A program made the translations under genes and the position numbers. The notes beneath the pieces were generated by a model that did no database searches, had not been told where the DNA came from, and worked only from the letters and a program-made list of their open reading frames with translations. Positions 1 to 64,000 of a stretch of 64,000 nucleotides of DNA are shown here, piece by piece. The DNA lies in NCBI RefSeq assembly GCF_023347235.1, contig NZ_CP094467.1, forward strand, positions 2,666,001-2,730,000, written 5' to 3'. This DNA is from Faecalibacterium sp. I4-1-79 (GTDB lineage: Bacteria > Bacillota > Clostridia > Oscillospirales > Ruminococcaceae). Positions within the stretch are counted from its first letter, which is position 1; every line of letters begins with the position of its first letter.

Positions 1-513
1 TTTCAGCGGGTCGATTTGAAAGAACTTCTCTTCGTCCACCTTGAAGCCAATGGGAATCGTGCCGCCGTTGTACTTCCCCTTTAGAACATTCTCGGTCATG
101 CCGCGTACGACCTTTTCAGACAGCTCTGCCGAGTAGTATTCAGCCATGCCGGTGAGCATACTCTTGACCATGATACCCGCAGGGCTGTCAGAGATAGGCT
201 CGGTGGCAGATACCAGCTTGACATGGTTGCGTTCCAGCAGGTATTCGTAGTGTGCCGAATCGTAACGATTTCGGGCGAAACGGTCAAGTTTCCAGACCAG
301 CACGATGTCAAACAGCCGTTTCTCGCTGTCCTTGATCATCTGCTGGAAGTCCGGGCGGTTGTCGGTTTTGGCAGAGAGCGCACGGTCGATGTAGTGCTTG
401 ATGACCGTGATACCGTTCTTTTCGGCGTAGGCGGTGCATTCCCGAATCTGCCCTTCGATGGATTCCTCGCGCTGGTTGTCGCTGGAATAGCGGGCGTAAA
501 TCACAGCGGTCAT
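1..513 (-). CDS. Serine recombinase, N-terminal part (cut by window edge)
   Basis: The 171 visible codons form the resolvase-type catalytic domain of a large serine recombinase, which cuts and rejoins DNA at the ends of a mobile element. The start MTAVIYARYSSDNQRE carries the nucleophile serine in the YARYSS motif. VWKLDRFARNR and GMAEYYSAEL are the other conserved blocks. The start ATG at 511-513 is preceded on the minus strand by a strong GGAGGTGCA-type ribosome site. The DNA-binding part lies beyond base 1. It is closely similar to, but not identical with, the complete recombinase at 54602-56140. It lies 16 bases downstream of a DinJ-like antitoxin gene, so the two are probably co-transcribed. 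Confidence 0.93.
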   Translation of the reverse strand, partial: MTAVIYARYSSDNQREESIEGQIRECTAYAEKNGITVIKHYIDRALSAKTDNRPDFQQMIKDSEKRLFDIVLVWKLDRFARNRYDSAHYEYLLERNHVKLVSATEPISDSPAGIMVKSMLTGMAEYYSAELSEKVVRGMTENVLKGKYNGGTIPIGFKVDEEKFFQIDPLK

Positions 514-529
514 GGCTGCACCTCCTTAT

Positions 530-802
530 TCATTCTCCGCAGACGGTGTCACCGTTCTGCACTTCCTTGATACCAGCCTGTAAAGCGGTATGGAGCTGTT
601 CATCCGTCATGGTGTCTGCATTCAGCGCAGTCGGGGCTTTCGGCAAGGACAGTGGAAACGGAATGCCGCCCGTCAGCGTAATCTGACGCAGGTACATATC
701 AATGGCGGTCGCCATTGGAATGCCGAGCTGCTTCAGCACATCCTCGGCTTGCTGTTTGACGATAGGACTGACCCGGACATTCAGCATTTGTGTTTTTTCC
801 AT
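530..802 (-). CDS. RelB/DinJ-family antitoxin, no toxin beside it
   Basis: The 90-residue product MEKTQMLNVRVSPIVKQQAE... has the ribbon-helix-helix N-terminus typical of DinJ/RelB antitoxins (NVRVSPIVKQQAEDVLKQLG, then MATAIDMYLRQI). It ends in an acidic tail (about residues 60-90) of the kind that wraps a RelE/YafQ toxin. The ATG at 800-802 is chosen because GAGGTG lies 6 bases upstream; the GTG three codons earlier overlaps that site. No RelE/YafQ-like gene is visible on either side. The next gene downstream is a serine recombinase, so this protein may act mainly as a repressor of the recombinase operon (inference). A palindrome upstream supports DNA binding. Confidence 0.85.
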   Translation of the reverse strand: MEKTQMLNVRVSPIVKQQAEDVLKQLGIPMATAIDMYLRQITLTGGIPFPLSLPKAPTALNADTMTDEQLHTALQAGIKEVQNGDTVCGE

Positions 803-821
803 GGGTATCACCTCACGATTA

Positions 822-844
822 TTGTAATGCTTTTTGCATTACAA
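822..844 (-). promoter_or_regulatory. Palindromic operator upstream of the DinJ-like gene
   Basis: TTGTAATGC, five T residues, then GCATTACAA form a perfect 9-bp inverted repeat about 20 bases before the antitoxin start. DinJ/RelB proteins bind such palindromes in their own promoters, so autoregulation is likely. This is inferred from position and symmetry. Confidence 0.7.
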
Positions 845-957
845 ATCAACAGCTCCATTTACGACAAAGAAAAATCTACGAATTGCACAAGAATAAGCCA
901 AAAGTCTCGGCAATATTCACGATATTTCAACTCGTAAGATATGAATGTGGCGTCCAT

Positions 958-1245
958 TCAGAACGAGGGAATACAGTTTTGCAAGATCCCTGCCATCTGG
1001 CATTTAGGGAGAACCAGTTTTTCCCACAGAGGCTTGAATATTTTCTGAACCGGCAGCATATTCCGGTTTGCAAGAGCTATCCGATAAAAGTATCTGTGCT
1101 CTTTGCTATAGCTCAGATAAGGCATCAACATCGATTCACCTTGATGTTCTCGCTCAGAGGGCCATTCTTCGGTAATGCGGAGCAGTTCGCCGTTCAGATA
1201 ATCTTCTGCGTCCTGTAACATTGCATGAATGTCTGTATCCATCAC
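958..1245 (-). pseudogene. Probable TetR-type regulator remnant (C-terminal part only)
   Basis: The 95-residue frame contains YLSYSKEHRYFYRIAL...LPVQKIFKPLWEKL. This resembles the ligand-binding C-terminal domain of TetR/AcrR regulators, where a short helix with a '(Y/F)xxxxxxxYRxxL' pattern is common. The N-terminal helix-turn-helix is missing. The sequence upstream on this strand is occupied by the promoter and leader of the 1399 gene. The frame also lacks a convincing ribosome site. It is best read as decayed passenger DNA of the mobile region. The family call is tentative. Confidence 0.35.
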
Positions 1246-1303
1246 CGACTTGACGGCATTGGTTTGAGTGGCCGACCCAGATATCTTAAATTATCTCTCT
1301 ATG

Positions 1304-1331
1304 TTTACAAAACATCTGTGATTCTCTCTTT
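1304..1331 (+). promoter_or_regulatory. TTTACA-N16-CTCTTT promoter for the peptidase gene
   Basis: TTTACA at 1304-1309 and CTCTTT at 1326-1331 are separated by exactly 16 bases, about 70 bases before the start at 1399. The CTCTTT box is unlike a sigma-A -10 element. The same two boxes with the same spacing lie before the sigma gene at 3373. TTTACA-type -35 boxes are, as I recall, characteristic of promoters read by TcdR/BotR/UviA sigma factors. Confidence 0.6.
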
Positions 1332-1398
1332 CTATTACGTAAGGACGCAAATGAGGGGCCCCATAAACGTCCTACTAAAAAAAAAGGAGATTATTACT

Positions 1399-2304
1399 AT
1401 GTTACTCAAAAATGGAAGTACCGGAAACTATGTTATGTACCTGCAGTATGGACTGCATATCATGTGCTGCCCTCCGGGTAGTTTTGACAGCAAATTTGGC
1501 TCTGGTACTGAAAATGCTGTTAAGAAGTATCAGGGCAAAAAAGGTCTTACCCAAGATGGCATTATTGGCGATGGTACATGGAATGCACTGGTAAGCGACA
1601 TTAAAACTATCCAGCAGCTCCTGAAGAACAAAGGTTATTACGCCAGTACGGTGGATGGCCTTGCAGGTTCAGGCACTTATAACGCTGTTATCAGTTTTCA
1701 GAAAGCATCCGGCTTGACTGCCGATGGTATGGTCGGCAGTGCCACCCTGAACGCATTGAACGCTTCTTCGGGCGGTACAAGTGGTCAATCTCATTCAATC
1801 ACTCTGCCTACTGATAGAAACTATCTTTGGGCACAGAAGAATTCGGAGATTGTTAAGCTTGTTGGAAATAGCGGTTGCTCGCTTGTTGCTGTGTTGAATA
1901 CCGCTAATATCTATGGTCCTCGTGAATTCACCCCTAACGAAGTCCTGACTGCCTGTGGAAATTGGGGTGCAAACGGTCTGAATACTTGGGCTCTTCCCAG
2001 CGAGTGCAATGGTAAAATCGACACGAGCAAATACACTCATGGCGGTAAGGTGCAGGCGACTGTATTCAGTGCAGTCAAAGCAAGTATTGACAATAACCCT
2101 CCCATCATTATTCGACTCAACAGTAGCAATGGCAAAAAGACGCATTTTGTCACAGCGATTGCTTATACTGGCGATTGCTCCTCTGCAAGTAGCATTTCCG
2201 TCATTGATCCTGCTGGTGGTGTCATTCGAACTCTTGAGGAAGCGGGAACTGCACGCAATGAAACCGTATACGGCGATTATATCGCAACCGCTCGTCGCTC
2301 CTAA
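1399..2304 (+). CDS. Peptidoglycan-binding protein with C39/papain-like peptidase domain
   Basis: The 301-residue protein has two PG_binding_1-type repeats (about 1-63 and 66-120; motifs LKNGSTGNYV, TENAVKKYQ..GLTQDGIIG and TYNAVISFQKASGLTADGMVG). A Gly/Ser linker follows, then a cysteine peptidase-like domain (about 136-301). The likely catalytic residues are Cys160 in NSGCSLVA, His249 in THFVTAIAY and Asp270 in VIDPAGG. The ATG at 1399 is chosen for AAGGAG 8 bases upstream. No signal peptide or membrane helix is visible, so export would need lysis, a holin or a non-classical route. The domain mix suits a cell-wall lytic enzyme or bacteriocin-like toxin acting on peptidoglycan stem peptides (inference). 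The gene is AT-rich compared with the flanking genes. A special promoter precedes it and a strong terminator follows. Confidence 0.85.
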   Translation: MLLKNGSTGNYVMYLQYGLHIMCCPPGSFDSKFGSGTENAVKKYQGKKGLTQDGIIGDGTWNALVSDIKTIQQLLKNKGYYASTVDGLAGSGTYNAVISFQKASGLTADGMVGSATLNALNASSGGTSGQSHSITLPTDRNYLWAQKNSEIVKLVGNSGCSLVAVLNTANIYGPREFTPNEVLTACGNWGANGLNTWALPSECNGKIDTSKYTHGGKVQATVFSAVKASIDNNPPIIIRLNSSNGKKTHFVTAIAYTGDCSSASSISVIDPAGGVIRTLEEAGTARNETVYGDYIATARRS

Positions 2305-2359
2305 ATATCTCTACTCTCTTCATCAACAATAAGTTGTAAAGCATCATTTTTTAGCATAT

Positions 2360-2413
2360 ATCCCCCCCAAAGTCTTTTCTCAACTCTCGAAAAGGCTTCG
2401 GGGGGGATTTTTC
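2360..2413. terminator. Terminator after the peptidase gene, likely bidirectional
   Basis: A run of seven C residues at 2362-2368 pairs with seven G residues at about 2400-2406. AAGTCTTTT/GAAAAGGCTT extends the stem, and a T run follows. It sits between the convergent 1399 gene and the 2449 lipoprotein gene. Confidence 0.85.
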
Positions 2414-2448
2414 AATGCCTATTATATGCAACACTTTTCACTATCTGC

Positions 2449-3225
2449 TTATCCAAGCTCAGGCGAGTGATATTTATTTACTCTCCACACATACCCAACT
2501 TTTACCAACTGCATTTCATATTCGACTTTATTCATGTCATCATATGAATACTCATCATGTACCTCATACGTTTCATTGGGATTATAGTATGCAATCATTA
2601 CAAAATTCACTTGTGCTTCCGTTTTATTTTTCAAATAGTATCGCACTGAGCAGAAATCATCCGGATAATATTCTCCCACATATCCCGTAAAATATGGAAT
2701 TTGTGCCAAATCATAGTCATCACAAACGGCGAGTTTTCCATTATAATTCGCAAACTTTTTCTCAATTGAATCTTGTGACAAGAAATCATTTGTAAAAATA
2801 GATTTCATATATTCTTCAAACTCTTTATAAGAATTTTGATAGACCTCATAATCATGTCCGTTCAGTTTTACATATGTCGGCGCATTTTGCGTCATAGGCA
2901 CAAAAGTCGGAGCATCTTCAATTTTAAAATTCAGTCCTTTTAAGTTACTTGATTGTCCCCAAAGTGCATAGTCCATTTTCTGCGCTTTTTCAAAAACAGT
3001 ATATTGATCTTGATCTAAAAATACCGAGGTCGAATCAACTAACGTCTGGGAAAAATCTTGCAAATCATTTTTTTCTTCAGAATTGCATGAACTTGACGAT
3101 GTATCCTGTGACGAAACTGCTGTGGACATTGATGATGCTGTTGTATCATTCATTCCACATCCCACCAAATTCACCACAATACAACCCAGAATCACTATCA
3201 TTTTTACACTTTTTGCACAATTCAT
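2449..3225 (-). CDS. Unrecognised lipoprotein
   Basis: The 258-residue protein begins MNCAKSVKMIVILGCIVVN and has a clear lipobox, LVGC, so Cys23 would be lipidated and the mature protein anchored outside the membrane. A Ser/Thr-rich linker (about 27-50) precedes a soluble domain rich in Tyr and acidic residues. I do not recognise that domain. A GGAGAA ribosome site precedes the ATG at 3225. It is divergent from the TcdR-like sigma gene and convergent with the peptidase gene. That position would suit an immunity or self-protection lipoprotein, but this is inference. Its upstream region holds a GTTTACAA box on the minus strand but no matching CTCTTT box. Confidence 0.8.
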   Translation of the reverse strand: MNCAKSVKMIVILGCIVVNLVGCGMNDTTASSMSTAVSSQDTSSSSCNSEEKNDLQDFSQTLVDSTSVFLDQDQYTVFEKAQKMDYALWGQSSNLKGLNFKIEDAPTFVPMTQNAPTYVKLNGHDYEVYQNSYKEFEEYMKSIFTNDFLSQDSIEKKFANYNGKLAVCDDYDLAQIPYFTGYVGEYYPDDFCSVRYYLKNKTEAQVNFVMIAYYNPNETYEVHDEYSYDDMNKVEYEMQLVKVGYVWRVNKYHSPELG

Positions 3226-3321
3226 ATGTTCTCCTTTTTTACAAGTTTATCAACATATTGTTTAGTTTCTATTGCTTTCTTGTAAACTTTTTATATTAGC
3301 TCACAAAAATCTATTTTTTCG

Positions 3322-3349
3322 TTTACAAATCTTAACATTTTTTCTCTTT
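3322..3349 (+). promoter_or_regulatory. TTTACA-N16-CTCTTT promoter for the TcdR-like sigma gene
   Basis: TTTACA at 3322-3327 and CTCTTT at 3344-3349 have a 16-base spacer, identical in boxes and spacing to the 1304-1331 promoter. It lies 24 bases before the sigma gene start, which would make the sigma factor self-activating, as reported for TcdR. Confidence 0.6.
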
Positions 3350-3372
3350 CCTCTTAAAAGGAGGAAAGAAAA

Positions 3373-3921
3373 TTGAATTATACGCTTTTTGACCTTTTTC
3401 TAAATGCATATAACGGCAACTCCTTTGCACAGCTACAAATCGTCCAACGTTTTCAGCCATTACTGAAAAAATATGCAGCTCTTCTTAAGTATGAGGATGC
3501 CTATTCAGATTTACAATTATATCTTCTCGAATTACTGCATTCCGGAAAATTGACCAAACTTCAAAGAAAAGATGACGGCACATTAGTGAAATATATTGAA
3601 TCCTCTATCCGGCATCAATACATTTCGCTTAACAGCCGAAAAAACGCCGTAGATAACTCTGTCATCGCAAGCGTTGATGAAATTGATTTCGATCAGATGT
3701 CTTTGTCCTCAAACGATGAATATCCTGAACTATTGATTTCCGATTTACATTCTGTTCTTCAACCTTCTGAACTGACCTTATTATCTCAATTTGTTTTTAA
3801 AGGAATGAGCATCGCAGATATAGCAGAAAAATCTGGTGTCAGTAGACAAGCTATCAACCGTAAAAAGCTTTCTATATTAAAAAAATTAGAATGTGCATTC
3901 TTCCCTAAAACTTCCAAATAA
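3373..3921 (+). CDS. TcdR/UviA-like (group V) RNA polymerase sigma factor
   Basis: The 182-residue protein starts at TTG 3373 after AAAGGAGGAAAG. The N-terminal half (FDLFLNAYNGN.., IVQRFQPLLKKYAALLKYEDAYSDLQLYLLELL, LVKYIESSIRHQYI) matches the layout of sigma region 2 in the toxin and bacteriocin sigma factors TcdR, BotR, TetR and UviA. The C-terminal half has a region 4 helix-turn-helix (MSIADIAEKSGVSRQAINRKKLSILKKLE, about 145-173). The length is also typical of that group. In clostridia these factors switch on toxin or bacteriocin genes. Here the same promoter pair lies before this gene and the peptidase gene 2 kb upstream. Generic conjugative-element sigma-like proteins are the main alternative. 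Low GC suggests horizontal origin. Confidence 0.75.
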   Translation: MNYTLFDLFLNAYNGNSFAQLQIVQRFQPLLKKYAALLKYEDAYSDLQLYLLELLHSGKLTKLQRKDDGTLVKYIESSIRHQYISLNSRKNAVDNSVIASVDEIDFDQMSLSSNDEYPELLISDLHSVLQPSELTLLSQFVFKGMSIADIAEKSGVSRQAINRKKLSILKKLECAFFPKTSK

Positions 3922-3979
3922 ATTCTCATTCATTTTGATTTCATTCTTTAGTGTATAAAAGCTATTTTCTTCGCTTCCT

Positions 3980-4645
3980 TTAATCGAACCACCACGGCAG
4001 TTCCAACCACAAATTATCCATGGCCTGTTCCTCGGTCTTTTTAGCACGGCTCTTTGTCAGGTGGAAGTATATCGCTGTACCGATCAGGGGATGCTCCTCA
4101 CCGTCTGTGAACCCATAGCGGTACAGCAGATAGGTCTGCTCCCGGTCGGTCAGGCGTTGCAGACCGTTGTACAGCTCCCGGCGCGATTCCTGCTCCTCCA
4201 TAATATTCTGCGGCTGCATGGCGTAAGGGTCGGCTATAGCTTCGATGCGCCGCAGTTGTTCCTCTCCCGGCAGAACATCGTCCAGCGAAACGCGCTGGTA
4301 GTAGACGCCGTCCTTGTCCTCCGTTACCATCCGCTGCTCAAAAGCGGCAAAGGCATCCCGTACCATGTCCATCATGGCGTTGCGGATGGCAGGAGCCGCA
4401 TAGGTCAGGAACTTCATGCCGCGCGCTGCATCGAACTTCGGCACAGCTTTCCATAAGCCCAGATTGCCCGCCTGTTTCAAATCGTCCGTGTCAAGGTTCA
4501 GGCCAGCCTGTGCCAAATTCATGCTGCGAAAAAGGTCATTCGCCACCTTGCCAATAAAGGACTTGTTGTTGTCGATCAGGCTGTCCAGCGCGGCAGCATC
4601 GCCTTTCTGTGCCAGCGCACAAAGCCGTTCATTCGTCTGCTTCAT
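3980..4645 (-). CDS. Sigma-70-family protein of a mobile element
   Basis: The 221-residue protein begins MKQTNERLCALAQKGDAAAL. It contains sigma region 2 (IGKVANDLFRSM...DLKQAGNLGLWKAVPKFDAARGMKFLTYAAPAIRNAMMD, about 28-90), including the conserved 'DLxQxGxxGLxxA' and 'FxTYA' blocks. Region 4 is weak (LTDREQTYLLYRYGF, about 165-180). The ATG at 4643-4645 is chosen because the longer frame reads back into the upstream gene; it overlaps that gene by 17 bases, indicating translational coupling. The XRE regulator partner precedes it. It probably directs transcription of element genes or acts as a regulator; the target is unknown. Confidence 0.8.
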   Translation of the reverse strand: MKQTNERLCALAQKGDAAALDSLIDNNKSFIGKVANDLFRSMNLAQAGLNLDTDDLKQAGNLGLWKAVPKFDAARGMKFLTYAAPAIRNAMMDMVRDAFAAFEQRMVTEDKDGVYYQRVSLDDVLPGEEQLRRIEAIADPYAMQPQNIMEEQESRRELYNGLQRLTDREQTYLLYRYGFTDGEEHPLIGTAIYFHLTKSRAKKTEEQAMDNLWLELPWWFD

Positions 4646-5492
4646 GGGCGTTTTCCTGCTCTGCGGCAGACTGCAAGATTCCCAGCAGACCGTTCCGCAG
4701 ATGTTCCAGTGCTTCCGGCGTGGCTCCTTCCATGCCCGAAACACTGTCCAACATTGCATCTGTCAACTGCTCTGCCGTAATCGTTGGGTGCTGCACATCC
4801 TGCCCTTTGGTCAATTCAGTGAACATCTTCTCTGCCACTTTCTTGCTCATGGCTTCCTGTTCGGCGTAATGGCTCCCGATCCCCTTTTTGATTTCCTTGA
4901 CCGCCGCCATGAAGTACATTTCAATGTCATCAAGATCGCCTTGATACACCGGCTTTCTCCGAAGGCTGATGTCCTTTGCGGCTTTGGCTGCTTCCGGGGT
5001 CTTGACCTTTGTGCGCAGCAGGGTGCTCAATGTCGTGAGCATGGCGTTCTGTGCTGCGATGCCGGAAGCAAAGGTATCATCAAAATACTGCGATATGCGG
5101 TAAGTAAGCTCTGCGAAGCGAGCGTTTTCCAGCAGCAGGTTGACCACCTCTGTATTGACACGTCCTGTGTAGAGGTTCTTTGCAGCTTCTACGGACAAGC
5201 CTAACTCGGCAATGTCGTAGTTCTTGCGGTCGGGAATGTTGGTTTCTCCCAGCAGAAAATCCGTGGACACGTTGAACAGCCTTGCAATTTTCAGCACCTG
5301 CTCATGGGTCAGGGTTCCCTTTGCACCGCTGATAAAGCGGCTGATGGTGCTCTTGGAGCAGCCGATTTCCTTGGCAAGCTCCGGTTGGCTTATGTTGTGC
5401 TCTTTCATCAAGTCCGCAAGACGGACGTTGGATGGTGCGGGCAGATATTCCTGTGCCACGTGGTCGGCCCTCCTTTTGGCGTTTTTTCTCAT
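4629..5492 (-). CDS. XRE-family DNA-binding regulator
   Basis: The 287-residue protein begins MRKNAKRRADHVAQEY. An HTH_3 domain at about 20-75 reads LADLMKEHNISQPELAKEIGCSKSTISRF and ends with a typical NVSTDFLLG. The rest is alpha-helical and unrecognised (about 80-287). The start at 5490-5492 is uncertain, because no Shine-Dalgarno site precedes it and a TATTATAAT box directly abuts the ATG. Leaderless translation, or the upstream TTG at 5552, are alternatives. It overlaps the sigma-like gene by 17 bases and transcribes away from the relaxase gene, so it may control transfer functions of the element. Confidence 0.8.
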   Translation of the reverse strand: MRKNAKRRADHVAQEYLPAPSNVRLADLMKEHNISQPELAKEIGCSKSTISRFISGAKGTLTHEQVLKIARLFNVSTDFLLGETNIPDRKNYDIAELGLSVEAAKNLYTGRVNTEVVNLLLENARFAELTYRISQYFDDTFASGIAAQNAMLTTLSTLLRTKVKTPEAAKAAKDISLRRKPVYQGDLDDIEMYFMAAVKEIKKGIGSHYAEQEAMSKKVAEKMFTELTKGQDVQHPTITAEQLTDAMLDSVSGMEGATPEALEHLRNGLLGILQSAAEQENAHEADE

Positions 5493-5769
5493 TATAATAC
5501 GCTTTGCCGTTTTGTTCAATATACGGTTTCCTCTCTGCCCTTGCTGTTGCAACTCTGCAACCAGTAAGGGCTTTTTTCTTTTTCCGTTGCAGTTCTGCCG
5601 CTTTTGCGCCTTTCCTGCAAAATTTTCCGTATATTCAGGCAGGAAGCAAAAAACACCAGAGTTCCCACTTTGGGGTCTCTGGTGCAGTACATAATATCGC
5701 TTTGCCCGGTGGCCGCAGGGTGCGGGGCTTTGTGGGCATCGAACCGCTTGTCCACCCCTGTCCGTAAAA

Positions 5770-6062
5770 AGTGCATTTTTTCACGGAAGAAGTTCGTACA
5801 ACCTGTACGGTCTGTACTTGTACGCACCCGTACGGCAAGCAGAAGCAAATTAAAACGTGTTATCGTTTGTATTTTGGATTTCTGTACGTCGTACGAACCG
5901 TACAGGTTATTTGAAGTCCGTACGCAATTTTTTCAGATGCGTACGGAGCAATCAAGTTCGCATTGTGCGAACTTGATTGTAATTCTCCCGCAGGAGACGT
6001 TCCCCCTCGGAGAGTCCTCGAAGAGCCCACTACACTTTGCAGCCCATAGGGATGAAAGTGTC
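5770..6062. other. Iteron-like GTACG-rich, oriT-like region before the relaxase gene
   Basis: This gene-free stretch holds many copies of CGTACG/GTACGG/CTGTAC between 5785 and 5945. A perfect palindrome follows at 5949-5979 (14-bp arms CAATCAAGTTCGCA / TGCGAACTTGATTG, 3-base loop). Short inverted repeats continue to about 6060. MobV relaxase genes commonly lie next to their transfer origin, so an oriT and regulator-binding site are likely. A related GTACG-rich stretch with an AAGTTCGC/GCGAACTT palindrome occurs at 57386-57600. Confidence 0.5.
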
Positions 6063-6142
6063 ATAGTGTGTTATTACACTTCCGGGGAAGTGCATTTCCG
6101 TCCCCGTCACCTTCCTCTGAACCCCGAAAGGAGGGATGCCCT

Positions 6143-7408
6143 TTGGCAAGAAACGATGGCGTTGACCGCACCAGTGTCCGAAATCTCGCCGTTTCGGACA
6201 AGGCCGTTGGCAACACCCAGCAGCACAATGAGCGTGAAAAGGACAGCTATCGAAACCCCGACATTATCCCCCAGCGCACCTCATGGAACGTCCACTTCAA
6301 AAAGCCAACCGCCAGCTACACCGACCTATTCGCCCAACTGGAAGCCGCCGAAACCATCTCCACGCGCGGCTTGAAGCCGGATGCTACCCACTACTGTGAA
6401 CTTGTCTTTGATGTCAACTCGGCCTATTTTGACAATCACGGTGGCTACGAGTTCGCCAAGCAGTTCTATGAGGATGCCTACAAAGCCGCCGTACAAATCG
6501 TAGGCAGTGAGCAATATATCCTCTCGGCAGTCATGCACGCAGATGAGATCAACCGTGCCATGACCGAAGCACTGGGCCGGGAGGTCTACCACTACCATCT
6601 CCACGTGGTCTATGTGCCTGTGGTGGAAAAGCAGATCCTCTGGTCGAAACGCTGCAAGGACAAGGCACTGGTCGGCACCGTCAAGGAGACCGTCATGCAG
6701 GTCAGCCGAAGCAAGAAGTGGGCTTCCAAGCCCCTGCTGGACGATGCTGGAAAGCCTGTCCTGCAAAAGAGCGGCAAGCCAGTCCTGAAGAAGTCGTACA
6801 GTGTCCTGCAAGACGATTTCTTCAACTATATGCGCAATGCCGGGTACACGGATGTAGAGCGCGGTGAGCGTGGCAGCACTGAAGAACACCTGACCGTCAC
6901 CCAATTCAAAGTCCAGCGGGAGCAGGAGCGTCTGGACAGCCTGACTTCTCAAATCGACCAGAAAGAACAGTCGCTTGCCCGAACCAGCACCGCTCTCTCC
7001 AAAAAGGAGAAGGAACTTGCCGCTGTGCAGAAAAAGGCCACGCTCACGAAAGAAGCCCTCATTCATGCGCACGATCTTGATTATATCGGCAAGCGCACCT
7101 TCCTCGGCAACTATTCACTGACCGAAGAAGAATTCTCCAAGCTGAAAAAACAGGCCGACCACGGCTATATGATGGATGTAGAGAACCGCCACTTGAAAGA
7201 AGAACTTTCCACCGCCAAGAAGGAAGCTGCTCATTGGGGTCAAAAGTATCATGAGCTCTGGTATGAAGTGAAGCCCTATCTGGACGCGCTCCACCGTGCG
7301 CCTGAACTGGTGCGCAGCTTTCTGGAAAAGATTCTCGCCCTCAAGCAGGAGCGCACCATGAATGTGCCGCAGAAAAACCGCAAGCGTGGGCAGGATATGG
7401 AACTTTGA
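6143..7408 (+). CDS. MobV-type relaxase (Pre/Mob plasmid recombination enzyme)
   Basis: The 421-residue protein starts at TTG 6143, seven bases after GGAGGG. The N-terminal half is the Pre/Mob relaxase fold: SWNVHFKKP, HYCELVFDVNSAYF and, most diagnostic, VMHADEINRAMTEALGR..YHYHLHVVYVPVV, whose histidines would bind metal. Such enzymes nick oriT and stay covalently attached to the transferred strand during mobilisation. The C-terminal part (about 250-400) is a long coiled coil (SLTSQIDQKEQSLARTSTALSKKEKEL and onward). The probable oriT lies directly upstream. No conjugation (type IV secretion) genes are in view, so this is a mobilisable element rather than a self-transmissible one. Confidence 0.9.
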   Translation: MARNDGVDRTSVRNLAVSDKAVGNTQQHNEREKDSYRNPDIIPQRTSWNVHFKKPTASYTDLFAQLEAAETISTRGLKPDATHYCELVFDVNSAYFDNHGGYEFAKQFYEDAYKAAVQIVGSEQYILSAVMHADEINRAMTEALGREVYHYHLHVVYVPVVEKQILWSKRCKDKALVGTVKETVMQVSRSKKWASKPLLDDAGKPVLQKSGKPVLKKSYSVLQDDFFNYMRNAGYTDVERGERGSTEEHLTVTQFKVQREQERLDSLTSQIDQKEQSLARTSTALSKKEKELAAVQKKATLTKEALIHAHDLDYIGKRTFLGNYSLTEEEFSKLKKQADHGYMMDVENRHLKEELSTAKKEAAHWGQKYHELWYEVKPYLDALHRAPELVRSFLEKILALKQERTMNVPQKNRKRGQDMEL

Positions 7409-7425
7409 GTTTCGGAGGATACCAT

Positions 7426-7602
7426 TTGAACAAAAAGAAGAAGTCGAACAAATCCGGCTACCCGGATGAAGCAATCAAGACCCTTGCGCGTTGCTTTTAT
7501 CCCTCCATGGTTGAGTTTTTCAACAGTGAGGAAGGCCAGCGTGAATATGAGGAATGGCTGAAAGAGCAGGAAGCTCTACAAGCCTTGCCTGTTGCAGCAT
7601 AA
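7426..7602 (+). CDS. Small element protein downstream of the relaxase
   Basis: The 58-residue product starts at TTG 7426 after GGAGGATA, and lies 17 bases downstream of the relaxase stop. It begins LNKKKKSNKSGYPDEAIKTLARCFYPSM and ends in an acidic helix EEGQREYEEWLKEQEAL. The family is not recognised, but the good ribosome site, position and following terminator support a real gene in the relaxase operon. Confidence 0.6.
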   Translation: MNKKKKSNKSGYPDEAIKTLARCFYPSMVEFFNSEEGQREYEEWLKEQEALQALPVAA

Positions 7603-7603
7603 A

Positions 7604-7645
7604 AACAGCAGGACGCTCCCGGTAAAGGGAACGCCCTGCCTTATA
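7604..7645 (+). terminator. Terminator after the relaxase operon
   Basis: CAGGACGCTCCC and GGGAACGCCCTG form a hairpin directly after the small downstream gene, followed by a short T-rich tract. Confidence 0.65.
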
Positions 7646-7700
7646 TAGATGTATCTCACCGAGGTGTGTCCAGTTGAGCACACCTCTTATTTTTTTGTCC

Positions 7701-7952
7701 TTAATCTTCTAACCTATGGCTCCCGGCCACATTCTTCAAATATTCCTCCGGGTCACCGTTCAGAATCAAATCTGCATAGCCCAGCGGATCATTGTAGATG
7801 AGGTAGTCCAGTTCCGTCTGCTGTGCCATAGTCACATTCAGTGCATCCTCGACCCCGGTACAGTCAATGGAGATTTTTCTCCCGTCCCGGAGCAGCAGCT
7901 CCACGCAGCCAGTGTCTATATTAAACTTGCAGGCTCTTTCATCGTACTTCAT
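7701..7952 (-). CDS. Conserved small protein, possibly DUF6061-like
   Basis: The 83-residue product begins MKYDERACKFNIDTGCVELLLRDGRKISIDC. It ends with ELDYLIYNDPLGYADLILNGDPEEYLKNV, a pattern I associate with small clostridial proteins annotated as DUF6061; the family name is from memory. The second of two nearby ATGs (7952) is chosen because GGAGG then sits 8 bases upstream. The function is unknown. It lies between the relaxase operon and tRNA-Tyr and may mark the edge of the mobile element. Confidence 0.65.
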   Translation of the reverse strand: MKYDERACKFNIDTGCVELLLRDGRKISIDCTGVEDALNVTMAQQTELDYLIYNDPLGYADLILNGDPEEYLKNVAGSHRLED

Positions 7953-8055
7953 AATCATACCCTCCAAATCTTGTTATTGGCTTACGGTTTATGACAAGGT
8001 ATCGGGGTTTTGCGCCGTCCACGGGAGCCTTCGTTGTTGTACCCGAAGAAAACGA

Positions 8056-8102
8056 AAAATCCGAACCCTTCTCCAATCGGAAATAGGTTCGGATTTTTCT
8101 TG
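8056..8102 (-). terminator. Terminator of tRNA-Tyr
   Basis: AAAAATCCGAACC and GGTTCGGATTTTT form a 13-bp hairpin immediately downstream of the tRNA on the minus strand, with a T-rich end. Confidence 0.8.
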
Positions 8103-8104
8103 TT

Positions 8105-8189
8105 TGGTGGGCGCGGGTGGATTCGAACCACCGAAGCTGAAAGCAGCAGATTTACAGTCTGTCCCCATTGGCCACTCGGGAACACGCCC
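8105..8189 (-). tRNA. tRNA-Tyr (GTA)
   Basis: The minus strand folds as a class II tRNA with a long variable arm: acceptor GGGCGTG/CGCGCCC, anticodon loop ACTGTAAAT giving GTA, T-arm GGTTCGAATCC. The 3' CCA is encoded (TGG at 8105-8107 on the plus strand). It borders the mobile region, but no obvious duplicated tRNA end was found. Confidence 0.95.
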
Positions 8190-8384
8190 ATATTCTTTTG
8201 TTGTGCATCCGTTCGCCGGACGACTTGTTTATTTTAGCATGAGAAAGGGGTTTTGTCAACTACCTTTTTTACTTTTTTTCAGCAGGCTTACAGTCCCCTG
8301 CCCGCCGCGCTCTATCCGGTTGAATTGCGTCCTGTTTTATGTTAAAATAATGTAAAGATTTTACAGGCAGGAGTGGGTCATCGC

Positions 8385-9056
8385 ATGGAGTCAACAATCA
8401 ACGATGCACCGCAAATTTCTATCGACCGGGAAAAGACGCTGCGCGGCCACCGGCGTTACTGGGTGCTGCGGCGTGCACAGGACATCGTATTCTCCCTGCT
8501 GGCGCTGATCTTGCTTGCGCCGCTGGCACTGCTGATCAGCCTTGCCATCGTGCTGGACAGCCCCGGAGACGGAGTTATTTTCCGGCAGCGGCGGGTAGGA
8601 CGGGACGGCAAGCTGTTCTGGCTGTATAAGTTTCGCACCATGTGCCCGGACGCCGAGGAGCAGCTGAATGAGCTGCTGAGCCAGAACCAGATGGATGGCC
8701 CGGTGTTCAAGATCAAGGGGGATCCCCGTATTACCCGGGTGGGACGTTTTCTGCGCAAGACCAGTCTGGACGAGCTACCCCAGCTGCTCAACGTGCTGCG
8801 GGGCGATATGAGCATCGTGGGACCGCGCCCCGCACTACCCCGGGAGGTAGAGCTGTACAGCGACTACCAGCGCCAGCGGCTGTACGTCACCCCCGGGCTG
8901 AGCTGCTACTGGCAGATCGCACCCCACCGTAACGAGATGAGCTTTGACGAGTGGGTGGCGCTGGATCTGAAATACATCCAAGAGCGCAGCTTCTGGGTGG
9001 ACTGGAAGATCATCATCCTCACCGTCCGCGCCATGCTCATGAAATACGGAGAGTGA
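8385..9056 (+). CDS. Bacterial sugar transferase (polyprenyl-phosphate glycosyl-1-phosphate transferase)
   Basis: The 223-residue protein moves a sugar-1-phosphate from a nucleotide sugar to undecaprenyl phosphate, the first step of exopolysaccharide or capsule repeat synthesis at the inner membrane face. One hydrophobic re-entrant helix (about 33-57, IVFSLLALILLAPLALLISLA) anchors it. The family motifs KFRTM, TSLDELPQLLNVLRGDMSIVG and GPRPALP follow. The ATG at 8385 is chosen over the GTG at 8373, because that GTG overlaps the CAGGAG ribosome site. It stands alone, without glycosyltransferase neighbours, and is followed by a bidirectional terminator. Confidence 0.92.
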   Translation: MESTINDAPQISIDREKTLRGHRRYWVLRRAQDIVFSLLALILLAPLALLISLAIVLDSPGDGVIFRQRRVGRDGKLFWLYKFRTMCPDAEEQLNELLSQNQMDGPVFKIKGDPRITRVGRFLRKTSLDELPQLLNVLRGDMSIVGPRPALPREVELYSDYQRQRLYVTPGLSCYWQIAPHRNEMSFDEWVALDLKYIQERSFWVDWKIIILTVRAMLMKYGE

Positions 9057-9057
9057 C

Positions 9058-9098
9058 AAAAGCGCCTGTTGTGCATTCGCACAACAGGCGCTTTCGTT
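9058..9098. terminator. Bidirectional terminator between the sugar transferase gene and ilvD
   Basis: AAAGCGCCTGTTGTGC and GCACAACAGGCGCTTT make a near-perfect 16-bp hairpin between two convergent genes. Confidence 0.9.
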
Positions 9099-9102
9099 AC
9101 GT

Positions 9103-10761
9103 TTATTTCAGCACCGCACCCAGATTTGCACTGGTGACCATGCGGGCGTAGCGGCTCAGCCAGCCGGTCTTGATGTTGGGCTCCGGCGCAACGTACTTTG
9201 CCTTGCGCTCGGCCAGCACTGCATCGCTGACCTCCAGCGTGATGGAGGCGTTGGGGATGTCGATGGTGATGGTATCCCCTTCCTCGATCAGGCCGATGGG
9301 GCCGCCGGAGGCCGCCTCCGGGCTGACGTGGCCGATGGCGGCACCACGGGATGCGCCGGAGAAGCGGCCGTCGGTGATGAGCGCTACCGTCTTATCCAGC
9401 TTCATGCCTGCCAGCGCAGAGGTGGGGTTGAGCATCTCCCGCATGCCCGGGCCGCCCTTGGGGCCTTCGTAGCGGATGACCACCACATCGCCCGGGACGA
9501 TCTTGCCCGCGTAGATAGCGGCAATGGCCTCTTCCTCGCTGTTGAACACCCGCGCCGGGCCGGAATGCTGCTGCATCTCCGGGGCGACAGCGCTGCGCTT
9601 GACAACGCAGCCGTCCGGGGCAATGTTGCCCCACAGGATCTGCAGACCGCCGGTCTCAGAGTAGGGGTTCTCGATGGGACGAATGGCCTTTTCGTTCAGG
9701 ATATGGGCACCCTTGATGTTCTCGCCAAGGGTCTTGCCGGTGACGGTGGGCACATCCAGATCCAGCAGGCCCTTCTTTGCCAGCTCTGCCTGTACTGCCG
9801 GGATACCGCCCGCCGCGTACAGATCCGGCATGTGGGTGGGGCCTGCCGGTGCCAGATGGCACAGGTTGGGGGTCTTGGCGCTGATCTCATTGAACAGCTT
9901 CAGGTCGATGGGCACACCGGCCTCGTAGGCGATAGCCAGCAGGTGCAGCACCGTGTTGGTGGAGCAGCCCAGCGCCATATCGCAGGTCAGCGCGTTGCGG
10001 ATGGAGCGCTCGTTGATGATCTGGCGCGCGGTGATGCCCTTGCGCACCATCTCCATCACGGCCATACCGGCGTGCTTTGCCAGCTGCAGGCGCTTGGAGT
10101 ACACAGCCGGGATGGTGCCGTTGCCGGGCAGGGCAATGCCGATGGCCTCGCACAGGCAGTTCATGCTGTTGGCGGTGTACATACCGGAGCAGCTGCCGCA
10201 GCTGGGGCAGCAGTTGCAGGTGCAGTCCTCCAGCTGCTCGTCGGTGATCATTCCGGCCTTATAGGCACCCACGGCCTCGAACATCTTGGAAAGGCTCACT
10301 TCCTCGCCGCCGTAAGTACCGGCCAGCATGGGACCGCCGGAGCAGACCACAGCGGGCACATCCATGCGCACCGCTGCCATCACCATGCCGGGCACGATCT
10401 TATCGCAGTTGGGCACCAGCACAAGGCCGTCCAGCTGGTGTGCCATCAGCATGGTCTCCACGCTGTCGCAGATCAGCTCACGAGAGGCCAGAGAGTACTT
10501 CATGCCCACATGACCCATGGCGATGCCATCGCATACACCGATGGCGGGGATCAGGATGGGGGTACCACCGGCCATCTGCACACCGGCCTTGACAGCCTCG
10601 GCGATCTTATCCAGATTCATGTGGCCGGGCACGATCTCGCTGTGGGCGCTCACCACGCCGATGAGGGGGCGCTCCAGCTCCTCCGGGGTGTAGCCCAGCG
10701 CATAAAACAGGCTGCGGTTGGGCGCGCGCTCCGAGCCCTTCGTCACGTTGTCACTTCTCAT
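9103..10761 (-). CDS. ilvD: Dihydroxy-acid dehydratase
   Basis: The 552-residue iron-sulfur enzyme dehydrates 2,3-dihydroxy-isovalerate and 2,3-dihydroxy-3-methylvalerate to the keto acids of valine and isoleucine. Conserved blocks are [29 protein letters not shown] and [20 protein letters not shown] (cluster cysteines). Near the C-terminus are [11 protein letters not shown] and [16 protein letters not shown]. The length is normal for the family. It is the last gene of the ilvBNCD run, separated from ilvC by about 200 bases of palindromic repeats, so it may have partly independent expression or RNA processing. Confidence 0.97.
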
Positions 10762-10782
10762 GGTTTGTTCCTCTTTTCCTTA

Positions 10783-10963
10783 TAACAAAAGACCCCCTCC
10801 CAAAGGAGGGAGCCTTTCTTAGTTTTAAAAGCAGCTTTTGGCTGAACTCCTTCCGTCATCGCTTGCGCGATGCCACCTCCCTCACGGAGGGAGGCTTCAC
10901 GCTGCGGTCAGACAAAAGGCTCCCTCTTTGAGAGGGCTGTCGCCGCAGGCGACTGGGGGAGTT
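10783..10963. repeat. Cluster of palindromic repeats between ilvC and ilvD
   Basis: Three hairpin units lie side by side: CCCTCC/GGAGGG at 10790-10812; an ATCGC-TTGC-GCGAT unit with CCTCCCT/AGGGAGG arms at about 10852-10893; and GGCTCCCTC/GAGGG with CGCC-GCAG-GGCG at about 10917-10961. The last resembles the unit at 24665-24715 (CAGTCGC..GCGACAGCTCCCCC). This is the short 'CAGTC...GACAGCTCCC' palindrome type common in related genomes, as I recall. They may act as mRNA stabilisers or processing sites between ilvC and ilvD. Confidence 0.7.
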
Positions 10964-10965
10964 CA

Positions 10966-12652
<1,687 letters not shown>

Positions 12653-12667
12653 GATGCTGTGTCCTCC

Positions 12668-14332
12668 TTATTCCATGATGATGTCGTTGATATCGCCGCC
12701 GCCGGGGATCATGGGCAGCACCTTTTCGTCCTTGTCAATGATGCACTCGATCCAAGTGGGGCCTTTCTGCTGCAGGGCATCTGCAAAGGCTTCCTGAAAC
12801 TCCGGCAGATTGGTGCAGCGGTAGCCCTTCAGGCCAAAGCCGTCTGCCAGCTTGACAAAATCTGTCTTGCGGTGGGGGTCGGTCTGGCTGTAACGCTTGC
12901 CGTAAAAGCTGGTCTGCCACTGGCGCACCATGCCCAGCACCGAGTTGTTGAAGATGACCGTGATGATGGGCAGCTCGTAGCTGACGGCGGTGCAGGCTTC
13001 GTTCAGGTTCATGTGGAAGGAGGCGTCACCGGTAAACATCACCACACGCTGCTGGCGTCCCAGTGCCATCTGGGCACCAATGGCGGCACCGTAGCCAAAG
13101 CCCATGGTGCCAAGGCCGCCGCTGGTGATAAAGCCACGGCTCTTGGTGTGGCGCAGGTACTGCGCCGCCCACATCTGGTGCTGACCCACATCGGTAACAT
13201 ACACGGCGTCGGGGCCGCACTGGTTGCACACCTCGCCGATGACCTGATGGGGCATCAGCCGGGTGGGGTCGGACACGGGGTGGTAATCCTGCGCCTGCCA
13301 GCTCTGGATCATCTTCATCCATTCCGGGTGCTTGGCGGGCTTGATCTGGGGCAGCATGGCGTTCAGCACATAGGCTGCATCGCCCACGATGGAAAGATCC
13401 ACATCCACGTTCTTGCCCAGCTCGCTGGCGTCAATATCGATCTGGATGATGGTGGCGTTTTTGGCAAAGGTCTTGGGGTTCAGCGCCACGCGGTCGGAAA
13501 AGCGGGTACCCACCGCGATGAGCACATCGCACTCTGCCACCGCCCGGTTGGAGGTGTAGCAGCCGTGCATCCCCAGCATGCCCAGATTCATCGGGTCACC
13601 ATAGGGCACAACGCCTGCGGCCATCAGGGTGTAGGTGGCGGGGATCTCCGCCTTGTGCAGCAGATCCCGCAACGGCTGGCAGCTGGCTGCACTGCGCACG
13701 CCGCCGCCAAAGTACACCAGCGGACGCTGTGCGGCGTTGATGAGGTCTGCCGCCCAGTGCACCTGCTCTTCATTATAGGTAGTCACGGTGCGGATGGGCT
13801 CCGGCTGCTTGGGGGTGAACTCGCACACTGCTGCGGTCACGTCCTTGGGGATATCCACCAGCACCGGGCCCTTGCGGCCGCTCTGCGCAATGCGGAAAGC
13901 TGCCCGCATGGTGTCAGCCAAGTCCTCTACCCGGCGCACCGTGAAGTTATGCTTTGTGATGGGCACCGTGATGCCCTCAATGTAAGCTTCCTGAAAGCCG
14001 TCCTTGCCAATGCTGCTGGTGGGCACATTGCCGGTAAAGGCCACCATGGGCACCGAGTCCATATAGGCGGTTGCAATGCCGGTGACCAGATTGGTGGCAC
14101 CCGGGCCGCTGGTAGCCAGCACCACGCCGGTGCGGCCGGTGGCGCGGGCGTAGCCGTCCGCTGCATGGGCTGCGCCCTGCTCGTGGGCGGTAAGCACATG
14201 GGTGATGCGGTCGGCATTCTTATACAGCTCGTCGTAAAGGTTCAGCACAGCGCCGCCGGGGTAGCCAAAAAGAGTGTCCACTCCCTGCTCGCACAGGACC
14301 TCTACAAAGATCTGAGAACCATTCAACTGCAT
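12668..14332 (-). CDS. ilvB: Acetolactate synthase large (catalytic) subunit
   Basis: The 554-residue thiamine-diphosphate enzyme condenses two pyruvates, or pyruvate with 2-oxobutyrate. The N-terminal domain carries FGYPGGAVLNLYDEL and the catalytic glutamate in AHEQGAAHAADGYARATG. The C-terminal cofactor motif is GDASFHMNLNEACTA...NNSVLGMV. The ATG at 14330-14332 is chosen for AGGAGC six bases upstream; the frame extends 12 codons further but without a ribosome site. It is the first gene of ilvBNCD, controlled by the T-box leader upstream. Pyruvate and 2-oxobutyrate (from ilvA nearby) feed it. Confidence 0.97.
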   Translation of the reverse strand: MQLNGSQIFVEVLCEQGVDTLFGYPGGAVLNLYDELYKNADRITHVLTAHEQGAAHAADGYARATGRTGVVLATSGPGATNLVTGIATAYMDSVPMVAFTGNVPTSSIGKDGFQEAYIEGITVPITKHNFTVRRVEDLADTMRAAFRIAQSGRKGPVLVDIPKDVTAAVCEFTPKQPEPIRTVTTYNEEQVHWAADLINAAQRPLVYFGGGVRSAASCQPLRDLLHKAEIPATYTLMAAGVVPYGDPMNLGMLGMHGCYTSNRAVAECDVLIAVGTRFSDRVALNPKTFAKNATIIQIDIDASELGKNVDVDLSIVGDAAYVLNAMLPQIKPAKHPEWMKMIQSWQAQDYHPVSDPTRLMPHQVIGEVCNQCGPDAVYVTDVGQHQMWAAQYLRHTKSRGFITSGGLGTMGFGYGAAIGAQMALGRQQRVVMFTGDASFHMNLNEACTAVSYELPIITVIFNNSVLGMVRQWQTSFYGKRYSQTDPHRKTDFVKLADGFGLKGYRCTNLPEFQEAFADALQQKGPTWIECIIDKDEKVLPMIPGGGDINDIIME

Positions 14333-14383
14333 GGTGTTGCTCCTATTCCTGTTCCACTTCTTATCCATTCCCCCGGGGAGAGC

Positions 14384-14680
14384 TTTTGAAAAAGAAAAAG
14401 CCCTTGTCCCCTGCTTCTTTCAAGAGACAAAGACCTTGTAACATCAAGCTCTCTGCGGTACCACTCTCGTTGGCGTGCTGTGCACACCCTCTCACGGGCT
14501 TCCAGCAAAGCCCTGCACGGTAACGGCTGCAACCGGCGCTGCTTACAAGGGTTTTGCACCCGTTGGGCAGGCTGCTCCGGGATGATTTTCCGCACGAAAC
14601 GCTGACTGCCTTGCACCAGACGGCAGCTCTCTGAACAGTGGGGATCGTGTGGTACTTTTTCCCATCTGCGCATTTGTTGA
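14384..14680 (-). promoter_or_regulatory. T-box leader of the ilv operon
   Basis: On the minus strand the leader carries the T-box core GTGGTACCGCAGAG (plus 14451-14464), whose UGGN bulge pairs with the acceptor end of uncharged tRNA. About 180 bases upstream is a stem I region with the AGAGAGCTGCCG...GGTGCAAGGCAG pattern. Downstream is an intrinsic terminator (CTTTGTC/GACAAG arms, then T-rich CTTTTTC) just before ilvB. Uncharged branched-chain tRNA should open the operon. I could not fold stem I well enough to name the specifier codon; an ATC (Ile) candidate is only a guess. Confidence 0.9.
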
Positions 14681-14685
14681 TGTAA

Positions 14686-14713
14686 ATTATACTATAAACC
14701 GGGCTTTTGTCAA
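14686..14713 (-). promoter_or_regulatory. Consensus sigma-A promoter of the ilv operon
   Basis: On the minus strand TTGACA (plus 14708-14713) and TATAAT (plus 14686-14691) match both consensus hexamers perfectly with a 16-base spacer. This places the transcription start at about 14679, at the beginning of the T-box leader. Confidence 0.9.
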
Positions 14714-14858
14714 TCGACAATTTGTAACCTGAATCAGCCCAAAGATGAAGCATTTTTAACACCCCTTGCATCCCCGCCCGAACCGCTGTATACTTTTGAT
14801 ATCCGCGTACCTGCGTTTTGTAGGGTATGTGCCAATGGAGAGGAAAAGGGATCGACCT

Positions 14859-16076
14859 ATGAAATTAAGAGAATGGAATGCCCATCTGCATGGGCTTGTT
14901 GTGTTCCGCGCCCTGCTGAACGACCCTGTTGTGGCAAAGCTTTTAGACCTGACCGACCGCATGGAGGCAGGCTGCTCCTCCTACGGCCCGGTGTGCGATG
15001 CCGTAGCCGCCTTTGAGGCCGCTTTGTTCGAGTACACCACCAACTGGGGCAGCTACCTGAGTAATGCTGTGCTGGAGGCCGAGACCATCTGCGTGCGGCA
15101 GGCCGCTGCCGGGCAGCTGGACGCGCTGCTGCAAAGCGCCCTGGACAGCGAGCTACAGTTTTTGCAGCAGCTGTGCGGGCTGACGCTGGACGAGCTGTTC
15201 CAGACCGCCTACTCGGAGCAGGCGCAGCGGCCGGAACTGGCGTTTCTGCCCCGGTGGCAGACCTGTGAGCTTGACCTTGCCGCCGCCTACGCCCAGCGCA
15301 TGAGCGAGGTGGGCAAAAAGGGCTACGGCATGTTTGCAAAGCACCATGTATTCACGGTGGAAAACGGCCAGCTTGTGCCGGTAAAGTACCCCGACCCGCA
15401 GCGCCTTTCGGAGCTGCCCGGCTACGAGAAGGAGCGGGAAAAGGTGATTGCCAACACAAAGGCACTACTGGCCGGGATGCCCGCCAACAATGTGCTGCTG
15501 TACGGCGACGCCGGTACCGGCAAATCCAGCGCGGTAAAGGCCATTGCCAACGAGTTTGCGCCCGAGGGACTGCGGCTGGTAGAGGTAAAAAAGAACCAGC
15601 TGTACCAGATCCCCGACCTGATGGACAAGCTGGCGGCAAACCCGCTCAAGTTCATCCTGTTCATCGACGACCTGAGCTTTACCGCCAACGACGACAACTT
15701 TGCCGCCCTGAAGGCTATTCTGGAAGGCAGCGTAGGCGGACGCGCCCAGAACATTGCGGTGTATGCCACCTCCAACCGCCGCCACCTCATCAAGGAGACC
15801 CTCTCGGACCGCACCGGCGACGACATCCATGAAGCCGACACCCGGCAGGAGCTGATGAGTCTTTCCGCCCGGTTCGGCCTTACGGTCACCTTCCAGCGGC
15901 CGGAAAAGGCACGGTTCGAGACCATTCTGGAAGAGCTGGCAAAGCAGCACAACATCCAGATGCCCACCGAGCAGCTGCTGCTCAAGGCCGAGGCTTTCGC
16001 CCTGCGCGCCGGCGGCCGCAGCCCCCGGGTGGCCAAGCAATTCATCGAGCAATGCGAGGCCGGTGTGCAGAAGTAA
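14859..16076 (+). CDS. AAA+ ATPase, DUF815-type
   Basis: The 405-residue protein has a helical N-terminal domain (about 1-200) and an AAA+ ATPase domain. It carries Walker A LLYGDAGTGKSSAVKA (about 220-235), Walker B FILFIDDLSF, sensor region YATSNRRHLIKET and an arginine-rich end. The order and length fit DUF815 P-loop ATPases of Firmicutes, whose cellular role is unknown. The ATG at 14859 (AAAAGGG eight bases upstream) is preferred; an in-frame ATG at 14835 is possible. It is divergent from the ilv operon and ends in a terminator shared with ridA. Confidence 0.88.
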   Translation: MKLREWNAHLHGLVVFRALLNDPVVAKLLDLTDRMEAGCSSYGPVCDAVAAFEAALFEYTTNWGSYLSNAVLEAETICVRQAAAGQLDALLQSALDSELQFLQQLCGLTLDELFQTAYSEQAQRPELAFLPRWQTCELDLAAAYAQRMSEVGKKGYGMFAKHHVFTVENGQLVPVKYPDPQRLSELPGYEKEREKVIANTKALLAGMPANNVLLYGDAGTGKSSAVKAIANEFAPEGLRLVEVKKNQLYQIPDLMDKLAANPLKFILFIDDLSFTANDDNFAALKAILEGSVGGRAQNIAVYATSNRRHLIKETLSDRTGDDIHEADTRQELMSLSARFGLTVTFQRPEKARFETILEELAKQHNIQMPTEQLLLKAEAFALRAGGRSPRVAKQFIEQCEAGVQK

Positions 16077-16102
16077 AAATCGGTTTTCCGAATATGATGC
16101 CA

Positions 16103-16152
16103 AAAAGCGGGACACCAAAGCATCCGCAGATGCTCCGGTGTCCCGCTTTTCC
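16103..16152. terminator. Bidirectional terminator between the AAA+ gene and ridA
   Basis: AAAAAGCGGGACACC and GGTGTCCCGCTTTT form a long hairpin with an inner GCATC/GATGC stem, between two convergent genes. Confidence 0.9.
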
Positions 16153-16168
16153 TATCTTATTTATTCGC

Positions 16169-16543
16169 TCAGTCCCGCACAGCGATGCACTCGATCTCCA
16201 GCTTTGCGCCCTTGGGGATGGCTGCCACCTGCACGCAGCTGCGGGCGGGGAACGGCTCGGCAAAAGCCTTGGCGTACTCTGCGTTCACTGCGGCAAAATC
16301 GTTGATGTCGGCCAGAAAGATCACCGTCTTGACCACGTTGTTCATAGAAAGCCCTGCCTCGGCCAGAATCGCCTTCAGATTGGCAAGGCTCTGTGCGGCC
16401 TGCTGCTCCACGGTATCAGCCATGGTGCCGGTGGCTGGGTCTACCGGGAGCTGCCCGGAAACAAACACCATATTGCCCAGATCCAGTGCCTGACTGTAAG
16501 GGCCGATGGCGGCAGGTGCGTTGGTAGTAGATACGACTTTCAT
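16169..16543 (-). CDS. ridA: RidA-family enamine/imine deaminase
   Basis: The 124-residue protein matches the RidA/YjgF family along its length: APAAIGPYSQAL, MVFVSGQLPVDPATG, the late arginine in FPARSCVQVAAIPKGAKLEIECIA, and a normal trimer-forming size. RidA hydrolyses the reactive enamines released by threonine and serine dehydratases. The gene lies just downstream of ilvA, which makes exactly that intermediate, on the same strand, so the two genes fit metabolically. Between them lie two inverted copies of a dispersed hairpin repeat. Confidence 0.95.
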   Translation of the reverse strand: MKVVSTTNAPAAIGPYSQALDLGNMVFVSGQLPVDPATGTMADTVEQQAAQSLANLKAILAEAGLSMNNVVKTVIFLADINDFAAVNAEYAKAFAEPFPARSCVQVAAIPKGAKLEIECIAVRD

Positions 16544-16571
16544 AGTAGCAGTTCTCCTTTGTTATAAAATC

Positions 16572-16685
16572 ACAATTTAGAATGGCCTCCGCTTCGCTCT
16601 GGCCATAAATAGCGGAATCATTCTTTTTTATTTTGCGTTTGTCGTGCCCTGCGGGGCACGACAAACGCATTTTTCACCGAAGAGA
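16572..16685 (+). repeat. Two-hairpin dispersed repeat, copy A
   Basis: The left part has a small hairpin ATGGCC-TCCGCTTCGCTCT-GGCCAT, then AGCGGAA and a T-rich linker. The main hairpin follows with perfect 16-bp arms (16634-16649 and 16654-16669) and loop TGCG, then the right flank TTTTCACCG. It faces copy B in opposite orientation. Confidence 0.85.
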
Positions 16686-16731
16686 TCGGCACATGAAGCG
16701 GCATCTCAATCGCTGCCGTTTCGACCATGGC

Positions 16732-16850
16732 CTTTCTCGTGAAAAGGCAATCCAGAAAAGCCCGCAGGCTTTTCTGGATTGCAAATATAAAAATAAAATT
16801 TCCGCTGAATATAGCCAGAGCGAACGCGTCGGCTATTCCAAATCGTCCAA
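16732..16850 (-). repeat. Two-hairpin dispersed repeat, copy B
   Basis: On the minus strand this reads GGACGATTTGGAATAGCC...GGCTATATTCAGCGGAAA. The main hairpin follows with perfect 16-bp arms (16747-16762 and 16767-16782) and loop TGCG (CGCA on plus), then CTTTTCACGAG. The arms share no sequence with copy A, while the flanks do. Confidence 0.85.
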
Positions 16851-16859
16851 TTATCTTTA

Positions 16860-18065
16860 TTATACTCTTTCGCTGACCAGCTGGAAGCCGGCCTTGGTCA
16901 GCTCGGTGCGGATCTGCTCGATCTGAGCGGCATCGCGGGTCTCCAGCGTCAGCTTGAGGAAGCAGCTGGAGATGGGCATATTGGGGTCGGAGCCGTCATG
17001 CTGCACCGACACCACATTGCTGCCGCAGCGGGATACCACCTCGGCCACCTTTTTCAGCTGGCCGGGCTTGTCCTCCAGTGCAATGGTCAGGTTTGCCTTG
17101 CGCCCGCTCATGACAAGACCACGGGTGATGACGCGGTTCAGGATGTTCACATCAATGTTGCCGCCGGAGATGACGCAGGCCACCTTTTTGCCCTCCACCG
17201 GCAGCTTGTGGAACAGTACTGCTGCCACCGGCACAGCGCCTGCCCCCTCAGCCACCAGCTTCTGGTTCTCCATCAGGGAGAGGATGGCCGCCGCCGTCTC
17301 ATCCTCAGTCACGGTAACGATATCGTCCACATACTGCTCGCACAGCTGATAGGTCAGCTCGCCCGGGGTCTTGACCTGAATGCCGTCCGCAAAGGTGGAA
17401 GCAGCTTTCAGAGTCTGGTACTTGTGCTCGTGCAGGCTGCGGTACATACTGGGGGCGCCCTCGGCCTGTACGCCGTACACCTTGACCTCCGGCCGCAGGG
17501 TCTTGATGGCAAAGGCGATGCCGGAGATCAGTCCGCCGCCGCCCACCGGCACCACCACAGCGTCCACATCCGGCAGCTGGTCAAGGATCTCCAAGCCGAT
17601 GGTTCCCTGCCCGGCAATGACCTGCTCGTCATCGTAGGGGTGGATAAAGGTCATGTCGTACTCTTTTTGCAGCTGCACGGCCTTGTCGTGGGCTTCGTCG
17701 TAGGTGCCGGGCACAAGGCAGACCTCTGCGCCCAGATTTTTGGTGTTCTCCACCTTCATCAGGGGCGCGCCGTCCGGCATACAGACGATGCTGCGGATGC
17801 CGCGCCGGGTAGCCGCCAGCGCCACGCCCTGCGCATGGTTGCCTGCAGAGCAGGCAATGACGCCCTTGGCGCTCTCCTCCTCGGAAAGCTGGCTGATTTT
17901 ATAGTAAGCGCCCCGCACCTTAAAGCTGCCAGTGGCCTGCAGGTTCTCGGTCTTGAGGTACAGCTGGCAGTCCTTGGACAGCTTAGGGGCTTCGATGAGG
18001 TCGGTCTTGCGGGCAACGTCCTTCAACACAAAGGCGGCGTGGTAGATCTTATCCAGAGTCAGCAT
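16860..18065 (-). CDS. ilvA: Threonine ammonia-lyase (biosynthetic type with ACT domain)
   Basis: The 401-residue PLP enzyme deaminates threonine to 2-oxobutyrate, the entry to isoleucine synthesis. The PLP lysine lies in GSFKVRGAYYK (about residue 50), the cofactor phosphate loop is VVPVGGGGLISGIA, and SAGNHAQGVA is the usual active-site block. A C-terminal ACT domain (about 325-401, ANLTIALEDKPGQLKKVAEVVSRCGSNVVSV) suggests regulation by amino acids. The one-ACT, roughly 400-residue form is typical of Firmicutes. It feeds IlvB and is followed by ridA. Confidence 0.95.
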   Translation of the reverse strand: MLTLDKIYHAAFVLKDVARKTDLIEAPKLSKDCQLYLKTENLQATGSFKVRGAYYKISQLSEEESAKGVIACSAGNHAQGVALAATRRGIRSIVCMPDGAPLMKVENTKNLGAEVCLVPGTYDEAHDKAVQLQKEYDMTFIHPYDDEQVIAGQGTIGLEILDQLPDVDAVVVPVGGGGLISGIAFAIKTLRPEVKVYGVQAEGAPSMYRSLHEHKYQTLKAASTFADGIQVKTPGELTYQLCEQYVDDIVTVTEDETAAAILSLMENQKLVAEGAGAVPVAAVLFHKLPVEGKKVACVISGGNIDVNILNRVITRGLVMSGRKANLTIALEDKPGQLKKVAEVVSRCGSNVVSVQHDGSDPNMPISSCFLKLTLETRDAAQIEQIRTELTKAGFQLVSERV

Positions 18066-18165
18066 GACAGATACTTCCTTTATTTTTCGTGATGTCCTCC
18101 AGTATAAGTTACAAAAATTGTTTTGTCAAATGAATTCCATTCACGATAAACGGCATAAAAAAGAG

Positions 18166-18207
18166 AAAGGCAGTGGTAAAGCGCCACCGCCTTTCTCTTT
18201 TTATTCT
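18166..18207 (-). terminator. Terminator after the TPM-domain gene
   Basis: GAAAGGCGGTGGCGC and GCCACTGCCTTTC-type arms form a hairpin on the minus strand directly after the stop codon at 18210. Confidence 0.75.
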
Positions 18208-18209
18208 CA

Positions 18210-19166
18210 TTATCGCCCACGGCCACCGCCGCCGCCGTGGCTGGAACCACCGCCCATGCCACCGAAGCCGCCGCCAAAGCTGCCGCCGCCGAAACCGCCG
18301 CGTCCGGCACCGCCCCCGAAGGAGCCGCCGCCCATGCCGCCAAAGCCGCCGCGCGGAGGCCGGGGGCCACGGGAGCCGCCGTAGAAGCCGCCCGGCGGGG
18401 GAGGCGGCGGGCCGCGCCGTCCGCGCCGTCTGTAGGGAGGCCGCGGCCCACCGAAGCACCACAGCCAGCCGCAGGGGCTGGCAAAAACATAGGCCATCGA
18501 CCGGATAATGACGATGAGCAGCACAACGCTGACCACAAGGGTCAGGATGTCGGTCAGGGTGCTGCCGCCGCTGCTCTGCCCGCCCTGATAGCCGGGCTGC
18601 ACGGTGCTGCCGTTCCCGGTACTGCCGGAAAGGCTGACGCCGTAGATATCCGCGATGGTGTTTGCCACGTTCCGGGCACAGGTGGTCACCGCGCCGTCAT
18701 AATCCTTTGCGGCAAACTGATCTTCCATGGTCTGGGCAATGGCGCTGGACTGCTTTGCCAGCGTGGTGTTGCGGAAGCCGTCGCCGTAGGTCAGGTAGTA
18801 GTCACCGTCCGCATACTGCGCCGACTCCATCACCAGTAAAATCAGCACGCCGTTGTTCTGGGAGGAGGAACCGATGCCCCATGCGTTGAAAGCCTGTGTG
18901 GCGTAATCCTCTGTGGAATCATTGCCCGTGTATTCTACTGTCAGTACACCGATGGTGGCTCCTTTGCAGTTGGCCTGCAGCTGGTTGTTCAGGTCGATGA
19001 TGGTCTGCTCTGTGCTGCTGTTAAGGACGTTGGCCTCATCCACCACACACTGGTCCTTGGGCAGCTCCGGCAGGTCGGCTTTCGCTGCATAGGCCGGGCT
19101 GAGGGCAGACAGACACACCACCCACACCAGCACCAGTGCGCTGATGCGTTTTGCAAAGTTTTTCAT
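18210..19166 (-). CDS. TPM-domain (YgcG-like) membrane protein with Gly-rich tail
   Basis: The 318-residue protein has a signal peptide (MKNFAKRISALVLVWVVCLSALSPAYA). An extracytoplasmic TPM domain follows (about 35-175; VVDEANVLNSSTEQTIIDLNNQLQ..GATIGVLTVEY..DYATQAFNAWGIGSSSQNNGVLILL). One transmembrane helix lies at about 205-230. The Arg/Pro/Gly-rich tail ends in many GGGFGG/GGSFGG units and is probably disordered. TPM proteins occur with LemA, as here. The start ATG overlaps the LemA-like stop by four bases, so the genes are translationally coupled. Its role is probably in envelope maintenance; biochemistry unknown. Confidence 0.88.
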   Translation of the reverse strand: MKNFAKRISALVLVWVVCLSALSPAYAAKADLPELPKDQCVVDEANVLNSSTEQTIIDLNNQLQANCKGATIGVLTVEYTGNDSTEDYATQAFNAWGIGSSSQNNGVLILLVMESAQYADGDYYLTYGDGFRNTTLAKQSSAIAQTMEDQFAAKDYDGAVTTCARNVANTIADIYGVSLSGSTGNGSTVQPGYQGGQSSGGSTLTDILTLVVSVVLLIVIIRSMAYVFASPCGWLWCFGGPRPPYRRRGRRGPPPPPPGGFYGGSRGPRPPRGGFGGMGGGSFGGGAGRGGFGGGSFGGGFGGMGGGSSHGGGGGRGR

Positions 19167-19882
19167 GCGAAGGGTTCAACCTCCTTCACGCCGGACAAAA
19201 CTCCCAGTACACTGGCCGGGAAGCCGCCGACTTCCTTCTGATATTCATACACCGCTGTATTATACTGCAAGGTGCCAATGATGGTGGCTGCGCTGTTGAA
19301 CTGGCCGTACTGCCCCTGCACCGCGCCCATCTTCATGGGGTCTGCGGCCTGCTCCTGCAATTTTGCATACAGCTGGTCGATGGCGGTGCCCAAAGTCTCG
19401 TTGTCCTCATAGAGGGCATGGAGCCGGGTCTTGCCTGCCTTCACGCCGTCCAGGTCGTTGCTGAACGCCGTTAGTGCATCCTGTGCAGTCAATACTTCAG
19501 CATTATCTGCCCCCAGCGTATTGCTGGCGGTGGTGATAATGTTCGCCGCCGTGTTCTCCCGGGTGGTCAGCTCCTCGCTCAGGTTATAGCCGTTGTCAGC
19601 GGCGACCCCTGCGGTGAACCACTGGCGGGCGGTGTTGTATTTGCCGCGCAGCTTGGCGCTGCCAAAGCCGAAAAAGGCGGCCAGCATTACCACTACGCTT
19701 AAAGCCAGCGCCGCCGCCCGGGTGGAAAGCGCAGCGGGCAGCTTTGCTTCCAGTGCGGCCAGCTTCTGCTGGCGGGGCGTCAGCGTTACGGCCTGCTCCG
19801 GCTTTGCTTTTTCGCGGTAGCTGCCCGCGTCAAAACCGCCGGGAGCGGTTTGTTTGTTCTGAGAAAAATCAGCGTTTGCCAT
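19163..19882 (-). CDS. LemA-like membrane-anchored protein
   Basis: The 239-residue protein has a cytoplasmic head, one membrane helix (about 55-75, AALALSVVVMLAAFFGFGSA) and a helical domain. It ends with the LemA-like YNTAVYEYQKEVGGFPASVLGVLSGVKEVEPF. It is longer at the N-terminus than standard LemA and its sequence is divergent, so the assignment rests on the C-terminal motif and on pairing with a TPM-domain gene. It lies between telA (one base gap) and the TPM gene (four-base overlap). Confidence 0.75.
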   Translation of the reverse strand: MANADFSQNKQTAPGGFDAGSYREKAKPEQAVTLTPRQQKLAALEAKLPAALSTRAAALALSVVVMLAAFFGFGSAKLRGKYNTARQWFTAGVAADNGYNLSEELTTRENTAANIITTASNTLGADNAEVLTAQDALTAFSNDLDGVKAGKTRLHALYEDNETLGTAIDQLYAKLQEQAADPMKMGAVQGQYGQFNSAATIIGTLQYNTAVYEYQKEVGGFPASVLGVLSGVKEVEPFA

Positions 19883-19883
19883 T

Positions 19884-21035
19884 TCAGCTCCGGATCTCCA
19901 TCATTTTGGTTTTCAGCTCGTCCTCGATGCGGGTCAGCTCCTGCTCGGCGGCAACGCGCTTTGCACGGCCCTCGCTCTGGATCTTGTTCAGCTCGTCCAG
20001 CGTCTCGATCAGGCTCTTGTTGGTCTGCTGCAAGGTCTCGATATCCACGATGCCGCGCTGGCTCTCCTTGGCGGTCTCGATGGTGCCCAGCTTCAGCGCC
20101 TCGGCGTTCTTCTTCAGCAGGTCGTTGGTCATGTTGGTCACAGCGCGCTCAGCCTGCATGGCCTGCTGGCTGTGTGCCAGACCCAGTGCCAGCACCATCT
20201 GGTTCTTCCACAGCGGGATGGTGTTCACGATGGTGGACTGGATCTTTTCCGCCATCATGGTATTGTTGTTTTGCAGCAGACGGATCTGGGGGCCCATCTG
20301 CAAGCTGATGTTGCGGGTCAGCTCCAGATCATACAGCTTTTTCTCAAAGCGCTCGCACTGATCGGCAAGGTCGCGGGCGGCCTGTGCGTCCTCCGGCAGA
20401 CCGGAGACCTTGGCCTTATCCATGGCCTGCTGCAATTCGTTGGCACGCACGTCAGCCAGCTTTTTCTTGCCGGCAAGAATATACATGCTCAGCTCCTTGA
20501 AGTAGGCCATGTTCAGCTCGTACATCTTGTCCAGCATGGCGATGTCCTTGAGCAGCTGCACCTGATGTGCCTCCAGCATGGACTGGATCTTTTCCACGTT
20601 AGTCTCGGTCTTGTCGTACTTGGTCTTGAGGGCATCCAGCTGGCTGGTTTTCTTTTTGAAGAAGCCCATAATGCCCTTCTGCTGCTCCTCGTTGGCGTCA
20701 AAGCTCTTCAACTCGCCGATGAGGTCGGTGATCATATCGCCCACCTCGCCCAGATCCTTGGTGGACACCTTGGAGAGAGCGGCTTCAGAAAAATCGCCGA
20801 TCTTCTTCTGGCAGGCAGAGCCGTACTGCAGCACCTGCTGGCTGTTGGTGATATCGATCTTCTGGGCAAACTGATCCACCATGGTCTGCTCCTCGGGGGT
20901 CAGGTTCACCTGTGCTTCCGGGGCAGGGGCAGCGGCGGGCTTTTCCTCCTGCGGCACAGCGGCGGGGGTGGGGTCCAGCGTCAGGGTGGGCACTGCGGGG
21001 GCATCCAGATCAAAGTTCAGGGTATTGTCAGCCAT
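19884..21035 (-). CDS. TelA-family (toxic anion resistance) protein
   Basis: The 383-residue protein is soluble and mostly alpha-helical after a Pro/Ala-rich N-terminal 50 residues. Conserved family blocks are visible: IMGFFKKKTSQLDALKTKYDKTETNVEKI, LEAHQVQLLKDIAMLDKMYELN and LTRNISLQMGPQIRLLQNNN..MAEKIQSTIVNTIPLWKNQMV. TelA proteins are linked to tellurite, antibiotic and envelope-stress tolerance, by an unsettled mechanism. It follows an XpaC-like gene by 42 bases, the usual pairing, and leads into LemA and TPM genes. Confidence 0.93.
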   Translation of the reverse strand: MADNTLNFDLDAPAVPTLTLDPTPAAVPQEEKPAAAPAPEAQVNLTPEEQTMVDQFAQKIDITNSQQVLQYGSACQKKIGDFSEAALSKVSTKDLGEVGDMITDLIGELKSFDANEEQQKGIMGFFKKKTSQLDALKTKYDKTETNVEKIQSMLEAHQVQLLKDIAMLDKMYELNMAYFKELSMYILAGKKKLADVRANELQQAMDKAKVSGLPEDAQAARDLADQCERFEKKLYDLELTRNISLQMGPQIRLLQNNNTMMAEKIQSTIVNTIPLWKNQMVLALGLAHSQQAMQAERAVTNMTNDLLKKNAEALKLGTIETAKESQRGIVDIETLQQTNKSLIETLDELNKIQSEGRAKRVAAEQELTRIEDELKTKMMEIRS

Positions 21036-21077
21036 AAGTGATTCCTTCCTTTCAAAATCCAGAGGGGTATTCCAGTT

Positions 21078-21707
21078 TTACTTGCTCAGACCCTGCCCTT
21101 TCAGCATATTCTGCAAAACGGTCAGGTCTGCGGACAGGTCCATGCTCTCTGCCGCGTACAGGGCATCCAGCTGGTTTTCAAAAGCCGTGGCAATGGAGGC
21201 GGCGTTGTGCTCCACCTCGGCGCGGATGGCGGCGGCGTTCTCGCCCCGCACACCCTGCTTTGCAAGCTTTGCGTACTGCTGCAAAACGTTTACGGCGTCC
21301 GGCAGATAGTAGTTGGCAAACCGGCGCACCTGCTTTGCCTTGGCGGGGTTTGCTTCCACCGCTTCCACGATGGAGCGTCCTGCCTTTTCCATGCGGGTCA
21401 TAGCGGCGGACAGCTGCGGGTCGGGCAAAGCCTCGTTCAGTGCGTGCAGGGTGTCCAGCTTCTGCTGGATATCGGTCAGCATCTGGTCCACATCCTCCAC
21501 ACCGGTGTGGAAAGGTACCTCGTGCTCCACCACCCGGGGCGGGCAGGTCTTTTTTGCCACGCCAAAGGCCACGGCGGCACCGCCCAGCGCCACCAGCAGC
21601 GCCCATAATTTGTATACCGGCAGCACCGCGCACAGTACCACGAACACCAGCGCCATGGCGTAAAAAGGCAGCACGCTGGGCTTTTGGGTGCGGATGATCT
21701 TGCTCAT
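21078..21707 (-). CDS. XpaC-like protein (5-bromo-4-chloroindolyl phosphate hydrolysis family)
   Basis: The 209-residue protein has two membrane helices near the N-terminus (about 12-50: VLPFYAMALVFVVLCAVLPV, LWALLVALGGAAVAFGVA). A cytoplasmic helical domain follows (VEDVDQMLTDIQQKLDTLHAL..RMEKAGRSIVEAV..FANYYLPDAVNVLQQYAKL). This matches XpaC proteins that co-occur with TelA. The second ATG (21707) is chosen because AAGGAG then lies eight bases upstream. It is the first gene of the xpaC-telA-lemA-TPM cluster. Confidence 0.88.
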   Translation of the reverse strand: MSKIIRTQKPSVLPFYAMALVFVVLCAVLPVYKLWALLVALGGAAVAFGVAKKTCPPRVVEHEVPFHTGVEDVDQMLTDIQQKLDTLHALNEALPDPQLSAAMTRMEKAGRSIVEAVEANPAKAKQVRRFANYYLPDAVNVLQQYAKLAKQGVRGENAAAIRAEVEHNAASIATAFENQLDALYAAESMDLSADLTVLQNMLKGQGLSK

Positions 21708-21810
21708 GGTCATTTCTCCTTGTCCGGGGCAGTGCGCCCCTTATGATATCCATAATACAACGTCCGCAAAAAAACGCAAGTATCCCGCAAAAGAATTTAC
21801 AGCCTTGTCA

Positions 21811-22299
21811 TCATTTTACGATCCAGTCCGCCAGTGCAGCGCCCCAAAGCTCCTCCAGCCGGGCGGGGCTGCAGGCGGCGTTGGCTGGACTTGTACTTGG
21901 CAGACGGACAGCCGGGATGCCGGTAAGCGGCTGCTGATATTTTGTATAGATACGGTAGGCTGTGGCACCGTTGCAGAACACCGCCCGGATGGGCGCTTTG
22001 CGCAGCAGCCCGGCGATATCGTTGGGCACCACATCCCGGATGGAGGCATCCGATGCGCCGGTGATGGTGCAGCTTTCCAGCGTATCCCACAGCGCCAGCC
22101 CGTGGCGCAAAAGCAGCTGCTTTTTGGCGGCGATATCCTCCCGCGCGGGCAGCGGCTCTCCGGTCAGCGCCGCCAGCAGCGGCCAGAACCGATTTTGCGG
22201 ATGGCCGTAGTAAAAGGCCATCTCCCGGCTTTTGGGGCTGGGCCATGTGCCCAAGATCAGCGCCCGGCTGCGTTCATCGTACACCGGTGCAAAGCTCAT
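21811..22299 (-). CDS. DNA-deoxyinosine/uracil glycosylase-like repair protein
   Basis: The 162-residue protein belongs to the uracil-DNA glycosylase fold. The catalytic-type start LILGTWPSPKSREMAFYYGHPQNRFWPLL is followed by LALWDTLESC and the late LPSTSPANAA loop that enters the minor groove. This set matches the family annotated as DNA-deoxyinosine (hypoxanthine) glycosylase; substrate choice is not certain from sequence. It overlaps the HAD phosphatase gene by four bases (ATGA), so the two are co-translated. Confidence 0.88.
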   Translation of the reverse strand: MSFAPVYDERSRALILGTWPSPKSREMAFYYGHPQNRFWPLLAALTGEPLPAREDIAAKKQLLLRHGLALWDTLESCTITGASDASIRDVVPNDIAGLLRKAPIRAVFCNGATAYRIYTKYQQPLTGIPAVRLPSTSPANAACSPARLEELWGAALADWIVK

Positions 22300-23189
22300 A
22301 AACTGCCGCCTGCACTTTCAATATTGCCCCATGCAGAACCAAAGTCCCTGCCAGAGGGCTCCGCGCGGGGGCCGTCGAACCACAGCTCCTCGATCAGCGC
22401 CGCCACGCCGTCCTCCCGCACATCCCCGATGATCCGGTCGGCAGCGGCCTTGGCGTCCGGGGTGCCGTTTGCCATGCAGGCACTCAGGCCTGCGGCTTTC
22501 AGCATCCCCACATCGTTGGCAGAATCGCCCACAGCCACGGCATCCGCCAGCGTAAGCCCCATCTGTGCACACAGGTCGGCAAGCCCTACGCCCTTATCCA
22601 TGCCGCCGCGCACGATATCATAGTAGCAGTAGCCGTCCGCGTTCTGCGCGCCCACCTGCATCCAGTGCAGGCCAAGGTAGCCGTATTTTTCGTGGAAGCG
22701 CTCCACTTCCTGCGGCGGCATGGCGGCAAAGGCAGCGTGGGGCATATCCACCAGATGCCTGTCCTGATCCTCGCCGTCCACGCAGTCCAGCCCGGGGCTG
22801 TTCATCATCTGATAGCCGGTGTGCAGATACTCGTACTCGCAGTAGGCGTAATAGGCATCCCGGAAGTTGAATTGCAGCGGGTAGTTATAATCCTCGCAAA
22901 AATCCACCAGCACATACATCTCCTCGCTGGTAAGCGGATGCTCGGCTATTACGTTGCCCTGCCTGTCCACCACGCAGGCACCGTTGCAGGTAATGGCGTA
23001 GTCGTACCGGATGCCGCCCAACTGGTTTTTGTCCCGGATGCCGGGGTATGCGCGGCCGGTGCTGAGCACGAATTTGCCCCCGGCGGCTTGCAGCTTTTTT
23101 ACCGCCTTTACCACCGCCGGGCGGGGCTTAGCTTCGCCAAAGGGCACCAGCGTGTTATCGTAATCGCTCGCCAGAATCTTATATTGCAT
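22296..23189 (-). CDS. Cof-type HAD-IIB phosphatase
   Basis: The 297-residue protein has HAD motif I ILASDYDNTLVPF, motif II VLSTGRAYPG (S/T-G-R), a type IIB cap (about 85-200), a lysine in GMDKGVGL and motif IV VGDSANDVGMLKAAG. These enzymes dephosphorylate small phosphometabolites in the cytoplasm; the substrate is unknown. Of two close ATGs the one at 23187-23189 has AGGAG at the better distance. The downstream glycosylase gene overlaps its 3' end. Confidence 0.92.
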   Translation of the reverse strand: MQYKILASDYDNTLVPFGEAKPRPAVVKAVKKLQAAGGKFVLSTGRAYPGIRDKNQLGGIRYDYAITCNGACVVDRQGNVIAEHPLTSEEMYVLVDFCEDYNYPLQFNFRDAYYAYCEYEYLHTGYQMMNSPGLDCVDGEDQDRHLVDMPHAAFAAMPPQEVERFHEKYGYLGLHWMQVGAQNADGYCYYDIVRGGMDKGVGLADLCAQMGLTLADAVAVGDSANDVGMLKAAGLSACMANGTPDAKAAADRIIGDVREDGVAALIEELWFDGPRAEPSGRDFGSAWGNIESAGGSL

Positions 23190-23327
23190 GGTCATCTCTC
23201 CTGTGTGCATCGTTTTTCTCCCAGTATAACACATTTTAAAGTCCAGCGGGAGAGGGAGAAAAGAAAAATGGGACAGCAGAATACCCGCAGGCATTCCACT
23301 GTCCCGAAATCCAAAATACTTTTATCT

Positions 23328-24215
23328 TCAGGCAAACACCGCCACGACCACCTGCATCGCCACGCCCACAAAGGCACCGGCGGCCCATGTCAGGCCGGTG
23401 ATAAAGAGGTTCTGCTTCCACGAGGGGTTGGCGCGCCACAGCACAGCCAAGCCCACACCCGCACCGGTGCACAGCCCCGCCACAAGGCTGGAAAAGCGCA
23501 GCGCACCCTCCACATACAGCTGGGTCAGCAGCACGCTGGCGGCGCAGTTGGGGATCAGCCCCACCAGAGCCGCCACCACCGGCTGGAAAAAGCCCATATC
23601 GCCCAGCATCTCGGCGAACACATCCTCGCCCACGCCCTCTACGATCATGCCAAACACCAGACCGAAGGCGAAGATGAACACAAAGATCTCCAGCGTGTGG
23701 CGCAGCGCCGCCTGCCAGATGGGCTTTTCGTTGCCCTCGGCATCGCTGTGTTCCTCGTGGCAGTCCACCTCGTCCGCGTGGCCGGTGTAGCCGCCCCGCA
23801 GACCCTTGGGCAACATGCCCCGTAGGACAAAATCCAGCACAAAGCCCACCACAATGGCGTACAACACCTTGATGACCATCAGGACGGCCAGCTTATCCCA
23901 GTAAGCGGGCATGGAGACCAGCAGCGGGATCGCTTCGTCACTGGTGGCAAGGTACACCGCCATCAGCGTGCCCAGCGTGATGACCCGGGAGGCGTAGAAG
24001 TTGGATGCAATAGCGGAGAAGCCGCACTGCGGCACACAGCCCAGCACTGCACCCGGCACAGCACCCCAGCGCCCGCCGCCCGCCAGCAGCGCCTCGATGC
24101 GCTCGCCGTGGCGGTGCTCGATATACTCGATCAGCAGATAGGCCAGAAACAGAAAGGGCAGCATCTTGGCGGTATCCACCAAGGTTTCGCCCAAAACATC
24201 CAGAAACAGTTCCAT
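23328..24215 (-). CDS. Putative multi-pass heavy-metal/manganese exporter (ArsP_2-like)
   Basis: The 295-residue membrane protein has about 8-10 helices. It has two matching halves with family motifs VPGAVLGCVPQCGFSAI and ALVGLIPNCAASVLLTQLY, and a His/Asp/Glu-rich cytoplasmic loop in the middle (GHADEVDCHEEHSDAEG) that could bind metal. This is the layout of the putative 10-TM heavy-metal exporter family often annotated as manganese transporter. The ATG at 24215 is used; the TTG at 24230 overlaps the GGAGCG ribosome site. The region upstream has repeated TTGCAA motifs that may be a metal-regulator operator. Confidence 0.82.
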   Translation of the reverse strand: MELFLDVLGETLVDTAKMLPFLFLAYLLIEYIEHRHGERIEALLAGGGRWGAVPGAVLGCVPQCGFSAIASNFYASRVITLGTLMAVYLATSDEAIPLLVSMPAYWDKLAVLMVIKVLYAIVVGFVLDFVLRGMLPKGLRGGYTGHADEVDCHEEHSDAEGNEKPIWQAALRHTLEIFVFIFAFGLVFGMIVEGVGEDVFAEMLGDMGFFQPVVAALVGLIPNCAASVLLTQLYVEGALRFSSLVAGLCTGAGVGLAVLWRANPSWKQNLFITGLTWAAGAFVGVAMQVVVAVFA

Positions 24216-24255
24216 AAATAATCGCTCCAAAGACCCGCAGGGGGGCGTCTCTCAA

Positions 24256-24352
24256 CAATTTGCAATCAGTTTGCATTTTCGTGCAGGGTAGATTATACAC
24301 GATATCCTTCCCAATTGCAATACCAAATTGCAAATTGGTTGCAATTTTATGT
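24256..24352 (-). promoter_or_regulatory. TTGCAA-rich putative operator of the metal exporter gene
   Basis: Within about 100 bases there are at least five copies of TTGCAA/TTTGCA. They include an imperfect palindrome with CCAATTGCAA and TTGCAAATTGG arms (about 24311-24338). The cluster lies just before the exporter gene. The binding protein is unknown. Confidence 0.45.
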
Positions 24353-24380
24353 TATGGAACGTTGCAGCGCGTAAAAATAC

Positions 24381-24660
24381 GATTTTGAATGGTCTCCGCG
24401 TCTTACGGGTTGCGGTGCCCTACATTTACAGCGTTGCTTCCGGTGAAATTTTCTGCTTGCCGCAAGCGTGCAAAGACGCTCCGCTGGGCCAGAGGCAGGG
24501 AGGGGTGTTCCGACTCCCCCCTCCCTACCTCTGGACTCCACCCACCCCGCAACGGGCCAAGGGCTACTCGCCCTTGACAATCCTAAAGCAGAGGTCGAAG
24601 CACAAAAAAGCTAGCGCTGCGCCAGTCGGCGCTATCGCTTTAACGCTTTTTTCGCTTCTC
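24381..24660. repeat. Degenerate repeat region between the exporter gene and tcdA
   Basis: This stretch starts with GATTTTGAATGGTCTCCGCG, a worn version of the left flank of the two-hairpin repeat. It shares GGGTTGCGG-type sequence with copy G at 29440. A 15-bp-type hairpin GAGGCAGGGAGGGG/CTCCCCCCTCCCTACCTC lies at about 24492-24537. No coding frame with codon bias or ribosome site was found. Confidence 0.45.
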
Positions 24661-24664
24661 CATC

Positions 24665-24716
24665 TATAACCCCTCAGTCGCTGCGCGACAGCTCCCCCAA
24701 GGGGGAGCGAGCGCCC
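24665..24716 (+). repeat. CAGTCGC/GCGACAGCTCCCCC palindromic repeat
   Basis: CAGTCGCTGCGCGACAG forms one hairpin and CTCCCCC-AA-GGGGGAG the next. The same type, diverged and reversed, lies at 10917-10961. A second hairpin GCGCCGC..GCGGCGC follows at 24722-24751. Confidence 0.7.
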
Positions 24717-24778
24717 GCCCGCAGCGCCGCGCTTTCATAGAAAGCGGCGCTGCAACTGCCGTTTTTCTCCACGACCCC

Positions 24779-24892
24779 ACCTGTGAAAATGGGGTTCAGA
24801 AACGCCCGCAGGCGTTTCTGAACCCCGAAATAAAAAATACTATTTCCTTAGCTTATGCGCAGAGCAACGCGGAGCGCATTCCAAATCGTCCC
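24779..24892 (-). repeat. Two-hairpin dispersed repeat, copy C
   Basis: On the minus strand: GGGACGATTTGGAATGCGC, small hairpin ATGCGC/GCGCAT, AAGGAAAT, T-rich linker. The main hairpin has perfect 16-bp arms (24791-24806 and 24811-24826) and loop TGCG, then ATTTTCACAGG. Confidence 0.85.
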
Positions 24893-24918
24893 ACGCAGCA
24901 AGGAAGCTGCGGTCTGTT

Positions 24919-25689
24919 TTACCCCTTCAGCGGTACAAAGCCCACAAGGTCTTTGACGACCTCGCCGCCGATGATCAGACCGGCCACCGAGGGCACAAAG
25001 GCGTTGGAGCCCGGCACGGTGCGCCGCGCAGTGCACTTGCGCTGAGTGCCCGGGGGACAGATGCAGTGGTCCTTGCAGCTGATGGAATCATCCTCGATGG
25101 GAGTCATGACAGGCTCCTTGGAGTAGACCACCTTCAGGTGCTTGATCTTGCGCTTGCGGCACTCGGTACGCATCACCTTGGCAAGCGGGCAGACCGAGGT
25201 CTTGTAGATATCGGTCACCTCAAAGCGGGTGGGGTCCATCTTGTTGCCTGCACCCATGGAGCAGATGATGGGCGTGCCCGCCTCCTTGCACTTCATCACC
25301 AGCGCCAGCTTACCGGTAACGGTGTCGATGGCGTCCACCACATAGTCGTACTGGGTAAAATCGAAATCGTCCTGCGTCTCCGGGCCAAAGAAGCACCGGT
25401 GGGTGGTCACCTTGATGTTGGGGTCGATATCGTGGATGCGCTGTTCTGCCACATCCACCTTATACTGCCCTACCGTGCTGCGGGTGGCGATGATCTGACG
25501 GTTGAGGTTGGTCAGGCAGACCTTATCGTCATCGATCAGATCCAGTGCGCCCACGCCGCTGCGTGCCAGCGCCTCCACTGTGTAGCCGCCCACGCCGCCG
25601 ATGCCAAACACTGCCACCCGGGCGTGGTGCAGCTTTTCCATAGCCTCTGCACCCAGCAGCAGCTGGGTGCGGGAATACTGATCCTGCAT
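24919..25689 (-). CDS. tcdA: tRNA threonylcarbamoyladenosine dehydratase (ThiF/E1-like)
   Basis: The 256-residue protein has the ThiF/MoeB nucleotide-binding motif FGIGGVGGYTVEALARSGVG, LDLIDDDKVCLTNLNRQIIA and a catalytic-type cysteine region. The length and the C-terminal CKDHCICPPGTQRKC...PSVAGLIIGGEVVKDL fit TcdA/CsdL. That enzyme uses ATP to cyclise t6A37 of tRNA to ct6A. It lies among other tRNA-maturation genes (mnmA, cca, rnz) on the same strand, ten bases after mnmA. Confidence 0.9.
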   Translation of the reverse strand: MQDQYSRTQLLLGAEAMEKLHHARVAVFGIGGVGGYTVEALARSGVGALDLIDDDKVCLTNLNRQIIATRSTVGQYKVDVAEQRIHDIDPNIKVTTHRCFFGPETQDDFDFTQYDYVVDAIDTVTGKLALVMKCKEAGTPIICSMGAGNKMDPTRFEVTDIYKTSVCPLAKVMRTECRKRKIKHLKVVYSKEPVMTPIEDDSISCKDHCICPPGTQRKCTARRTVPGSNAFVPSVAGLIIGGEVVKDLVGFVPLKG

Positions 25690-25699
25690 TTTGTTCTCC

Positions 25700-26803
25700 T
25701 TACTTTTCTACGCGGGTGATGGTGCCGCCGCCCAGCACCACATCGCCCTGATACAGCACGGCAGCCTGCCCCGGGGTGGGGGCACGCTGAGGCTGGTCGA
25801 ATTCCAGCCGGAAGCCGTTTTCTGCGGGGTAAACGGTGGCCTGCTGCTCGGCCTGATGATACCGGGTGCGGGCGGTGACCCGCAGCGGCCCGGTCAGCGC
25901 CGGGATAGCGATCCAGTTCACATCCTCTGCGTAAACGATGCGGTCAAACAGTTCACTTTCCGGCCCGACCGTAACGGTATTGGTCTGCATATCCTTGCCG
26001 CAGACGTACACCGGCGCACCCAGCGCGAGGCCAAGCCCCTTGCGCTGCCCCAGCGTGTAGCGCACTGCGCCGCAGTGGGTGCCCACCACCTTGCCGCTCC
26101 GATCCAGAAAATCTCCGGCGGGGTAGTGCTTGCCGGTAAACTGCTCCATAAAGCGGGCATAGTCGCCGTCCGGCACAAAGCAGATATCCTGACTGTCGTG
26201 CTTCTGGGCGTTGATAAAGCTGTGCTCCTGCGCGATCTTTCGCACCTCGGTCTTGTGCAGTGCACCCAGCGGCAGACGGATATGCGCCAGCTGCTCCTGC
26301 GTGAGGTTATACAGCACATAGCTTTGATCCTTGCCCTCGTCCAGCCCCTTTTTCAGCAGCCAGCGGCCGGTGGCTGCATCCTGCTCCACCCGGGCGTAGT
26401 GGCCGGTGACCACATACTCCATGCCGTGTTCCTCCGCCCAGTCCAGCAGGTGGCGGAACTTCATATATTTATTGCAGTCGATGCAGGGGTTCGGGGTGCC
26501 GCCCGCCTCGTAGACGCGGATAAATTTTTCAATGATCTGTGCCCGGAAGTCGGCGGTGAAATCCAGCACCTGATACGGCATATCCAGCGCAAAGGCCACC
26601 TCGGCGGCGTCCTCGATATCCTTTTCCGAGCAGCAGGTCTGGTAACCGGACTGTCCCAGCGTTTCGTTGTGGGTAAGCCGCATGGTGATGCCGGTGCAGT
26701 CGTAGCCCGCCTGCTGCATCAGGCAGGCCGCCACCGAGCTATCCACGCCGCCGCTCATGGCAATGAGGGCGCGGGGACGGTTTGCAGGGTTCTGAGTGGT
26801 CAT
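25700..26803 (-). CDS. mnmA: tRNA-specific 2-thiouridylase
   Basis: The 367-residue enzyme thiolates U34 of Lys, Glu and Gln tRNAs. Visible are the PP-loop IAMSGGVDSSVAACLM, the first catalytic cysteine in YQTCCSEKDIEDA and the tRNA-contact block GGTPNPCIDCNKYMKF. The second catalytic cysteine lies in DSQDICFVPDGDY, and a C-terminal beta-barrel follows (about 290-367). Length and order are normal. It is followed closely by tcdA. Confidence 0.96.
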   Translation of the reverse strand: MTTQNPANRPRALIAMSGGVDSSVAACLMQQAGYDCTGITMRLTHNETLGQSGYQTCCSEKDIEDAAEVAFALDMPYQVLDFTADFRAQIIEKFIRVYEAGGTPNPCIDCNKYMKFRHLLDWAEEHGMEYVVTGHYARVEQDAATGRWLLKKGLDEGKDQSYVLYNLTQEQLAHIRLPLGALHKTEVRKIAQEHSFINAQKHDSQDICFVPDGDYARFMEQFTGKHYPAGDFLDRSGKVVGTHCGAVRYTLGQRKGLGLALGAPVYVCGKDMQTNTVTVGPESELFDRIVYAEDVNWIAIPALTGPLRVTARTRYHQAEQQATVYPAENGFRLEFDQPQRAPTPGQAAVLYQGDVVLGGGTITRVEK

Positions 26804-26871
26804 AGGTTCTCCTTTTATGGGTTCAACATACTAAAGCAGTAGTATAATACTACCGCAGCATAAACCGCTTG

Positions 26872-28206
26872 TCAAGACGCTATCATTTTCTGCGCCGCAG
26901 CCAGCAGCGCCGGTTTTTCGTTGGGATATTCTGCGCGGATGACGCCGTCCAGCAGCGTTTCCAGCACCCGGCGCAGCGCAGGCCCTGCCGGGATGCCTGC
27001 CGCCATCAGGTCGCGTCCGTTCACCGCCAGCTGGCTCACCCGGCAGCATACGCCGTCGGCTTCCAGCTGCCGCGCCCGCTGCGCTGCAAGGGCGCAATCC
27101 GGGGCATTCTGCGGGTGCAGCGCCGCGCACAGCGCACACAGCCGCTCCACGGTACGCAGCCCATATCGGCCCAAAAGCTGCCGAAGGTGGATATCACTGG
27201 CGCGTTCCGGGGCGTGTGCGGGAGTTTCTCCGAGGACCGTCCGCTGGGGTGGGACCCTGCTGCCGCAGGCAGTAGGGCGGGCGATGGAATGGCCCGATTC
27301 GTGTCCGAGGAGAAAGCTCCCGCACACGCCCTCCCCTGCCGTTTCCCGCACTAATACCGCGGTCTCCTCGATACAGGCGTTGGAGCAGCGCAACCGTTTG
27401 AGCACACGGCGGGTATCGGCCTCGCCCAGAGCGCCCAGCAGCGCCGCCCAGCGCACCGGCAGATTTTCCTCCCCTGCCGGGCAGGCATCCAGCACCGGCT
27501 TTGCGGCTTCAAGCGCCGCTGGGGTCAGCTCCGGCAGTACCACCGCCAGCACGGCGGGCTCCAGATATGCCCCCGGCTGCGGGGCTGCCAGCAGCTTTGC
27601 CAGTTCCTCCTGAATGCGCTCGGCAGAGATGCAGTCCAAGTGCGGTGCCAGCTGCCGCGCCGCCCGGGCGGTAGCTGCATCCAGTGCAAAGCCGAACCTT
27701 GCGGCAAAGCGGTACAGCCGCAGGATACGCAGTGCATCCTCGGTAAACCGCTGTTGCGGCTCACCCACCGCCCGCAGCAGACCGTTTTGCAGGTCTTTTT
27801 GCCCGCCAAAGGGGTCTACCAGCCCCTCGGCTGCATTATACGCCATGGCGTTGATGGTAAAATCCCGCCGGGCAAGATCCTCCCGCACGTCCGGTACGAA
27901 CTGCACCGCGTCCGGGTGACGGCCATCGGTATAGCTGCCCTCGGTGCGAAAGGTAGTGGTCTCGTACAGCTGCCCGCCGTATTTGATGGTGACCGTGCCG
28001 TGCTGCAACCCGGTGGGGATGCACTGCTCTGTCCCGAACAGTTCCATTACCTGCTGCGGCAGGGCACTGGTGCACAGATCCCAGTCGTGGGCGGTGCGTC
28101 CCAAAAGGCTGTCCCGCACGCAGCCGCCCACGGCGTAGGCTGCGTAGCCCGCTGCGTGCAGGGTGTCCAGCAGGGCAGCTGCCCCGGGGTCAAGTGTCAG
28201 CTTCAT
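26872..28206 (-). CDS. cca: CCA tRNA nucleotidyltransferase with an in-frame palindromic insert
   Basis: The 444-residue class II enzyme adds or repairs the CCA end of tRNAs. The catalytic head has YAVGGCVRDSLLGRTAHDWDLCTSALP (metal-binding D-x-D) and RRDFTINAMAYN, then the neck and body RILRLYRFAARFGF. Two of the three tRNAs here encode CCA; tRNA-Pro does not. The stretch GEGVCGSFLLGHESGHSIA..VLGETPAHAPERAS (about 285-325) is not expected in the family. It coincides exactly with a palindromic DNA element at 27211-27330, which keeps the reading frame open. It probably forms a surface loop. The gene overlaps rnz by four bases. Confidence 0.93.
   Translation of the reverse strand: MKLTLDPGAAALLDTLHAAGYAAYAVGGCVRDSLLGRTAHDWDLCTSALPQQVMELFGTEQCIPTGLQHGTVTIKYGGQLYETTTFRTEGSYTDGRHPDAVQFVPDVREDLARRDFTINAMAYNAAEGLVDPFGGQKDLQNGLLRAVGEPQQRFTEDALRILRLYRFAARFGFALDAATARAARQLAPHLDCISAERIQEELAKLLAAPQPGAYLEPAVLAVVLPELTPAALEAAKPVLDACPAGEENLPVRWAALLGALGEADTRRVLKRLRCSNACIEETAVLVRETAGEGVCGSFLLGHESGHSIARPTACGSRVPPQRTVLGETPAHAPERASDIHLRQLLGRYGLRTVERLCALCAALHPQNAPDCALAAQRARQLEADGVCCRVSQLAVNGRDLMAAGIPAGPALRRVLETLLDGVIRAEYPNEKPALLAAAQKMIAS
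27211..27330. repeat. Palindromic element inserted in frame in cca
   Basis: GGCGTGTGCGGGAG (27211-27224) pairs perfectly with CTCCCGCACACGCC (27317-27330); TTTCTCC/GGAGAAA extends the stem. Inside is a second hairpin, CCCTGCTGCC-GCA-GGCAGTAGGG (27255-27277). The 120-base unit is a multiple of three and has no stop in the cca frame, recalling in-frame palindromic elements of Rickettsia. Confidence 0.7.
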
Positions 28207-29141
28207 TCCTCGTTCTCCTCGTAATGCAGGGTGATGCGTTTGCCGTCAAAGCCGCATTCTGCCGCCGGAAAGATGCTTTGCGCCTGTGCAAGCTGCTGTT
28301 CCGGGTCGGTGATCATGGGGGAATAGTGCACCAGCCACAGCCGCTTTACACTAGCCTTTGCTGCCAGCGCCGCGCTTTGACCAAAGGTGCTGTGCCCCCA
28401 CTGCGCGGCCTGCTCCTGCTGCTCCGGCAGGGCATAGGTGGCATCGCAGAGCAGAAGGTCTGCCCCCTGCGCCGCCTGTTCCAGCGCCGGGCAGGGCGCA
28501 CTGTCGCCGGAAAAAACGAACCGCAGCCCCTTGCGGGGCGCGCCCAGCACCTCGGCGGGCTGCACCATACGCTCTGCCAGCGGAACAGCCTGTCCCCGCT
28601 GCAAAAGCCGCCACTGGGTCACCGGTACGCCCAGCGCCCGCGCCTTTTCCGGGTCGAACCTGCCCGCCCGGGGCAAGTCCAGCCGGTAGCCCAGACTGCG
28701 CACCCGGTGCTTTGTTGCCACCGGCAGCAGCGTTGCCCCGGCAGGCCATCCATCCGAAAGAGCATCCAGCGCCACAGGCTGTCCGGCGCGGCAGATAAGC
28801 GGCTTTACCGCGTAGGGCAGCGGCCCGGTCAGGGCATATACCGCCCGCCAGACCTCCAAAAGCCCCTCCGGACCCAGCAGCACCAGCGGACGGGTACGCC
28901 CCTGCGCCCCAAGAGTCTGCAAAAGCCCGGGCAGACCAAAGATATGGTCTCCGTGGTAGTGGGTCAGACAGATGGCATCCGCGCGCATCAGGTTCACCCC
29001 GGCGCGGCGGGCAGCGGTCTGGGTGCCCTCGCCGCAGTCCAGCAGCAGGCTGTGCCCGCCGCACTCTGCCACCGCGGCGGTCAGGGCGCGCTCCGGCAGC
29101 GGCATGGTGGCAGCCGTGCCCAGCAGTGTAATGGTCAGCAT
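28203..29141 (-). CDS. rnz: Ribonuclease Z
   Basis: The 312-residue metallo-beta-lactamase-fold nuclease trims the 3' trailer of tRNA precursors. The zinc motif is LTHYHGDHIFGLPG (about 59-72), preceded by LLLDCGEGTQTAAR. FSGDSAPC and the late HYSP also match the family. It forms a tRNA-processing cluster with cca, mnmA and tcdA, overlapping cca by four bases. Since tRNA-Pro lacks an encoded CCA, RNase Z plus CCA-adding enzyme is the expected maturation route for it. Confidence 0.95.
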   Translation of the reverse strand: MLTITLLGTAATMPLPERALTAAVAECGGHSLLLDCGEGTQTAARRAGVNLMRADAICLTHYHGDHIFGLPGLLQTLGAQGRTRPLVLLGPEGLLEVWRAVYALTGPLPYAVKPLICRAGQPVALDALSDGWPAGATLLPVATKHRVRSLGYRLDLPRAGRFDPEKARALGVPVTQWRLLQRGQAVPLAERMVQPAEVLGAPRKGLRFVFSGDSAPCPALEQAAQGADLLLCDATYALPEQQEQAAQWGHSTFGQSAALAAKASVKRLWLVHYSPMITDPEQQLAQAQSIFPAAECGFDGKRITLHYEENEE

Positions 29142-29254
29142 AAGCAGTTCCTCCGTGGTTCTTCCCTGTTATCTTACCACAAACCCCGCTTGTGCACAAT
29201 TCTTTCTGCCACGGCATAAGCTGGGCAAAGCCTTGAAAAGGGAGGGCGCAGCCT

Positions 29255-29437
29255 ATGCAGCGTGACCGCAGAAAACGCTATTCCCCTGCCCGGCGTCCGG
29301 TACTTTTGCGCCGGGTGCTTTTGGTGCTGTGCATTCTGGCGGTGCTGTGGCTGGGGTACAGCTGCATGATGCCGCAGCTGCTTTTTTCTGCCCGGGGCAC
29401 CATGATCTTTATGCCGGACCCGCCGCTGCGGGGGTAG
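29255..29437 (+). CDS. Possible small single-pass membrane protein
   Basis: A 60-residue frame begins MQRDRRKRYSPARRPVLLRR. It has one strong membrane helix (VLLVLCILAVLWLGYSCMM) with a positively charged N-terminus, so the head would be cytoplasmic. AAGGGAGG lies nine bases before the ATG. No family is recognised, and it ends directly at repeat copy G. Real but fast-evolving small genes and chance frames cannot be separated here. Confidence 0.4.
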   Translation: MQRDRRKRYSPARRPVLLRRVLLVLCILAVLWLGYSCMMPQLLFSARGTMIFMPDPPLRG

Positions 29438-29439
29438 CG

Positions 29440-29765
29440 GGACGATTTGGAATGCGCGCCGCTTCCGGGTTGCGGCACCCAGCATCCGCTTCGTGCCTTG
29501 AACGGCACTCGCGTCTTACTGGCCGCTGCCCCAACAGCTCCTCCCTGTTTCCGCCACTGGCGGCGGTCGTCGTTGTTGCACTTTGCGCATATTCAGCGGA
29601 AGAATTATTTAAAATTCGCAATTCTGGAAAATCTGCGGAGCTTGTCGGGGCAAAACCCCTCCATCTGCTAACGCAGACCGCTCTACCACTTAAAAGCCCC
29701 ACTGGGGCTTTCATTGCTGCGCAAACGCGGATTTTCCAGAATTGCCTTTTCACGGGAGGGAGCGT
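29440..29765 (+). repeat. Two-hairpin dispersed repeat, copy G, with a filled loop
   Basis: The left flank GGGACGATTTGGAATGCGC is followed by about 130 extra bases, then GCGCATATTCAGCGGAA. The main stem has perfect 16-bp arms (29618-29633 and 29730-29745), but its loop is 96 bases instead of four, beginning with TGCG. The loop contains AAAGCCCC-ACT-GGGGCTTT and a tRNA-like GGTAGAGCGGTCTGC stretch on the minus strand. The right flank is CTTTTCACGGG. Confidence 0.75.
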
Positions 29766-29789
29766 AAAGGCGAGAGACGCAAAAACAGG

Positions 29790-29827
29790 GCTGCTGCACA
29801 TTGCTTTGTGCAGCAGCCCTGTTTCCA
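29790..29827. terminator. Terminator after pyrB
   Basis: AAACAGGGCTGCTGCAC and GTGCAGCAGCCCTGTTT form a perfect 17-bp hairpin just after the pyrB stop on the minus strand. Similar GGGCTGCTG hairpins recur at 33262, 37503 and 58248, a house style of this genome. Confidence 0.9.
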
Positions 29828-29829
29828 AC

Positions 29830-30786
29830 TTATATACTTTCCAGCACCTTTTTCCCGGTCAGCGGGTCGGGGATGCCCAGCAGCGCCAGTATAATTGCCA
29901 TGCGGATATACACACCGTTATGCACCTGATCGAAATAAGCGGCGCGGGGGTCGTTGTCCACGTCCGGCTTGATCTCGTCGATGCGGGGGAGCGGGTGCAG
30001 CACCGGCATGGTGGGCGGTGCCACCTGCAGCAGCTTTTCGTCCAGCGCATAGCAGCCTTTCAACCGCAGATAGTCCTCCTCGTTGAAAAAGCGCTCCTTC
30101 TGGATGCGGGTCATGTACAGCACATCCAGACCGGGCAACTCGGCTTCAAGGTCAGCGGTCTCTTTATAGTTCTGGTGCAGCGGAGTCAGGGTCTCGTCCT
30201 TGACGTACTGCGGGATGCGCAGCTCCTCGGGTGAGATGAACACGAACCGGTTGCCCTCGAACTGGCTCAGCGCGGCGGTGAGGGAGTGCACCGTCCGGCC
30301 GAACTTGAGGTCGCCGCAGAAGCCGATGGTCAAATGATCCAGCCGCCCCTTGCGCTGGCGGATGGTCATCAGGTCGATCATGGTCTGGGAGGGGTGGGCG
30401 TGGCCGCCATCGCCTGCATTGATGACGGGCACACGCGCATACATGGACGCCCGCAGCGGTGCGCCCTCCTTGGGGTGGCGCATGGCAATGACGTCTGCAT
30501 AGTTGCTTACCACGCGGGCGGTATCGGCCACCGTTTCGCCCTTGGTGGCGCTGGAAAGCTGGGCCCCTGCAAAGCCCAGCGTCTTGCCGCCCAGCCGCAG
30601 CATGGCCGACTCGAAGGAAAGCCGGGTGCGGGTGCTGGGCTCGTAGAATAAGGTGGCCAGAATGCGGCCATCGCACAGGTGGGCGTAGGGCGCGGGGTCG
30701 GCCTCCATCCGGTCGGCAAGGTCGAGCAGTGCCAGCTGCTCAGCCAGAGAAAAGCTGCCGGGCTCAATAAAATGTCTCACAGCCAT
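29830..30786 (-). CDS. pyrB: Aspartate carbamoyltransferase, catalytic chain
   Basis: The 318-residue enzyme makes carbamoyl-aspartate in pyrimidine synthesis. Carbamoyl phosphate site FYEPSTRTRLSFESAMLRLGG, the 80s loop region SSATKGETVADT, GDGGHAHPSQTMIDLMTI and HPLPRIDEI are all present. No pyrI regulatory chain or other pyr gene is beside it. It overlaps the end of purA by 10 bases, an unusual pyrimidine-purine pairing that could balance nucleotide supply. Confidence 0.96.
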   Translation of the reverse strand: MAVRHFIEPGSFSLAEQLALLDLADRMEADPAPYAHLCDGRILATLFYEPSTRTRLSFESAMLRLGGKTLGFAGAQLSSATKGETVADTARVVSNYADVIAMRHPKEGAPLRASMYARVPVINAGDGGHAHPSQTMIDLMTIRQRKGRLDHLTIGFCGDLKFGRTVHSLTAALSQFEGNRFVFISPEELRIPQYVKDETLTPLHQNYKETADLEAELPGLDVLYMTRIQKERFFNEEDYLRLKGCYALDEKLLQVAPPTMPVLHPLPRIDEIKPDVDNDPRAAYFDQVHNGVYIRMAIILALLGIPDPLTGKKVLESI

Positions 30787-32087
30787 TCTCCCTTCAGCAC
30801 AAATTTTTCGCGCTCGGCACCGGTGGAAACAAACTGGATCTCGTGCCCCAGCTGCTTTTCCAAAAATTCCACATAGGCCTTGGCTTCCTTGGGCAGTTCC
30901 GCCCAGCTGTGGCAGCCAGAGATATCCTTGTTCCAGCCGGGCAGCAGGGTGACCACCGGCTGCACACGGTCAAGGTCGGACAGGGTGTCGAAGCGGGGGA
31001 CTTCCACGCCGTCCAGCTTGTAACCGGTGATGACCGGGATCTGCTTCATGCTGCTCAGCACGTCCAGCTTGGTCAGTGCGATCTTATCCGCGCCCTGACA
31101 TTGCAGGCCGTAGCGGCTGGCAACGCAGTCAAAGGGACCCACCCGGCGGGGACGTCCGGTGGCTGCGCCGTACTCGCCGCCGGCCTTGCGCAGCTTTTCG
31201 TTCCACGCCTCGTCCATTGCATTCTCTGCTGCAAAGGGGCCTGCGCCCACACAGGTGGAGTAGGCTTTCAGCACACCCACCACATGGTCCAGCTTGCAGT
31301 TGGGGATGCCCGCACCCAGCGGCGCGTAGGCCGCCAGCGTATTGGAGCTGGAAGTGAACGGGAAGATGCCGTAGTCGATATCCCGCATTGCGCCCAGCTG
31401 CGCTTCCAGTACGATGCGCTTGCCGCTGTCGTGCGCCTGCTGCAAGAAAGCGCCCACATCACAGATGAAGGGCGCAAAGTACGCCGCCTGCTGCCTGCAC
31501 CAGTTCAGCAGGGCATCGTAGCTCATGGGCTCCTGATGATAGCAGCCCGCCAGCTCCATGTTTTTGGCGTCCAGGATCATGTGCAGACGGTTCTGGGTGC
31601 GCTCCTCGTCCAGATGCAAAAGGTCACCCAGACGCAGGGTCTTTTTGCGGTACTTGTCGCTGTAAGCGTAAGCAATGCCGCGCCGGGTAGAGCCGAACGC
31701 GCCGCCCTTCTTGGCAAGGCGGTCCTCTTCCAGCCCGTCCTGTACCTTATGCCACGGCATGGAGATGGTAGCCTTATCGGAGAGTTTCAGGTTCTCCGGC
31801 TCCACCTTCACTCCGCGCGCCTCGATGGCCTCCATCTCCCCGGCCAGATGCTCAAGGTCGATTACCATACCGGTGCCCAGCACGCAGGTCACCTCCGGGT
31901 GCAGGATGCCGGAGGGCAGCAGATTCAGGATGAACTTGCCCTTCTCGGTCACAACGGTATGACCGGCATTGTTGCCGCCCTGATAGCGCGCAACGATATC
32001 GGCATTTTCGGCCAGCAGGTCGATGACGCGGCCCTTGCCCTCATCGCCCCAGTTGATTCCAGTAACAGCGGTCAGCATAAACTTCAT
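30777..32087 (-). CDS. purA: Adenylosuccinate synthetase
   Basis: The 436-residue enzyme joins IMP and aspartate using GTP. N-terminal GINWGDEGKGRVIDLLAENADIVARYQGGNNAGHTVV holds the P-loop-like phosphate site and catalytic Asp/His. FDCVASRYGLQCQGADKIALTKLDVL is the later conserved block. The usual GQWGDEGKG is GINWGDEGKG here. The ATG at 32087 is taken (AAGGT upstream at short distance); 32078 is an alternative. It is the first gene of a purA-pyrB pair. Confidence 0.95.
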   Translation of the reverse strand: MKFMLTAVTGINWGDEGKGRVIDLLAENADIVARYQGGNNAGHTVVTEKGKFILNLLPSGILHPEVTCVLGTGMVIDLEHLAGEMEAIEARGVKVEPENLKLSDKATISMPWHKVQDGLEEDRLAKKGGAFGSTRRGIAYAYSDKYRKKTLRLGDLLHLDEERTQNRLHMILDAKNMELAGCYHQEPMSYDALLNWCRQQAAYFAPFICDVGAFLQQAHDSGKRIVLEAQLGAMRDIDYGIFPFTSSSNTLAAYAPLGAGIPNCKLDHVVGVLKAYSTCVGAGPFAAENAMDEAWNEKLRKAGGEYGAATGRPRRVGPFDCVASRYGLQCQGADKIALTKLDVLSSMKQIPVITGYKLDGVEVPRFDTLSDLDRVQPVVTLLPGWNKDISGCHSWAELPKEAKAYVEFLEKQLGHEIQFVSTGAEREKFVLKGEWL

Positions 32088-32126
32088 TTACCTTCTTTTC
32101 ATTCTTGTTTCCTGTTCGCGGTGTTT

Positions 32127-32155
32127 ATTATACGAGCGTGCAGAGAATATGTAAA
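32127..32155 (-). promoter_or_regulatory. Sigma-A promoter of purA-pyrB
   Basis: On the minus strand TTTACA (plus 32150-32155) and TATAAT (plus 32127-32132) have a 17-base spacer, about 40 bases before purA. Confidence 0.75.
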
Positions 32156-32240
32156 AAGTATCCTGTGTATAGCAGCAATATGTTTTTTACATTGCAAAGG
32201 CTGCTGTCCGCATCCGGCACAGTCAAGCCGTAAAAAGCGC

Positions 32241-32268
32241 TTGCAATTCCGGCGCGCCGTGCTATGAT
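32241..32268 (+). promoter_or_regulatory. Sigma-A promoter of the LysR gene
   Basis: TTGCAA and TATGAT with a 16-base spacer lie 72 bases before the LysR start at 32340. Confidence 0.7.
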
Positions 32269-32339
32269 ACAAGAAGAGCATAAAGCCGCTTCTGCCGCAG
32301 GCCGCGCCGGAAGCCCGACAGGAAAGAGGGGCCGCACTC

Positions 32340-33251
32340 ATGTATGTGGACTGGGAATACTACAAAATCTTTTACTATGTGGCAAAGTATCAGAACTTTA
32401 CCCGCGCGGCGCGGGTGCTGGGCAACAACCAGCCCAACATCACCCACGCCATGAACCGGCTGGAAAGCCAGCTGAACTGCGTGCTGTTCATCCGCTCCAA
32501 CCGGGGCGTCACCTTAACACCGGAGGGAGAGCTGCTGTATTCCCGCATTGCCTCGGCAGCGGTGCAGATACAGGATGCAGAAGAAGAGCTGAGCGCCACC
32601 GCCACGCTGGAGCACGGTGCCATCAGCATCAGCACTACCGAGACCGCTTTGAACATCTACCTGTCGGAAAAGCTGCGCGCTTTCCATACCGAGTACCCGG
32701 GCATCCGGCTGCGCATCTCCAACCACTCCACCCCGCAGGCGGTGCAGGCGGTACGCAACGGCGAGGTGGATTTTGCCATCGTGACCACCCCCGCAGAGGT
32801 GGAAAACGGGCTGAAAATGGTAGAGCTGATGCCCTTTTATGAGGTGCTTGTGGGCGGAAAGACCTTTACGGCGCTGGCCAGCCAGACCCTGAGCCTGAAG
32901 GAACTGGCCGGTTATCCCCTGATCTGCCTGAACGAGGAGAGCATGACCCGCAGCTTTTACCGGCAATTCTTTCTGGAACATGACGCGGTGCTGAAGCCGG
33001 ACACCGAGGCCGCCACCACCGACCAGATGCTCACGCTGGTCAAAAGCGAGTTGGGACTGGCCTTTATGCCGGAGCCCATGGCAGCACCCCTGCTGGCCAG
33101 CGGAGAGCTGGTGCAGCTGCACTTGCAGGAGATCATCCCCTCCCGCTCCATCTGCCTTGTGTACGACCATCACCGCCCGCTGAACACCGCCGCCCGCAAG
33201 TTTCAGCAGCTGCTGACCAAGGCCGGGGCACGGAGCTCGGAACGCAAATAA
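32340..33251 (+). CDS. LysR-family transcriptional regulator
   Basis: The 303-residue protein has an N-terminal winged helix (about 4-62: YYKIFYYVAKYQNFTRAARVLGNNQPNITHAMNRLESQL..LFIRSNRGVTLTPEG). A LysR substrate-binding domain follows (about 90-290). The atypical 'GNNQPNIT' recognition helix differs from the usual 'SQPAVS'. Its target and inducer are unknown. Divergent purA-pyrB is the nearest candidate target, but LysR genes beside unrelated operons are common. A strong terminator separates it from the convergent YoaK-like gene. Confidence 0.92.
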   Translation: MYVDWEYYKIFYYVAKYQNFTRAARVLGNNQPNITHAMNRLESQLNCVLFIRSNRGVTLTPEGELLYSRIASAAVQIQDAEEELSATATLEHGAISISTTETALNIYLSEKLRAFHTEYPGIRLRISNHSTPQAVQAVRNGEVDFAIVTTPAEVENGLKMVELMPFYEVLVGGKTFTALASQTLSLKELAGYPLICLNEESMTRSFYRQFFLEHDAVLKPDTEAATTDQMLTLVKSELGLAFMPEPMAAPLLASGELVQLHLQEIIPSRSICLVYDHHRPLNTAARKFQQLLTKAGARSSERK

Positions 33252-33261
33252 ACCAAACAGC

Positions 33262-33304
33262 AAGGGGCTGCTGCACCAATGATGGTACAGCAGCCCCTTT
33301 TCTG
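33262..33304. terminator. Bidirectional terminator after the LysR gene
   Basis: AAGGGGCTGCTGCACC and GGTACAGCAGCCCCTTTT form a hairpin between two convergent genes. Confidence 0.88.
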
Positions 33305-34096
33305 TTATTTCCGGGCGCTCTGTTTCAGCTCCCGCTGTTCTTCCTGCAATTCCTGCTTCAGGGTGCGGTCGATTTCCCGGGTCTCCTGCCGGATGACGGT
33401 CAGGTCTTTTTCGATGACCGGGTTCTCTTCCAGCTCTTCCCGGATGAACATCAGCGCAAAGCTGACCAGCAAAAAGCAGCAGGAGATCCAGATGGCTCTG
33501 CCGCCCAGCTGCGCCGCGCTCTTGCTGCCCAGCCCTGCCCCCAGCGCGAACAGGAATATGATGCCGAAGTAGCGCACCATCCTATCCTTTGCGTGGGGCT
33601 CATGGGAGTTGCGCCAGATGCAAAAGGCCTCCACGCCGCTGCGCAGGTCGCCGATGCACATGGTACTGGCAAAGGCGTAGCCGTTCACCTTGCGGAAAGC
33701 CTGCACCTGCATGGCGCAGGAAAAAGAAACGATGGCGTTAGCCAGCAGGTTCTGCGATTGGGGCAGAAAGCCCACCGCAAACAGCAACAGCACCTCGCCC
33801 AGCACCACCAGCTGCCGCCAGTGCAGCCGCTGCATCGCCTGAAAGTGCTCCCGCAATTTTTCCGCAGCCAGCACCCCCAGCGCAAAGGCGCACAACGGCA
33901 CCAGATAGTGCAGCACCTTATCCCACCGGCCATCCATGATATTGGCGCTCAGCAGCACGATATTGCCGGTCTGGGCATTGGCAAACACCTTGCCCCGGAA
34001 CAGATAGGTGTAGGCATCCTGCAAGCCGCCGGACAGCGAAAGGAACACCGCTGTAAGAAAGGACTCGGACATTTGTCCGCGATGCTTTGTTTTCAT
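33305..34096 (-). CDS. YoaK-like (DUF1275) membrane protein
   Basis: The 263-residue protein has about six membrane helices. It carries the DUF1275 opening LTAVFLSLSGGLQDAYTYLFRGKVFANAQTGNIVLLSANI, and CAMQVQAFRKVNGYAFASTMCIGDLRSGVEAF in the middle. A charged coiled tail (about 225-263, RQETREIDRTLKQELQEEQRELKQ) is likely cytoplasmic. The ATG at 34096 is chosen for AGAGGGT upstream. The function of the family is unknown. Confidence 0.9.
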   Translation of the reverse strand: MKTKHRGQMSESFLTAVFLSLSGGLQDAYTYLFRGKVFANAQTGNIVLLSANIMDGRWDKVLHYLVPLCAFALGVLAAEKLREHFQAMQRLHWRQLVVLGEVLLLFAVGFLPQSQNLLANAIVSFSCAMQVQAFRKVNGYAFASTMCIGDLRSGVEAFCIWRNSHEPHAKDRMVRYFGIIFLFALGAGLGSKSAAQLGGRAIWISCCFLLVSFALMFIREELEENPVIEKDLTVIRQETREIDRTLKQELQEEQRELKQSARK

Positions 34097-34278
34097 ACTT
34101 GTACCCTCTTTTCGGGCTCTATTATAATACATTTTGCATCAGTTTCTGATATCATTTTTACATACCGGCTATGTTTTCCGCCCCAAAAGGCACAAAAAGC
34201 GCGGGTGTCCTTCCCTATTTCACCGCAATCTGTTAGAATAGGGATAGAAAATTTCGTACACAGGAAGGAGTTTTTAGT

Positions 34279-34689
34279 ATGAAGATCGCAATCCCTTATG
34301 AAAACGGTCAGGTGTTCCAGCACTTCGGCCACTCTGCGCAGTTCAAGCTGTACACTGTCGAGGAAGGCCGCATCACCGGTGCCGAGGTGGTCTCCACCGA
34401 CGGGCAGGGGCACGGTGCACTGGTGGGCTTTCTGGTGCGCAACGGCGTAAATGTGTTGCTGTGCGGCGGCATTGGCGGCGGTGCACAGATGGCACTGGCA
34501 CAGGCCGGTATCCGGCTGTGCGGCGGCATTACCGGCGATGCCGACAGCGCTGCGGCGGCTTATCTTGCCGGCACGCTGGTCTTTGACCCCAACGCCCGCT
34601 GCACCCACCACGACCACGAGGAGGGCCACAGCTGCGGCTCTCACGCCTGCCACGCCGACAAGGGCGGCTGTGCTGGCAACTGCCACTAA
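34279..34689 (+). CDS. NifX/NifB-type dinitrogenase cofactor-like protein with His/Cys tail
   Basis: The 136-residue protein has the NifX-like domain (about 1-105: MKIAIPYENGQVFQHFGHSAQFKLYTVEEG, NVLLCGGIGGGAQMALAQAGI). It ends in a metal-binding tail with THHDHEEGHSCGSHACHADKGGCAGNCH. No nitrogenase gene is in view. Such stand-alone proteins are widespread in anaerobes and probably carry or sense an iron-sulfur or other metal centre. AAGGAG precedes the ATG at 34279. Confidence 0.9.
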   Translation: MKIAIPYENGQVFQHFGHSAQFKLYTVEEGRITGAEVVSTDGQGHGALVGFLVRNGVNVLLCGGIGGGAQMALAQAGIRLCGGITGDADSAAAAYLAGTLVFDPNARCTHHDHEEGHSCGSHACHADKGGCAGNCH

Positions 34690-34709
34690 AGGCCGCTCCC
34701 CTTTCCGGG

Positions 34710-34806
34710 CGGGACGATTTGAAATGCCCTCCGCTTGCGCTCTGGGCATTTTCACAGGAAGAAGTAAGCAAAAAACGGGCAGCCCGCAGGCTGCCCGATT
34801 TTGCGA
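34710..34806 (+). repeat. Two-hairpin dispersed repeat, copy F (main hairpin missing), plus terminator
   Basis: GGGACGATTTGAAATGCCC carries the small hairpin ATGCCC/GGGCAT, joined directly to ATTTTCACAGG, the usual right flank. The AGCGGAA linker and 16-bp stem are absent. A GCAAAA..CGGGCAGCC-CGCA-GGCTGCCCG..TTTTGC hairpin follows at 34769-34805 and probably terminates both converging genes. Confidence 0.7.
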
Positions 34807-34829
34807 AAAAAAGTTATTCAGAGAACTTC

Positions 34830-35711
34830 TCAGACCTTCTCGATGGTAAAGCTCCACTCGCTGGTCATGGCCTCGTCCGGCTCCAGAACCTCGTGCTTGC
34901 CTTCCTCGTTCACGCTGTTGGCCCAGCCGTTCCAAGGCTCCATGCAGACAAAGCTCTCGGCATCCTGCTGCCACAGCACACCGTTTTCAAAGGTCTCGTC
35001 AGCGTCCACGGTCACCTTGTGGCCGTTGCCCTTGTCGGTAAAGGTCATGGGGAACTGCACACCGGTCAGCAGACGGATGGTGTTGTCTGCACCCTCCTTG
35101 CGGGTGAGGGTGATCTTTTCCGGGGCGGCAGGCTGCTCGCCCTTGGCGTTCTCAGAGCAGGTGGCGCACTTGATGTCAAACTCCACATTCTCCAACTTGG
35201 AGGCGGTAAAGTAGGGGTGGTAGCCAAAGCTGAAGGGCATATCGGTGTTGCCCTCGTTGATAACGGTCAGGCTGACCAGTGCCTTGTTGCCCTCCAGATT
35301 ATAGTTGAGCAGCAGAGTGAAATCGAAGGGATAGAGGAACTTGGTCAGCGGGGTGGACTCCAGTGCCAGCGTCACGCCGTCCGGGCCAACGCTGTCCACT
35401 TCCCATGCGCACAGGTCGGCAAAGCCGTGGGTCTCCATGGGGTAAGCCTTGCCGTCAAAGATGTGCACGCCGTTATCCGGGTTGCCGCAGCTGGGGAACA
35501 GCACCGGCACGCCAAAGCGGGGACGGTTGCACTCGGAGAAATTGGGGCGGCGGGTCCAGACGAACTCTTCACCGTCCAGCGTAAAGCTGGTGATCATACC
35601 GCCGCGCTCCGGGGTGATGGTGAGGGCGGTCTTTGCCTCGGGGTCGGTGATGACGTACTGCTCGTAGCAGGCGCCGTTCTCGGTGATGTACCGGGTGGTG
35701 ATCTGATTCAT
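34830..35711 (-). CDS. Aldose 1-epimerase family protein
   Basis: The 293-residue protein has the galactose mutarotase-like fold: ERGGMITSFTLDGEEFVW, RPRFGVPVLFPSCG, the catalytic histidine in ETHGFADLCAW, and MPFSFGYHPYF. It probably interconverts sugar anomers or a phosphosugar (YeaD-like). The ATG at 35711 has AGGAGG upstream; the frame continues further but without coding character. It sits downstream of the hexuronate genes, which suggests a role in sugar entry to that route (inference). Confidence 0.9.
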   Translation of the reverse strand: MNQITTRYITENGACYEQYVITDPEAKTALTITPERGGMITSFTLDGEEFVWTRRPNFSECNRPRFGVPVLFPSCGNPDNGVHIFDGKAYPMETHGFADLCAWEVDSVGPDGVTLALESTPLTKFLYPFDFTLLLNYNLEGNKALVSLTVINEGNTDMPFSFGYHPYFTASKLENVEFDIKCATCSENAKGEQPAAPEKITLTRKEGADNTIRLLTGVQFPMTFTDKGNGHKVTVDADETFENGVLWQQDAESFVCMEPWNGWANSVNEEGKHEVLEPDEAMTSEWSFTIEKV

Positions 35712-35754
35712 AAGTAAAAGCCTCCTATTATTGCCGCCGGGTCGCCCCGGCGGG

Positions 35755-35907
35755 TCATTCCTTGTGCTCGGTCTGCCGTGCATCCAGCTTTTTGAAGTAG
35801 TAATCAATGCCGTAGCGGATAAAATACTTGATCAGCCGCACCGCACCGTAGAGCAGCGCTGCATAGATCAGCAGAGAAAACAATACTGCGCCATTTGCAC
35901 CAATCAT
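35755..35907 (-). CDS. Small membrane protein, unrecognised
   Basis: The 50-residue product MIGANGAVLFSLLIYAALLYGAVRLIKYF... has one membrane helix (about 7-27) and a basic tail. AAGGAAG precedes the ATG at 35907. It lies between uxaA and the aldose epimerase gene. No family is recognised. Confidence 0.55.
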   Translation of the reverse strand: MIGANGAVLFSLLIYAALLYGAVRLIKYFIRYGIDYYFKKLDARQTEHKE

Positions 35908-35937
35908 ATAAAACACTTCCTTTCCGTTTTCATGCAC

Positions 35938-35986
35938 AAAAAGGCCGCCGTACCGCTTTTTGCCGTACAGCAGCCCTTTTTTTCAG
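35938..35986 (-). terminator. Probable terminator after uxaA
   Basis: AAAAAGGGCTGCTGTACGGC and a GTACGGCGGCC-TTTTT arm form an imperfect hairpin with a T run on the minus strand. Confidence 0.6.
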
Positions 35987-37477
35987 TTACAGAACCACGC
36001 CGTCCTTGAAGATGGAGATCTCGCGGAAGCCGTGCTTTTCCGCCTTGGTCTGCTCGCCGCTGGCCACGCGGATGACCAGATCCAGCAGATCCTTTGCAGC
36101 CTCGTCGATGGTCTTTTCACCATCCGCGATGACACCGGTGTTGAAATCGATCCAGCCGCCCTTCTTCTCTGCCAGCGGGGTGTTGGTGGAGATCTTCAGG
36201 GTGGGAGCCGGAGCGGAGAACGGGGTGCCGCGGCCGGTGGAGAACAAGATCAGGTGTGCGCCTGCTGCCGTCATGGCGGTGGCAGAGACCAGATCATTGC
36301 CCGGGCCGTACAGCATATTCAGACCCTTGGTCACCACGGGGTCGCCGTAGCCGATGACGTCCATGATGGGAGCAGTACCGCCCTTCTGCACGCAGCCGCA
36401 GCTCTTATCCTCCAGCGTAGTGATGCCGCCGGCCTTGTTGCCCGGAGAGGGATTATCGTACACCACCTCGTTGTGGCTGATGAAGTAATCCTTGAAGCCG
36501 TTGATCATGTGCTCGGCCTTGACGAACACTTCCTTATTGATGCAGCGGTCCATCAGGAAGCCCTCTGCACCGAACATCTCGGGCACCTCGGTCAGCACGG
36601 TAGAGCCGCCGCGCTGGCCCATCATGTCGGAGAAGCGGCCAATGGTGGGGTTGGCGGTGATGCCGGACAGGCCGTCCGAGCCGCCGCACTTCATGCCCAC
36701 CACCAGCTCAGACACGGGGATGGGCTGGCGCTTGAACTGCCCGGCGTAGGCAGCCAGCTCCTTCAGGATATCACGGGCGGCGGCAAACTCGTCCTCCACG
36801 TCCTGACAGGTCAGGAATTTGACGCGGTCGTGGTCGTACTCGCCCAGCTCCTCCACGAACTGATCGTGCTGCAGGTTCTCGCAGCCCAGATGCAGCACCA
36901 GAACGGCGGCGGCATTGGGGTGGCGCACCAGCGCAGCCAGCAGCTTGCGGGTCTGTGCGTGGTCGTGACCGGTCTGGCTGCAGCCGAAGGGATGGGTGAA
37001 GGTGTACAGACCCTCGATGGAGCCGGTGACCAGATCCTGATTGTCGGCTACCATCTTCTTGGCGATATCGTTCACACAGCCCACGGTGGGGATGATCCAG
37101 ATCTCGTTGCGGATGGCGGCGCGGCCATCCTTGCGGCGGAAGCCCATAAAGGTCTCCGGCTCGACCTTAGGCAGCGGAGCCAGATCCGGGGCGGGGTTAT
37201 AGCTGTACTCCACCTCGCCGGACAGGTTGGTGTGCACGTTATGGGTGTGCATCCAGGTACCGGGGGCGGCGTCTGCGGTGGCGTGACCGATGGGGAAGCC
37301 GTACTTGATGACGTTCTCGCCGTTCTTAATGGGCTTGACTGCCATCTTGTGACCCTGCGGGATATCCTCCAGTGCGGTGACGGCAAGGCCGTCCACCTCC
37401 ACCAGCGTGCCCTTGGCAATGGGGTGCAGGGCAACGACCACATTGTCGATGGGGCTGATATGAATTGCCTGCGGCAT
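35987..37477 (-). CDS. uxaA: Altronate dehydratase
   Basis: The 496-residue enzyme dehydrates D-altronate to 2-keto-3-deoxygluconate in galacturonate breakdown. The N-terminal SAF domain (about 1-95: ALHPIAKGTLVEVDGLAVTALEDIPQGHKMAVKPI) is joined to the UxaA body, with cysteines in PFGCSQTGHDHAQT, GMKCGGSDGLSG and DKSCGCVQKGG likely holding an iron cofactor. The ATG at 37477 is preceded by AAGGAGAAC. It follows uxaB in a minus-strand operon. Confidence 0.95.
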   Translation of the reverse strand: MPQAIHISPIDNVVVALHPIAKGTLVEVDGLAVTALEDIPQGHKMAVKPIKNGENVIKYGFPIGHATADAAPGTWMHTHNVHTNLSGEVEYSYNPAPDLAPLPKVEPETFMGFRRKDGRAAIRNEIWIIPTVGCVNDIAKKMVADNQDLVTGSIEGLYTFTHPFGCSQTGHDHAQTRKLLAALVRHPNAAAVLVLHLGCENLQHDQFVEELGEYDHDRVKFLTCQDVEDEFAAARDILKELAAYAGQFKRQPIPVSELVVGMKCGGSDGLSGITANPTIGRFSDMMGQRGGSTVLTEVPEMFGAEGFLMDRCINKEVFVKAEHMINGFKDYFISHNEVVYDNPSPGNKAGGITTLEDKSCGCVQKGGTAPIMDVIGYGDPVVTKGLNMLYGPGNDLVSATAMTAAGAHLILFSTGRGTPFSAPAPTLKISTNTPLAEKKGGWIDFNTGVIADGEKTIDEAAKDLLDLVIRVASGEQTKAEKHGFREISIFKDGVVL

Positions 37478-37502
37478 AGTTGTTCTCCTTATCGTATCGC
37501 AC

Positions 37503-37536
37503 AAAAGGGCTGCTGCCCAAAGCAGCAGCCCTTTGT
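37503..37536. terminator. Hairpin between uxaB and uxaA
   Basis: AAAGGGCTGCTG-CCCAA-AGCAGCAGCCCTTT is a 12-bp hairpin with flanking T/A runs. It would attenuate or process the uxaB-uxaA transcript. Confidence 0.75.
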
Positions 37537-37561
37537 TGTGCGGGTAGGTTGATTTTTCAGC

Positions 37562-39076
37562 TTACAGGCAGCTCTTGTAAGCAGCCTCGGCACCCTGCGT
37601 GCGGATCATTTCCAGATCTGCCAGCACAGCGGCTTCCAGACCCTCGATCTTGGTCAGATCCTGATCCCACATCTGGGTGTTGGTCAGCACAGCGTGCACC
37701 AGCTGCGCAGCGGTGTCGTCCTTGTGTGCATAGTAGAAGTCCAGAGCCCATGCGTCGTCCTGGATCTTGTAGGTGTTGCCTGCGGGGCGCTTGCAGATCA
37801 GACCGTCAGCGGTGCGCTCCTGAATATCGTTGGAGTAGAAGGCGATGTAAGCTGCCAGAGACATGGTCAGGCACTTGGGCAGCTGCTTCTGCTCCTCGAT
37901 GTAAGCGAGGAAGGAAGGCATGTTGCGAGCCTTCCACTTGGAGGTGGAGTTCAGAGAGATGCTCATCAGCTCGTGGTTGACGAAGGGGTTGTTGAAGCGA
38001 TCCTCAACAGCAGAGGCAAAGTCCTCCAGATCCTTCTTGTCCAGCGGCAGGGTGGGGATGATCTCCTCGTGCAGCATCTTGTTCATAAAGCCGCGCACGG
38101 TGTCGTTGTGCATGCAGTCGCGGACGATATCAAAGCCTGCCAGATAAGCGCCCAGCACAAAGCCGGTGTGTGCGCCGTTCAGGATGCGGACCTTGCGCTT
38201 CTTGTAGGGGGTAACGTCAGGCACGACCATGACGTTGACGCCGGCCTTCTTGAACGGCAGCTTGTCCTCCAGACCTGCGGGGCCCTCGATGACCCACACG
38301 CCGAACACTTCGCCCACGTCCAGAACAGCATCGTGGTAGCCGTTGGCCTCTTCCAGAGCGGCCAGCTCCTGCGGGTCACGGATGCGGCCCGGAACGATGC
38401 GGTCCACCAGAGTGGAGCAGAAGGTGTTGGCAGTGTTCATCCAGTCGATGAAGGCGGGCTCCAGATCCCAATCCTTAGCATAGTTGTTGCAGCACTTCTG
38501 CAGCTCCTTGCCGTTGTTGTCGATCAGCTCGCAGCTCAGGATGACCAGACCCTTATCGGCAGCGCCGTTGAAAGCCTTGTAGCGCTCGAACAGCACACGG
38601 GTCAGCTTTGCGGGGAAGCTGTTGGGGGGAACCTGATCGAACTGGCTGTCGCCCTTGGTGTAGGCAATGCCGGCCTCAGTGGTGTTGGATACAACAGTTT
38701 CCAGATCCTCAGAGCGAGCCAGAGCCAGAACCTCGTCCCACTTGCCATCGATGTAGGGGCACACGCAGTCGGACACGCAGGAGATCACCCGCTTTGCGTC
38801 CACCTTCTGGCCCTTTTCGCTGCCGCGCAGGTACAGGGTGTACAGACCCTCCTGCTCGTTGATCCAGTCTGCCATCTGGGGGAAGTTGCCGATGGGCTGC
38901 ACCAGCTTGACCTTGCCGTTATAGCCGGCCTTCTCGTTTGCAATATCGTAGAAATAGTCCACGAAAGCACGCAGGAAGTTGCCCTCGCCGAACTGCATCA
39001 CCTTAACGGGAGCATCCTTCAGGATGTAGCCGTTGTAGCCAGTGCCTTCCAGAACCTTGTAGTTCAAAGTTTCCAT
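37562..39076 (-). CDS. uxaB: Tagaturonate reductase (altronate oxidoreductase)
   Basis: The 504-residue protein is a long-chain mannitol-dehydrogenase-type NAD(H) enzyme: QFGEGNFLRAFVDYFYD (nucleotide site), SNTTEAGI, PNSFPAKLT, then KVRILNGAHTGFVL, the catalytic-type lysine/asparagine/histidine block. It reduces tagaturonate (from UxaC) to altronate (for UxaA). The ATG at 39076 has AAGGAG upstream. Its promoter carries a TTGTATACAA palindrome. Confidence 0.95.
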   Translation of the reverse strand: METLNYKVLEGTGYNGYILKDAPVKVMQFGEGNFLRAFVDYFYDIANEKAGYNGKVKLVQPIGNFPQMADWINEQEGLYTLYLRGSEKGQKVDAKRVISCVSDCVCPYIDGKWDEVLALARSEDLETVVSNTTEAGIAYTKGDSQFDQVPPNSFPAKLTRVLFERYKAFNGAADKGLVILSCELIDNNGKELQKCCNNYAKDWDLEPAFIDWMNTANTFCSTLVDRIVPGRIRDPQELAALEEANGYHDAVLDVGEVFGVWVIEGPAGLEDKLPFKKAGVNVMVVPDVTPYKKRKVRILNGAHTGFVLGAYLAGFDIVRDCMHNDTVRGFMNKMLHEEIIPTLPLDKKDLEDFASAVEDRFNNPFVNHELMSISLNSTSKWKARNMPSFLAYIEEQKQLPKCLTMSLAAYIAFYSNDIQERTADGLICKRPAGNTYKIQDDAWALDFYYAHKDDTAAQLVHAVLTNTQMWDQDLTKIEGLEAAVLADLEMIRTQGAEAAYKSCL

Positions 39077-39145
39077 CTTATTGATCTCCTTTATAAACTT
39101 GCTTTGCATGGCAGGCTCTCGTTTTCCCTGCCATCTTCTGCTCCT

Positions 39146-39175
39146 ATTTTATGCTGTTGTATACAAAGAAGTCAA
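39146..39175 (-). promoter_or_regulatory. uxaB promoter with operator in the spacer
   Basis: On the minus strand TTGACT (plus 39170-39175) and TAAAAT (plus 39146-39151) have an 18-base spacer. Inside the spacer is the palindrome TTGTATACAA (39157-39166). A repressor bound there would block uxaBA. Confidence 0.75.
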
Positions 39176-39270
39176 GTGTTTTGTGCAATGTTTTTAGTCC
39201 AAAAATGGCCATTCAGCGCATTTCCAGCGGTTTATACAATTCTGAGGGTGAAATTTTGGCAGTTTTTCAG

Positions 39271-39299
39271 TTGTATACATCGGCGTTTTCCGGTATACT
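39271..39299 (+). promoter_or_regulatory. uxaC promoter with operator over the -35 box
   Basis: TTGTAT (39271-39276) and TATACT (39294-39299) have a 17-base spacer. The -35 box is part of TTGTATACAT (39271-39280), nearly the same palindrome as in the divergent uxaB promoter. Common control by a GntR-type (UxuR/ExuR-like) repressor is likely. Confidence 0.75.
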
Positions 39300-39396
39300 A
39301 AGAATAAGGCAGCCTGCCCGTCCAAAGCAGGTGCATTTCATGCCCGTTTTTGTCTAAATTTTAACAAACTCATCAGAGAAAAGGAGTTAAAATCCC

Positions 39397-40830
39397 ATGA
39401 AAGCATTTATGGATAAGGACTTCATGCTCCAGTCTGCTACCGCACGGCATCTGTATCACGACTATGCAGCTGCTATGCCCATCTGCGACTATCACTGCCA
39501 CATTCCTCCCCGCGAGATCTACGAGAACCGCCGCTTTGAGAACATCACTCAGGTGTGGCTGGGCGGCCGCAACCCGGACGGCAGCTACTTCGGCGATCAT
39601 TATAAGTGGCGCGTGATGCGTTCCAACGGCGTGCCCGAGGAGTACATCACCGGTGACAAGCCCGACCGCGAGCGCTTCCAGAAGTTTGCCGAGGCTCTGC
39701 CCATGGCCATTGGCAACCCCATGTACCACTGGACCAATCTGGAGCTGCACGTTTTCTTCGGCTACGACGGCGTGCTGAACGGCGACACCGCTGAGGAAGT
39801 GTGGAACCTGTGCAACGACAAGCTGCAGCACGATCCCAAGCTGACCGTCCGCGGCCTGATCGAGCAGAGCAACGTGGCCTTCATCGGCACCACCGATGAC
39901 CCCATCGATGACCTGTACTGGCACAAGAAGATCAAGGAAGATCCCACCATCAAGTTCACCGTGGCTCCTTCCTTCCGTCCTGACAAGGCCGTCAACATCA
40001 GCAAGCCCGGCTTTGCTGAGTACATGGGCAAGCTGGCTGCCGTTGTGGGCAAGGAAAAGCTGGCCTGCATCGACTGCGTGACCGATGCCCTGACCAAGCG
40101 CATCGAGTTCTTTGCCGAGATGGGCTGCCGCGCTTCTGACCACGGTCTGGACTACGTTCCCTACCGTGAGGCAACCAAGGACGAGGTGAACGCCATCTAC
40201 CAGAAGGTGATGAACGGCGAGAGCTGCACCGTGGAAGAGGCCGAGAAGTACCAGACCTACATCCTGATCCATCTGGGCAAGCAGTACCATCGTCTGGGCA
40301 TTGCCATGCAGTTCCACTACAACTGCCTGCGCGGCATGAACCGCAAGATGAACAGCCTGCTGGGCCCCGACACCGGCTTTGACATGATCAACACCGCCAC
40401 CTGCGGCGGCCAGATCGCACAGCTGCTCAGCGCCCTGAACGACACCGATGAGTGCCCCAAGACCATCATTTACAGCCTGAACCCCGCCGACGATGCACAG
40501 ATCGGCACCATTCTGGGCTGCTTCCAGAACAGCGAGATTCCGGGCAAGATCCAGCACGGCTCCGCATGGTGGTTCAATGACCACAAGATCGGCATGGAGG
40601 ATCAGATGATCCGTCTGGCAAGCCTTGGCCTGCTGGGCAACTTTGTGGGTATGCTGACCGACAGCCGCAGCTTCCTGAGCTACACCCGCCACGATTACTT
40701 CCGCCGCATCCTGTGCAACATCATCGGCCAGTGGGTCGAGGACGGCGAGTATCCCAACGACGAGAAGGCTCTGGAGAAGATCGTCAAGGGCATCTGCTTC
40801 GACAACGCAAAGCGTTACTTCAACCTGTAA
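39397..40830 (+). CDS. uxaC: Uronate isomerase
   Basis: The 477-residue amidohydrolase-fold enzyme converts galacturonate to tagaturonate and glucuronate to fructuronate. The metal motif CDYHCHIPPREI is near residue 35. KFTVAPSFRPDKAVNI, LGKQYHRLGIAMQFHYNCLRGMN and GMLTDSRSFLSYTRHDYFRRILCNIIG are family blocks. AAAGGAG precedes the ATG. It is divergent from uxaB-uxaA and completes the pathway steps seen here; KDG kinase and aldolase are not in the window. Confidence 0.97.
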   Translation: MKAFMDKDFMLQSATARHLYHDYAAAMPICDYHCHIPPREIYENRRFENITQVWLGGRNPDGSYFGDHYKWRVMRSNGVPEEYITGDKPDRERFQKFAEALPMAIGNPMYHWTNLELHVFFGYDGVLNGDTAEEVWNLCNDKLQHDPKLTVRGLIEQSNVAFIGTTDDPIDDLYWHKKIKEDPTIKFTVAPSFRPDKAVNISKPGFAEYMGKLAAVVGKEKLACIDCVTDALTKRIEFFAEMGCRASDHGLDYVPYREATKDEVNAIYQKVMNGESCTVEEAEKYQTYILIHLGKQYHRLGIAMQFHYNCLRGMNRKMNSLLGPDTGFDMINTATCGGQIAQLLSALNDTDECPKTIIYSLNPADDAQIGTILGCFQNSEIPGKIQHGSAWWFNDHKIGMEDQMIRLASLGLLGNFVGMLTDSRSFLSYTRHDYFRRILCNIIGQWVEDGEYPNDEKALEKIVKGICFDNAKRYFNL

Positions 40831-40859
40831 GCGCTTTCTCCTTTTCCTGAACTGAATCT

Positions 40860-40905
40860 CCGCGCCGCCCGCAGACAATGCCGTCTGCGGGCGGCGCTTT
40901 GTTTT
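40860..40905 (+). terminator. Terminator after uxaC
   Basis: CGCCGCCCGCAGAC and GTCTGCGGGCGGCG form a perfect 14-bp hairpin followed by CTTTGTTTT. Confidence 0.9.
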
Positions 40906-40997
40906 GCCCTTTTACGTCTAAAATGCACCGGATATGCCTGTTTTTTCACCTTTCATCGGTTGTTTTCCGTCTTTTTCTACAACTTCTCCTTTATCCC

Positions 40998-41026
40998 TTG
41001 ACTTCCCCGTATAAGGAGAGTATATT
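40998..41026 (+). promoter_or_regulatory. Sigma-A promoter of the yitT-type gene
   Basis: TTGACT and TATATT with a 17-base spacer lie about 50 bases before the start at 41077. Confidence 0.8.
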
Positions 41027-41076
41027 TTTGCATGGCATTCAGGCCAAATTACTGTATTTTTTGATGGAGGAAACCC

Positions 41077-41961
41077 ATGAATGGTTTAAAAGAAGCCTTC
41101 AGCCGCGAAAATCTGCTGAAGAATCTAAATTTCTTTGCCCTGCTGAACCTCGGCCTTGTGCTTACGGCAGTGGGCATCGTATATTTTAAAAATCCCAACC
41201 ACTTCGCCTTCGGCGGCACCTCCGGCCTGTCCATCCTGCTGGCAGACCTGTTCCCCCACATCAATGTGGGCGGCTTTATGTGGATCATCAACCTGGTGCT
41301 GGTGGTGCTGGGCTTTCTCTTTTTGGGCATCAAATGCATGGGCTGGACGATCTACTCTTCCTTTGCACTCTCCTTTTTCGTGTCCTGCTGCGAGTGGCTG
41401 TACCCCTCCGGCGTGTCCCTGAGCGGCGATGCCATGCTGGATCTGGTGTTCGCGGTGTTTTTGCCCGCGCTGGGTGCTGCCATCGTGTTTGATATCGGCG
41501 CTTCCACAGGCGGCACCGACATCGTGGCGCTGATCCTTGCCAAGTACACCTCCATGGAGATCGGCAAGGCGCTGATGGTCAGCGATATCCTCATTGTGCT
41601 GGCCGCCGCCGTACGGTTCGGCATGGGCACCGGCCTGTACTGTATCCTTGGCCTCATTGGCAAATCCTTCGTGGTGGACGGTGCCATTGAAAACATCCGC
41701 CTGCGCAAGGTGTGCACCATTATGACTGCGAACCCGCAGCCCATTCTGGACTTTATCATCCACGACATGAACCGCTCTGCCACTGTGGAAAAGGCCTACG
41801 GTGCCTACACCCACCACGAGCTCAGCGTACTGGTGACCGTGCTGACCCGCCGTCAGGCCTTGCAGCTGCGCAACTTTCTGCGGGAGAACGACCCCCACAG
41901 CTTTATCACCATCGTCAACTCCAGCGAGATCATCGGCAAGGGCTTCCGCTCCTTCAACTAA
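41077..41961 (+). CDS. YitT-family membrane protein
   Basis: The 294-residue protein has about five to six membrane helices (20-200), including the family block FAFGGTSGLSILLADLFPHINVGG and GASTGGTDIVALIL. A soluble DUF2179 domain ends the protein (about 212-290, IMTANPQPILDFIIHDMNRSATVEKAYGAYT..ITIVNSSEIIGKGF). YitT proteins are very common in Firmicutes and act in the membrane, but the substrate is unknown. It is a single-gene unit between terminators and promoters. Confidence 0.93.
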   Translation: MNGLKEAFSRENLLKNLNFFALLNLGLVLTAVGIVYFKNPNHFAFGGTSGLSILLADLFPHINVGGFMWIINLVLVVLGFLFLGIKCMGWTIYSSFALSFFVSCCEWLYPSGVSLSGDAMLDLVFAVFLPALGAAIVFDIGASTGGTDIVALILAKYTSMEIGKALMVSDILIVLAAAVRFGMGTGLYCILGLIGKSFVVDGAIENIRLRKVCTIMTANPQPILDFIIHDMNRSATVEKAYGAYTHHELSVLVTVLTRRQALQLRNFLRENDPHSFITIVNSSEIIGKGFRSFN

Positions 41962-42063
41962 GACCGCTTCGTATCCTTTTTTCATCCATTTTTCGCTAAA
42001 GGCTTCCCCCGACCGGGGGAAGTCTTTATTCAGAGGATCGCCCCATGCCACGCAACTCCGTAC

Positions 42064-42092
42064 TTGAAGAAAAACGCAAAATAGTGTATTAT
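42064..42092 (+). promoter_or_regulatory. Sigma-A promoter of glnS
   Basis: TTGAAG and TATTAT with a 17-base spacer lie about 50 bases before glnS; an AGGGGGAAC ribosome site follows. Confidence 0.65.
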
Positions 42093-42144
42093 ATAGTATT
42101 ATGAGTAAAAGGGGGCACACTGTGCCCTGACAGGGGGAACCTAT

Positions 42145-43803
42145 ATGGCTGATAAAAACTTTCTGACAGATATCATCGATGCCGACCTTGCCGAGGGCAA
42201 GGTGCAGCAGATCCACACCCGCTTCCCGCCGGAGCCCAACGGCTATCTGCACATCGGCAGCGCCAAGGCCATCTATATCAACTGGTCCATTGCCAACCAG
42301 TACGGCGGCAAATTCAACCTGCGTCTGGACGACACCAACCCCGCCCGCGAAGGTGAGGAGTACGTCAACAGCATCATCGAGGATCTGCACTGGCTGGGTG
42401 CCGACCCCAACGGCGGCATCTTCTACGGCAGCGATTACTTTGACAAGTGCTATGAGTACGCCGAAAAGCTGATCACCGAGGGCAAAGCTTATGTGGATGA
42501 CCTGACCCGCGAGGAAATGCGCGAGTACCGCGGCTCCGATGCCGGCAAGCACTCCCGCCCGTCCCCGTGGCGCGACCGCAGCCCGGAGGAAAACCTCGAC
42601 CTGTTCCGCCGGATGCGTGCCGGTGAGTTCAAGGAGGGCGAAAAGACCCTGCGTGCCAAGATCGATCTGGCAAGCCCCAACATGAATATGCGTGACCCGG
42701 CCATCTACCGCATCAAGTACGCCGAGCATCACCGTCAGGGTAACAAGTGGTGCATCTACCCCATGTACGACTTCGCCCACCCCATTCAGGACGCTATCGA
42801 GGGCATCACCCACAGCATGTGCAGTCTGGAATTCGAGAACCACCGCCCGCTGTACAACTGGGTCATCGAGAACATTTTTGGTGCCGAGTTCCCCAAGCAG
42901 CGCGAGTTTGCCCGCCTGAACATGACCAACACGGTCATGAGCAAGCGCTACCTGCGTGAGCTGGTGGAGATGGGCATCGTGGACGGCTGGGACGATCCCC
43001 GTATGCCTACCCTGTGCGGTCTGCGCCGCCGCGGCTACACCCCCACTTCCATCTTCACCTTTGTACGGGAGGCCGGCATCTCCAAGTCTGACAACCTGAT
43101 CGATATGCGTCAGCTGGAAGCCTGCATCCGCAGCGAGCTGGACCTGACCGCACAGCGCCGCATTGCCGTGCTGGAACCGGTCAAGCTGGTGGTGGACAAC
43201 TACCCTGCCGACAAGACCGAGTACTTTGACGTGGCCAACAACCCCAACCGCGAAGCCAACGATACCACCACCCGCAAGGTAGCCTTTACCCGCGAGCTGT
43301 GGATCGACGCCGAGGACTTTGCCGAGGTGCCGCCTCCCAAGTTCAAGCGCCTGACCGTGGACGGCGAGGTGCGTCTGATGGGTGCCTATATCGTCAAGTG
43401 CACCGGCGTGGACAAGAACGCCGACGGCAGCATTGCTGCCATCCACTGTACCGCCGACCTTGAGACCGGCAACGGCAACCCCGCCGATGGCCGCAAGGTC
43501 AAGGGCACCATCCACTGGGTAAGCGCCGCACACTGCGTGGATGCCGAGGTGCGCCTGTACGACAAACTGTTCACCGAAGCCAACATGAACGGCATTCCCG
43601 AGGGCAGCGACTACAAGGACTACCTGAACCCGGAAAGCGTCACCGTGCGCACCGGCTGCAAGCTGGAAGAAAGCCTGAAGGACGCAAAGCCCGGTGAGAA
43701 GTTCCAGTTCGTGCGCACCGGCTTCTTTACCCCGGACAGCAAGAACCCCGGCGTGTACAACCGGGTGGTCACCCTGCGCGACAGCTTCAAGCCCGCAAAA
43801 TAA
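42145..43803 (+). CDS. glnS: Glutaminyl-tRNA synthetase
   Basis: The 552-residue class I synthetase has the HIGH-type motif RFPPEPNGYLHIGSAKAI, the GlnRS block NLRLDDTNPAREGEEYVNSI and the KMSKS-type MTNTVMSKRYL. C-terminal anticodon-binding beta-barrels (about 335-552) follow. It charges tRNA-Gln directly, so the indirect GatCAB route is not needed for Gln. The length is typical of GlnRS. The FMN-binding gene follows 27 bases later and may be co-transcribed. Confidence 0.96.
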   Translation: MADKNFLTDIIDADLAEGKVQQIHTRFPPEPNGYLHIGSAKAIYINWSIANQYGGKFNLRLDDTNPAREGEEYVNSIIEDLHWLGADPNGGIFYGSDYFDKCYEYAEKLITEGKAYVDDLTREEMREYRGSDAGKHSRPSPWRDRSPEENLDLFRRMRAGEFKEGEKTLRAKIDLASPNMNMRDPAIYRIKYAEHHRQGNKWCIYPMYDFAHPIQDAIEGITHSMCSLEFENHRPLYNWVIENIFGAEFPKQREFARLNMTNTVMSKRYLRELVEMGIVDGWDDPRMPTLCGLRRRGYTPTSIFTFVREAGISKSDNLIDMRQLEACIRSELDLTAQRRIAVLEPVKLVVDNYPADKTEYFDVANNPNREANDTTTRKVAFTRELWIDAEDFAEVPPPKFKRLTVDGEVRLMGAYIVKCTGVDKNADGSIAAIHCTADLETGNGNPADGRKVKGTIHWVSAAHCVDAEVRLYDKLFTEANMNGIPEGSDYKDYLNPESVTVRTGCKLEESLKDAKPGEKFQFVRTGFFTPDSKNPGVYNRVVTLRDSFKPAK

Positions 43804-43830
43804 TCACCCCCAAGGAGAAGATACCATACC

Positions 43831-44220
43831 ATGACCGCAAAAATGACCCGTAATATCCTGCTCATGTTGGCAGCCACCGTGCTGATGGGCATTGTGCTGA
43901 ACCTGTATATCCACAACACCGGCACCGTACCCGCCGCCGACAACGCCGCCCCCCTGACCGATGGCAGCTACACCTCCTCTGCACAGGGTTGCTTGAGCGA
44001 GGTGACCGTCACGGTCACCGTGACCGGCGGCAAGGTGACCGCCGTACAGGTGGACGCCTCTGCTGAGACCCCGGACTTGGGCGGCAAGGCCGCCGAGACG
44101 CTGGCAGCGCAGCTGACACAGACCGGCTCCACCACCGGTGTAGACGCCATCACCGGCTCCACCATGACCAGCGAGGCCATCTTTACCGCCATGGACGCCT
44201 GCCTTGCGCAGGCGCAGTGA
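43831..44220 (+). CDS. Membrane-anchored FMN-binding domain protein
   Basis: The 129-residue protein has an N-terminal anchor (about 8-28: ILLMLAATVLMGIVLNLYI) and an extracytoplasmic FMN_bind domain (about 42-129). VDAITGSTMTSEAIFTAM resembles the S/TGAT-type site where FMN is attached covalently to Thr by ApbE. Such proteins pass electrons in extracytoplasmic redox chains. The gene order after glnS suggests nothing more specific. A strong terminator follows. Confidence 0.88.
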   Translation: MTAKMTRNILLMLAATVLMGIVLNLYIHNTGTVPAADNAAPLTDGSYTSSAQGCLSEVTVTVTVTGGKVTAVQVDASAETPDLGGKAAETLAAQLTQTGSTTGVDAITGSTMTSEAIFTAMDACLAQAQ

Positions 44221-44240
44221 TGCTGTAAACCACAAGAACA

Positions 44241-44274
44241 AAAACTGCCGCACAGTTGTGCGGCAGTTTTTTGT
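44241..44274 (+). terminator. Terminator after the FMN-binding gene
   Basis: AAAACTGCCGCACA and TGTGCGGCAGTTTT form a 14-bp hairpin with a T run. Confidence 0.92.
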
Positions 44275-44292
44275 TTCTGTTCCTTCGTGCTG

Positions 44293-44406
44293 AACGATTT
44301 AGAATGCGCTCCGCGTTTGCTCTGCGCATGTTCAGCGGAAATGCTATTTATAATTTCGTAGTGCCGGAGCGTCTGCGGACGCTCCGGTACTACATTTTCA
44401 CGGCTG
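44293..44406 (+). repeat. Two-hairpin dispersed repeat, copy D
   Basis: AACGATTTAGAATGCGC with small hairpin ATGCGC/GCGCAT, TTCAGCGGAAAT, and an AT-rich linker. The main hairpin has 16-bp arms (44358-44373 and 44378-44393, one G-T pair) and loop TGCG, then ATTTTCACGG. The inner CGGAGCGTC arm part is shared with copy E. Confidence 0.85.
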
Positions 44407-44471
44407 GGGGTCGTAAGGGCAAGCTGCATATTGCGTTTCCCTACAAGCACTGTGCCGCAGGTCGTTTTTCA

Positions 44472-44500
44472 TTGCAGAACATGTCGGGTTATGCTATACT
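44472..44500 (+). promoter_or_regulatory. Promoter of the small toxin-like gene
   Basis: TTGCAG and TATACT with a 17-base spacer. The transcript would start at about 44507 and have a structured leader of about 127 bases with GGCAAGCTTCCGGGGGC-type hairpins before the 44634 start. Confidence 0.7.
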
Positions 44501-44633
44501 TGGTCTGCCGCACTAAAAACGGCAGGTGCTGTCTGCACAAAAGGTGGTCTAGCTTCCTCCGGCAAGCTTCCGGGGGCTGTGAAACCTTATTGTCTGGTTC
44601 CCCCGGACGCAAACGCGAAAGGGGGGATGCCAC

Positions 44634-44744
44634 ATGACACTGGATAACGTTCTGCAGCTGTTCGTCATTATTGGCGGCACAGTCGGGATCACGTTCAAGA
44701 TTTCGTGGGCGATCTTTCAGGAGATCCATAACAATAAGAAATGA
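44634..44744 (+). CDS. 36-residue hydrophobic peptide, candidate type I toxin (holin-like)
   Basis: MTLDNVLQLFVIIGGTVGITFKISWAIFQEIHNNKK has one membrane helix and a short charged end, the layout of TxpA/BhlA/Fst-type toxic peptides that depolarise the membrane. AAGGGGGG lies seven bases before the ATG. The gene has its own promoter and long leader, and a convergent promoter on the other strand can make an antisense RNA across its 3' end. It is too short to be found by usual gene length limits. The toxin role is inferred from architecture. Confidence 0.7.
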   Translation: MTLDNVLQLFVIIGGTVGITFKISWAIFQEIHNNKK

Positions 44745-44778
44745 CCGCCCCAGCTTTCCAATCCTGAGCGGTCATTCT
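44738..44778. terminator. Bidirectional terminator shared by toxin mRNA and antisense RNA
   Basis: AATGACCGC (44740-44748) and GCGGTCATT (44768-44776) pair; the stem begins inside the toxin stop codon region. T-rich tails lie on both strands. Confidence 0.7.
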
Positions 44779-44865
44779 TATTGACGTACTTAGCTAAAGG
44801 AAGCTGACCATTGCAGGCAGCACCTTTTCTATTTGTAGTATAACGCTCCCACGCCGTTTTGTCAA
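44738..44865 (-). ncRNA. Candidate antisense antitoxin RNA with its promoter
   Basis: On the minus strand TTGACA (plus 44860-44865) and TATACT (plus 44837-44842) have a 17-base spacer, a near-consensus promoter with no gene behind it. The RNA would run from about 44830 to the shared terminator, roughly 95 bases, overlapping the toxin 3' end. It lies just after the stop of the hydroxyacid dehydrogenase gene. This is the convergent layout of txpA/ratA-type pairs. Confidence 0.6.
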
Positions 44866-44877
44866 GCAGCGCCGGTT

Positions 44878-45870
44878 TTACAGGGTGCTTTGCAGCCGTG
44901 CGCCGCTGGCGTACTGGGTGCGGCGGTCCATCTGGTTATCCATCGGCTGACCGGCGGCATAGCGCTTGAGGTTATGTGCAAAGATATCCACGATGTTGTC
45001 CAGCGTCTTGGGCAGGCTGAAGCCGCCGGTGACATGGGGTGTGATGATCACGTTCGGCTCTGCCCACAGGGGATGCTCCGGCGGCAGCGGCTCGGGGTCG
45101 GTCACGTCCAGTCCTGCGCCGGAAAGCCGCCCGCTGTGCACGGCGGCTGCCAAGGCTTCGCCGTCCACGGCAGTGCCGCGCCCCACATTGAGCAAGATGG
45201 CACCGGGCTTGCAGAGCGCCAGCCGCTCTGCGCCAAACAGATGCAGCGTTTCCGGCGTGCCGGGCAGGCTCAGCGCCACAAGGTCAGCCTGCGGCAGCTC
45301 TGCGTCCAATTCGCTCTGCGCCACCACCCGGGTGCAGTAGTCCGGGCATGGGGTATCCGGGTGCACGGTGCGGCGCACGCCCACCACCTTGGCACCCAGC
45401 GCATACGCCCGCCGGGCAAAGTTCGAGCCGATATCGCCCATGCCCACGCACAGCACCCGGCTGCCCGCAATGCTACCCACAGAGTGGCCGGTGGGTGCCC
45501 AGCGGTGCTCCCGCTGGTTGTCCCGGTAGGTGGGCAGCTCCTTGAGCAGGCTGAGCCACATTGCCAGCATACACTCGCTGATGGCCAGACCGTAAGCGCC
45601 GGTGGCATTGGTCACGATGCAGCCCTCCGGCAGCACCCCCGGCTCCAGATAGTTATTGGGGCCGGCTGTGTTGGACTGGAACCACTCCAGATGATCGTTC
45701 TGCCGGATCAGCGGCACCGGCAGGTTGCCCAGCACCGCATCAGCCCACAGGGCATCCTCCGCCGTGGCGGTATCCGGGGTGGTAAAGCGATATGCAAAGC
45801 CCTGCACCGCCTCAATGCGGGCCCTCTGCTCTGCACTGATGGGCAGGCAGACAAGGATATGTTTGGACAT
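44878..45870 (-). CDS. D-2-hydroxyacid dehydrogenase family protein
   Basis: The 330-residue protein has the NAD site VLCVGMGDIGSNFARRAYALGAKVVGVRR (about 135-165). The catalytic Arg lies near INVGRGTAVDG-type LLNVGRGTAVDGEAL, Glu in DVTDPEPLPPEHPLW, and His in IITPHVTGG. It reduces or oxidises a 2-hydroxy/2-oxo acid; the substrate cannot be read. The ATG at 45870 is preceded by AAAGGAGCC. It stands alone. Confidence 0.92.
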   Translation of the reverse strand: MSKHILVCLPISAEQRARIEAVQGFAYRFTTPDTATAEDALWADAVLGNLPVPLIRQNDHLEWFQSNTAGPNNYLEPGVLPEGCIVTNATGAYGLAISECMLAMWLSLLKELPTYRDNQREHRWAPTGHSVGSIAGSRVLCVGMGDIGSNFARRAYALGAKVVGVRRTVHPDTPCPDYCTRVVAQSELDAELPQADLVALSLPGTPETLHLFGAERLALCKPGAILLNVGRGTAVDGEALAAAVHSGRLSGAGLDVTDPEPLPPEHPLWAEPNVIITPHVTGGFSLPKTLDNIVDIFAHNLKRYAAGQPMDNQMDRRTQYASGARLQSTL

Positions 45871-45967
45871 AATGGGGCTCCTTTCCTCTTTTTTGTCTAT
45901 CATACCGCAAACTGTGCGGCGACACAAGAGGGTGGTTCTGTGCTTTCAGACGCATCCCGTAAAAGAA

Positions 45968-46001
45968 CAATGCCGGGCAGCCCGAAAGCCGCCCGGCACC
46001 G
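45968..46001 (-). terminator. Terminator after the Hpt gene
   Basis: GGTGCCGGGC and GCCCGGCATT form a hairpin on the minus strand just after the stop at 46011, followed by TTCTTTT. Confidence 0.7.
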
Positions 46002-46010
46002 CATTAATTT

Positions 46011-46358
46011 TCAGTCCAGTGCACGGATGGCGTCCACCGTGCAACGGTACTGCTCTGCCACCTTTGCAAACTGCTCCTGCGTGCCCTCCAGCTGCCCGGC
46101 GCGCAGGGTCTCGGTCAGGGTATAGGTAGGCGCGTACAGATTGGAAAAGCCCAGATTCTGGCAGACGCCCTTGAGGGTATGCGCTCCGCGGAACGCCCCC
46201 TTCACGTCTCCCCTGCGCAGCGCTTCCTCCAGGATCTGAAAGCTGTCGTCCTGCAAGAACATCCGCACAAATTTGCAGATCATGGCTTCGTTATACAGCC
46301 GCCCCAGCACCTCCTGATAGTCTGCGCCCATCTTTTTATAGCATTCCTGTATCGTCAT
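46011..46358 (-). CDS. Hpt (histidine phosphotransfer) domain protein
   Basis: The 115-residue protein is a stand-alone four-helix Hpt domain. The phosphorylated histidine is in FRGAHTLKGVCQNLGF (about residue 60), with the usual ALRRGD just before. It would relay phosphate between a hybrid kinase and a response regulator, neither of which is nearby. Confidence 0.92.
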   Translation of the reverse strand: MTIQECYKKMGADYQEVLGRLYNEAMICKFVRMFLQDDSFQILEEALRRGDVKGAFRGAHTLKGVCQNLGFSNLYAPTYTLTETLRAGQLEGTQEQFAKVAEQYRCTVDAIRALD

Positions 46359-46715
46359 CGCTTACGCCGTGCCTTTCTTTTTTGCTATCGTCTGCTTTCC
46401 CACCGCCGCATCTTACTACGCTTCACGGCGATATAGTGTTATGATAGCACCTTCCCAGCCAGTTTGCAACTAGAGCGCAACAAGTTTTGCACTCTGTATA
46501 GTTTTTGTGTTCTCTTTTTGGCAGTTGCGCCAAAGCCACGCCCAGCTCTTTAAAAAGCGCCTGCTGCCGTGCCCTTTTCCGCTGCTGCCAGCCGCCGCTT
46601 CTGCCGGCTGAAAAAAAGCAGACCGTGCAGCGCCGTCAGCTGCGGATTCTGTATTGACGAACCGCACAAAAAACGATATACTATATTCTGGCGGTGCAGC
46701 CGTGCCGCCAGATGT

Positions 46716-46788
46716 CGGGGTGTTGCGCAGTTGGTAGCGCGCCTGCTTTGGGAGCAGGAGGCCGCGAGTTCGAGTCTCGCCACTCCGA
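46716..46788 (+). tRNA. tRNA-Pro (TGG)
   Basis: Acceptor CGGGGTG/CACTCCG, D-arm GCGCAGTTGGTAGCGC, anticodon stem-loop CCTGC-TTTGGGA-GCAGG giving TGG, T-arm GCGAGTTCGAGTCTCGC. CCA is not encoded, so it must be added by the cca product. Confidence 0.95.
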
Positions 46789-46795
46789 TACTGCA

Positions 46796-46836
46796 AACGC
46801 ACGTTGATTCGATAAGAGTCAACGTGCGTTTTTATT
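46796..46836 (+). terminator. Terminator of tRNA-Pro
   Basis: AACGCACGTTGA and TCAACGTGCGTT form a perfect 12-bp hairpin followed by TTTTA, eight bases after the tRNA. Confidence 0.9.
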
Positions 46837-46949
46837 TCGCCGGTAAACTTGACGGGGAAAATCCGAATGTGTGCAAAAACCGCGCACACTGCAAGGCCGC
46901 TTTTAAAAACCAGAGCAGCCTTTTTTCTATTTCCTCCCCTTTTGCGGGA

Positions 46950-46978
46950 TTGATAAAAGCCCACAAGTGCGGTATACT
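46950..46978 (+). promoter_or_regulatory. Sigma-A promoter of the metH pair
   Basis: TTGATA and TATACT with a 17-base spacer lie 40 bases before the start at 47019. No cobalamin or SAM riboswitch signature was seen between the tRNA terminator and this promoter. Confidence 0.8.
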
Positions 46979-47018
46979 GAATAGTACTTTATTTAAGAGA
47001 AGTAAGGAGGTGCGGCCC

Positions 47019-47708
47019 ATGGCGATCGGTGTGCCCCGCCCACTGGCGATAGAAAAGCCGCAGGCCGTAGATCTTGTACAGGCGGCGCGGTATTTCGGTG
47101 CGCACGGCGAGCCGGACGCTGCCACGCTGGCACTGCTGCAAAAGTGCGCGGTGCCGCTGTTGGCGGCGGCGATGCCCCGGGCGGTGTGGCTGCTGGCAGA
47201 CACCCCTGCCCTGACCGAGGCCGGTCTTCTGCCCGGCGAGGATGTGCACAAGCACCTGACCGGCTGCGGGCAGGCCATTCTGCTGGCGGTGACGCTGGGC
47301 CCCGGGGTGGATGCCCAGATCCGCCGGGCGGGCGTGGGCGATATTGCCGCCGGGGTAGCCTCCGATGCCTTGGGCAGCGCACTGGCCGAGCAGGCCGCCG
47401 ATGCCGCCGAGGCACAGCTGCGCCAGTGGGCGGCGACCGAGGGAAAGTATCTGACCGGGCGCTTTTCGCCCGGCTACGGCGATTGGAACATCGCGGTGCA
47501 GCCGCTGGTGGCAGCGGCGCTGGACACGGTGCGCAAGGCCGGGCTGTGCGTCACCGACACCAACCTGATGACCCCGCGCAAGAGCGTGACCGCCCTGCTG
47601 GGGGTCAGCGACCACCCGGTAAAAGGACAACTGGCCGGGTGCGGCCATTGCGTGCTGCGCACCCGCTGCGAATACAGAAAGAGGGGAAAGACCTGTGCAA
47701 GTGAATGA
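47019..47708 (+). CDS. Methionine synthase reactivation (vitamin B12-dependent activation) domain protein
   Basis: The 229-residue protein equals the C-terminal activation domain of long MetH enzymes (GDWNIAVQPLV..TDTNLMTPRKSVTALLGVSDHP). It binds SAM to re-methylate oxidised cob(II)alamin. The last part has a cysteine set CGHCVLRTRCEYRKRGKTC typical of the split form. The ATG at 47019 follows AAGGAGG. It overlaps metH by 14 bases, so the split halves are made together. Confidence 0.9.
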   Translation: MAIGVPRPLAIEKPQAVDLVQAARYFGAHGEPDAATLALLQKCAVPLLAAAMPRAVWLLADTPALTEAGLLPGEDVHKHLTGCGQAILLAVTLGPGVDAQIRRAGVGDIAAGVASDALGSALAEQAADAAEAQLRQWAATEGKYLTGRFSPGYGDWNIAVQPLVAAALDTVRKAGLCVTDTNLMTPRKSVTALLGVSDHPVKGQLAGCGHCVLRTRCEYRKRGKTCASE

Positions 47709-50118
47709 ACTTTTCAGACAGAGCAATACCATCCTGCTGGACGGCGGCATGGGCACCATGCTGCAAGCTGCCGGGCTCAAGCTGGGCGCACGCCCGGAAG
47801 AGCTGAACATCACCGACCCGGCGCTCATCGAGGGCATCCATGGGCAGTACGCTGCGGCGGGCAGCCGCATCGTCAACGCCAACACCTTCGGCGCTTCTGC
47901 CCACAAGCTGGCAGGTAGTGCTTACACGCTGGAGCAGGTCATCACCGCAGGCATTGAAAACTGCAAGCGCGCCTGTGCGCCCTACGGTGCGCTGACCGCG
48001 CTGGACGTGGGCCCGCTGGGCGAGCTGCTGGAACCCAGCGGAACGCTGGCCTTTGAGGATGCTGTGGCCGAGTATACCCGCATCGTCAAGGCGGGCGAAG
48101 CCGCCGGGGCAGACCTGATCTTTTTTGAGACCTACACCGACCTGTACGAGCTGAAAGCCGCTCTGCTGGCTGCCAAAGAGAATACCCATCTGCCCATTCT
48201 GGCCAGCATGAGCTTTGAAGCGGGCGGGCGCACCTTTACCGGCTGCACTGTGGAAAGTTTTGCCGCCACCGCCCGGGGCTTGGGCGCAGACGCCGTGGGC
48301 ATCAACTGCTCACTGGGTCCCAAGGAGATCTTCCCCATGGCAAAGCGGCTGGCAGAAGCCGTGCCCGGCAACTTCCCGGTGTTCGTCAAGCCCAACGCCG
48401 GTCTGCCCCGGGCGGACGGCAGCGGCTACGACATCACCCCGCAGCTGTTCGCCTTGCAGATAAAGCCCTACCGGGAGCTGCACCTGTTTGCCGCCGGCGG
48501 CTGCTGCGGCACCACCCCGGAGTTCATCAAGCTGCTCAACGGCACCTTTGCAGGCTGCACCCCGGGACGTCCCGCGCACCGGATGCCCTCAGTGCTGTGC
48601 ACCCCGGTGGACACGGTCACGGTAGACGGCATCACGGTGGTGGGCGAGCGCATCAACCCCACCGGCAAAAAGCGCTTCCAGCAGGCACTGCGGGAGGGCG
48701 ACATGAACTATGTGCTGGAACAGGCCGTCAGTCAGGCAGAGGCTGGGGCTCAGATCCTGGACGTGAACGTGGGCGCGCCCGGCGTAGACGAGCCGGTGCT
48801 GATGGAACAGGTGGTCAAGGCTCTGCAAAGCGTGACCAGCCTGCCCCTGCAGCTGGACTCCTCCAATGTGGAGGCGCTGGCGCGGGGTCTGCGGGTATAC
48901 AACGGCAAGCCCATCGTCAACTCCACCAACGGTGAGCCGGAAAAGCTTGCCGCCATCCTGCCGCTGTGCAAGAAGTACGGCGCTGCCATCGTGGGGCTGG
49001 CCATCGACGAAAAAGGCATCCAGCCCAAGGCCGCAGACCGCGTAGCCATTGCCCGCCGCATCACCGAGGCAGCGCTGGCGGCGGGAATCCCCCGGGAGGA
49101 TATCTACATCGACTGCCTTACCCTGACCGCCAGCGCCCAGCAGGAGGATGTACTGGCCACGGTGCAGGCACTGGAAGCCTGCAAAAAGGAGCTGGGAGTG
49201 CGCACCGTGCTGGGCGTGTCCAACATCAGCTTTGGTCTGCCATGCCGCACCTACCTGAACACCACCTTCCTGACCATGGCCATGTACGCCGGGCTGGACC
49301 TTGCCATCATGAACCCTTCCAGCGAGGAGATGATGGCGGCGGTGTACGCCTACAACGTACTGACCAACCGGGACAAGCAGAGCACAAAGTACATCGAGCG
49401 CTTTGCCGACCGTGTGCCCGCCAGCACTGCGCTGGCACAGGCTGCAAAGGCCGTGCCTGCCGCCAGTGCCGCCGAAGCAGAACTTACCGGCCCATACGCC
49501 GCCCTGATGAAAGCGGTGGAAAAGGGCTTGAAAGGTGACGCCGCCGCCCATACCCGCGCCCTGCTGGCAGAAAAGCAGCCGCTGGAGGTGGTGGACGAAG
49601 CGTTGATCCCCGCCTTGGACATCGTGGGCACTAAATACGAAAAAGGCACCCTGTTCCTGCCGCAGCTGCTGCAGGCCGCCAGCGCCGCTCAGAGCGCCTT
49701 TGAGGAGATCAAGACCGCCATTGCCCAAAAGGGCGAGGGCAGCGCCAGCAAAGGTCGCATCGTCCTTGCCACCGTCAAGGGCGATGTGCACGACATTGGC
49801 AAAAACATCGTCCGGGTCATTCTGGAAAACTACGGCTTTGAGGTGCTGGACCTTGGCCGGGATGTGCCGGTGGAGACGGTGGTGGATACGGTGCGGGAAA
49901 AGGACGTGCATCTGGTAGGTCTTTCGGCCCTGATGACCACCACCCTGAAAAGCATGGAAGAGACCATCGCCGCCCTGCACGCCGCTAAGCTCGACTGCAA
50001 GATCATGGTGGGCGGTGCCGTGCTGACCCCGGAATACGCCGAGAAGATCGGCGCGGACTGGTACGCCAAGGACGCCAAGCGCAGCGCCGACATCGCCAAG
50101 GAGTTCTTTGGGGTGTAA
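47695..50118 (+). CDS. metH: Cobalamin-dependent methionine synthase (split form)
   Basis: The 807-residue protein moves methyl from methyltetrahydrofolate to homocysteine via B12. The homocysteine domain (about 1-300) carries zinc ligands INC and GGCCGT. The pterin-binding domain (about 310-570: VVGERINPTGKKRFQ) comes next. The cap and B12 domain (about 590-807) has VKGDVHDIGKNIV, whose histidine replaces the lower cobalt ligand. The activation domain is absent here and encoded just upstream. The GTG start at 47695 is supported by AGAGGGG. Confidence 0.96.
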   Translation: MQVNELFRQSNTILLDGGMGTMLQAAGLKLGARPEELNITDPALIEGIHGQYAAAGSRIVNANTFGASAHKLAGSAYTLEQVITAGIENCKRACAPYGALTALDVGPLGELLEPSGTLAFEDAVAEYTRIVKAGEAAGADLIFFETYTDLYELKAALLAAKENTHLPILASMSFEAGGRTFTGCTVESFAATARGLGADAVGINCSLGPKEIFPMAKRLAEAVPGNFPVFVKPNAGLPRADGSGYDITPQLFALQIKPYRELHLFAAGGCCGTTPEFIKLLNGTFAGCTPGRPAHRMPSVLCTPVDTVTVDGITVVGERINPTGKKRFQQALREGDMNYVLEQAVSQAEAGAQILDVNVGAPGVDEPVLMEQVVKALQSVTSLPLQLDSSNVEALARGLRVYNGKPIVNSTNGEPEKLAAILPLCKKYGAAIVGLAIDEKGIQPKAADRVAIARRITEAALAAGIPREDIYIDCLTLTASAQQEDVLATVQALEACKKELGVRTVLGVSNISFGLPCRTYLNTTFLTMAMYAGLDLAIMNPSSEEMMAAVYAYNVLTNRDKQSTKYIERFADRVPASTALAQAAKAVPAASAAEAELTGPYAALMKAVEKGLKGDAAAHTRALLAEKQPLEVVDEALIPALDIVGTKYEKGTLFLPQLLQAASAAQSAFEEIKTAIAQKGEGSASKGRIVLATVKGDVHDIGKNIVRVILENYGFEVLDLGRDVPVETVVDTVREKDVHLVGLSALMTTTLKSMEETIAALHAAKLDCKIMVGGAVLTPEYAEKIGADWYAKDAKRSADIAKEFFGV

Positions 50119-50134
50119 CGCGGAAAAATTATAG

Positions 50135-50178
50135 ATTCAGACTGCTGAAGGGTGCGGACTTTTCAGCAGTCTTTTTTT
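50135..50178 (+). terminator. Terminator after metH
   Basis: AGACTGCTGAA and TTCAGCAGTCT form an 11-bp hairpin followed by seven T residues. Confidence 0.92.
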
Positions 50179-50742
50179 ATGGGCAGGGCGTTTATCGCAA
50201 TTTTCAAAAACAGTGCCTGTCAAAACGGCATATTTGCGATATGCAGTTTGCGGATGTTGCCCAGGCATTACAAACGCAAACTGCAATATTTGCAAACTGT
50301 TCAAAATTACCACAAAAAATTGCCACGATTGTCTGGCATAATAAGGGTGCACTCAGGGAGAACGGAACGGACCTCCCCCATAACCTCCGAAAGGTTCTCC
50401 CCGCAAAAGCCCATGCAGGCACATTTTCCTGCGGGTGCGGCCGCAGCAGCGGCGCACAGCAGGCCCATAAAAAACTGTCTCCCGTTTCTATGCGAGGCAA
50501 TAGCCAGAACGGCGGACAGACTACCAAATCCCTCCTGACCAAGCCGCAATGTTCAGGGGTTCCTATACAGCAGGCAGTGTCGCTTTCCTCCTCCTTTCCA
50601 CGACACTGCCTGCTTTTTGTTTGCGCATTTTTCCGTGAAATACAGGCAGTCTCAAGGTCGGAATGTTGCCCTGCCGCCCGCTCCCCCGCATACAAAAACC
50701 GCCCCGGCTTCCTGTTACGGAAACCGGGGCGATTCATTTGCT
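50179..50742. other. Gene-poor stretch with two strong hairpins, possible ncRNA
   Basis: No frame here has a ribosome site plus coding character. A TCTGGCATAATA -10-like box near 50335 is followed by GC-rich, structured DNA. A perfect 13-bp hairpin GCAGGCAGTGTCG/CGACACTGCCTGC ends in TTTTTG (50570-50618), a plus-strand terminator with no gene before it. A second hairpin CGCCCCGGCTTCC/GGAAACCGGGGCG (50700-50731) would terminate the small minus-strand gene at 50743. TTTGC/GCAAA-type repeats lie at 50230-50310. Confidence 0.4.
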
Positions 50743-50850
50743 TTATTTGTGCTTTTTCAAGCGCTCACGCAAAACCTTGCGGGGGTTCTCGATCGCAGCC
50801 TGAGCAGCGGTCAGGGCGTTCACAGCAATGACGTATTTTTCTTTTACCAC
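50743..50850 (-). CDS. Small ORF, unrecognised
   Basis: A 35-residue frame from GTG 50850 reads (V)VKEKYVIAVNALTAAQAAIENPRKVLRERLKKHK, a helical basic peptide. A weak AAGAGAG ribosome site precedes it and a good terminator follows. It lies immediately after a decayed gene on the same strand and may be its shifted end or an independent small gene. Confidence 0.35.
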   Translation of the reverse strand: MVKEKYVIAVNALTAAQAAIENPRKVLRERLKKHK

Positions 50851-51201
50851 GATGTACTCTCTTGATTTTCGCTCATGATTTTTCTGGATCTTCCGCGCGT
50901 AGTATCTGCAAAGGTTTCCTCTTCGCTGAATCGCAGCCAATAGGGATCTTCCATCCGGCAGGCATTGGTACGCTTAACAATTTCCCACGCATTGTAGTCC
51001 GGAAGGCCCATCATTTTCAGAATACCCTTGCAGTCCATCCGGTTTTTCGGAAAGATACGCTTCTTGGCCCAAACAACCACATCCACCAATGGAACTTTGC
51101 GTTTATCTCCGCTGAAAAGATTCAGTGGCAGATTATACTGCAGAACGCCCTCATTTGCGCAAAGATACTGTCCATCTTCGCTCAGGTGGGCGATTTCCTT
51201 T
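50844..51201 (-). pseudogene. Decayed gene fragment
   Basis: An open frame without a usable start reads KKEIAHLSEDGQYLCANEG then LPLNLFSGDKRKVPLVDVVV, AKKRIFPKNRMDCKGILKMM and NAWEIVKRTNACRMEDPYWL. The sequence looks like genuine protein (mixed composition, conserved-looking blocks). It resembles, from memory, the linker region of unnamed clostridial proteins that accompany HipA-like or HTH genes. A stop lies directly upstream in frame, and the frame ends at 50844. It is likely a remnant from the accessory island. Confidence 0.45.
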
Positions 51202-51309
51202 TTACCCTAAAAGCACTCTTGCCCTGCGCTGTACTTCTTTTTCGATCATCTTCAAGCGATTTGGCGGCAGATTATAACGTGTCGCTCTGCGGTCAAAGGT
51301 GTAGCGCAC
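51202..51309 (-). CDS. Small ORF with a good ribosome site, unrecognised
   Basis: A 35-residue frame from GTG 51309 reads (V)RYTFDRRATRYNLPPNRLKMI, then EKEVQRRARVLLG. AAAGGAG lies eight bases upstream. It may be the intact start of the decayed gene that follows, separated from it by a stop or frame change at 51202. No family is recognised. Confidence 0.4.
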   Translation of the reverse strand: MRYTFDRRATRYNLPPNRLKMIEKEVQRRARVLLG

Positions 51310-51597
51310 AGCGATTTCTCCTTTCATCCATGATCTTTTTCTTTATTATACGGCATCAGAATCCGAATGAAAAGCACCACCGTCATTCTGCACAAAATTC
51401 AATGATAAAATTTTATACCAAAAAATTCACAAAAATCGGGTTTACGGAGCCATTTTGCCGTTCCTCTCCGAATTTTGCTACAGATCTGCTACAAACTTGC
51501 TACAAACGACTGAAAAGGGGGCCTCCTACACGTTTCATTATCAATATGCAGAAGTGAATTTGTTTCACTTTTGTATATCAGAAAGCATGTAGATACA

Positions 51598-51633
51598 AGA
51601 AAAAGCCGTTTACCTTTTCAGGTAAACGGCCTT
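51598..51633 (-). terminator. Terminator after the recombinase remnant
   Basis: GGCCGTTTACC and GGTAAACGGCTTTTT form a hairpin around the stop codon of the remnant on the minus strand. Confidence 0.75.
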
Positions 51634-51787
51634 ACGTTTGGTGGAGCATTGTCCACAGCACTCGAACCTAAAACCTCTTCACGGGTGACCGTTTTGGCAT
51701 CGTCCGTGAAGTTGAAATTGAGCACGACCCGGTCATCAAAGACGTAGACCGAGTTGACAAAGGTATCAATGATCTGCCGCTGGTGTT
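51618..51787 (-). pseudogene. 3' remnant of a serine recombinase gene
   Basis: In frame this reads HQRQIIDTFVNSVYVFDDRV, VLNFNFTDDAKTVTREEVLG, SSAVDNAPPNV and PFT before the stop. That is the same C-terminus as the complete recombinase at 54602-56140, with only a few base differences over about 150 bases. Everything upstream is missing and the sequence passes directly into the helicase gene, whose last residues are read from this remnant in another frame. It marks a past insertion or deletion junction. Confidence 0.9.
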
Positions 51788-54501
51788 TCACATTCTTTTA
51801 AAGCAGCACGAATCTTCTCCTTCTCATTACTGCCATCTGTACGAAGCCGCAGCAACGGGATGCCGCATTTTTCGAGGATTCGATTCTTTTTTTCATCCCG
51901 TATGGATTGTTGGCTTCCTGGCCGATGAAAACTTGTTCCATCCACTTCGATTGCCAAAATAGGCAGCTTATCCATTTTATAAAACATCAGAAAGTCAACA
52001 TGAGTTGACAAATTCCGGGCATACCGAGTCTCTTCCTTCGTCAACTGGCTGTAATCTCTGATTAATGTTGCGAGCGAAACATGTACAGCGCAGCCAATGG
52101 AGGAAAACAATTTATCTGATAAAATCTCTTGAATCACAGAGTACATAAGGTTCTCCGAGTCATACTCAGATATTCGTTTGCGTTTTCTCAAATATGCTTT
52201 GCGCTGTTCAGCATATCCTTGATATAACAAATCAAACACGGAGTAGACCTGACTTTGAATAACGGCAAAGTTGTTGTATTCGATGTACCGTGTCAAATCA
52301 CCGTAGTTTGTACGGTCATTGCGAGGGTCTTGTGATGTGACAACGGTAAGCGAGTGGATTGCCCGAGAAACTGCCACGTTTAGCATATGTGGGTCATCCA
52401 CAAAATCCGTAATTATATTGTCAACGGAGGTCAAAATAATAGCATCCTGTTCACGTCCTTGGAATTTATGGACTGTATCTACTTCATAGTAGCCTCCAAG
52501 TTGTTTCCGAATGGCAGCGGCCTGATCTCGATATGGCGTGATAATCCCGATGCTTTGATAATTCTGCCGACGGAGCTGCGGGAGAATTTCTTGCTGAATG
52601 ACATCAATCTGACGTTGGTTGATGTGCCCACGTGCGTGGTTTCCGGCGGCTGTTCGATACATAGTCAACACATCTGGTTCATCATTGTCCTCCGTCATTA
52701 TAATCAGTTGACCAGCATAGAATTTCTGGTTGCAGAAGTTGATGATCTTAGGATGACAGCGATAATGTTCCCGAAGCAGCGTGACCGGGGCAGTTGGCCA
52801 TGTCTCCAATGCAGAAGAGAGCAGGCTGTGTGTGGAAAAGTGATAGCGTTCAGCCAGAGAATAGGTCCGCCATATCGTTTCACTTCGTTGAATATCTGCC
52901 TCAGACAAGACATTGGGCAATTGATTCAAGTCCCCTACAATCACAATGTTTCGTGCACAGGAAAATGCCAGAACAGCCGTAGTTAAATCGACTTGGGATG
53001 CTTCATCTATGATGAGGTAATCGTAAACATAGTCTAAACTTAGTGTCCCCTTTATCGAATACGTTGTGCTGAGAATCACAGGGTACTCATGCGTAAATTC
53101 GCCTGAATTTCGGCGAAAGTCATTGCTTTCAAATCGTCTGCGGTTGGTTTTCCATTCATATTTCGCTGCCAGTTCTGCCTTGAATAGTTGAAATGATTTT
53201 TGCGTCAATTCATTCATTTTCTCGTCAAAAGCATATTGCCGCAGCTTGAGTGTAAGTTTCTGCCTTTCGTTTTCCAACTCCCGTCTTTTGGTAAGATAGA
53301 ACTGGTTCTGCAAATAAGGAATTACCAACTCGGGCGTGTTTACAAATAGTTTGATTGCATCACGATTAAACCGAAATATAATGGACAGTTTTTGTAAAAG
53401 ACCCAGCCGCTTTTTCTGCTCTATAAAATGTTCAAATTCCAGCCAGAGCTCCAATATTTTTTGAGATGAGAAGCAATCTAAATTGACTATTGGCTCTTCG
53501 TGATAGGTAGAATAATATTCCTTAAAATAGTGCTCTTCCGGATTCAACTGTAAAAGCTCCTGCTCAATTCTCGCAATACGATTTTTTGCAGTGAGCATTA
53601 GATTTAATTCTTGTGAAAGTGCTGTAATTTCTTGTTCCAACTGCTGCCGTTCGTCCAGCGGCAGTTCCCACTCCTCCATATTCGGATAAATACCTGACTG
53701 ATCTGCAAGAAATTTCTGTTTGTTTGACAGACTTCCCAAAAATGCTGTTAAGAACGAAATGCCTTTCTTTTCTAGCTTTTCTGCAATATTATGCGTTGCT
53801 GAATTGTTGTTGGAAACAACTGCAACGGTTTTCTTGTCTCGAACAACATTTGCAATAATATTTAGAATCGTTTGCGTCTTACCTGTTCCGGGAGGGCCTT
53901 GAATAATGCTGATTTTGGACGAGAGAGCCTGCTCTACTGCCGTTTTTTGGCTTTGATTAAGTCCAAAGGGATAAATTATCGTTGAGGGACTCTCCGACAT
54001 GGTTTGGCTCTTCTGTGGGTCAAGATAATTCGCTAGCACAGTGTCATCACTGACCTTGGAAATTTTACTATACTGCAAACGTAAAATATTGAGTCCGTTT
54101 TCTGTTACTAAACTAACGGCTTCAGCTGTTTCTGTAAAATAGCGGAAGACTTCTTTATTTTTGGTATCTGCCAAACAGTTTGGCTGAAGTTCCACATCAT
54201 CTTTTGGAAAAGACAGTGGAAGTTTTCCGTCAAAAAGAATTCGATAATACGCTCCAAAATCTAAAATCGCTTGAACTGTATTAAGTTTCTTCCCCTTTGC
54301 GATTACAATAACACTGTCTGGGTCAATTGTTTTTTGCAGTGAAAGCACCTTGACATTTCTGTCTTGAAAACGATAGGTCTTATTGGGGGTGCTAACATAG
54401 ATTACTTCACACATTCCATTGCAGAATCGGAAGCTTGCAACACAATCTGTCTGGTCCTTGCCTTTGATAAGGATCATTTGATTTCGGGTATCTGTGTCCA
54501 T
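51766..54501 (-). CDS. SF1 (UPF1-like) helicase with C-terminal DUF2726-type nuclease domain
   Basis: The 911-residue protein has an N-terminal region of unknown fold (1-175), then an SF1 helicase core. This has Walker A QGPPGTGKTQTILNI (about 201-215), a long helical insert (270-470), Walker B LIIDEASQVD, motif III VGDLNQLPNV, HYRCHP, and late motifs VDTVHKFQGREQDAIIL and NVAVSRAIHSL. The C-terminal domain (about 780-900, VDFLMFYKMDKLPILAIEVDG..KNRILEKCGIPLLRLRT) has the D-ExD/E-like plan of DUF2726/Vsr-type nucleases. Single-gene helicase-nucleases of this kind often defend against phage or plasmids. The last residues TPAADH come from an overlapping recombinase remnant, so the natural end was probably trimmed. 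It is AT-rich relative to the core genome. Confidence 0.88.
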   Translation of the reverse strand: MDTDTRNQMILIKGKDQTDCVASFRFCNGMCEVIYVSTPNKTYRFQDRNVKVLSLQKTIDPDSVIVIAKGKKLNTVQAILDFGAYYRILFDGKLPLSFPKDDVELQPNCLADTKNKEVFRYFTETAEAVSLVTENGLNILRLQYSKISKVSDDTVLANYLDPQKSQTMSESPSTIIYPFGLNQSQKTAVEQALSSKISIIQGPPGTGKTQTILNIIANVVRDKKTVAVVSNNNSATHNIAEKLEKKGISFLTAFLGSLSNKQKFLADQSGIYPNMEEWELPLDERQQLEQEITALSQELNLMLTAKNRIARIEQELLQLNPEEHYFKEYYSTYHEEPIVNLDCFSSQKILELWLEFEHFIEQKKRLGLLQKLSIIFRFNRDAIKLFVNTPELVIPYLQNQFYLTKRRELENERQKLTLKLRQYAFDEKMNELTQKSFQLFKAELAAKYEWKTNRRRFESNDFRRNSGEFTHEYPVILSTTYSIKGTLSLDYVYDYLIIDEASQVDLTTAVLAFSCARNIVIVGDLNQLPNVLSEADIQRSETIWRTYSLAERYHFSTHSLLSSALETWPTAPVTLLREHYRCHPKIINFCNQKFYAGQLIIMTEDNDEPDVLTMYRTAAGNHARGHINQRQIDVIQQEILPQLRRQNYQSIGIITPYRDQAAAIRKQLGGYYEVDTVHKFQGREQDAIILTSVDNIITDFVDDPHMLNVAVSRAIHSLTVVTSQDPRNDRTNYGDLTRYIEYNNFAVIQSQVYSVFDLLYQGYAEQRKAYLRKRKRISEYDSENLMYSVIQEILSDKLFSSIGCAVHVSLATLIRDYSQLTKEETRYARNLSTHVDFLMFYKMDKLPILAIEVDGTSFHRPGSQQSIRDEKKNRILEKCGIPLLRLRTDGSNEKEKIRAALKECETPAADH

Positions 54502-54601
54502 ATGGCATCGCTATCCTTCATTTATATACACTCGTTGAACGAAGCGTTATATATTCCCTACATGTTAAATCAGATGGCTGGCGGTCACCTATTTTTTACG
54601 C

Positions 54602-56140
54602 TTAACTTCCTTTGCTGCCTAAATTCCTGAATAAAACGAAAAGGCCACTGGACAAATACCAGTGACCTACGTTTGGTGGAGCATTGTCCACAGCACTCGA
54701 ACCCAACACTTCCTCACGGGTGACCGTTTTGGCATCATCCGTGAAGTTGAAATTGAGCACGACCCGGTCGTCAAAAACGTAGACCGAGTTGACAAAGGTA
54801 TCAATGATCTGCCGCTGGTGTTCCATGTCCCTCATGTCACCCTTGCGGAATTTTTCAAACCAGAATCGCATCCATTCGCGGGTCAGGACTGGCTTTTTCA
54901 GCTCTTCTTCCAGAATGCTGGTGTTCAGGGCTTCCTTCCGGGCTTCCAGTTCGTCCAACCGCTGCTTGGTGGTCGGGGTCAGGATGCCCTGTTCAATGGC
55001 TTCCAGAAGGTTTGCGAGCCGTTTCTCCGTATCCCGGAGCTGGTCTTTCAGGACAGGCAGCCGGGTGTTCTCCTGCTGCTGGGCATCCATAATCAAATCT
55101 ATCAGCCGTTCGATGATTTCATCGCTGAAGATCACCTTAATGGCGGTGTCCACCACGAACCGTTCCAGCGGTTCCTTGCGGATGGCTTTCAGGTCGCAGT
55201 GCGCCTTGCCGTGGCGTTTGGCGTTGCCGCACTTGTAGTAATAGTAGGTGTTTCCCATGTGGCTGGTGCCGCTTTCGCCGCCCATCAGGGTGCCGCACTT
55301 GCCACAGAACAGCTTAGTGGTCAGCAGATAGCTCACATCCTCTTTTGCAGGCCGACCATGGGCGATCCTGTTCTGCTCGAAACGCTGCTGCACCCGGTCG
55401 AACAAGTCCTTGTCAACAATGGCCGGAATGCCGCCCGGCGTCACAATGTCCTTGTAGCGGTATTCGCCGATGTAGCGGCGGTTGCGGAAGATCTGGAAGA
55501 AGCTGTTCTTCACGAACGGCTTCCCGGTGCGGGTACGCAGGCCGCGCTCGTTCAGGGAGGCGGCAATCTTCTCAGCCGGTTCGCCGTCGGCATACCGGGT
55601 GAAGATCTCTTGCACGATGGGAGCCGTTTCCGGGTCGATATGGTACAGCCTGTCCTCCTTGCCGATGGTGAAGCCCAGCGGCACCACACCGCCGTTGTAC
55701 TTGCACTGGAGGGCGTTTTCGCGCTCACCGCGCGCCACTTTCAGGGCGAGTTCGGCGGAATAGTATTCCGCCATGCCAATCAGCATACTCTCCACCATAA
55801 TGCCTTCAGGCCCCTGCGAGATGGGTTCCATGGCAGACACCAGATGGACACCGTTCTTTTCCAGCTGGTACTTGTAGTTCACGGCATCGAACCGATTCCG
55901 GGCAAAGCGGTCGAGTTTCCAGACCAGAACCACATCGAAGATTTTCTTTGCGCTGTCCTTAATCATCCGCTGGAAGTCCGGGCGGTCATCCGTCTTGGCA
56001 GAGTAGGCACGGTCGATGTAGGTGCCGACCACGGTGATGCCGTTCTTCTCGGCGTAGTCCTTGCAGTCGCGCAGTTGTCCTTCAATGGACGCTTCACGCT
56101 GGCTGTCGGATGAATAGCGGGCGTAAATCACGGCGGTCAT
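54602..56140 (-). CDS. Large serine recombinase, complete
   Basis: The 512-residue protein has the catalytic domain (1-145; nucleophile in MTAVIYARYSSDSQRE, VWKLDRFARNRFD). A recombinase domain follows (about 155-265, VPLGFTIGKEDRLYHIDPETAPIVQEIFTRYADGE). The zinc ribbon (about 280-330) holds LFCGKCGTLMGGESG...YYKCGNAKRHGKAHC, and a coiled-coil lies at about 360-430. It integrates or excises the surrounding element. The ATG at 56140 is preceded by GGAGGTGCAACT. Its N-terminus resembles the one at base 1, and its C-terminus is duplicated as the remnant at 51618. Confidence 0.95.
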   Translation of the reverse strand: MTAVIYARYSSDSQREASIEGQLRDCKDYAEKNGITVVGTYIDRAYSAKTDDRPDFQRMIKDSAKKIFDVVLVWKLDRFARNRFDAVNYKYQLEKNGVHLVSAMEPISQGPEGIMVESMLIGMAEYYSAELALKVARGERENALQCKYNGGVVPLGFTIGKEDRLYHIDPETAPIVQEIFTRYADGEPAEKIAASLNERGLRTRTGKPFVKNSFFQIFRNRRYIGEYRYKDIVTPGGIPAIVDKDLFDRVQQRFEQNRIAHGRPAKEDVSYLLTTKLFCGKCGTLMGGESGTSHMGNTYYYYKCGNAKRHGKAHCDLKAIRKEPLERFVVDTAIKVIFSDEIIERLIDLIMDAQQQENTRLPVLKDQLRDTEKRLANLLEAIEQGILTPTTKQRLDELEARKEALNTSILEEELKKPVLTREWMRFWFEKFRKGDMRDMEHQRQIIDTFVNSVYVFDDRVVLNFNFTDDAKTVTREEVLGSSAVDNAPPNVGHWYLSSGLFVLFRNLGSKGS

Positions 56141-56418
56141 AGTTGCACCTCCTTGGCAGCGTGTTCGGGTTGCCTTTATAGTATCGGGGCAAGCGCAGCT
56201 TGTCAACAATCTGCGAACAGATTGAAATGTGAAAATTGCGAAACGCAGCGAAAAAGCTGAGAGCAAGAATCGTCCCGTGGCCACAAATTTTCAATTCTTG
56301 AAAATTTCTTGTCCATCCGGGACTTCACTTCTTCAACTCATGTGAGTTTCCGAAGTGCTCTTGTTGGGGCGTGCCTGCCCCAAACCCTGCTGGAACGAGT
56401 ACGGCAAACTGGAATTTC

Positions 56419-56604
56419 TCACTTTTTCATCTTAGGAGCAATAAGCAGCACCACTGTCACAAGAAAATATATACCATACAGTAACCAAGTAATTGTATTG
56501 TTCCAAGGGAAACTCTTTTCTGGATGGTTCAATGCAAACACTATAAATACAATAGCTACAATCAACATTATCACACCGATAATCCTTGATATACTCTTTT
56601 TCAT
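56419..56604 (-). CDS. Small two-helix membrane protein
   Basis: The 61-residue product begins MKKSISRIIGVIMLIVAIVF and has two membrane helices (about 6-26 and 40-58) with basic ends KKS and PKMKK. AGGTG precedes the ATG at 56604. No family is recognised. It lies just downstream of another membrane protein gene on the same strand (32-base gap), likely one unit. Confidence 0.55.
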   Translation of the reverse strand: MKKSISRIIGVIMLIVAIVFIVFALNHPEKSFPWNNTITWLLYGIYFLVTVVLLIAPKMKK

Positions 56605-56636
56605 GTAAAGCACCTCTTCGTCAAACTTGAAGTTGT

Positions 56637-57293
56637 TTATCCAAAATGAAATGGAATAACCATATCAAGTAAAACTGCAAGAACTATACTAATCGTTCCC
56701 ATTAGCGCAGAACTCCTCAATGTGTCTCTCCTCAAAACAATAAGTCCAATAATAAAGACTATCACTTCCAAAACAGATTTTGCATTAAAATACCAGCATC
56801 CATATACAAAGCACATATTGAACAATACTGCCAAAATCAGCGCTGATAGTATAAATGCCAGTTTGCTTTTCCCCTTTGCATACCAACAGACAAAAGCCAA
56901 TAATGGAGAAACAGCTGTAAATCCAAACCAAATCATCGCATAACTTCTTGGGAAAAATCCTGCAATATAGTTTGAATACAAATAGTAGCTTGCAACCATA
57001 CCAACAAAGAATACAAAAACATTGATGCTTGCTCTTATTGCAGAATTGCTATAAATAGAAATACACAGTGCAATCAATATCCAGATTGCAAAACGCCCAA
57101 GAAAATTACCAATATCTAAAACTCCATTTATTGCCATAAGCACACCTGGAAGTTCAGTTTGACGAAAATCCAGATATTTTGAGAAAGTTCCCAAAGCTAT
57201 TCCGAGAAACAATATCGCTATGGTATTTATAAGTTTTCTATTATTGGATATTGGATTTTCTGCATTCCTTATATCATTCAAAAAATTTATCAT
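56637..57293 (-). CDS. Multi-pass membrane protein, unrecognised
   Basis: The 218-residue protein has about six hydrophobic helices. Its N-terminus is MINFLNDIRNAENPISNNRK, and the middle contains FFPRSYAMIWFGFTAVSPLLAFVCWYAKGKSK. It could belong to the DUF6518-type small membrane proteins, a tentative memory. GAGGGT precedes the ATG at 57293. The low GC and position between the recombinase and tRNA-Val mark it as accessory cargo. Confidence 0.65.
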   Translation of the reverse strand: MINFLNDIRNAENPISNNRKLINTIAILFLGIALGTFSKYLDFRQTELPGVLMAINGVLDIGNFLGRFAIWILIALCISIYSNSAIRASINVFVFFVGMVASYYLYSNYIAGFFPRSYAMIWFGFTAVSPLLAFVCWYAKGKSKLAFILSALILAVLFNMCFVYGCWYFNAKSVLEVIVFIIGLIVLRRDTLRSSALMGTISIVLAVLLDMVIPFHFG

Positions 57294-57385
57294 AATTACC
57301 CTCACAAATTCCGATTTACTGGGCTAAGCCGAGTATACCACACTCCACCATGAAAGAACACCCCGATATAGTGAAATTTTACCAT

Positions 57386-57600
57386 TTTTCTGCGTACGTG
57401 CGTACACGCTCCGCAGGGATTCTAAGGGGCTTGACCCCTTGGCACACAGACTTTGGCACAAAGTCTAGTGTGTTACACCTTGTCAGAGGTGTACAGGCTC
57501 CCGGTACGCACGTACGCAGCGACTACTCCCAAACGTGCCATACAGGGGGACGACCAAGTTCGCACAAAGCGAACTTGATTCCTCAAAGCAAAAGGCAGGA
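57386..57600. other. oriT-like palindrome cluster near the island edge
   Basis: CGTACGTGCGTACAC and GTACGCACGTACGCAG flank two hairpins. AAGGGG-CTTGA-CCCCTT lies at 57424-57440 and CACAC-AGACTTTG-GCA-CAAAGTCTA-GTGTG at about 57443-57471. AAGTTCGC/GCGAACTT follows at 57554-57579. Such hairpin pairs with nearby GTACG repeats resemble transfer origins of clostridial mobilisable elements. It partly matches the stretch before the relaxase at 5770-6062. No relaxase remains beside it. Confidence 0.45.
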
Positions 57601-57680
57601 TACCACCGTCATAGTGATACCCTGCCTTTGCTCGTTTAACGCTCTGTGTAGTCCTTCCGCAGAACTTCCGATAAACAAAA

Positions 57681-57726
57681 AACGTACCCGAACCCTTTCT
57701 CGTAAAGAATCGGGTTCGAGTACGAG
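57681..57726 (-). terminator. Terminator of tRNA-Val
   Basis: CGTACTCGAACCC and GGGTTCGGGTACG form a 13-bp hairpin followed by TTTTTTG on the minus strand, six bases after the tRNA. Confidence 0.85.
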
Positions 57727-57731
57727 CTGTA

Positions 57732-57808
57732 TGGTGGAGAATTAGGGACTCGAACCCCAGACCCCCTGCGTGTGATGCAGGTGCTCTAACCAGCTGAGCT
57801 AATCCTCC
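57732..57808 (-). tRNA. tRNA-Val (CAC)
   Basis: Acceptor GGAGGAT/ATTCTCC, D-arm GCTCAGCTGGTTAGAGC, anticodon stem-loop CCTGC-ATCACAC-GCAGG giving CAC, T-arm GGGGTTCGAGTCCC, encoded CCA. It lies at the edge of the second accessory island. Confidence 0.95.
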
Positions 57809-58083
57809 ATATTCGCTTGTGTTGTGCGCTCCGAACTGGAACGTGATTATTATAGCACGGCATTTGCCGAAATGCAAGCCCTAATTTAAAATTATTTTAC
57901 TTTTTTCGAAACACTTTCTCTGGCTGCAAAAATGGTGTGCCGACCACCGGGCGTGCAACATTACCGCCGGGCAGCCGCACCGGCTGCACCCTGCACAAAA
58001 ATGTGCGGCAGGCTGTTGCTCTTTGCCTGCAAATCGTGTATACTTGGGGCAGAAAGCTGCATAAGAGAAATCGAGGGATGAAT

Positions 58084-58245
58084 ATGACACTTCGCGGGAT
58101 CATCACGCTGGTAATATTGGCTGTGCTGTTTGCGCTGGCTGTGGTCTGGATCTCCAGACAGGGCGGCTGGAAGGGTGAGGGCTGCAACGGCAACTGTGCC
58201 TCCTGCCACAGCCATTGCGAGGACCCGGACGCCAAAAAGAAATAA
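58084..58245 (+). CDS. FeoB-associated Cys-rich-type membrane peptide
   Basis: The 53-residue protein has one membrane helix (about 5-25, GIITLVILAVLFALAVVWI) and a cysteine tail GCNGNCASCHSHCEDPDAKKK. This is the usual form of small FeoB-associated proteins that may pass iron or an electron. No feoA/feoB is in the window. GAGGG lies six bases before the ATG at 58084. Confidence 0.8.
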   Translation: MTLRGIITLVILAVLFALAVVWISRQGGWKGEGCNGNCASCHSHCEDPDAKKK

Positions 58246-58247
58246 CC

Positions 58248-58288
58248 CAAAACAGGGCTGCTGCACGAAATACGGTGCAGCAGCCCTA
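58248..58288 (+). terminator. Terminator after the Cys-rich peptide gene
   Basis: ACAGGGCTGCTGCAC and GTGCAGCAGCCCT form a hairpin two bases after the stop codon. Confidence 0.85.
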
Positions 58289-58351
58289 GTTTATGTTTGT
58301 ACGCCAAAAACGTCTGCGGACATTTCCGGGGCACTTTTCACGGTTATTTGC

Positions 58352-58905
<554 letters not shown>

Positions 58906-58929
58906 GGCTTCTCTCCTTTTTTGTAGTTC

Positions 58930-59030
58930 ACCGTGTTTGCAACAATCATTGGTTGTATTATACTCCGTTGTTGATTTTCTGTCAACCTGTAATTCCCAAA
59001 ACGCTCTGTAATTGTTGATTTTCAGGAAAT
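58930..59030. promoter_or_regulatory. Shared operator region of the repressor switch
   Basis: TTGTTGATTTTC occurs twice in direct orientation (58968-58979 and 59012-59023), and ACAATCATTGGTTGT is an imperfect palindrome at 58941-58956. These lie between the divergent Cro-like and cI-like genes, where each protein would bind. Confidence 0.6.
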
Positions 59031-59097
59031 TTTCTGCTATACTCAAAGCAGAAAACCGCGTTCCACACCACAACCCATAGTTTTCAGGAGAACTGTC

Positions 59098-59718
59098 ATG
59101 TCCGATCTATCTACCCGTGTCCGTCTGCGCCGGGAGCAGCTTGGCCTTTCGCAGCAGGAGCTTGCCCGGCGCATGGGCTACCGCTCCCGTTCTTCCATCA
59201 CCAAGCTGGAAAAAGGCATCAACGATCTGCCCCAGTCCAAGGTGGAGGAGCTGGCGCAGGCGCTGGAGACCACCCCCGCCGCCCTGCTGGGACTGGACGC
59301 GCCCTGCGCCTGCCCCTTGGGCTTTGAGCCGCTTCCTGCCATGGTGCAGGTGCCGCTGATCGGCTCCATCGCCTGCGGCACCCCCATCACCGCCGAGCAG
59401 AACATTGAATGCTATATCGGGGTGCCCGCCGCGTGGCATGCAGATTTTGCCCTGACCTGCCACGGCGACAGCATGTCGCCCACAATATGCAACGGAGACA
59501 TCGTCTGCATCCGCTGCCAGCCCGAGGTGGAGCAGGGCGAGATCGCCGCTGTGCGGGTGGGCGAGGAAGCCACCCTCAAGCACTTCCACCGGCAGGGCGA
59601 TGCCGTGATGCTGCTGGCGGATAATGCCGCCGTCTGCCCGCCCATGTTCTACGCCGGCGAGCAGCTTTCGGAGCTGCACATCGAGGGCAAGGCCGTGGGG
59701 CTTTGCCGCGGATTATAA
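59098..59718 (+). CDS. cI-like repressor with XRE and S24/LexA-type peptidase domains
   Basis: The 206-residue protein has an HTH_3 domain (about 5-60, RVRLRREQLGLSQQELARRMGYRSRSSITKLEKG). A peptidase S24 domain follows (about 85-206) with the serine in TCHGDSMSPTICNGDIV and the lysine in GEEATLKHF. Such repressors cleave themselves when RecA is active, linking the switch to DNA damage. It faces the Cro-like gene. No other phage genes are near, so the switch may be a domesticated remnant or control the downstream genes. Confidence 0.9.
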   Translation: MSDLSTRVRLRREQLGLSQQELARRMGYRSRSSITKLEKGINDLPQSKVEELAQALETTPAALLGLDAPCACPLGFEPLPAMVQVPLIGSIACGTPITAEQNIECYIGVPAAWHADFALTCHGDSMSPTICNGDIVCIRCQPEVEQGEIAAVRVGEEATLKHFHRQGDAVMLLADNAAVCPPMFYAGEQLSELHIEGKAVGLCRGL

Positions 59719-59742
59719 GATAAGGAAAGAAAGGAGCAGCCT

Positions 59743-59958
59743 GTGTTCGGCAAAAAGAAAGTATCCTCCTACGACCCCGCCGCCCAGAAGCCGGTGCTGC
59801 GGTGCAGCATCTGCACCGGGGAGCAGGTGGCCGGATTTCAGGATCTGCACACCGGCCATTTTACCGAGGTGCAGCTGATCCGCAGCCCGCAGGAATTGCA
59901 GGCCTTCCGCAGCCGGTACGGCATCCCCGCCGACTGCCCCATTGAAAAGATCTATTGA
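59743..59958 (+). CDS. Small conserved-looking protein, unrecognised
   Basis: The 71-residue product starts at GTG 59743 after AAAGGAGC: MFGKKKVSSYDPAAQKPVLRCSICTGEQVAGFQDLHTGHFTEVQ and onward. The single CSIC pair could bind metal with a partner, but no second pair is present. It lies 24 bases after the repressor gene and 14 bases before trmO, so it is part of the same run of genes. Confidence 0.65.
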   Translation: MFGKKKVSSYDPAAQKPVLRCSICTGEQVAGFQDLHTGHFTEVQLIRSPQELQAFRSRYGIPADCPIEKIY

Positions 59959-59972
59959 GCAAGGAGTTCATC

Positions 59973-60671
59973 ATGCAGCAGGCACCCGAAGCCATGACCC
60001 TGAAGGTCATTGCCCATATCCATACCGCCTTTCCCACCAAGTTCGGCATCCCGCGCCAGAGCGGGCTGGTAGAGGAGCTGCGGGGCGAGATCATCTTTAC
60101 CCCGGAATACCGCAATCCCGACGCCCTGCGCGGGCTGGAGGATTTCAGCCACATCTGGCTGGTGTGGCAGTTTTCCGGCGCAGTGCGGGAAAGTTGGTCT
60201 CCTACCGTGCGCCCGCCGCGCCTTGGCGGCAACACCCGTGTGGGCGTTTTCGCCACCCGGTCGCCCTTCCGGCCGAACCCGTTGGGGCTTTCCAGCGTTA
60301 AGCTGGAAGCCATTGAGCAGCGCCCGGATGTGGGGCCGGTGCTCATCGTGCGCGGTGCCGACCTGATGGATGGCACCCCCATCTACGATATCAAGCCTTA
60401 CATTCCCTACGCGGACTGTCACCCGGACGCCGCCGAGGGCTTTACCGGGCAGACCCGCACCCACCATCTGGAAGTCTCCTGCCCAGAGGCGTTGTGGCAG
60501 ACCGTACCGGAGGCCGACCGCGCCGCTTTGCAGGGCGTGCTTGCCAGTGACCCCCGCCCCTCCTACCAGCACGACCCGCAGCGGGTGTACGGTATGGAGT
60601 TTGCCGGGCTGGAAGTGCATTTTACCGTGGACGGTGCTCAGCTCACCGTGCGGGACATCACCCTGTTATAA
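59973..60671 (+). CDS. trmO: tRNA (t6A37) N6-methyltransferase, TrmO/TsaA family
   Basis: The 232-residue SAM-dependent enzyme methylates t6A37 of tRNA-Thr. Blocks FPTKFGIPRQSGLVEELRGEIIF, HIWLVWQFS, VRPPRLGGNTRVGVFATRSPFRPNPLGLSSVKL and GADLMDGTPIYDIKPYIPYAD match the family closely. The ATG at 59973 has AAGGAG six bases upstream; the TTG at 59955 overlaps the previous stop. The C-terminal extension (about 165-232) is of normal length. Confidence 0.94.
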   Translation: MQQAPEAMTLKVIAHIHTAFPTKFGIPRQSGLVEELRGEIIFTPEYRNPDALRGLEDFSHIWLVWQFSGAVRESWSPTVRPPRLGGNTRVGVFATRSPFRPNPLGLSSVKLEAIEQRPDVGPVLIVRGADLMDGTPIYDIKPYIPYADCHPDAAEGFTGQTRTHHLEVSCPEALWQTVPEADRAALQGVLASDPRPSYQHDPQRVYGMEFAGLEVHFTVDGAQLTVRDITLL

Positions 60672-60683
60672 AAGGAGCCGTTC

Positions 60684-61574
60684 ATGGAACTGCGGACTGT
60701 CAACACCTTTCTGCACATCGCTGAGCTGCACAGCTTTTCCCGCACTGCGCGGCAGCTGGGCTACTCGCAGTCGGCGGTGTCCTCCCAAATTGCACAGTTG
60801 GAAGCCGAGCTGGGCACCCCGCTGTTTGACCGCGTGGGCAAGACGGTGCGTCTGACCGATGCCGGGCAGACCTTTTTAGGCTACGCCCGCACCCTGCTGG
60901 AAACTGCCCAGCAGGCGCAGGCCGCCTTGCAGCCCGCCCAGCAGGTGCGGGGCAGCCTGCGCATCGCGCTGGCAGATTCCGTATGCAGCACCTTTTTGCC
61001 GGGGCTGTTGCAGCGCTACCATGCCCGCTGCCCGCAGGTGGAGCTGGTGCTGCACACAGCCAGCTCGGACGAGATGCTGCAATTACTGAGCACCAATCAG
61101 GTAGATCTTGTCTATACGCTGGACCAGCCTCTTTTGCAGCCTGCGCTGGTGCTGGCTGCGGATGTGCCGGAGCCGGTGTGTTTCATTGCACCGCCGCAGC
61201 ATCCGCTGGCGCAGGAAAGCGTGCTCCCGCTGGACATTCTGCCACGGCAGGAGTTTCTGCTCACCGAGCGGGGCATGAGCTACCGGGACGCGCTGGACCA
61301 GTGCATGGCGGCGCACGGTCTTGCCATCCATCCCTATCTGGAGCTGGGCAGCGCCGCGCTGCTGTGCCAGATGGTAGAACAGGGCATGGGGCTTTCCTTT
61401 TTGCCGGAGTACATCGTGCGCAGCGCACTGGCGGAGGGCCGTCTGGCGCGGCTGAACGTGCCGGACTGCACCGTCATGATGCACCGGCAGCTGTTTTATC
61501 ACCGGGATAAATGGGTGACCCCCCAGATGAACGTATTCATCGAGCTGGTGCGGCAGGGTACACAGATAAAATGA
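60684..61574 (+). CDS. LysR-family transcriptional regulator
   Basis: The 296-residue protein has an N-terminal winged helix (ELRTVNTFLHIAELHSFSRTARQLGYSQSAVSSQIAQLEAELGTPLFDRVGKTVRLTDAG). A LysR substrate-binding domain follows (about 90-290), with SLRIALADSV at its start. It lies 12 bases after trmO with AAAGGAG before the ATG. Neither target nor ligand can be read. Repeat copy E begins at its 3' end. Confidence 0.93.
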   Translation: MELRTVNTFLHIAELHSFSRTARQLGYSQSAVSSQIAQLEAELGTPLFDRVGKTVRLTDAGQTFLGYARTLLETAQQAQAALQPAQQVRGSLRIALADSVCSTFLPGLLQRYHARCPQVELVLHTASSDEMLQLLSTNQVDLVYTLDQPLLQPALVLAADVPEPVCFIAPPQHPLAQESVLPLDILPRQEFLLTERGMSYRDALDQCMAAHGLAIHPYLELGSAALLCQMVEQGMGLSFLPEYIVRSALAEGRLARLNVPDCTVMMHRQLFYHRDKWVTPQMNVFIELVRQGTQIK

Positions 61575-61577
61575 TTG

Positions 61578-61622
61578 GGAATGCCAGAGCGTCTACAGAC
61601 GCTCCGGCATTCCATTTTCACG
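61578..61622 (+). repeat. Two-hairpin dispersed repeat, copy E (right half)
   Basis: Only the main hairpin and right flank are present. The 16-base arms 61578-61593 and 61598-61613 have one mismatch and loop TACA instead of TGCG, then ATTTTCACGAG. It starts four bases after the LysR stop codon. Confidence 0.75.
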
Positions 61623-61633
61623 AGATAGTTCAC

Positions 61634-61676
61634 AAACGAAAGACCGCCGAAGGTTTCCCTTCGGCGGTCTTTCGTA
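61634..61676. terminator. Bidirectional terminator between the LysR and ABC ATPase genes
   Basis: GAAAGACCGCCGAAGG and CCTTCGGCGGTCTTTC form a perfect 16-bp hairpin between two convergent genes. Confidence 0.92.
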
Positions 61677-61710
61677 TGATAGGAGGATCAAAAATGATCT
61701 TTGCTAAGTC

Positions 61711-62826
61711 TTAGTTCAGGATGGTCTGCTCGGTCTCGATATCGAACAGGTGCACCTTATGGGGATCGAATGCAACGCGGACGGTGTCTCCGTTGCGAGC
61801 CTTGGAGGTGGGAGCAACACGAGCAGTCATCTTGTTGCCCTTGTACTCCAGATACAGGTAGATCTCAGCGCCCATCATTTCGGAAACATCGACCTGAGTA
61901 TCCAGCTGGCAGTCGGTGTGCTTTGCCATAAACTCGGGCTCGTCATCGATATCCTCGGGACGGATGCCCATCTTGATCTTCTTGCCAACGTAGGAATCCA
62001 GCTTGCCGTCGGCGGTCTTTTCCTTGGGCAGGGGGATCACGTCGCCGCCCAGGTCAACACCGTACAACTCGCCCTTCTTGATCAGGGTGCCGTCCAGAAA
62101 GTTCATCTGAGGGCTGCCGATAAAGCCTGCAACGAACATATTGCAGGGCATATCGTACAGGTTCTGCGGGGTATCGACCTGCTGGATGATGCCATCCTTC
62201 ATAACCACGATACGGTCGCCCATGGTCATAGCCTCGGTCTGGTCGTGGGTAACGTAGATGAAGGTGGTAGCCAGCTTCTTGTGCAGCTTGATGATCTCGG
62301 TGCGCATGGAGGTACGCAGCTTAGCATCCAGGTTGGACAGAGGCTCGTCCAGCAGGAAGACTGCCGGGTTACGAACCATTGCACGGCCCAGAGCAACACG
62401 CTGACGCTGACCACCGGACAGAGCCTTGGGCTTGCGATCCAGCAGGTGCTCGATCTCCAGGATCTTAGCAGCCTCGTGCACGCGCTTGTCGATCTCGTCC
62501 TTCGGGGTCTTGCGCAGCTCCAGACCGAAAGCGATGTTCTTGTAAACGGTCATGTGGGGGTACAGAGCGTAGCTTTGGAACACCATGGCGATATCACGAT
62601 CCTTCGGGGGAACGTCATTGATCAGACGGCCGCCGATGTACATCTCGCCCTTGGAGATTTCCTCCAGACCGGCGATCATACGCAGGGTGGTGGACTTGCC
62701 GCAGCCAGAGGGGCCGACGAAGATGATGAACTCCTTATCCTGGATCTCCAGGTTGAAGTCGGTAACAGACGGGGCAGTTGCGCCCGGATAGATCTTGTAG
62801 ATGTGCTGGCAGCTAATGGAAGCCAT
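61711..62826 (-). CDS. Sugar ABC transporter ATP-binding protein (MsmK/UgpC type)
   Basis: The 371-residue ATPase has Walker [23 protein letters not shown] (about 36-57), the Q-loop in [14 protein letters not shown], signature [15 protein letters not shown] and Walker [13 protein letters not shown]. The H-loop is [18 protein letters not shown]-terminal TOBE/MalK regulatory domain (about 240-371) follows, with MGIRPEDI. No permease is adjacent, so it probably serves several carbohydrate importers, as MsmK does in other Firmicutes. It is divergent from an AraC regulator that may control it. Confidence 0.94.
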
Positions 62827-62951
62827 AATCGTTATCCTCCGTAAAATATTTGATGTTTCACGCCCTTGACGGCGTGTTGTTTCGTTGGTACTATAATAAC
62901 AGATAATTTTGTGATATAAAATAGCATTTTATTGATTAGAGGTGTCAGATA

Positions 62952-63797
62952 TTGCTGTTTGACTGGAACACCATCGCCGCACCGGCTGCACTGCTGGACG
63001 TGCAGCTTTCCGCGCCCCGCACCCTGACCGGCGAGGGGCTGTGGGTCTGCCTTGTTTCCAGCGGCAGATGCACGGCTTCCCTGCCCGGGGCATCGGCTGC
63101 GCCCGCCGGTGCTGTGCTGGTGCTGCCGCCGCAGTCCGCTGCGGCGGGGCACCTGATTTTGAGCCGCGCCCCGCTCACCCTGACCCCGGAGGACAACTGC
63201 CATCTGCTGTGCGTCCAGCTGACCGGGCAGGCCAGTGCGCAGTTTTTAAACGGCCTGCGGGAGCTGCCCTACCTTGCCAAGGGCGAGACCTGCCCCGCCG
63301 CCGCCGAGCTGATGGGGCGGCTTGCCGAGGAAAAGCCCACCCACAGCCGCGCCCGCAGCCAGCTGGTCTTTGCCCTGCTGTGCGAGCTGGCGGATGCCGA
63401 CAGCGCCGCGCCCGCCCTGCCGCCGCTGGTGCAGGCCGCCATTGAGGATATCCGCGCCAACTATGCCGGGCTGTACGGCGTGGAGGAGCTCAGCGAGCGG
63501 CTGGGCGTCTCCAAAAGCCATCTGGTGCGCACCTTTACCGCCGCCGTGGGCGTGCCGCCGGGCAAATACCTGACCACCGTGCGCATCGAGGCTGCGCAGC
63601 GTCTGCTGCTGCACCGGGAGTACACATTGGACGTAGTGGCCAGCCTGTGCGGCTTTTCCGGGGCGAACTACCTGTGCCGGGTATTCAAAAAAGAAACCGG
63701 TCAATCCCCTGCACAATGGCGGGCACTGACCGGTCGCGCCGCACAGGCCGGGCTTACGCCCGAGGAGACCATGCGGGAGCAGGAGATGTATATTTAA
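62952..63797 (+). CDS. AraC-family transcriptional regulator
   Basis: The 281-residue protein starts at TTG 62952 with GAGGTG eight bases upstream. The N-terminal half is a cupin-like sensor (about 15-125). The C-terminal half has two AraC helix-turn-helix units (about 160-258: VEELSERLGVSKSHLVRTFTAAVGVPPGKYLTTVRIEAAQRLLL.. YTLDVVASLCGFSGANYLCRVFKKETGQSPAQWR). It is divergent from the sugar ABC ATPase, the likely target. Its stop codon overlaps that of the convergent MATE gene. Confidence 0.92.
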   Translation: MLFDWNTIAAPAALLDVQLSAPRTLTGEGLWVCLVSSGRCTASLPGASAAPAGAVLVLPPQSAAAGHLILSRAPLTLTPEDNCHLLCVQLTGQASAQFLNGLRELPYLAKGETCPAAAELMGRLAEEKPTHSRARSQLVFALLCELADADSAAPALPPLVQAAIEDIRANYAGLYGVEELSERLGVSKSHLVRTFTAAVGVPPGKYLTTVRIEAAQRLLLHREYTLDVVASLCGFSGANYLCRVFKKETGQSPAQWRALTGRAAQAGLTPEETMREQEMYI

Positions 63798-64000
63798 GCC
63801 GTCTCGGCCTTTTTTCTGCGCAGCAGAAACAGGGTCAGCAACGCGGTGAGCAGTTCCGAGGCCGGGAAGGCCGCCCATACACCCGACATCCCGAACACCG
63901 CGCTGAGCACCAGCGAGCAGACCACGATGGCTACCATACCCCGGCAGATGGAGGTAACGGAAGCCTCCACCGGGCGGTTCACGGCGCTCAGATAGCCCGC
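63794..64000 (-). CDS. MATE-family efflux transporter, C-terminal part (cut by window edge)
   Basis: The 68 visible codons read AGYLSAVNRPVEASVTSICRGMVAIVVCSLVLSAVFGMSGVWAAFPASELLTALLTLFLLRRKK. These are the last two membrane helices of a MATE multidrug transporter, with the family's RxxxxxIxxxLxxxFGxxGVWxAxPxxE pattern. The rest lies beyond base 64000. The stop codon overlaps that of the AraC gene. Confidence 0.85.
   Translation of the reverse strand, partial: AGYLSAVNRPVEASVTSICRGMVAIVVCSLVLSAVFGMSGVWAAFPASELLTALLTLFLLRRKKAETA

What the first reader, a model, noticed from the sequence alone, without database searches (positions are those of the whole stretch)
1304..3921. A self-contained TcdR/UviA-like sigma regulon driving a peptidoglycan-binding cysteine peptidase
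Seen: the sigma-like gene at 3373 and the peptidase gene at 1399 each have TTTACA, exactly 16 bases, then CTCTTT upstream (1304-1331 and 3322-3349). The CTCTTT box is not a sigma-A -10. The sigma protein has the size and layout of TcdR, BotR and UviA. Known: those group V sigma factors activate their own gene and toxin or bacteriocin genes and, as I recall, use TTTACA -35 boxes. Inferred: the PG-binding plus C39-like protein is the secreted or released effector and the lipoprotein between them gives immunity. I know of no such system described in gut Faecalibacterium-like bacteria.
Basis: partly seen in the sequence, partly recalled or inferred. Interest (0 to 1): 0.87.

Follow-up and report, generated by a model that had tools for sequence, protein, structure and literature searches.

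The report
Gut-bacterium sigma switch for cell-wall enzyme
A mobile piece of DNA in a Faecalibacterium-like gut bacterium carries its own transcription switch, related to the switches that turn on clostridial toxins and bacteriocins, and it appears to control a cell-wall-cutting enzyme that comes with its own likely antidote.

Summary
TTTACA-N16-CTCTTT stands before the peptidase (1304-1331) and the sigma gene (3322-3349). The 3.23-Mb genome has three exact copies: these two and the peptidase promoter of a second module copy. The motif recurs before sigma genes, holins and signal-less cell-wall hydrolases around sigma relatives of about 30-37% identity. There 21 of 27 TTTACA...CTCTTT pairs have spacing 16. 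A 24-fixed-base divergent version hit four loci in 257 Gb, all Gemmiger formicilis holin/amidase pairs. Of 20 sigma clusters, 15 have a wall-type enzyme or wall/lectin-binding protein nearby, 10 a TcdE- or UviB-type holin, 12 a lipoprotein, and 10 a tail-to-tail hydrolase/lipoprotein pair. In three clusters the lipoprotein resembles inhibitors suited to its neighbour: IseA-like beside C39 peptidases (below cut-off), LprI beside a lysozyme. Best reading: a minimal member of a UviA/TcdR-type regulon family in commensals, with the peptidase as effector and the lipoprotein as constitutive inhibitor. The window's genome has no holin of either family, and 3 of 5 copies have lost or silenced the sigma gene. 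Promoter use, release, killing and inhibition are inferred, not shown.

The parts
1304..1331 (+). Peptidase promoter, TTTACA-N16-CTCTTT; -10 ends 67 nt before the start codon
   Evidence: identical in copy 2 and in G005, G006, G012
1399..2304 (+). 301-aa effector: two PG_binding_1 domains, then a C39-like cysteine peptidase (C160, H249, D270); no signal peptide by eye
2362..2412 (.). C-run/G-run hairpin followed by T-run between the convergent genes, likely terminator
   Evidence: By eye; not tested
2449..3225 (-). 258-aa lipoprotein, proposed peptidase inhibitor/immunity protein; weak IseA (PF16800) match at residues 115-167, below cut-off
   Evidence: tail-to-tail with the peptidase; AlphaFold model unusable
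3322..3349 (+). Sigma promoter (autoregulation), TTTACA-N16-CTCTTT; -10 ends 23 nt before the TTG start
   Evidence: deleted in copy 2
3373..3921 (+). 182-aa sigma factor of the TcdR/BotR/UviA (group V) type, SRQ in region 4.2
1236..7409 (.). Stretch shared with copy 2 (93-98% DNA identity): the module plus XRE regulator, a second sigma-70 gene and a Mob_Pre relaxase; carrier mobilizable element
6068..7408 (+). Mob_Pre relaxase of the carrier element
   Evidence: PF01076, E 3.9e-30

Best explanation
This is a minimal sigma-switched lysin cassette on a mobilizable element. Core polymerase with the element's own group-V-type sigma factor reads TTTACA-N16-CTCTTT. It transcribes the sigma gene, giving positive feedback, and the peptidase gene. 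The peptidase binds peptidoglycan through two N-terminal modules and cuts it with a C39-like Cys-His-Asp domain; it has no export signal and must be released by a holin or by lysis. The lipoprotein, made from the other strand without the sigma promoter, sits on the outside of the membrane and inhibits the enzyme in carriers. The net effect would be antagonism of cells that lack the element, or controlled lysis. Sequence-supported: the two-promoter regulon, the sigma type, the enzyme class, and the recurrence of sigma, hydrolase, lipoprotein and often holin. Inferred: promoter recognition, release, killing, inhibition.
For: Exact N16 motif only at the module and its copy in 3.23 Mb. In sigma loci 21 of 27 exact pairs with spacing 8-25 are at 16. 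The motif stands before holin, amidase, M23, C39-like and PG-binding genes in loci whose sigma is about 30-37% identical. Four of four divergent-pattern hits in 257 Gb are holin/amidase promoters. BotR is the best specific sigma model. Clusters with region-4.2 TKQ use TTTACT (4 of 4 boxes, 2 clusters), those with SRQ/TRQ use TTTACA (16 of 16 boxes, 6 clusters). PF05105 holins lie within 14 kb of sigma in 7 of 16 genomes outside the window's genus, about 0.2 expected. PF10960 holins occur in 3 of 20 genomes/records, always on the same contig or plasmid as sigma. Tail-to-tail hydrolase/lipoprotein layout in 10 of 20 clusters. Of 11 IseA-like places in 20 genomes/records, 7 are at these modules, in 3 clusters. 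LprI next to a lysozyme.
Against: No expression or biochemical data. No PF05105 or PF10960 holin in the window's genome. PF16800 scores at the modules are below the curated cut-off, five of the seven places there are copies of one lipoprotein, and the only over-cut-off place (G385:C30) is not at the module. P0002 and the L076 IseA-like lipoprotein do not match each other by BLASTP, and the AlphaFold model of P0002 failed (pLDDT 30). Most sibling lipoproteins scanned have no inhibitor match. The sigma gene is lost, stopped or promoterless in 3 of 5 copies. 8 of 20 clusters have no box scoring at least 10/12 before the sigma gene, and 11 of 19 gave no box under the stricter rule, SRQ clusters among them. 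5 of 20 have no wall-type gene found nearby. The BotR cut-off is not reached (34.8 of 138.35 bits), and for the relatives L045, L048 and L074 BotR is weak or not the best specific model.
Confidence: 0.7

Rival explanations
1. A domesticated lysis cassette: the sigma switches on self-lysis (holin plus endolysins) to release element DNA or other cargo, and the lipoproteins only delay or limit self-damage; other bacteria are not the target.
For: Holin with amidase, lysozyme or CHAP in one locus, in part under one promoter type, looks like a phage lysis module. PMC4597214 (passages) reports an amidase endolysin beside the holin in one PaLoc form. Two sigma relatives sit beside phage tail genes (L143 tail protein by Pfam).
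Against: Several different hydrolases per locus, many with their own lectin or PG-binding module and a convergent lipoprotein, fit effector/immunity sets better than one endolysin. The window version has no holin of the two families searched.
Confidence: 0.3
2. A conjugation accessory: the peptidase opens the wall to help transfer of the mobilizable element.
For: The module travels with a Mob_Pre relaxase and, in copy 2, an integrase. The Gemmiger locus L117 lies beside a TraG-type ATPase gene and a large M23 protein gene, so this sibling too sits in a transfer-gene setting.
Against: No signal peptide. The large M23 genes of L117 and L072 that fit conjugation lack the motif. The plasmid relative is typed non-mobilizable. 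No relaxase search was made across the sibling loci.
Confidence: 0.08
3. A decayed remnant: the promoters are real but the module no longer works in this genome and is carried passively.
For: Sigma deleted in G005, stopped in G012, promoterless in copy 2. No holin of two families.
Against: In the window and in G006 all three genes and both promoters are intact. Peptidase, its promoter and the lipoprotein are kept in 5 of 5 copies. The sigma protein is identical in both copies of the genome.
Confidence: 0.15

Closest known systems
UviA/UviB/Bcn5 bacteriocin loci of Clostridium perfringens and C. algidicarnis (PMC9527704, section 6 read)
   Same: Small sigma factor, holin and an amidase grouped with a signal-less wall-active protein; TTTACA -35 for the sigma group (PMC4031146 passages). 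Two sibling loci here have the UviB-type (PF10960) holin directly after the sigma gene (G385, G102).
   Different: The effector here is PG_binding + C39 peptidase, with no match to the M14/SH3b domains that PMC9527704 gives for Bcn5; a convergent lipoprotein is present; no holin in the window's genome.
PaLoc (TcdR/TcdE) of Clostridioides difficile (PMC4597214, PMC4885068, PMC10467148: passages)
   Same: Autoregulated group V sigma, TTTACA -35, signal-less product; seven sibling clusters carry a PF05105 holin, and the one scanned with NCBIfam passes TIGR01593.
   Different: No glucosylating toxin in the module; wall hydrolases and lipoproteins instead. TcdC was not searched for.
BotR / UviA-like regulators of botulinum clusters (PMC4031146, passages)
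   Same: Protein size, SRQ in region 4.2, TTTACA -35, variable -10.
   Different: Below the BotR cut-off; no toxin gene in the module.
IseA inhibitor of DL-endopeptidases (PMC13204101, passages)
   Same: Weak PF16800 match; a proposed extracellular inhibitor of a wall peptidase.
   Different: Lipoprotein, below the family cut-off, paired with a C39-like rather than an NlpC/P60 enzyme (the latter recalled).
Class III bacteriocins with immunity genes, such as lysostaphin (recalled, no call)
   Same: A wall hydrolase paired with a protection gene.
   Different: Those are Sec-secreted and their immunity genes change the wall target (recalled).

Membership tests
Group V (TcdR/BotR/UviA) sigma factors | About 180 aa, sigma region 2 and 4 layout | tested here: met
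   182 aa; TIGR02937 over residues 22-173 (36.6 bits, cut-off 42.9), TIGR03209 over 23-161
Group V (TcdR/BotR/UviA) sigma factors | SRQ motif in region 4.2 | tested here: met
   VSRQAIN; SRQ in 12 of 20 clusters, TRQ in 2, TKQ in 2, other in 4; marker taken from PMC4031146 passages
Group V (TcdR/BotR/UviA) sigma factors | TTTACA -35 box before its own gene and a target gene | tested here: met
Group V (TcdR/BotR/UviA) sigma factors | Reaches the curated cut-off of the BotR model | tested here: not met
   34.8 bits against 138.35; so not a BotR equivalog, though BotR is the best specific model
Group V (TcdR/BotR/UviA) sigma factors | Directs core polymerase to these promoters | not testable with these tools
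   Needs in vitro transcription
UviAB-Bcn5 system | UviB-type (BhlA, PF10960) holin | tested here: not met
   0 in G000, G005, G006, G012; present at sibling loci G385, G102 and CP026603
UviAB-Bcn5 system | Bcn5 protein with M14 and SH3b domains | tested here: not met
   P0003 has only PG_binding and C39-like matches
PaLoc | TcdE-type holin (PF05105/TIGR01593) | tested here: not met
   None in the window's genome; met in seven sibling clusters
Peptidase_C39_2 (PF13529) | Family score over cut-off | tested here: not met
   18.8 of 24 bits; its relative L138:297-830 (37% identical) scores 31.4 and L078:7681-8106 scores 35.0
Peptidase_C39_2 (PF13529) | Conserved Cys, His, Asp | tested here: met
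   C160, H249, D270 invariant over 5 sequences
IseA inhibitor (PF16800) | Family score over cut-off | tested here: not met
   22.3 of 29.9 bits; whole-genome scan places 7 of 11 hits at these modules, all below cut-off
IseA inhibitor (PF16800) | IseA fold | tested here: inconclusive
   AlphaFold model pLDDT 30

The most novel reading that the evidence does not exclude
Commensal Oscillospirales carry a widespread, undescribed family of sigma-switched lysin/inhibitor islands. A group-V sigma turns on itself, often a TcdE- or UviB-type holin, and a changeable set of wall hydrolases. Each hydrolase is faced by a convergent, constitutive lipoprotein that inhibits that enzyme class. The toxin and bacteriocin loci of pathogenic clostridia would be offshoots of this toxin-free architecture.
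Probability: 0.4. Interest if true: 0.9.

Novelty: new variant of a known kind. Interest (0 to 1): 0.8.

Why it matters
In the papers whose passages or sections I saw, group V sigma factors are described from toxin- and bacteriocin-producing clostridia. Finding the same kind of switch, promoter and holins tied to cell-wall hydrolases and inhibitor-like lipoproteins in Gemmiger and in a Faecalibacterium-like host points to an unstudied route of competition or controlled lysis among gut commensals. It also makes the question of where the C. difficile toxin locus got its sigma-holin-endolysin core testable, because toxin-free relatives with the same kinds of parts now exist to compare. The hydrolase/lipoprotein pairs are ready candidates for enzyme/inhibitor assays.

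Tried and rejected
Close-relative scans with the sigma protein in genome contigs and viral contigs found nothing, nor did the peptidase domain in viral contigs or the divergent-promoter pattern in viral contigs. The module DNA (1236-4000) has no near match in the plasmid collection. Alignment A1 was too diverse for a pattern search. BLASTP of the window C39 domain against the L048 C39-like protein was not significant, and that protein has no Pfam peptidase match; the link runs through L138 and L076 and the shared triad. Direct BLASTP between P0002 and the L076 IseA-like lipoprotein failed, and with the L073 lipoprotein was weak (0.001). P0002 has no PDB sequence match. Three 5'-UTR stretches after the -10 box fold no better than shuffles would suggest (z -0.6 to -1.8), so an RNA-structure role was dropped. 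The fourth genome match at G000:C1:1247214 has spacing 14 and is treated as chance. Conjugation accessory: see rivals.

Rows left out of the 20-cluster tally: (22 of 396 genomes matched at E 1e-3) nine weaker genomes were not examined (G034, G050, G112, G147, G224, G225, G263, G306, G455), and the fetched G344 (L084) and G452 (L085, truncated sigma) were not counted as clusters. From (15 of 394 at 1e-12) seven were not examined (G147, G291, G590, G642, G675, G734, G756). The tallies of hydrolases, lipoproteins and tail-to-tail pairs were read by eye from ORF tables with a lipobox pattern, then partly checked with Pfam. Two lipoprotein-like genes near the L141 sigma (one ApbE) were not counted. 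On recheck L079 proved to have a C39 protein, which raised the wall-type tally from 14 to 15. C39, lectin and PG-binding proteins count by class, not by tested activity.
Full report
What is there. In the window a 301-aa protein (1399-2304, +) with two PG_binding_1 domains and a C39-like domain, a 258-aa lipoprotein (2449-3225, -) and a 182-aa sigma factor (3373-3921, +) follow one another. TTTACA-N16-CTCTTT stands exactly before the first and the third. The lipoprotein runs the other way, tail-to-tail with the peptidase and head-to-head with the sigma gene, and has no such box.

Chance. 200 first-order Markov simulations of 64 kb gave no exact match. In the complete genome the exact motif occurs three times, all at this module or at a second copy, against none for the reversed control; with one mismatch allowed 14 occur in all against 17 for the reversed control. 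Across 396 genomes of the family 177 have at least one exact match, and one without a sigma hit (G307) has six on different contigs, so a bare match means little. What differs is clustering: in G000, G012, G340, G421 and G452, which have close sigma relatives, two to four matches lie at the sigma locus or on its contig.

Second copy and natural variants. A near-identical module lies at G000:C1:3146189-3148723. The peptidase is 97% and the sigma 100% identical, but about 80 bases with the sigma promoter are missing. Four of the 31 genomes of the genus that were searched carry the peptidase. Over the five copies in these four genomes, the peptidase, its promoter and the lipoprotein are always kept. 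The sigma gene is intact with its promoter in the window and in G006, promoterless in copy 2, stopped by TAG in G012, and deleted in G005. This is what silenced, immunity-keeping copies would look like, but it also fits plain decay. The stretch 1236-7409 travels with a Mob_Pre relaxase and, in copy 2, an integrase. About 250 bases downstream match a Faecalibacterium phage at 87%, which fits a Faecalibacterium host; the genome itself is unnamed.

The sigma factor. Among NCBIfam models, BotR (TIGR03209) is the best specific match (34.8 bits, E 1.4e-8), after the general sigma-70 model (36.6 bits); it does not reach the BotR cut-off. Of four relatives scanned, BotR is the top model for L072 but weak for L048 and L074 and far down the list for L045. 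Region 4.2 reads SRQ, which PMC4031146 proposes as the mark of the TcdR-related group that reads TTTACA (passages).

Relatives give the regulon. Relatives (about 28-37% identity) were found on a 28-kb plasmid of Clostridiaceae bacterium 14S0207, on three faecal scaffolds labelled phage, in 22 of 396 genomes of the family (E 1e-3) and in 15 of 394 of the order (profile, E 1e-12). Flanks were fetched for the stronger ones (what was left out is listed under Tried and rejected). With the window they form 20 clusters at 60% identity. In these loci the same boxes stand before the sigma gene and before other genes. Counting exact TTTACA-Nk-CTCTTT for k from 8 to 25 in 24 loci gave 21 at k=16 and 6 at all other spacings together; 18 of the 21 come from Gemmiger-type loci, two from the window, one from the plasmid. 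Before the sigma gene, 12 of 20 clusters have a pair scoring at least 10 of 12, nine of them with the -10 box ending 20-31 nt before the start codon; among 179 other ORFs, which include likely targets, 28 do. Eight clusters have no such pair.

A named species. A divergent version with 24 fixed bases (AAAGAG-N16-TGTAAA-N0-30-TTTACA-N16-CTCTTT) hit four loci in 257 Gb of genomes, all in three strains of Gemmiger formicilis, including ATCC 27749. In each it lies between a holin gene and a ricin-lectin amidase gene, though in two of the four the amidase reading frame is short, 258 aa instead of 329. The holin of the similar faecal locus L048 passes PF05105 and TIGR01593, 'toxin secretion/phage lysis holin'.

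Covariation. Read with any sixth base allowed, the -35 boxes are TTTACA in 16 of 16 cases for six clusters with SRQ or TRQ in region 4.2, and TTTACT in 4 of 4 cases for two clusters with TKQ (L117, whose sigma is not on the piece, has five further TTTACA and is not counted). Eleven of the 19 clusters examined gave no box under that rule, several SRQ ones among them. Two TKQ clusters are few, but this is what direct reading of the box by these sigma factors predicts.

What the regulons drive. Of 20 clusters, 15 have a wall-type enzyme or wall/lectin-binding protein within about 6 kb: C39, amidase_2, M23, CHAP, Phage_lysozyme2 or Rv2525c-like glycoside hydrolase, many with ricin-lectin, PG_binding or CW_7 modules; L074 has the lectin only, and the L045 protein next to its lipoprotein has PG_binding modules and a hydrophobic end but no enzyme domain. 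Five have none found: L137 (holin only), L140, L144 (broken sigma), and L142/L143, which sit beside phage tail genes. PF05105 holins lie within 14 kb of sigma in 7 of 16 genomes outside the window's genus; about 0.2 would be expected from rounded genome sizes. PF10960 (UviB/BhlA) holins occur in only 3 of 20 genomes or records: directly after the sigma gene in G385 and G102, as in uviAB, and about 3 kb away on the plasmid. In all, 10 of 20 clusters have a holin near sigma. The four genomes of the window's genus have neither family, so release there is unexplained.

The peptidase. The window's C39 domain is 37% identical (3e-26) to L138:297-830, a protein that passes PF13529 and sits behind TTTACT-N16-TTCTTT in a locus with sigma, holin and lysozyme. 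C160, H249 and D270 are invariant over five relatives.

The lipoprotein. Twelve clusters have a lipoprotein gene nearby, and in ten a hydrolase or wall-binding gene and a lipoprotein gene are tail-to-tail (window; also L117). The plasmid (L045) and L078 repeat the window's order: wall protein, opposing lipoprotein, sigma. P0002 matches IseA inhibitors weakly (E 1.4e-4, below cut-off). A scan of 20 whole genomes and records for IseA gave 11 places at E 0.05, 7 of them at these modules; five of the seven are copies of the window's lipoprotein, so they stand for three clusters, and the single over-cut-off place lies elsewhere, in G385. In L076 the IseA-like lipoprotein (matched over nearly the whole model, 23 bits, below cut-off) is tail-to-tail with a C39-like enzyme related to the window's (3e-7). 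In L047 the lipoprotein next to a Phage_lysozyme2 protein just passes the cut-off of the lysozyme inhibitor LprI (22.6 of 22 bits). So in three clusters (window, L076, L047) the nearest family of the lipoprotein is an inhibitor suited to the enzyme beside it; the third IseA-like case, in L073, has no partner enzyme that I could name. The other lipoproteins scanned match nothing useful, DUF6070, or WG repeats, and an AlphaFold model of P0002 failed.

Comparison with the known. PMC9527704 (section 6 read) describes Bcn5 bacteriocins in C. perfringens and C. [quoted passage not shown] PMC4597214 (passages) reports a holin in every toxigenic PaLoc sequenced to its date and an amidase endolysin in one form. 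The loci here share sigma, promoter and holin types, and have wall hydrolases with opposing lipoproteins in place of toxin or Bcn5. I saw no paper on such loci in commensals among the listings of six searches of the open PMC library: 20 of 41 listed; 10 of 82; 8 of 8; 12 of 479; 8 of 1,248; 7 of 7. Subscription journals are mostly not held there.

Verdict. My estimates: the two-promoter regulon about 0.9, the peptidase assignment about 0.9, the inhibitor role of the lipoprotein about 0.65, and antagonism rather than self-lysis about 0.55.

Noticed in passing
L142 and L143 (G567:C22, G569:C118): Sigma relatives behind TTTACA-N16-CTTTCT sit beside phage tail-like genes (L143:6556-6972 is Phage_tail_3), perhaps a tailocin or prophage late-gene switch of the same family.
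   Followed up: partly
L005 10122-16204 against window 1236-7409: Second copy of the module in the same genome with the sigma promoter missing: a natural promoter deletion whose peptidase would need the sigma of the first copy.
   Followed up: partly
L048, L072, L073, L117, just after the -10 box: Palindromes GAACGTTC or GAGCGGCCGCTC directly follow many of the promoters; folding is not exceptional, so they may be operators.
   Followed up: partly
window 1247-1273; L005 16347-16373: A 27-bp sequence at the left end of the shared stretch recurs inverted at the right end of copy 2, possibly an element end.
   Followed up: no
window 3980-4759 (-): A second sigma-70-like gene (region 2, E 2.9e-13) with an XRE regulator (4629-5552) belongs to the carrier element.
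   Followed up: no
window 530-811 (-): RelB-type antitoxin gene; no RelE-type partner was looked for.
   Followed up: no
L045 14668-15996: On plasmid CP026603 a further TTTACA-N16-ATCTTT box precedes a 419-aa gene of unknown function.
   Followed up: no
L117 4158-7987: The Gemmiger ATCC 27749 locus lies beside a TraG-type ATPase gene and a large M23 protein gene, so the cassette may sit in a conjugative element there.
   Followed up: partly
L141 7764-9204: A sigma relative is followed by an M23 peptidase with CW_7 wall-binding repeats.
   Followed up: partly
L137 4338-8627: A sigma and holin pair lies downstream of a murG-like glycosyltransferase gene (Glyco_transf_28) and other genes that look like cell-wall synthesis genes by eye.
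   Followed up: partly
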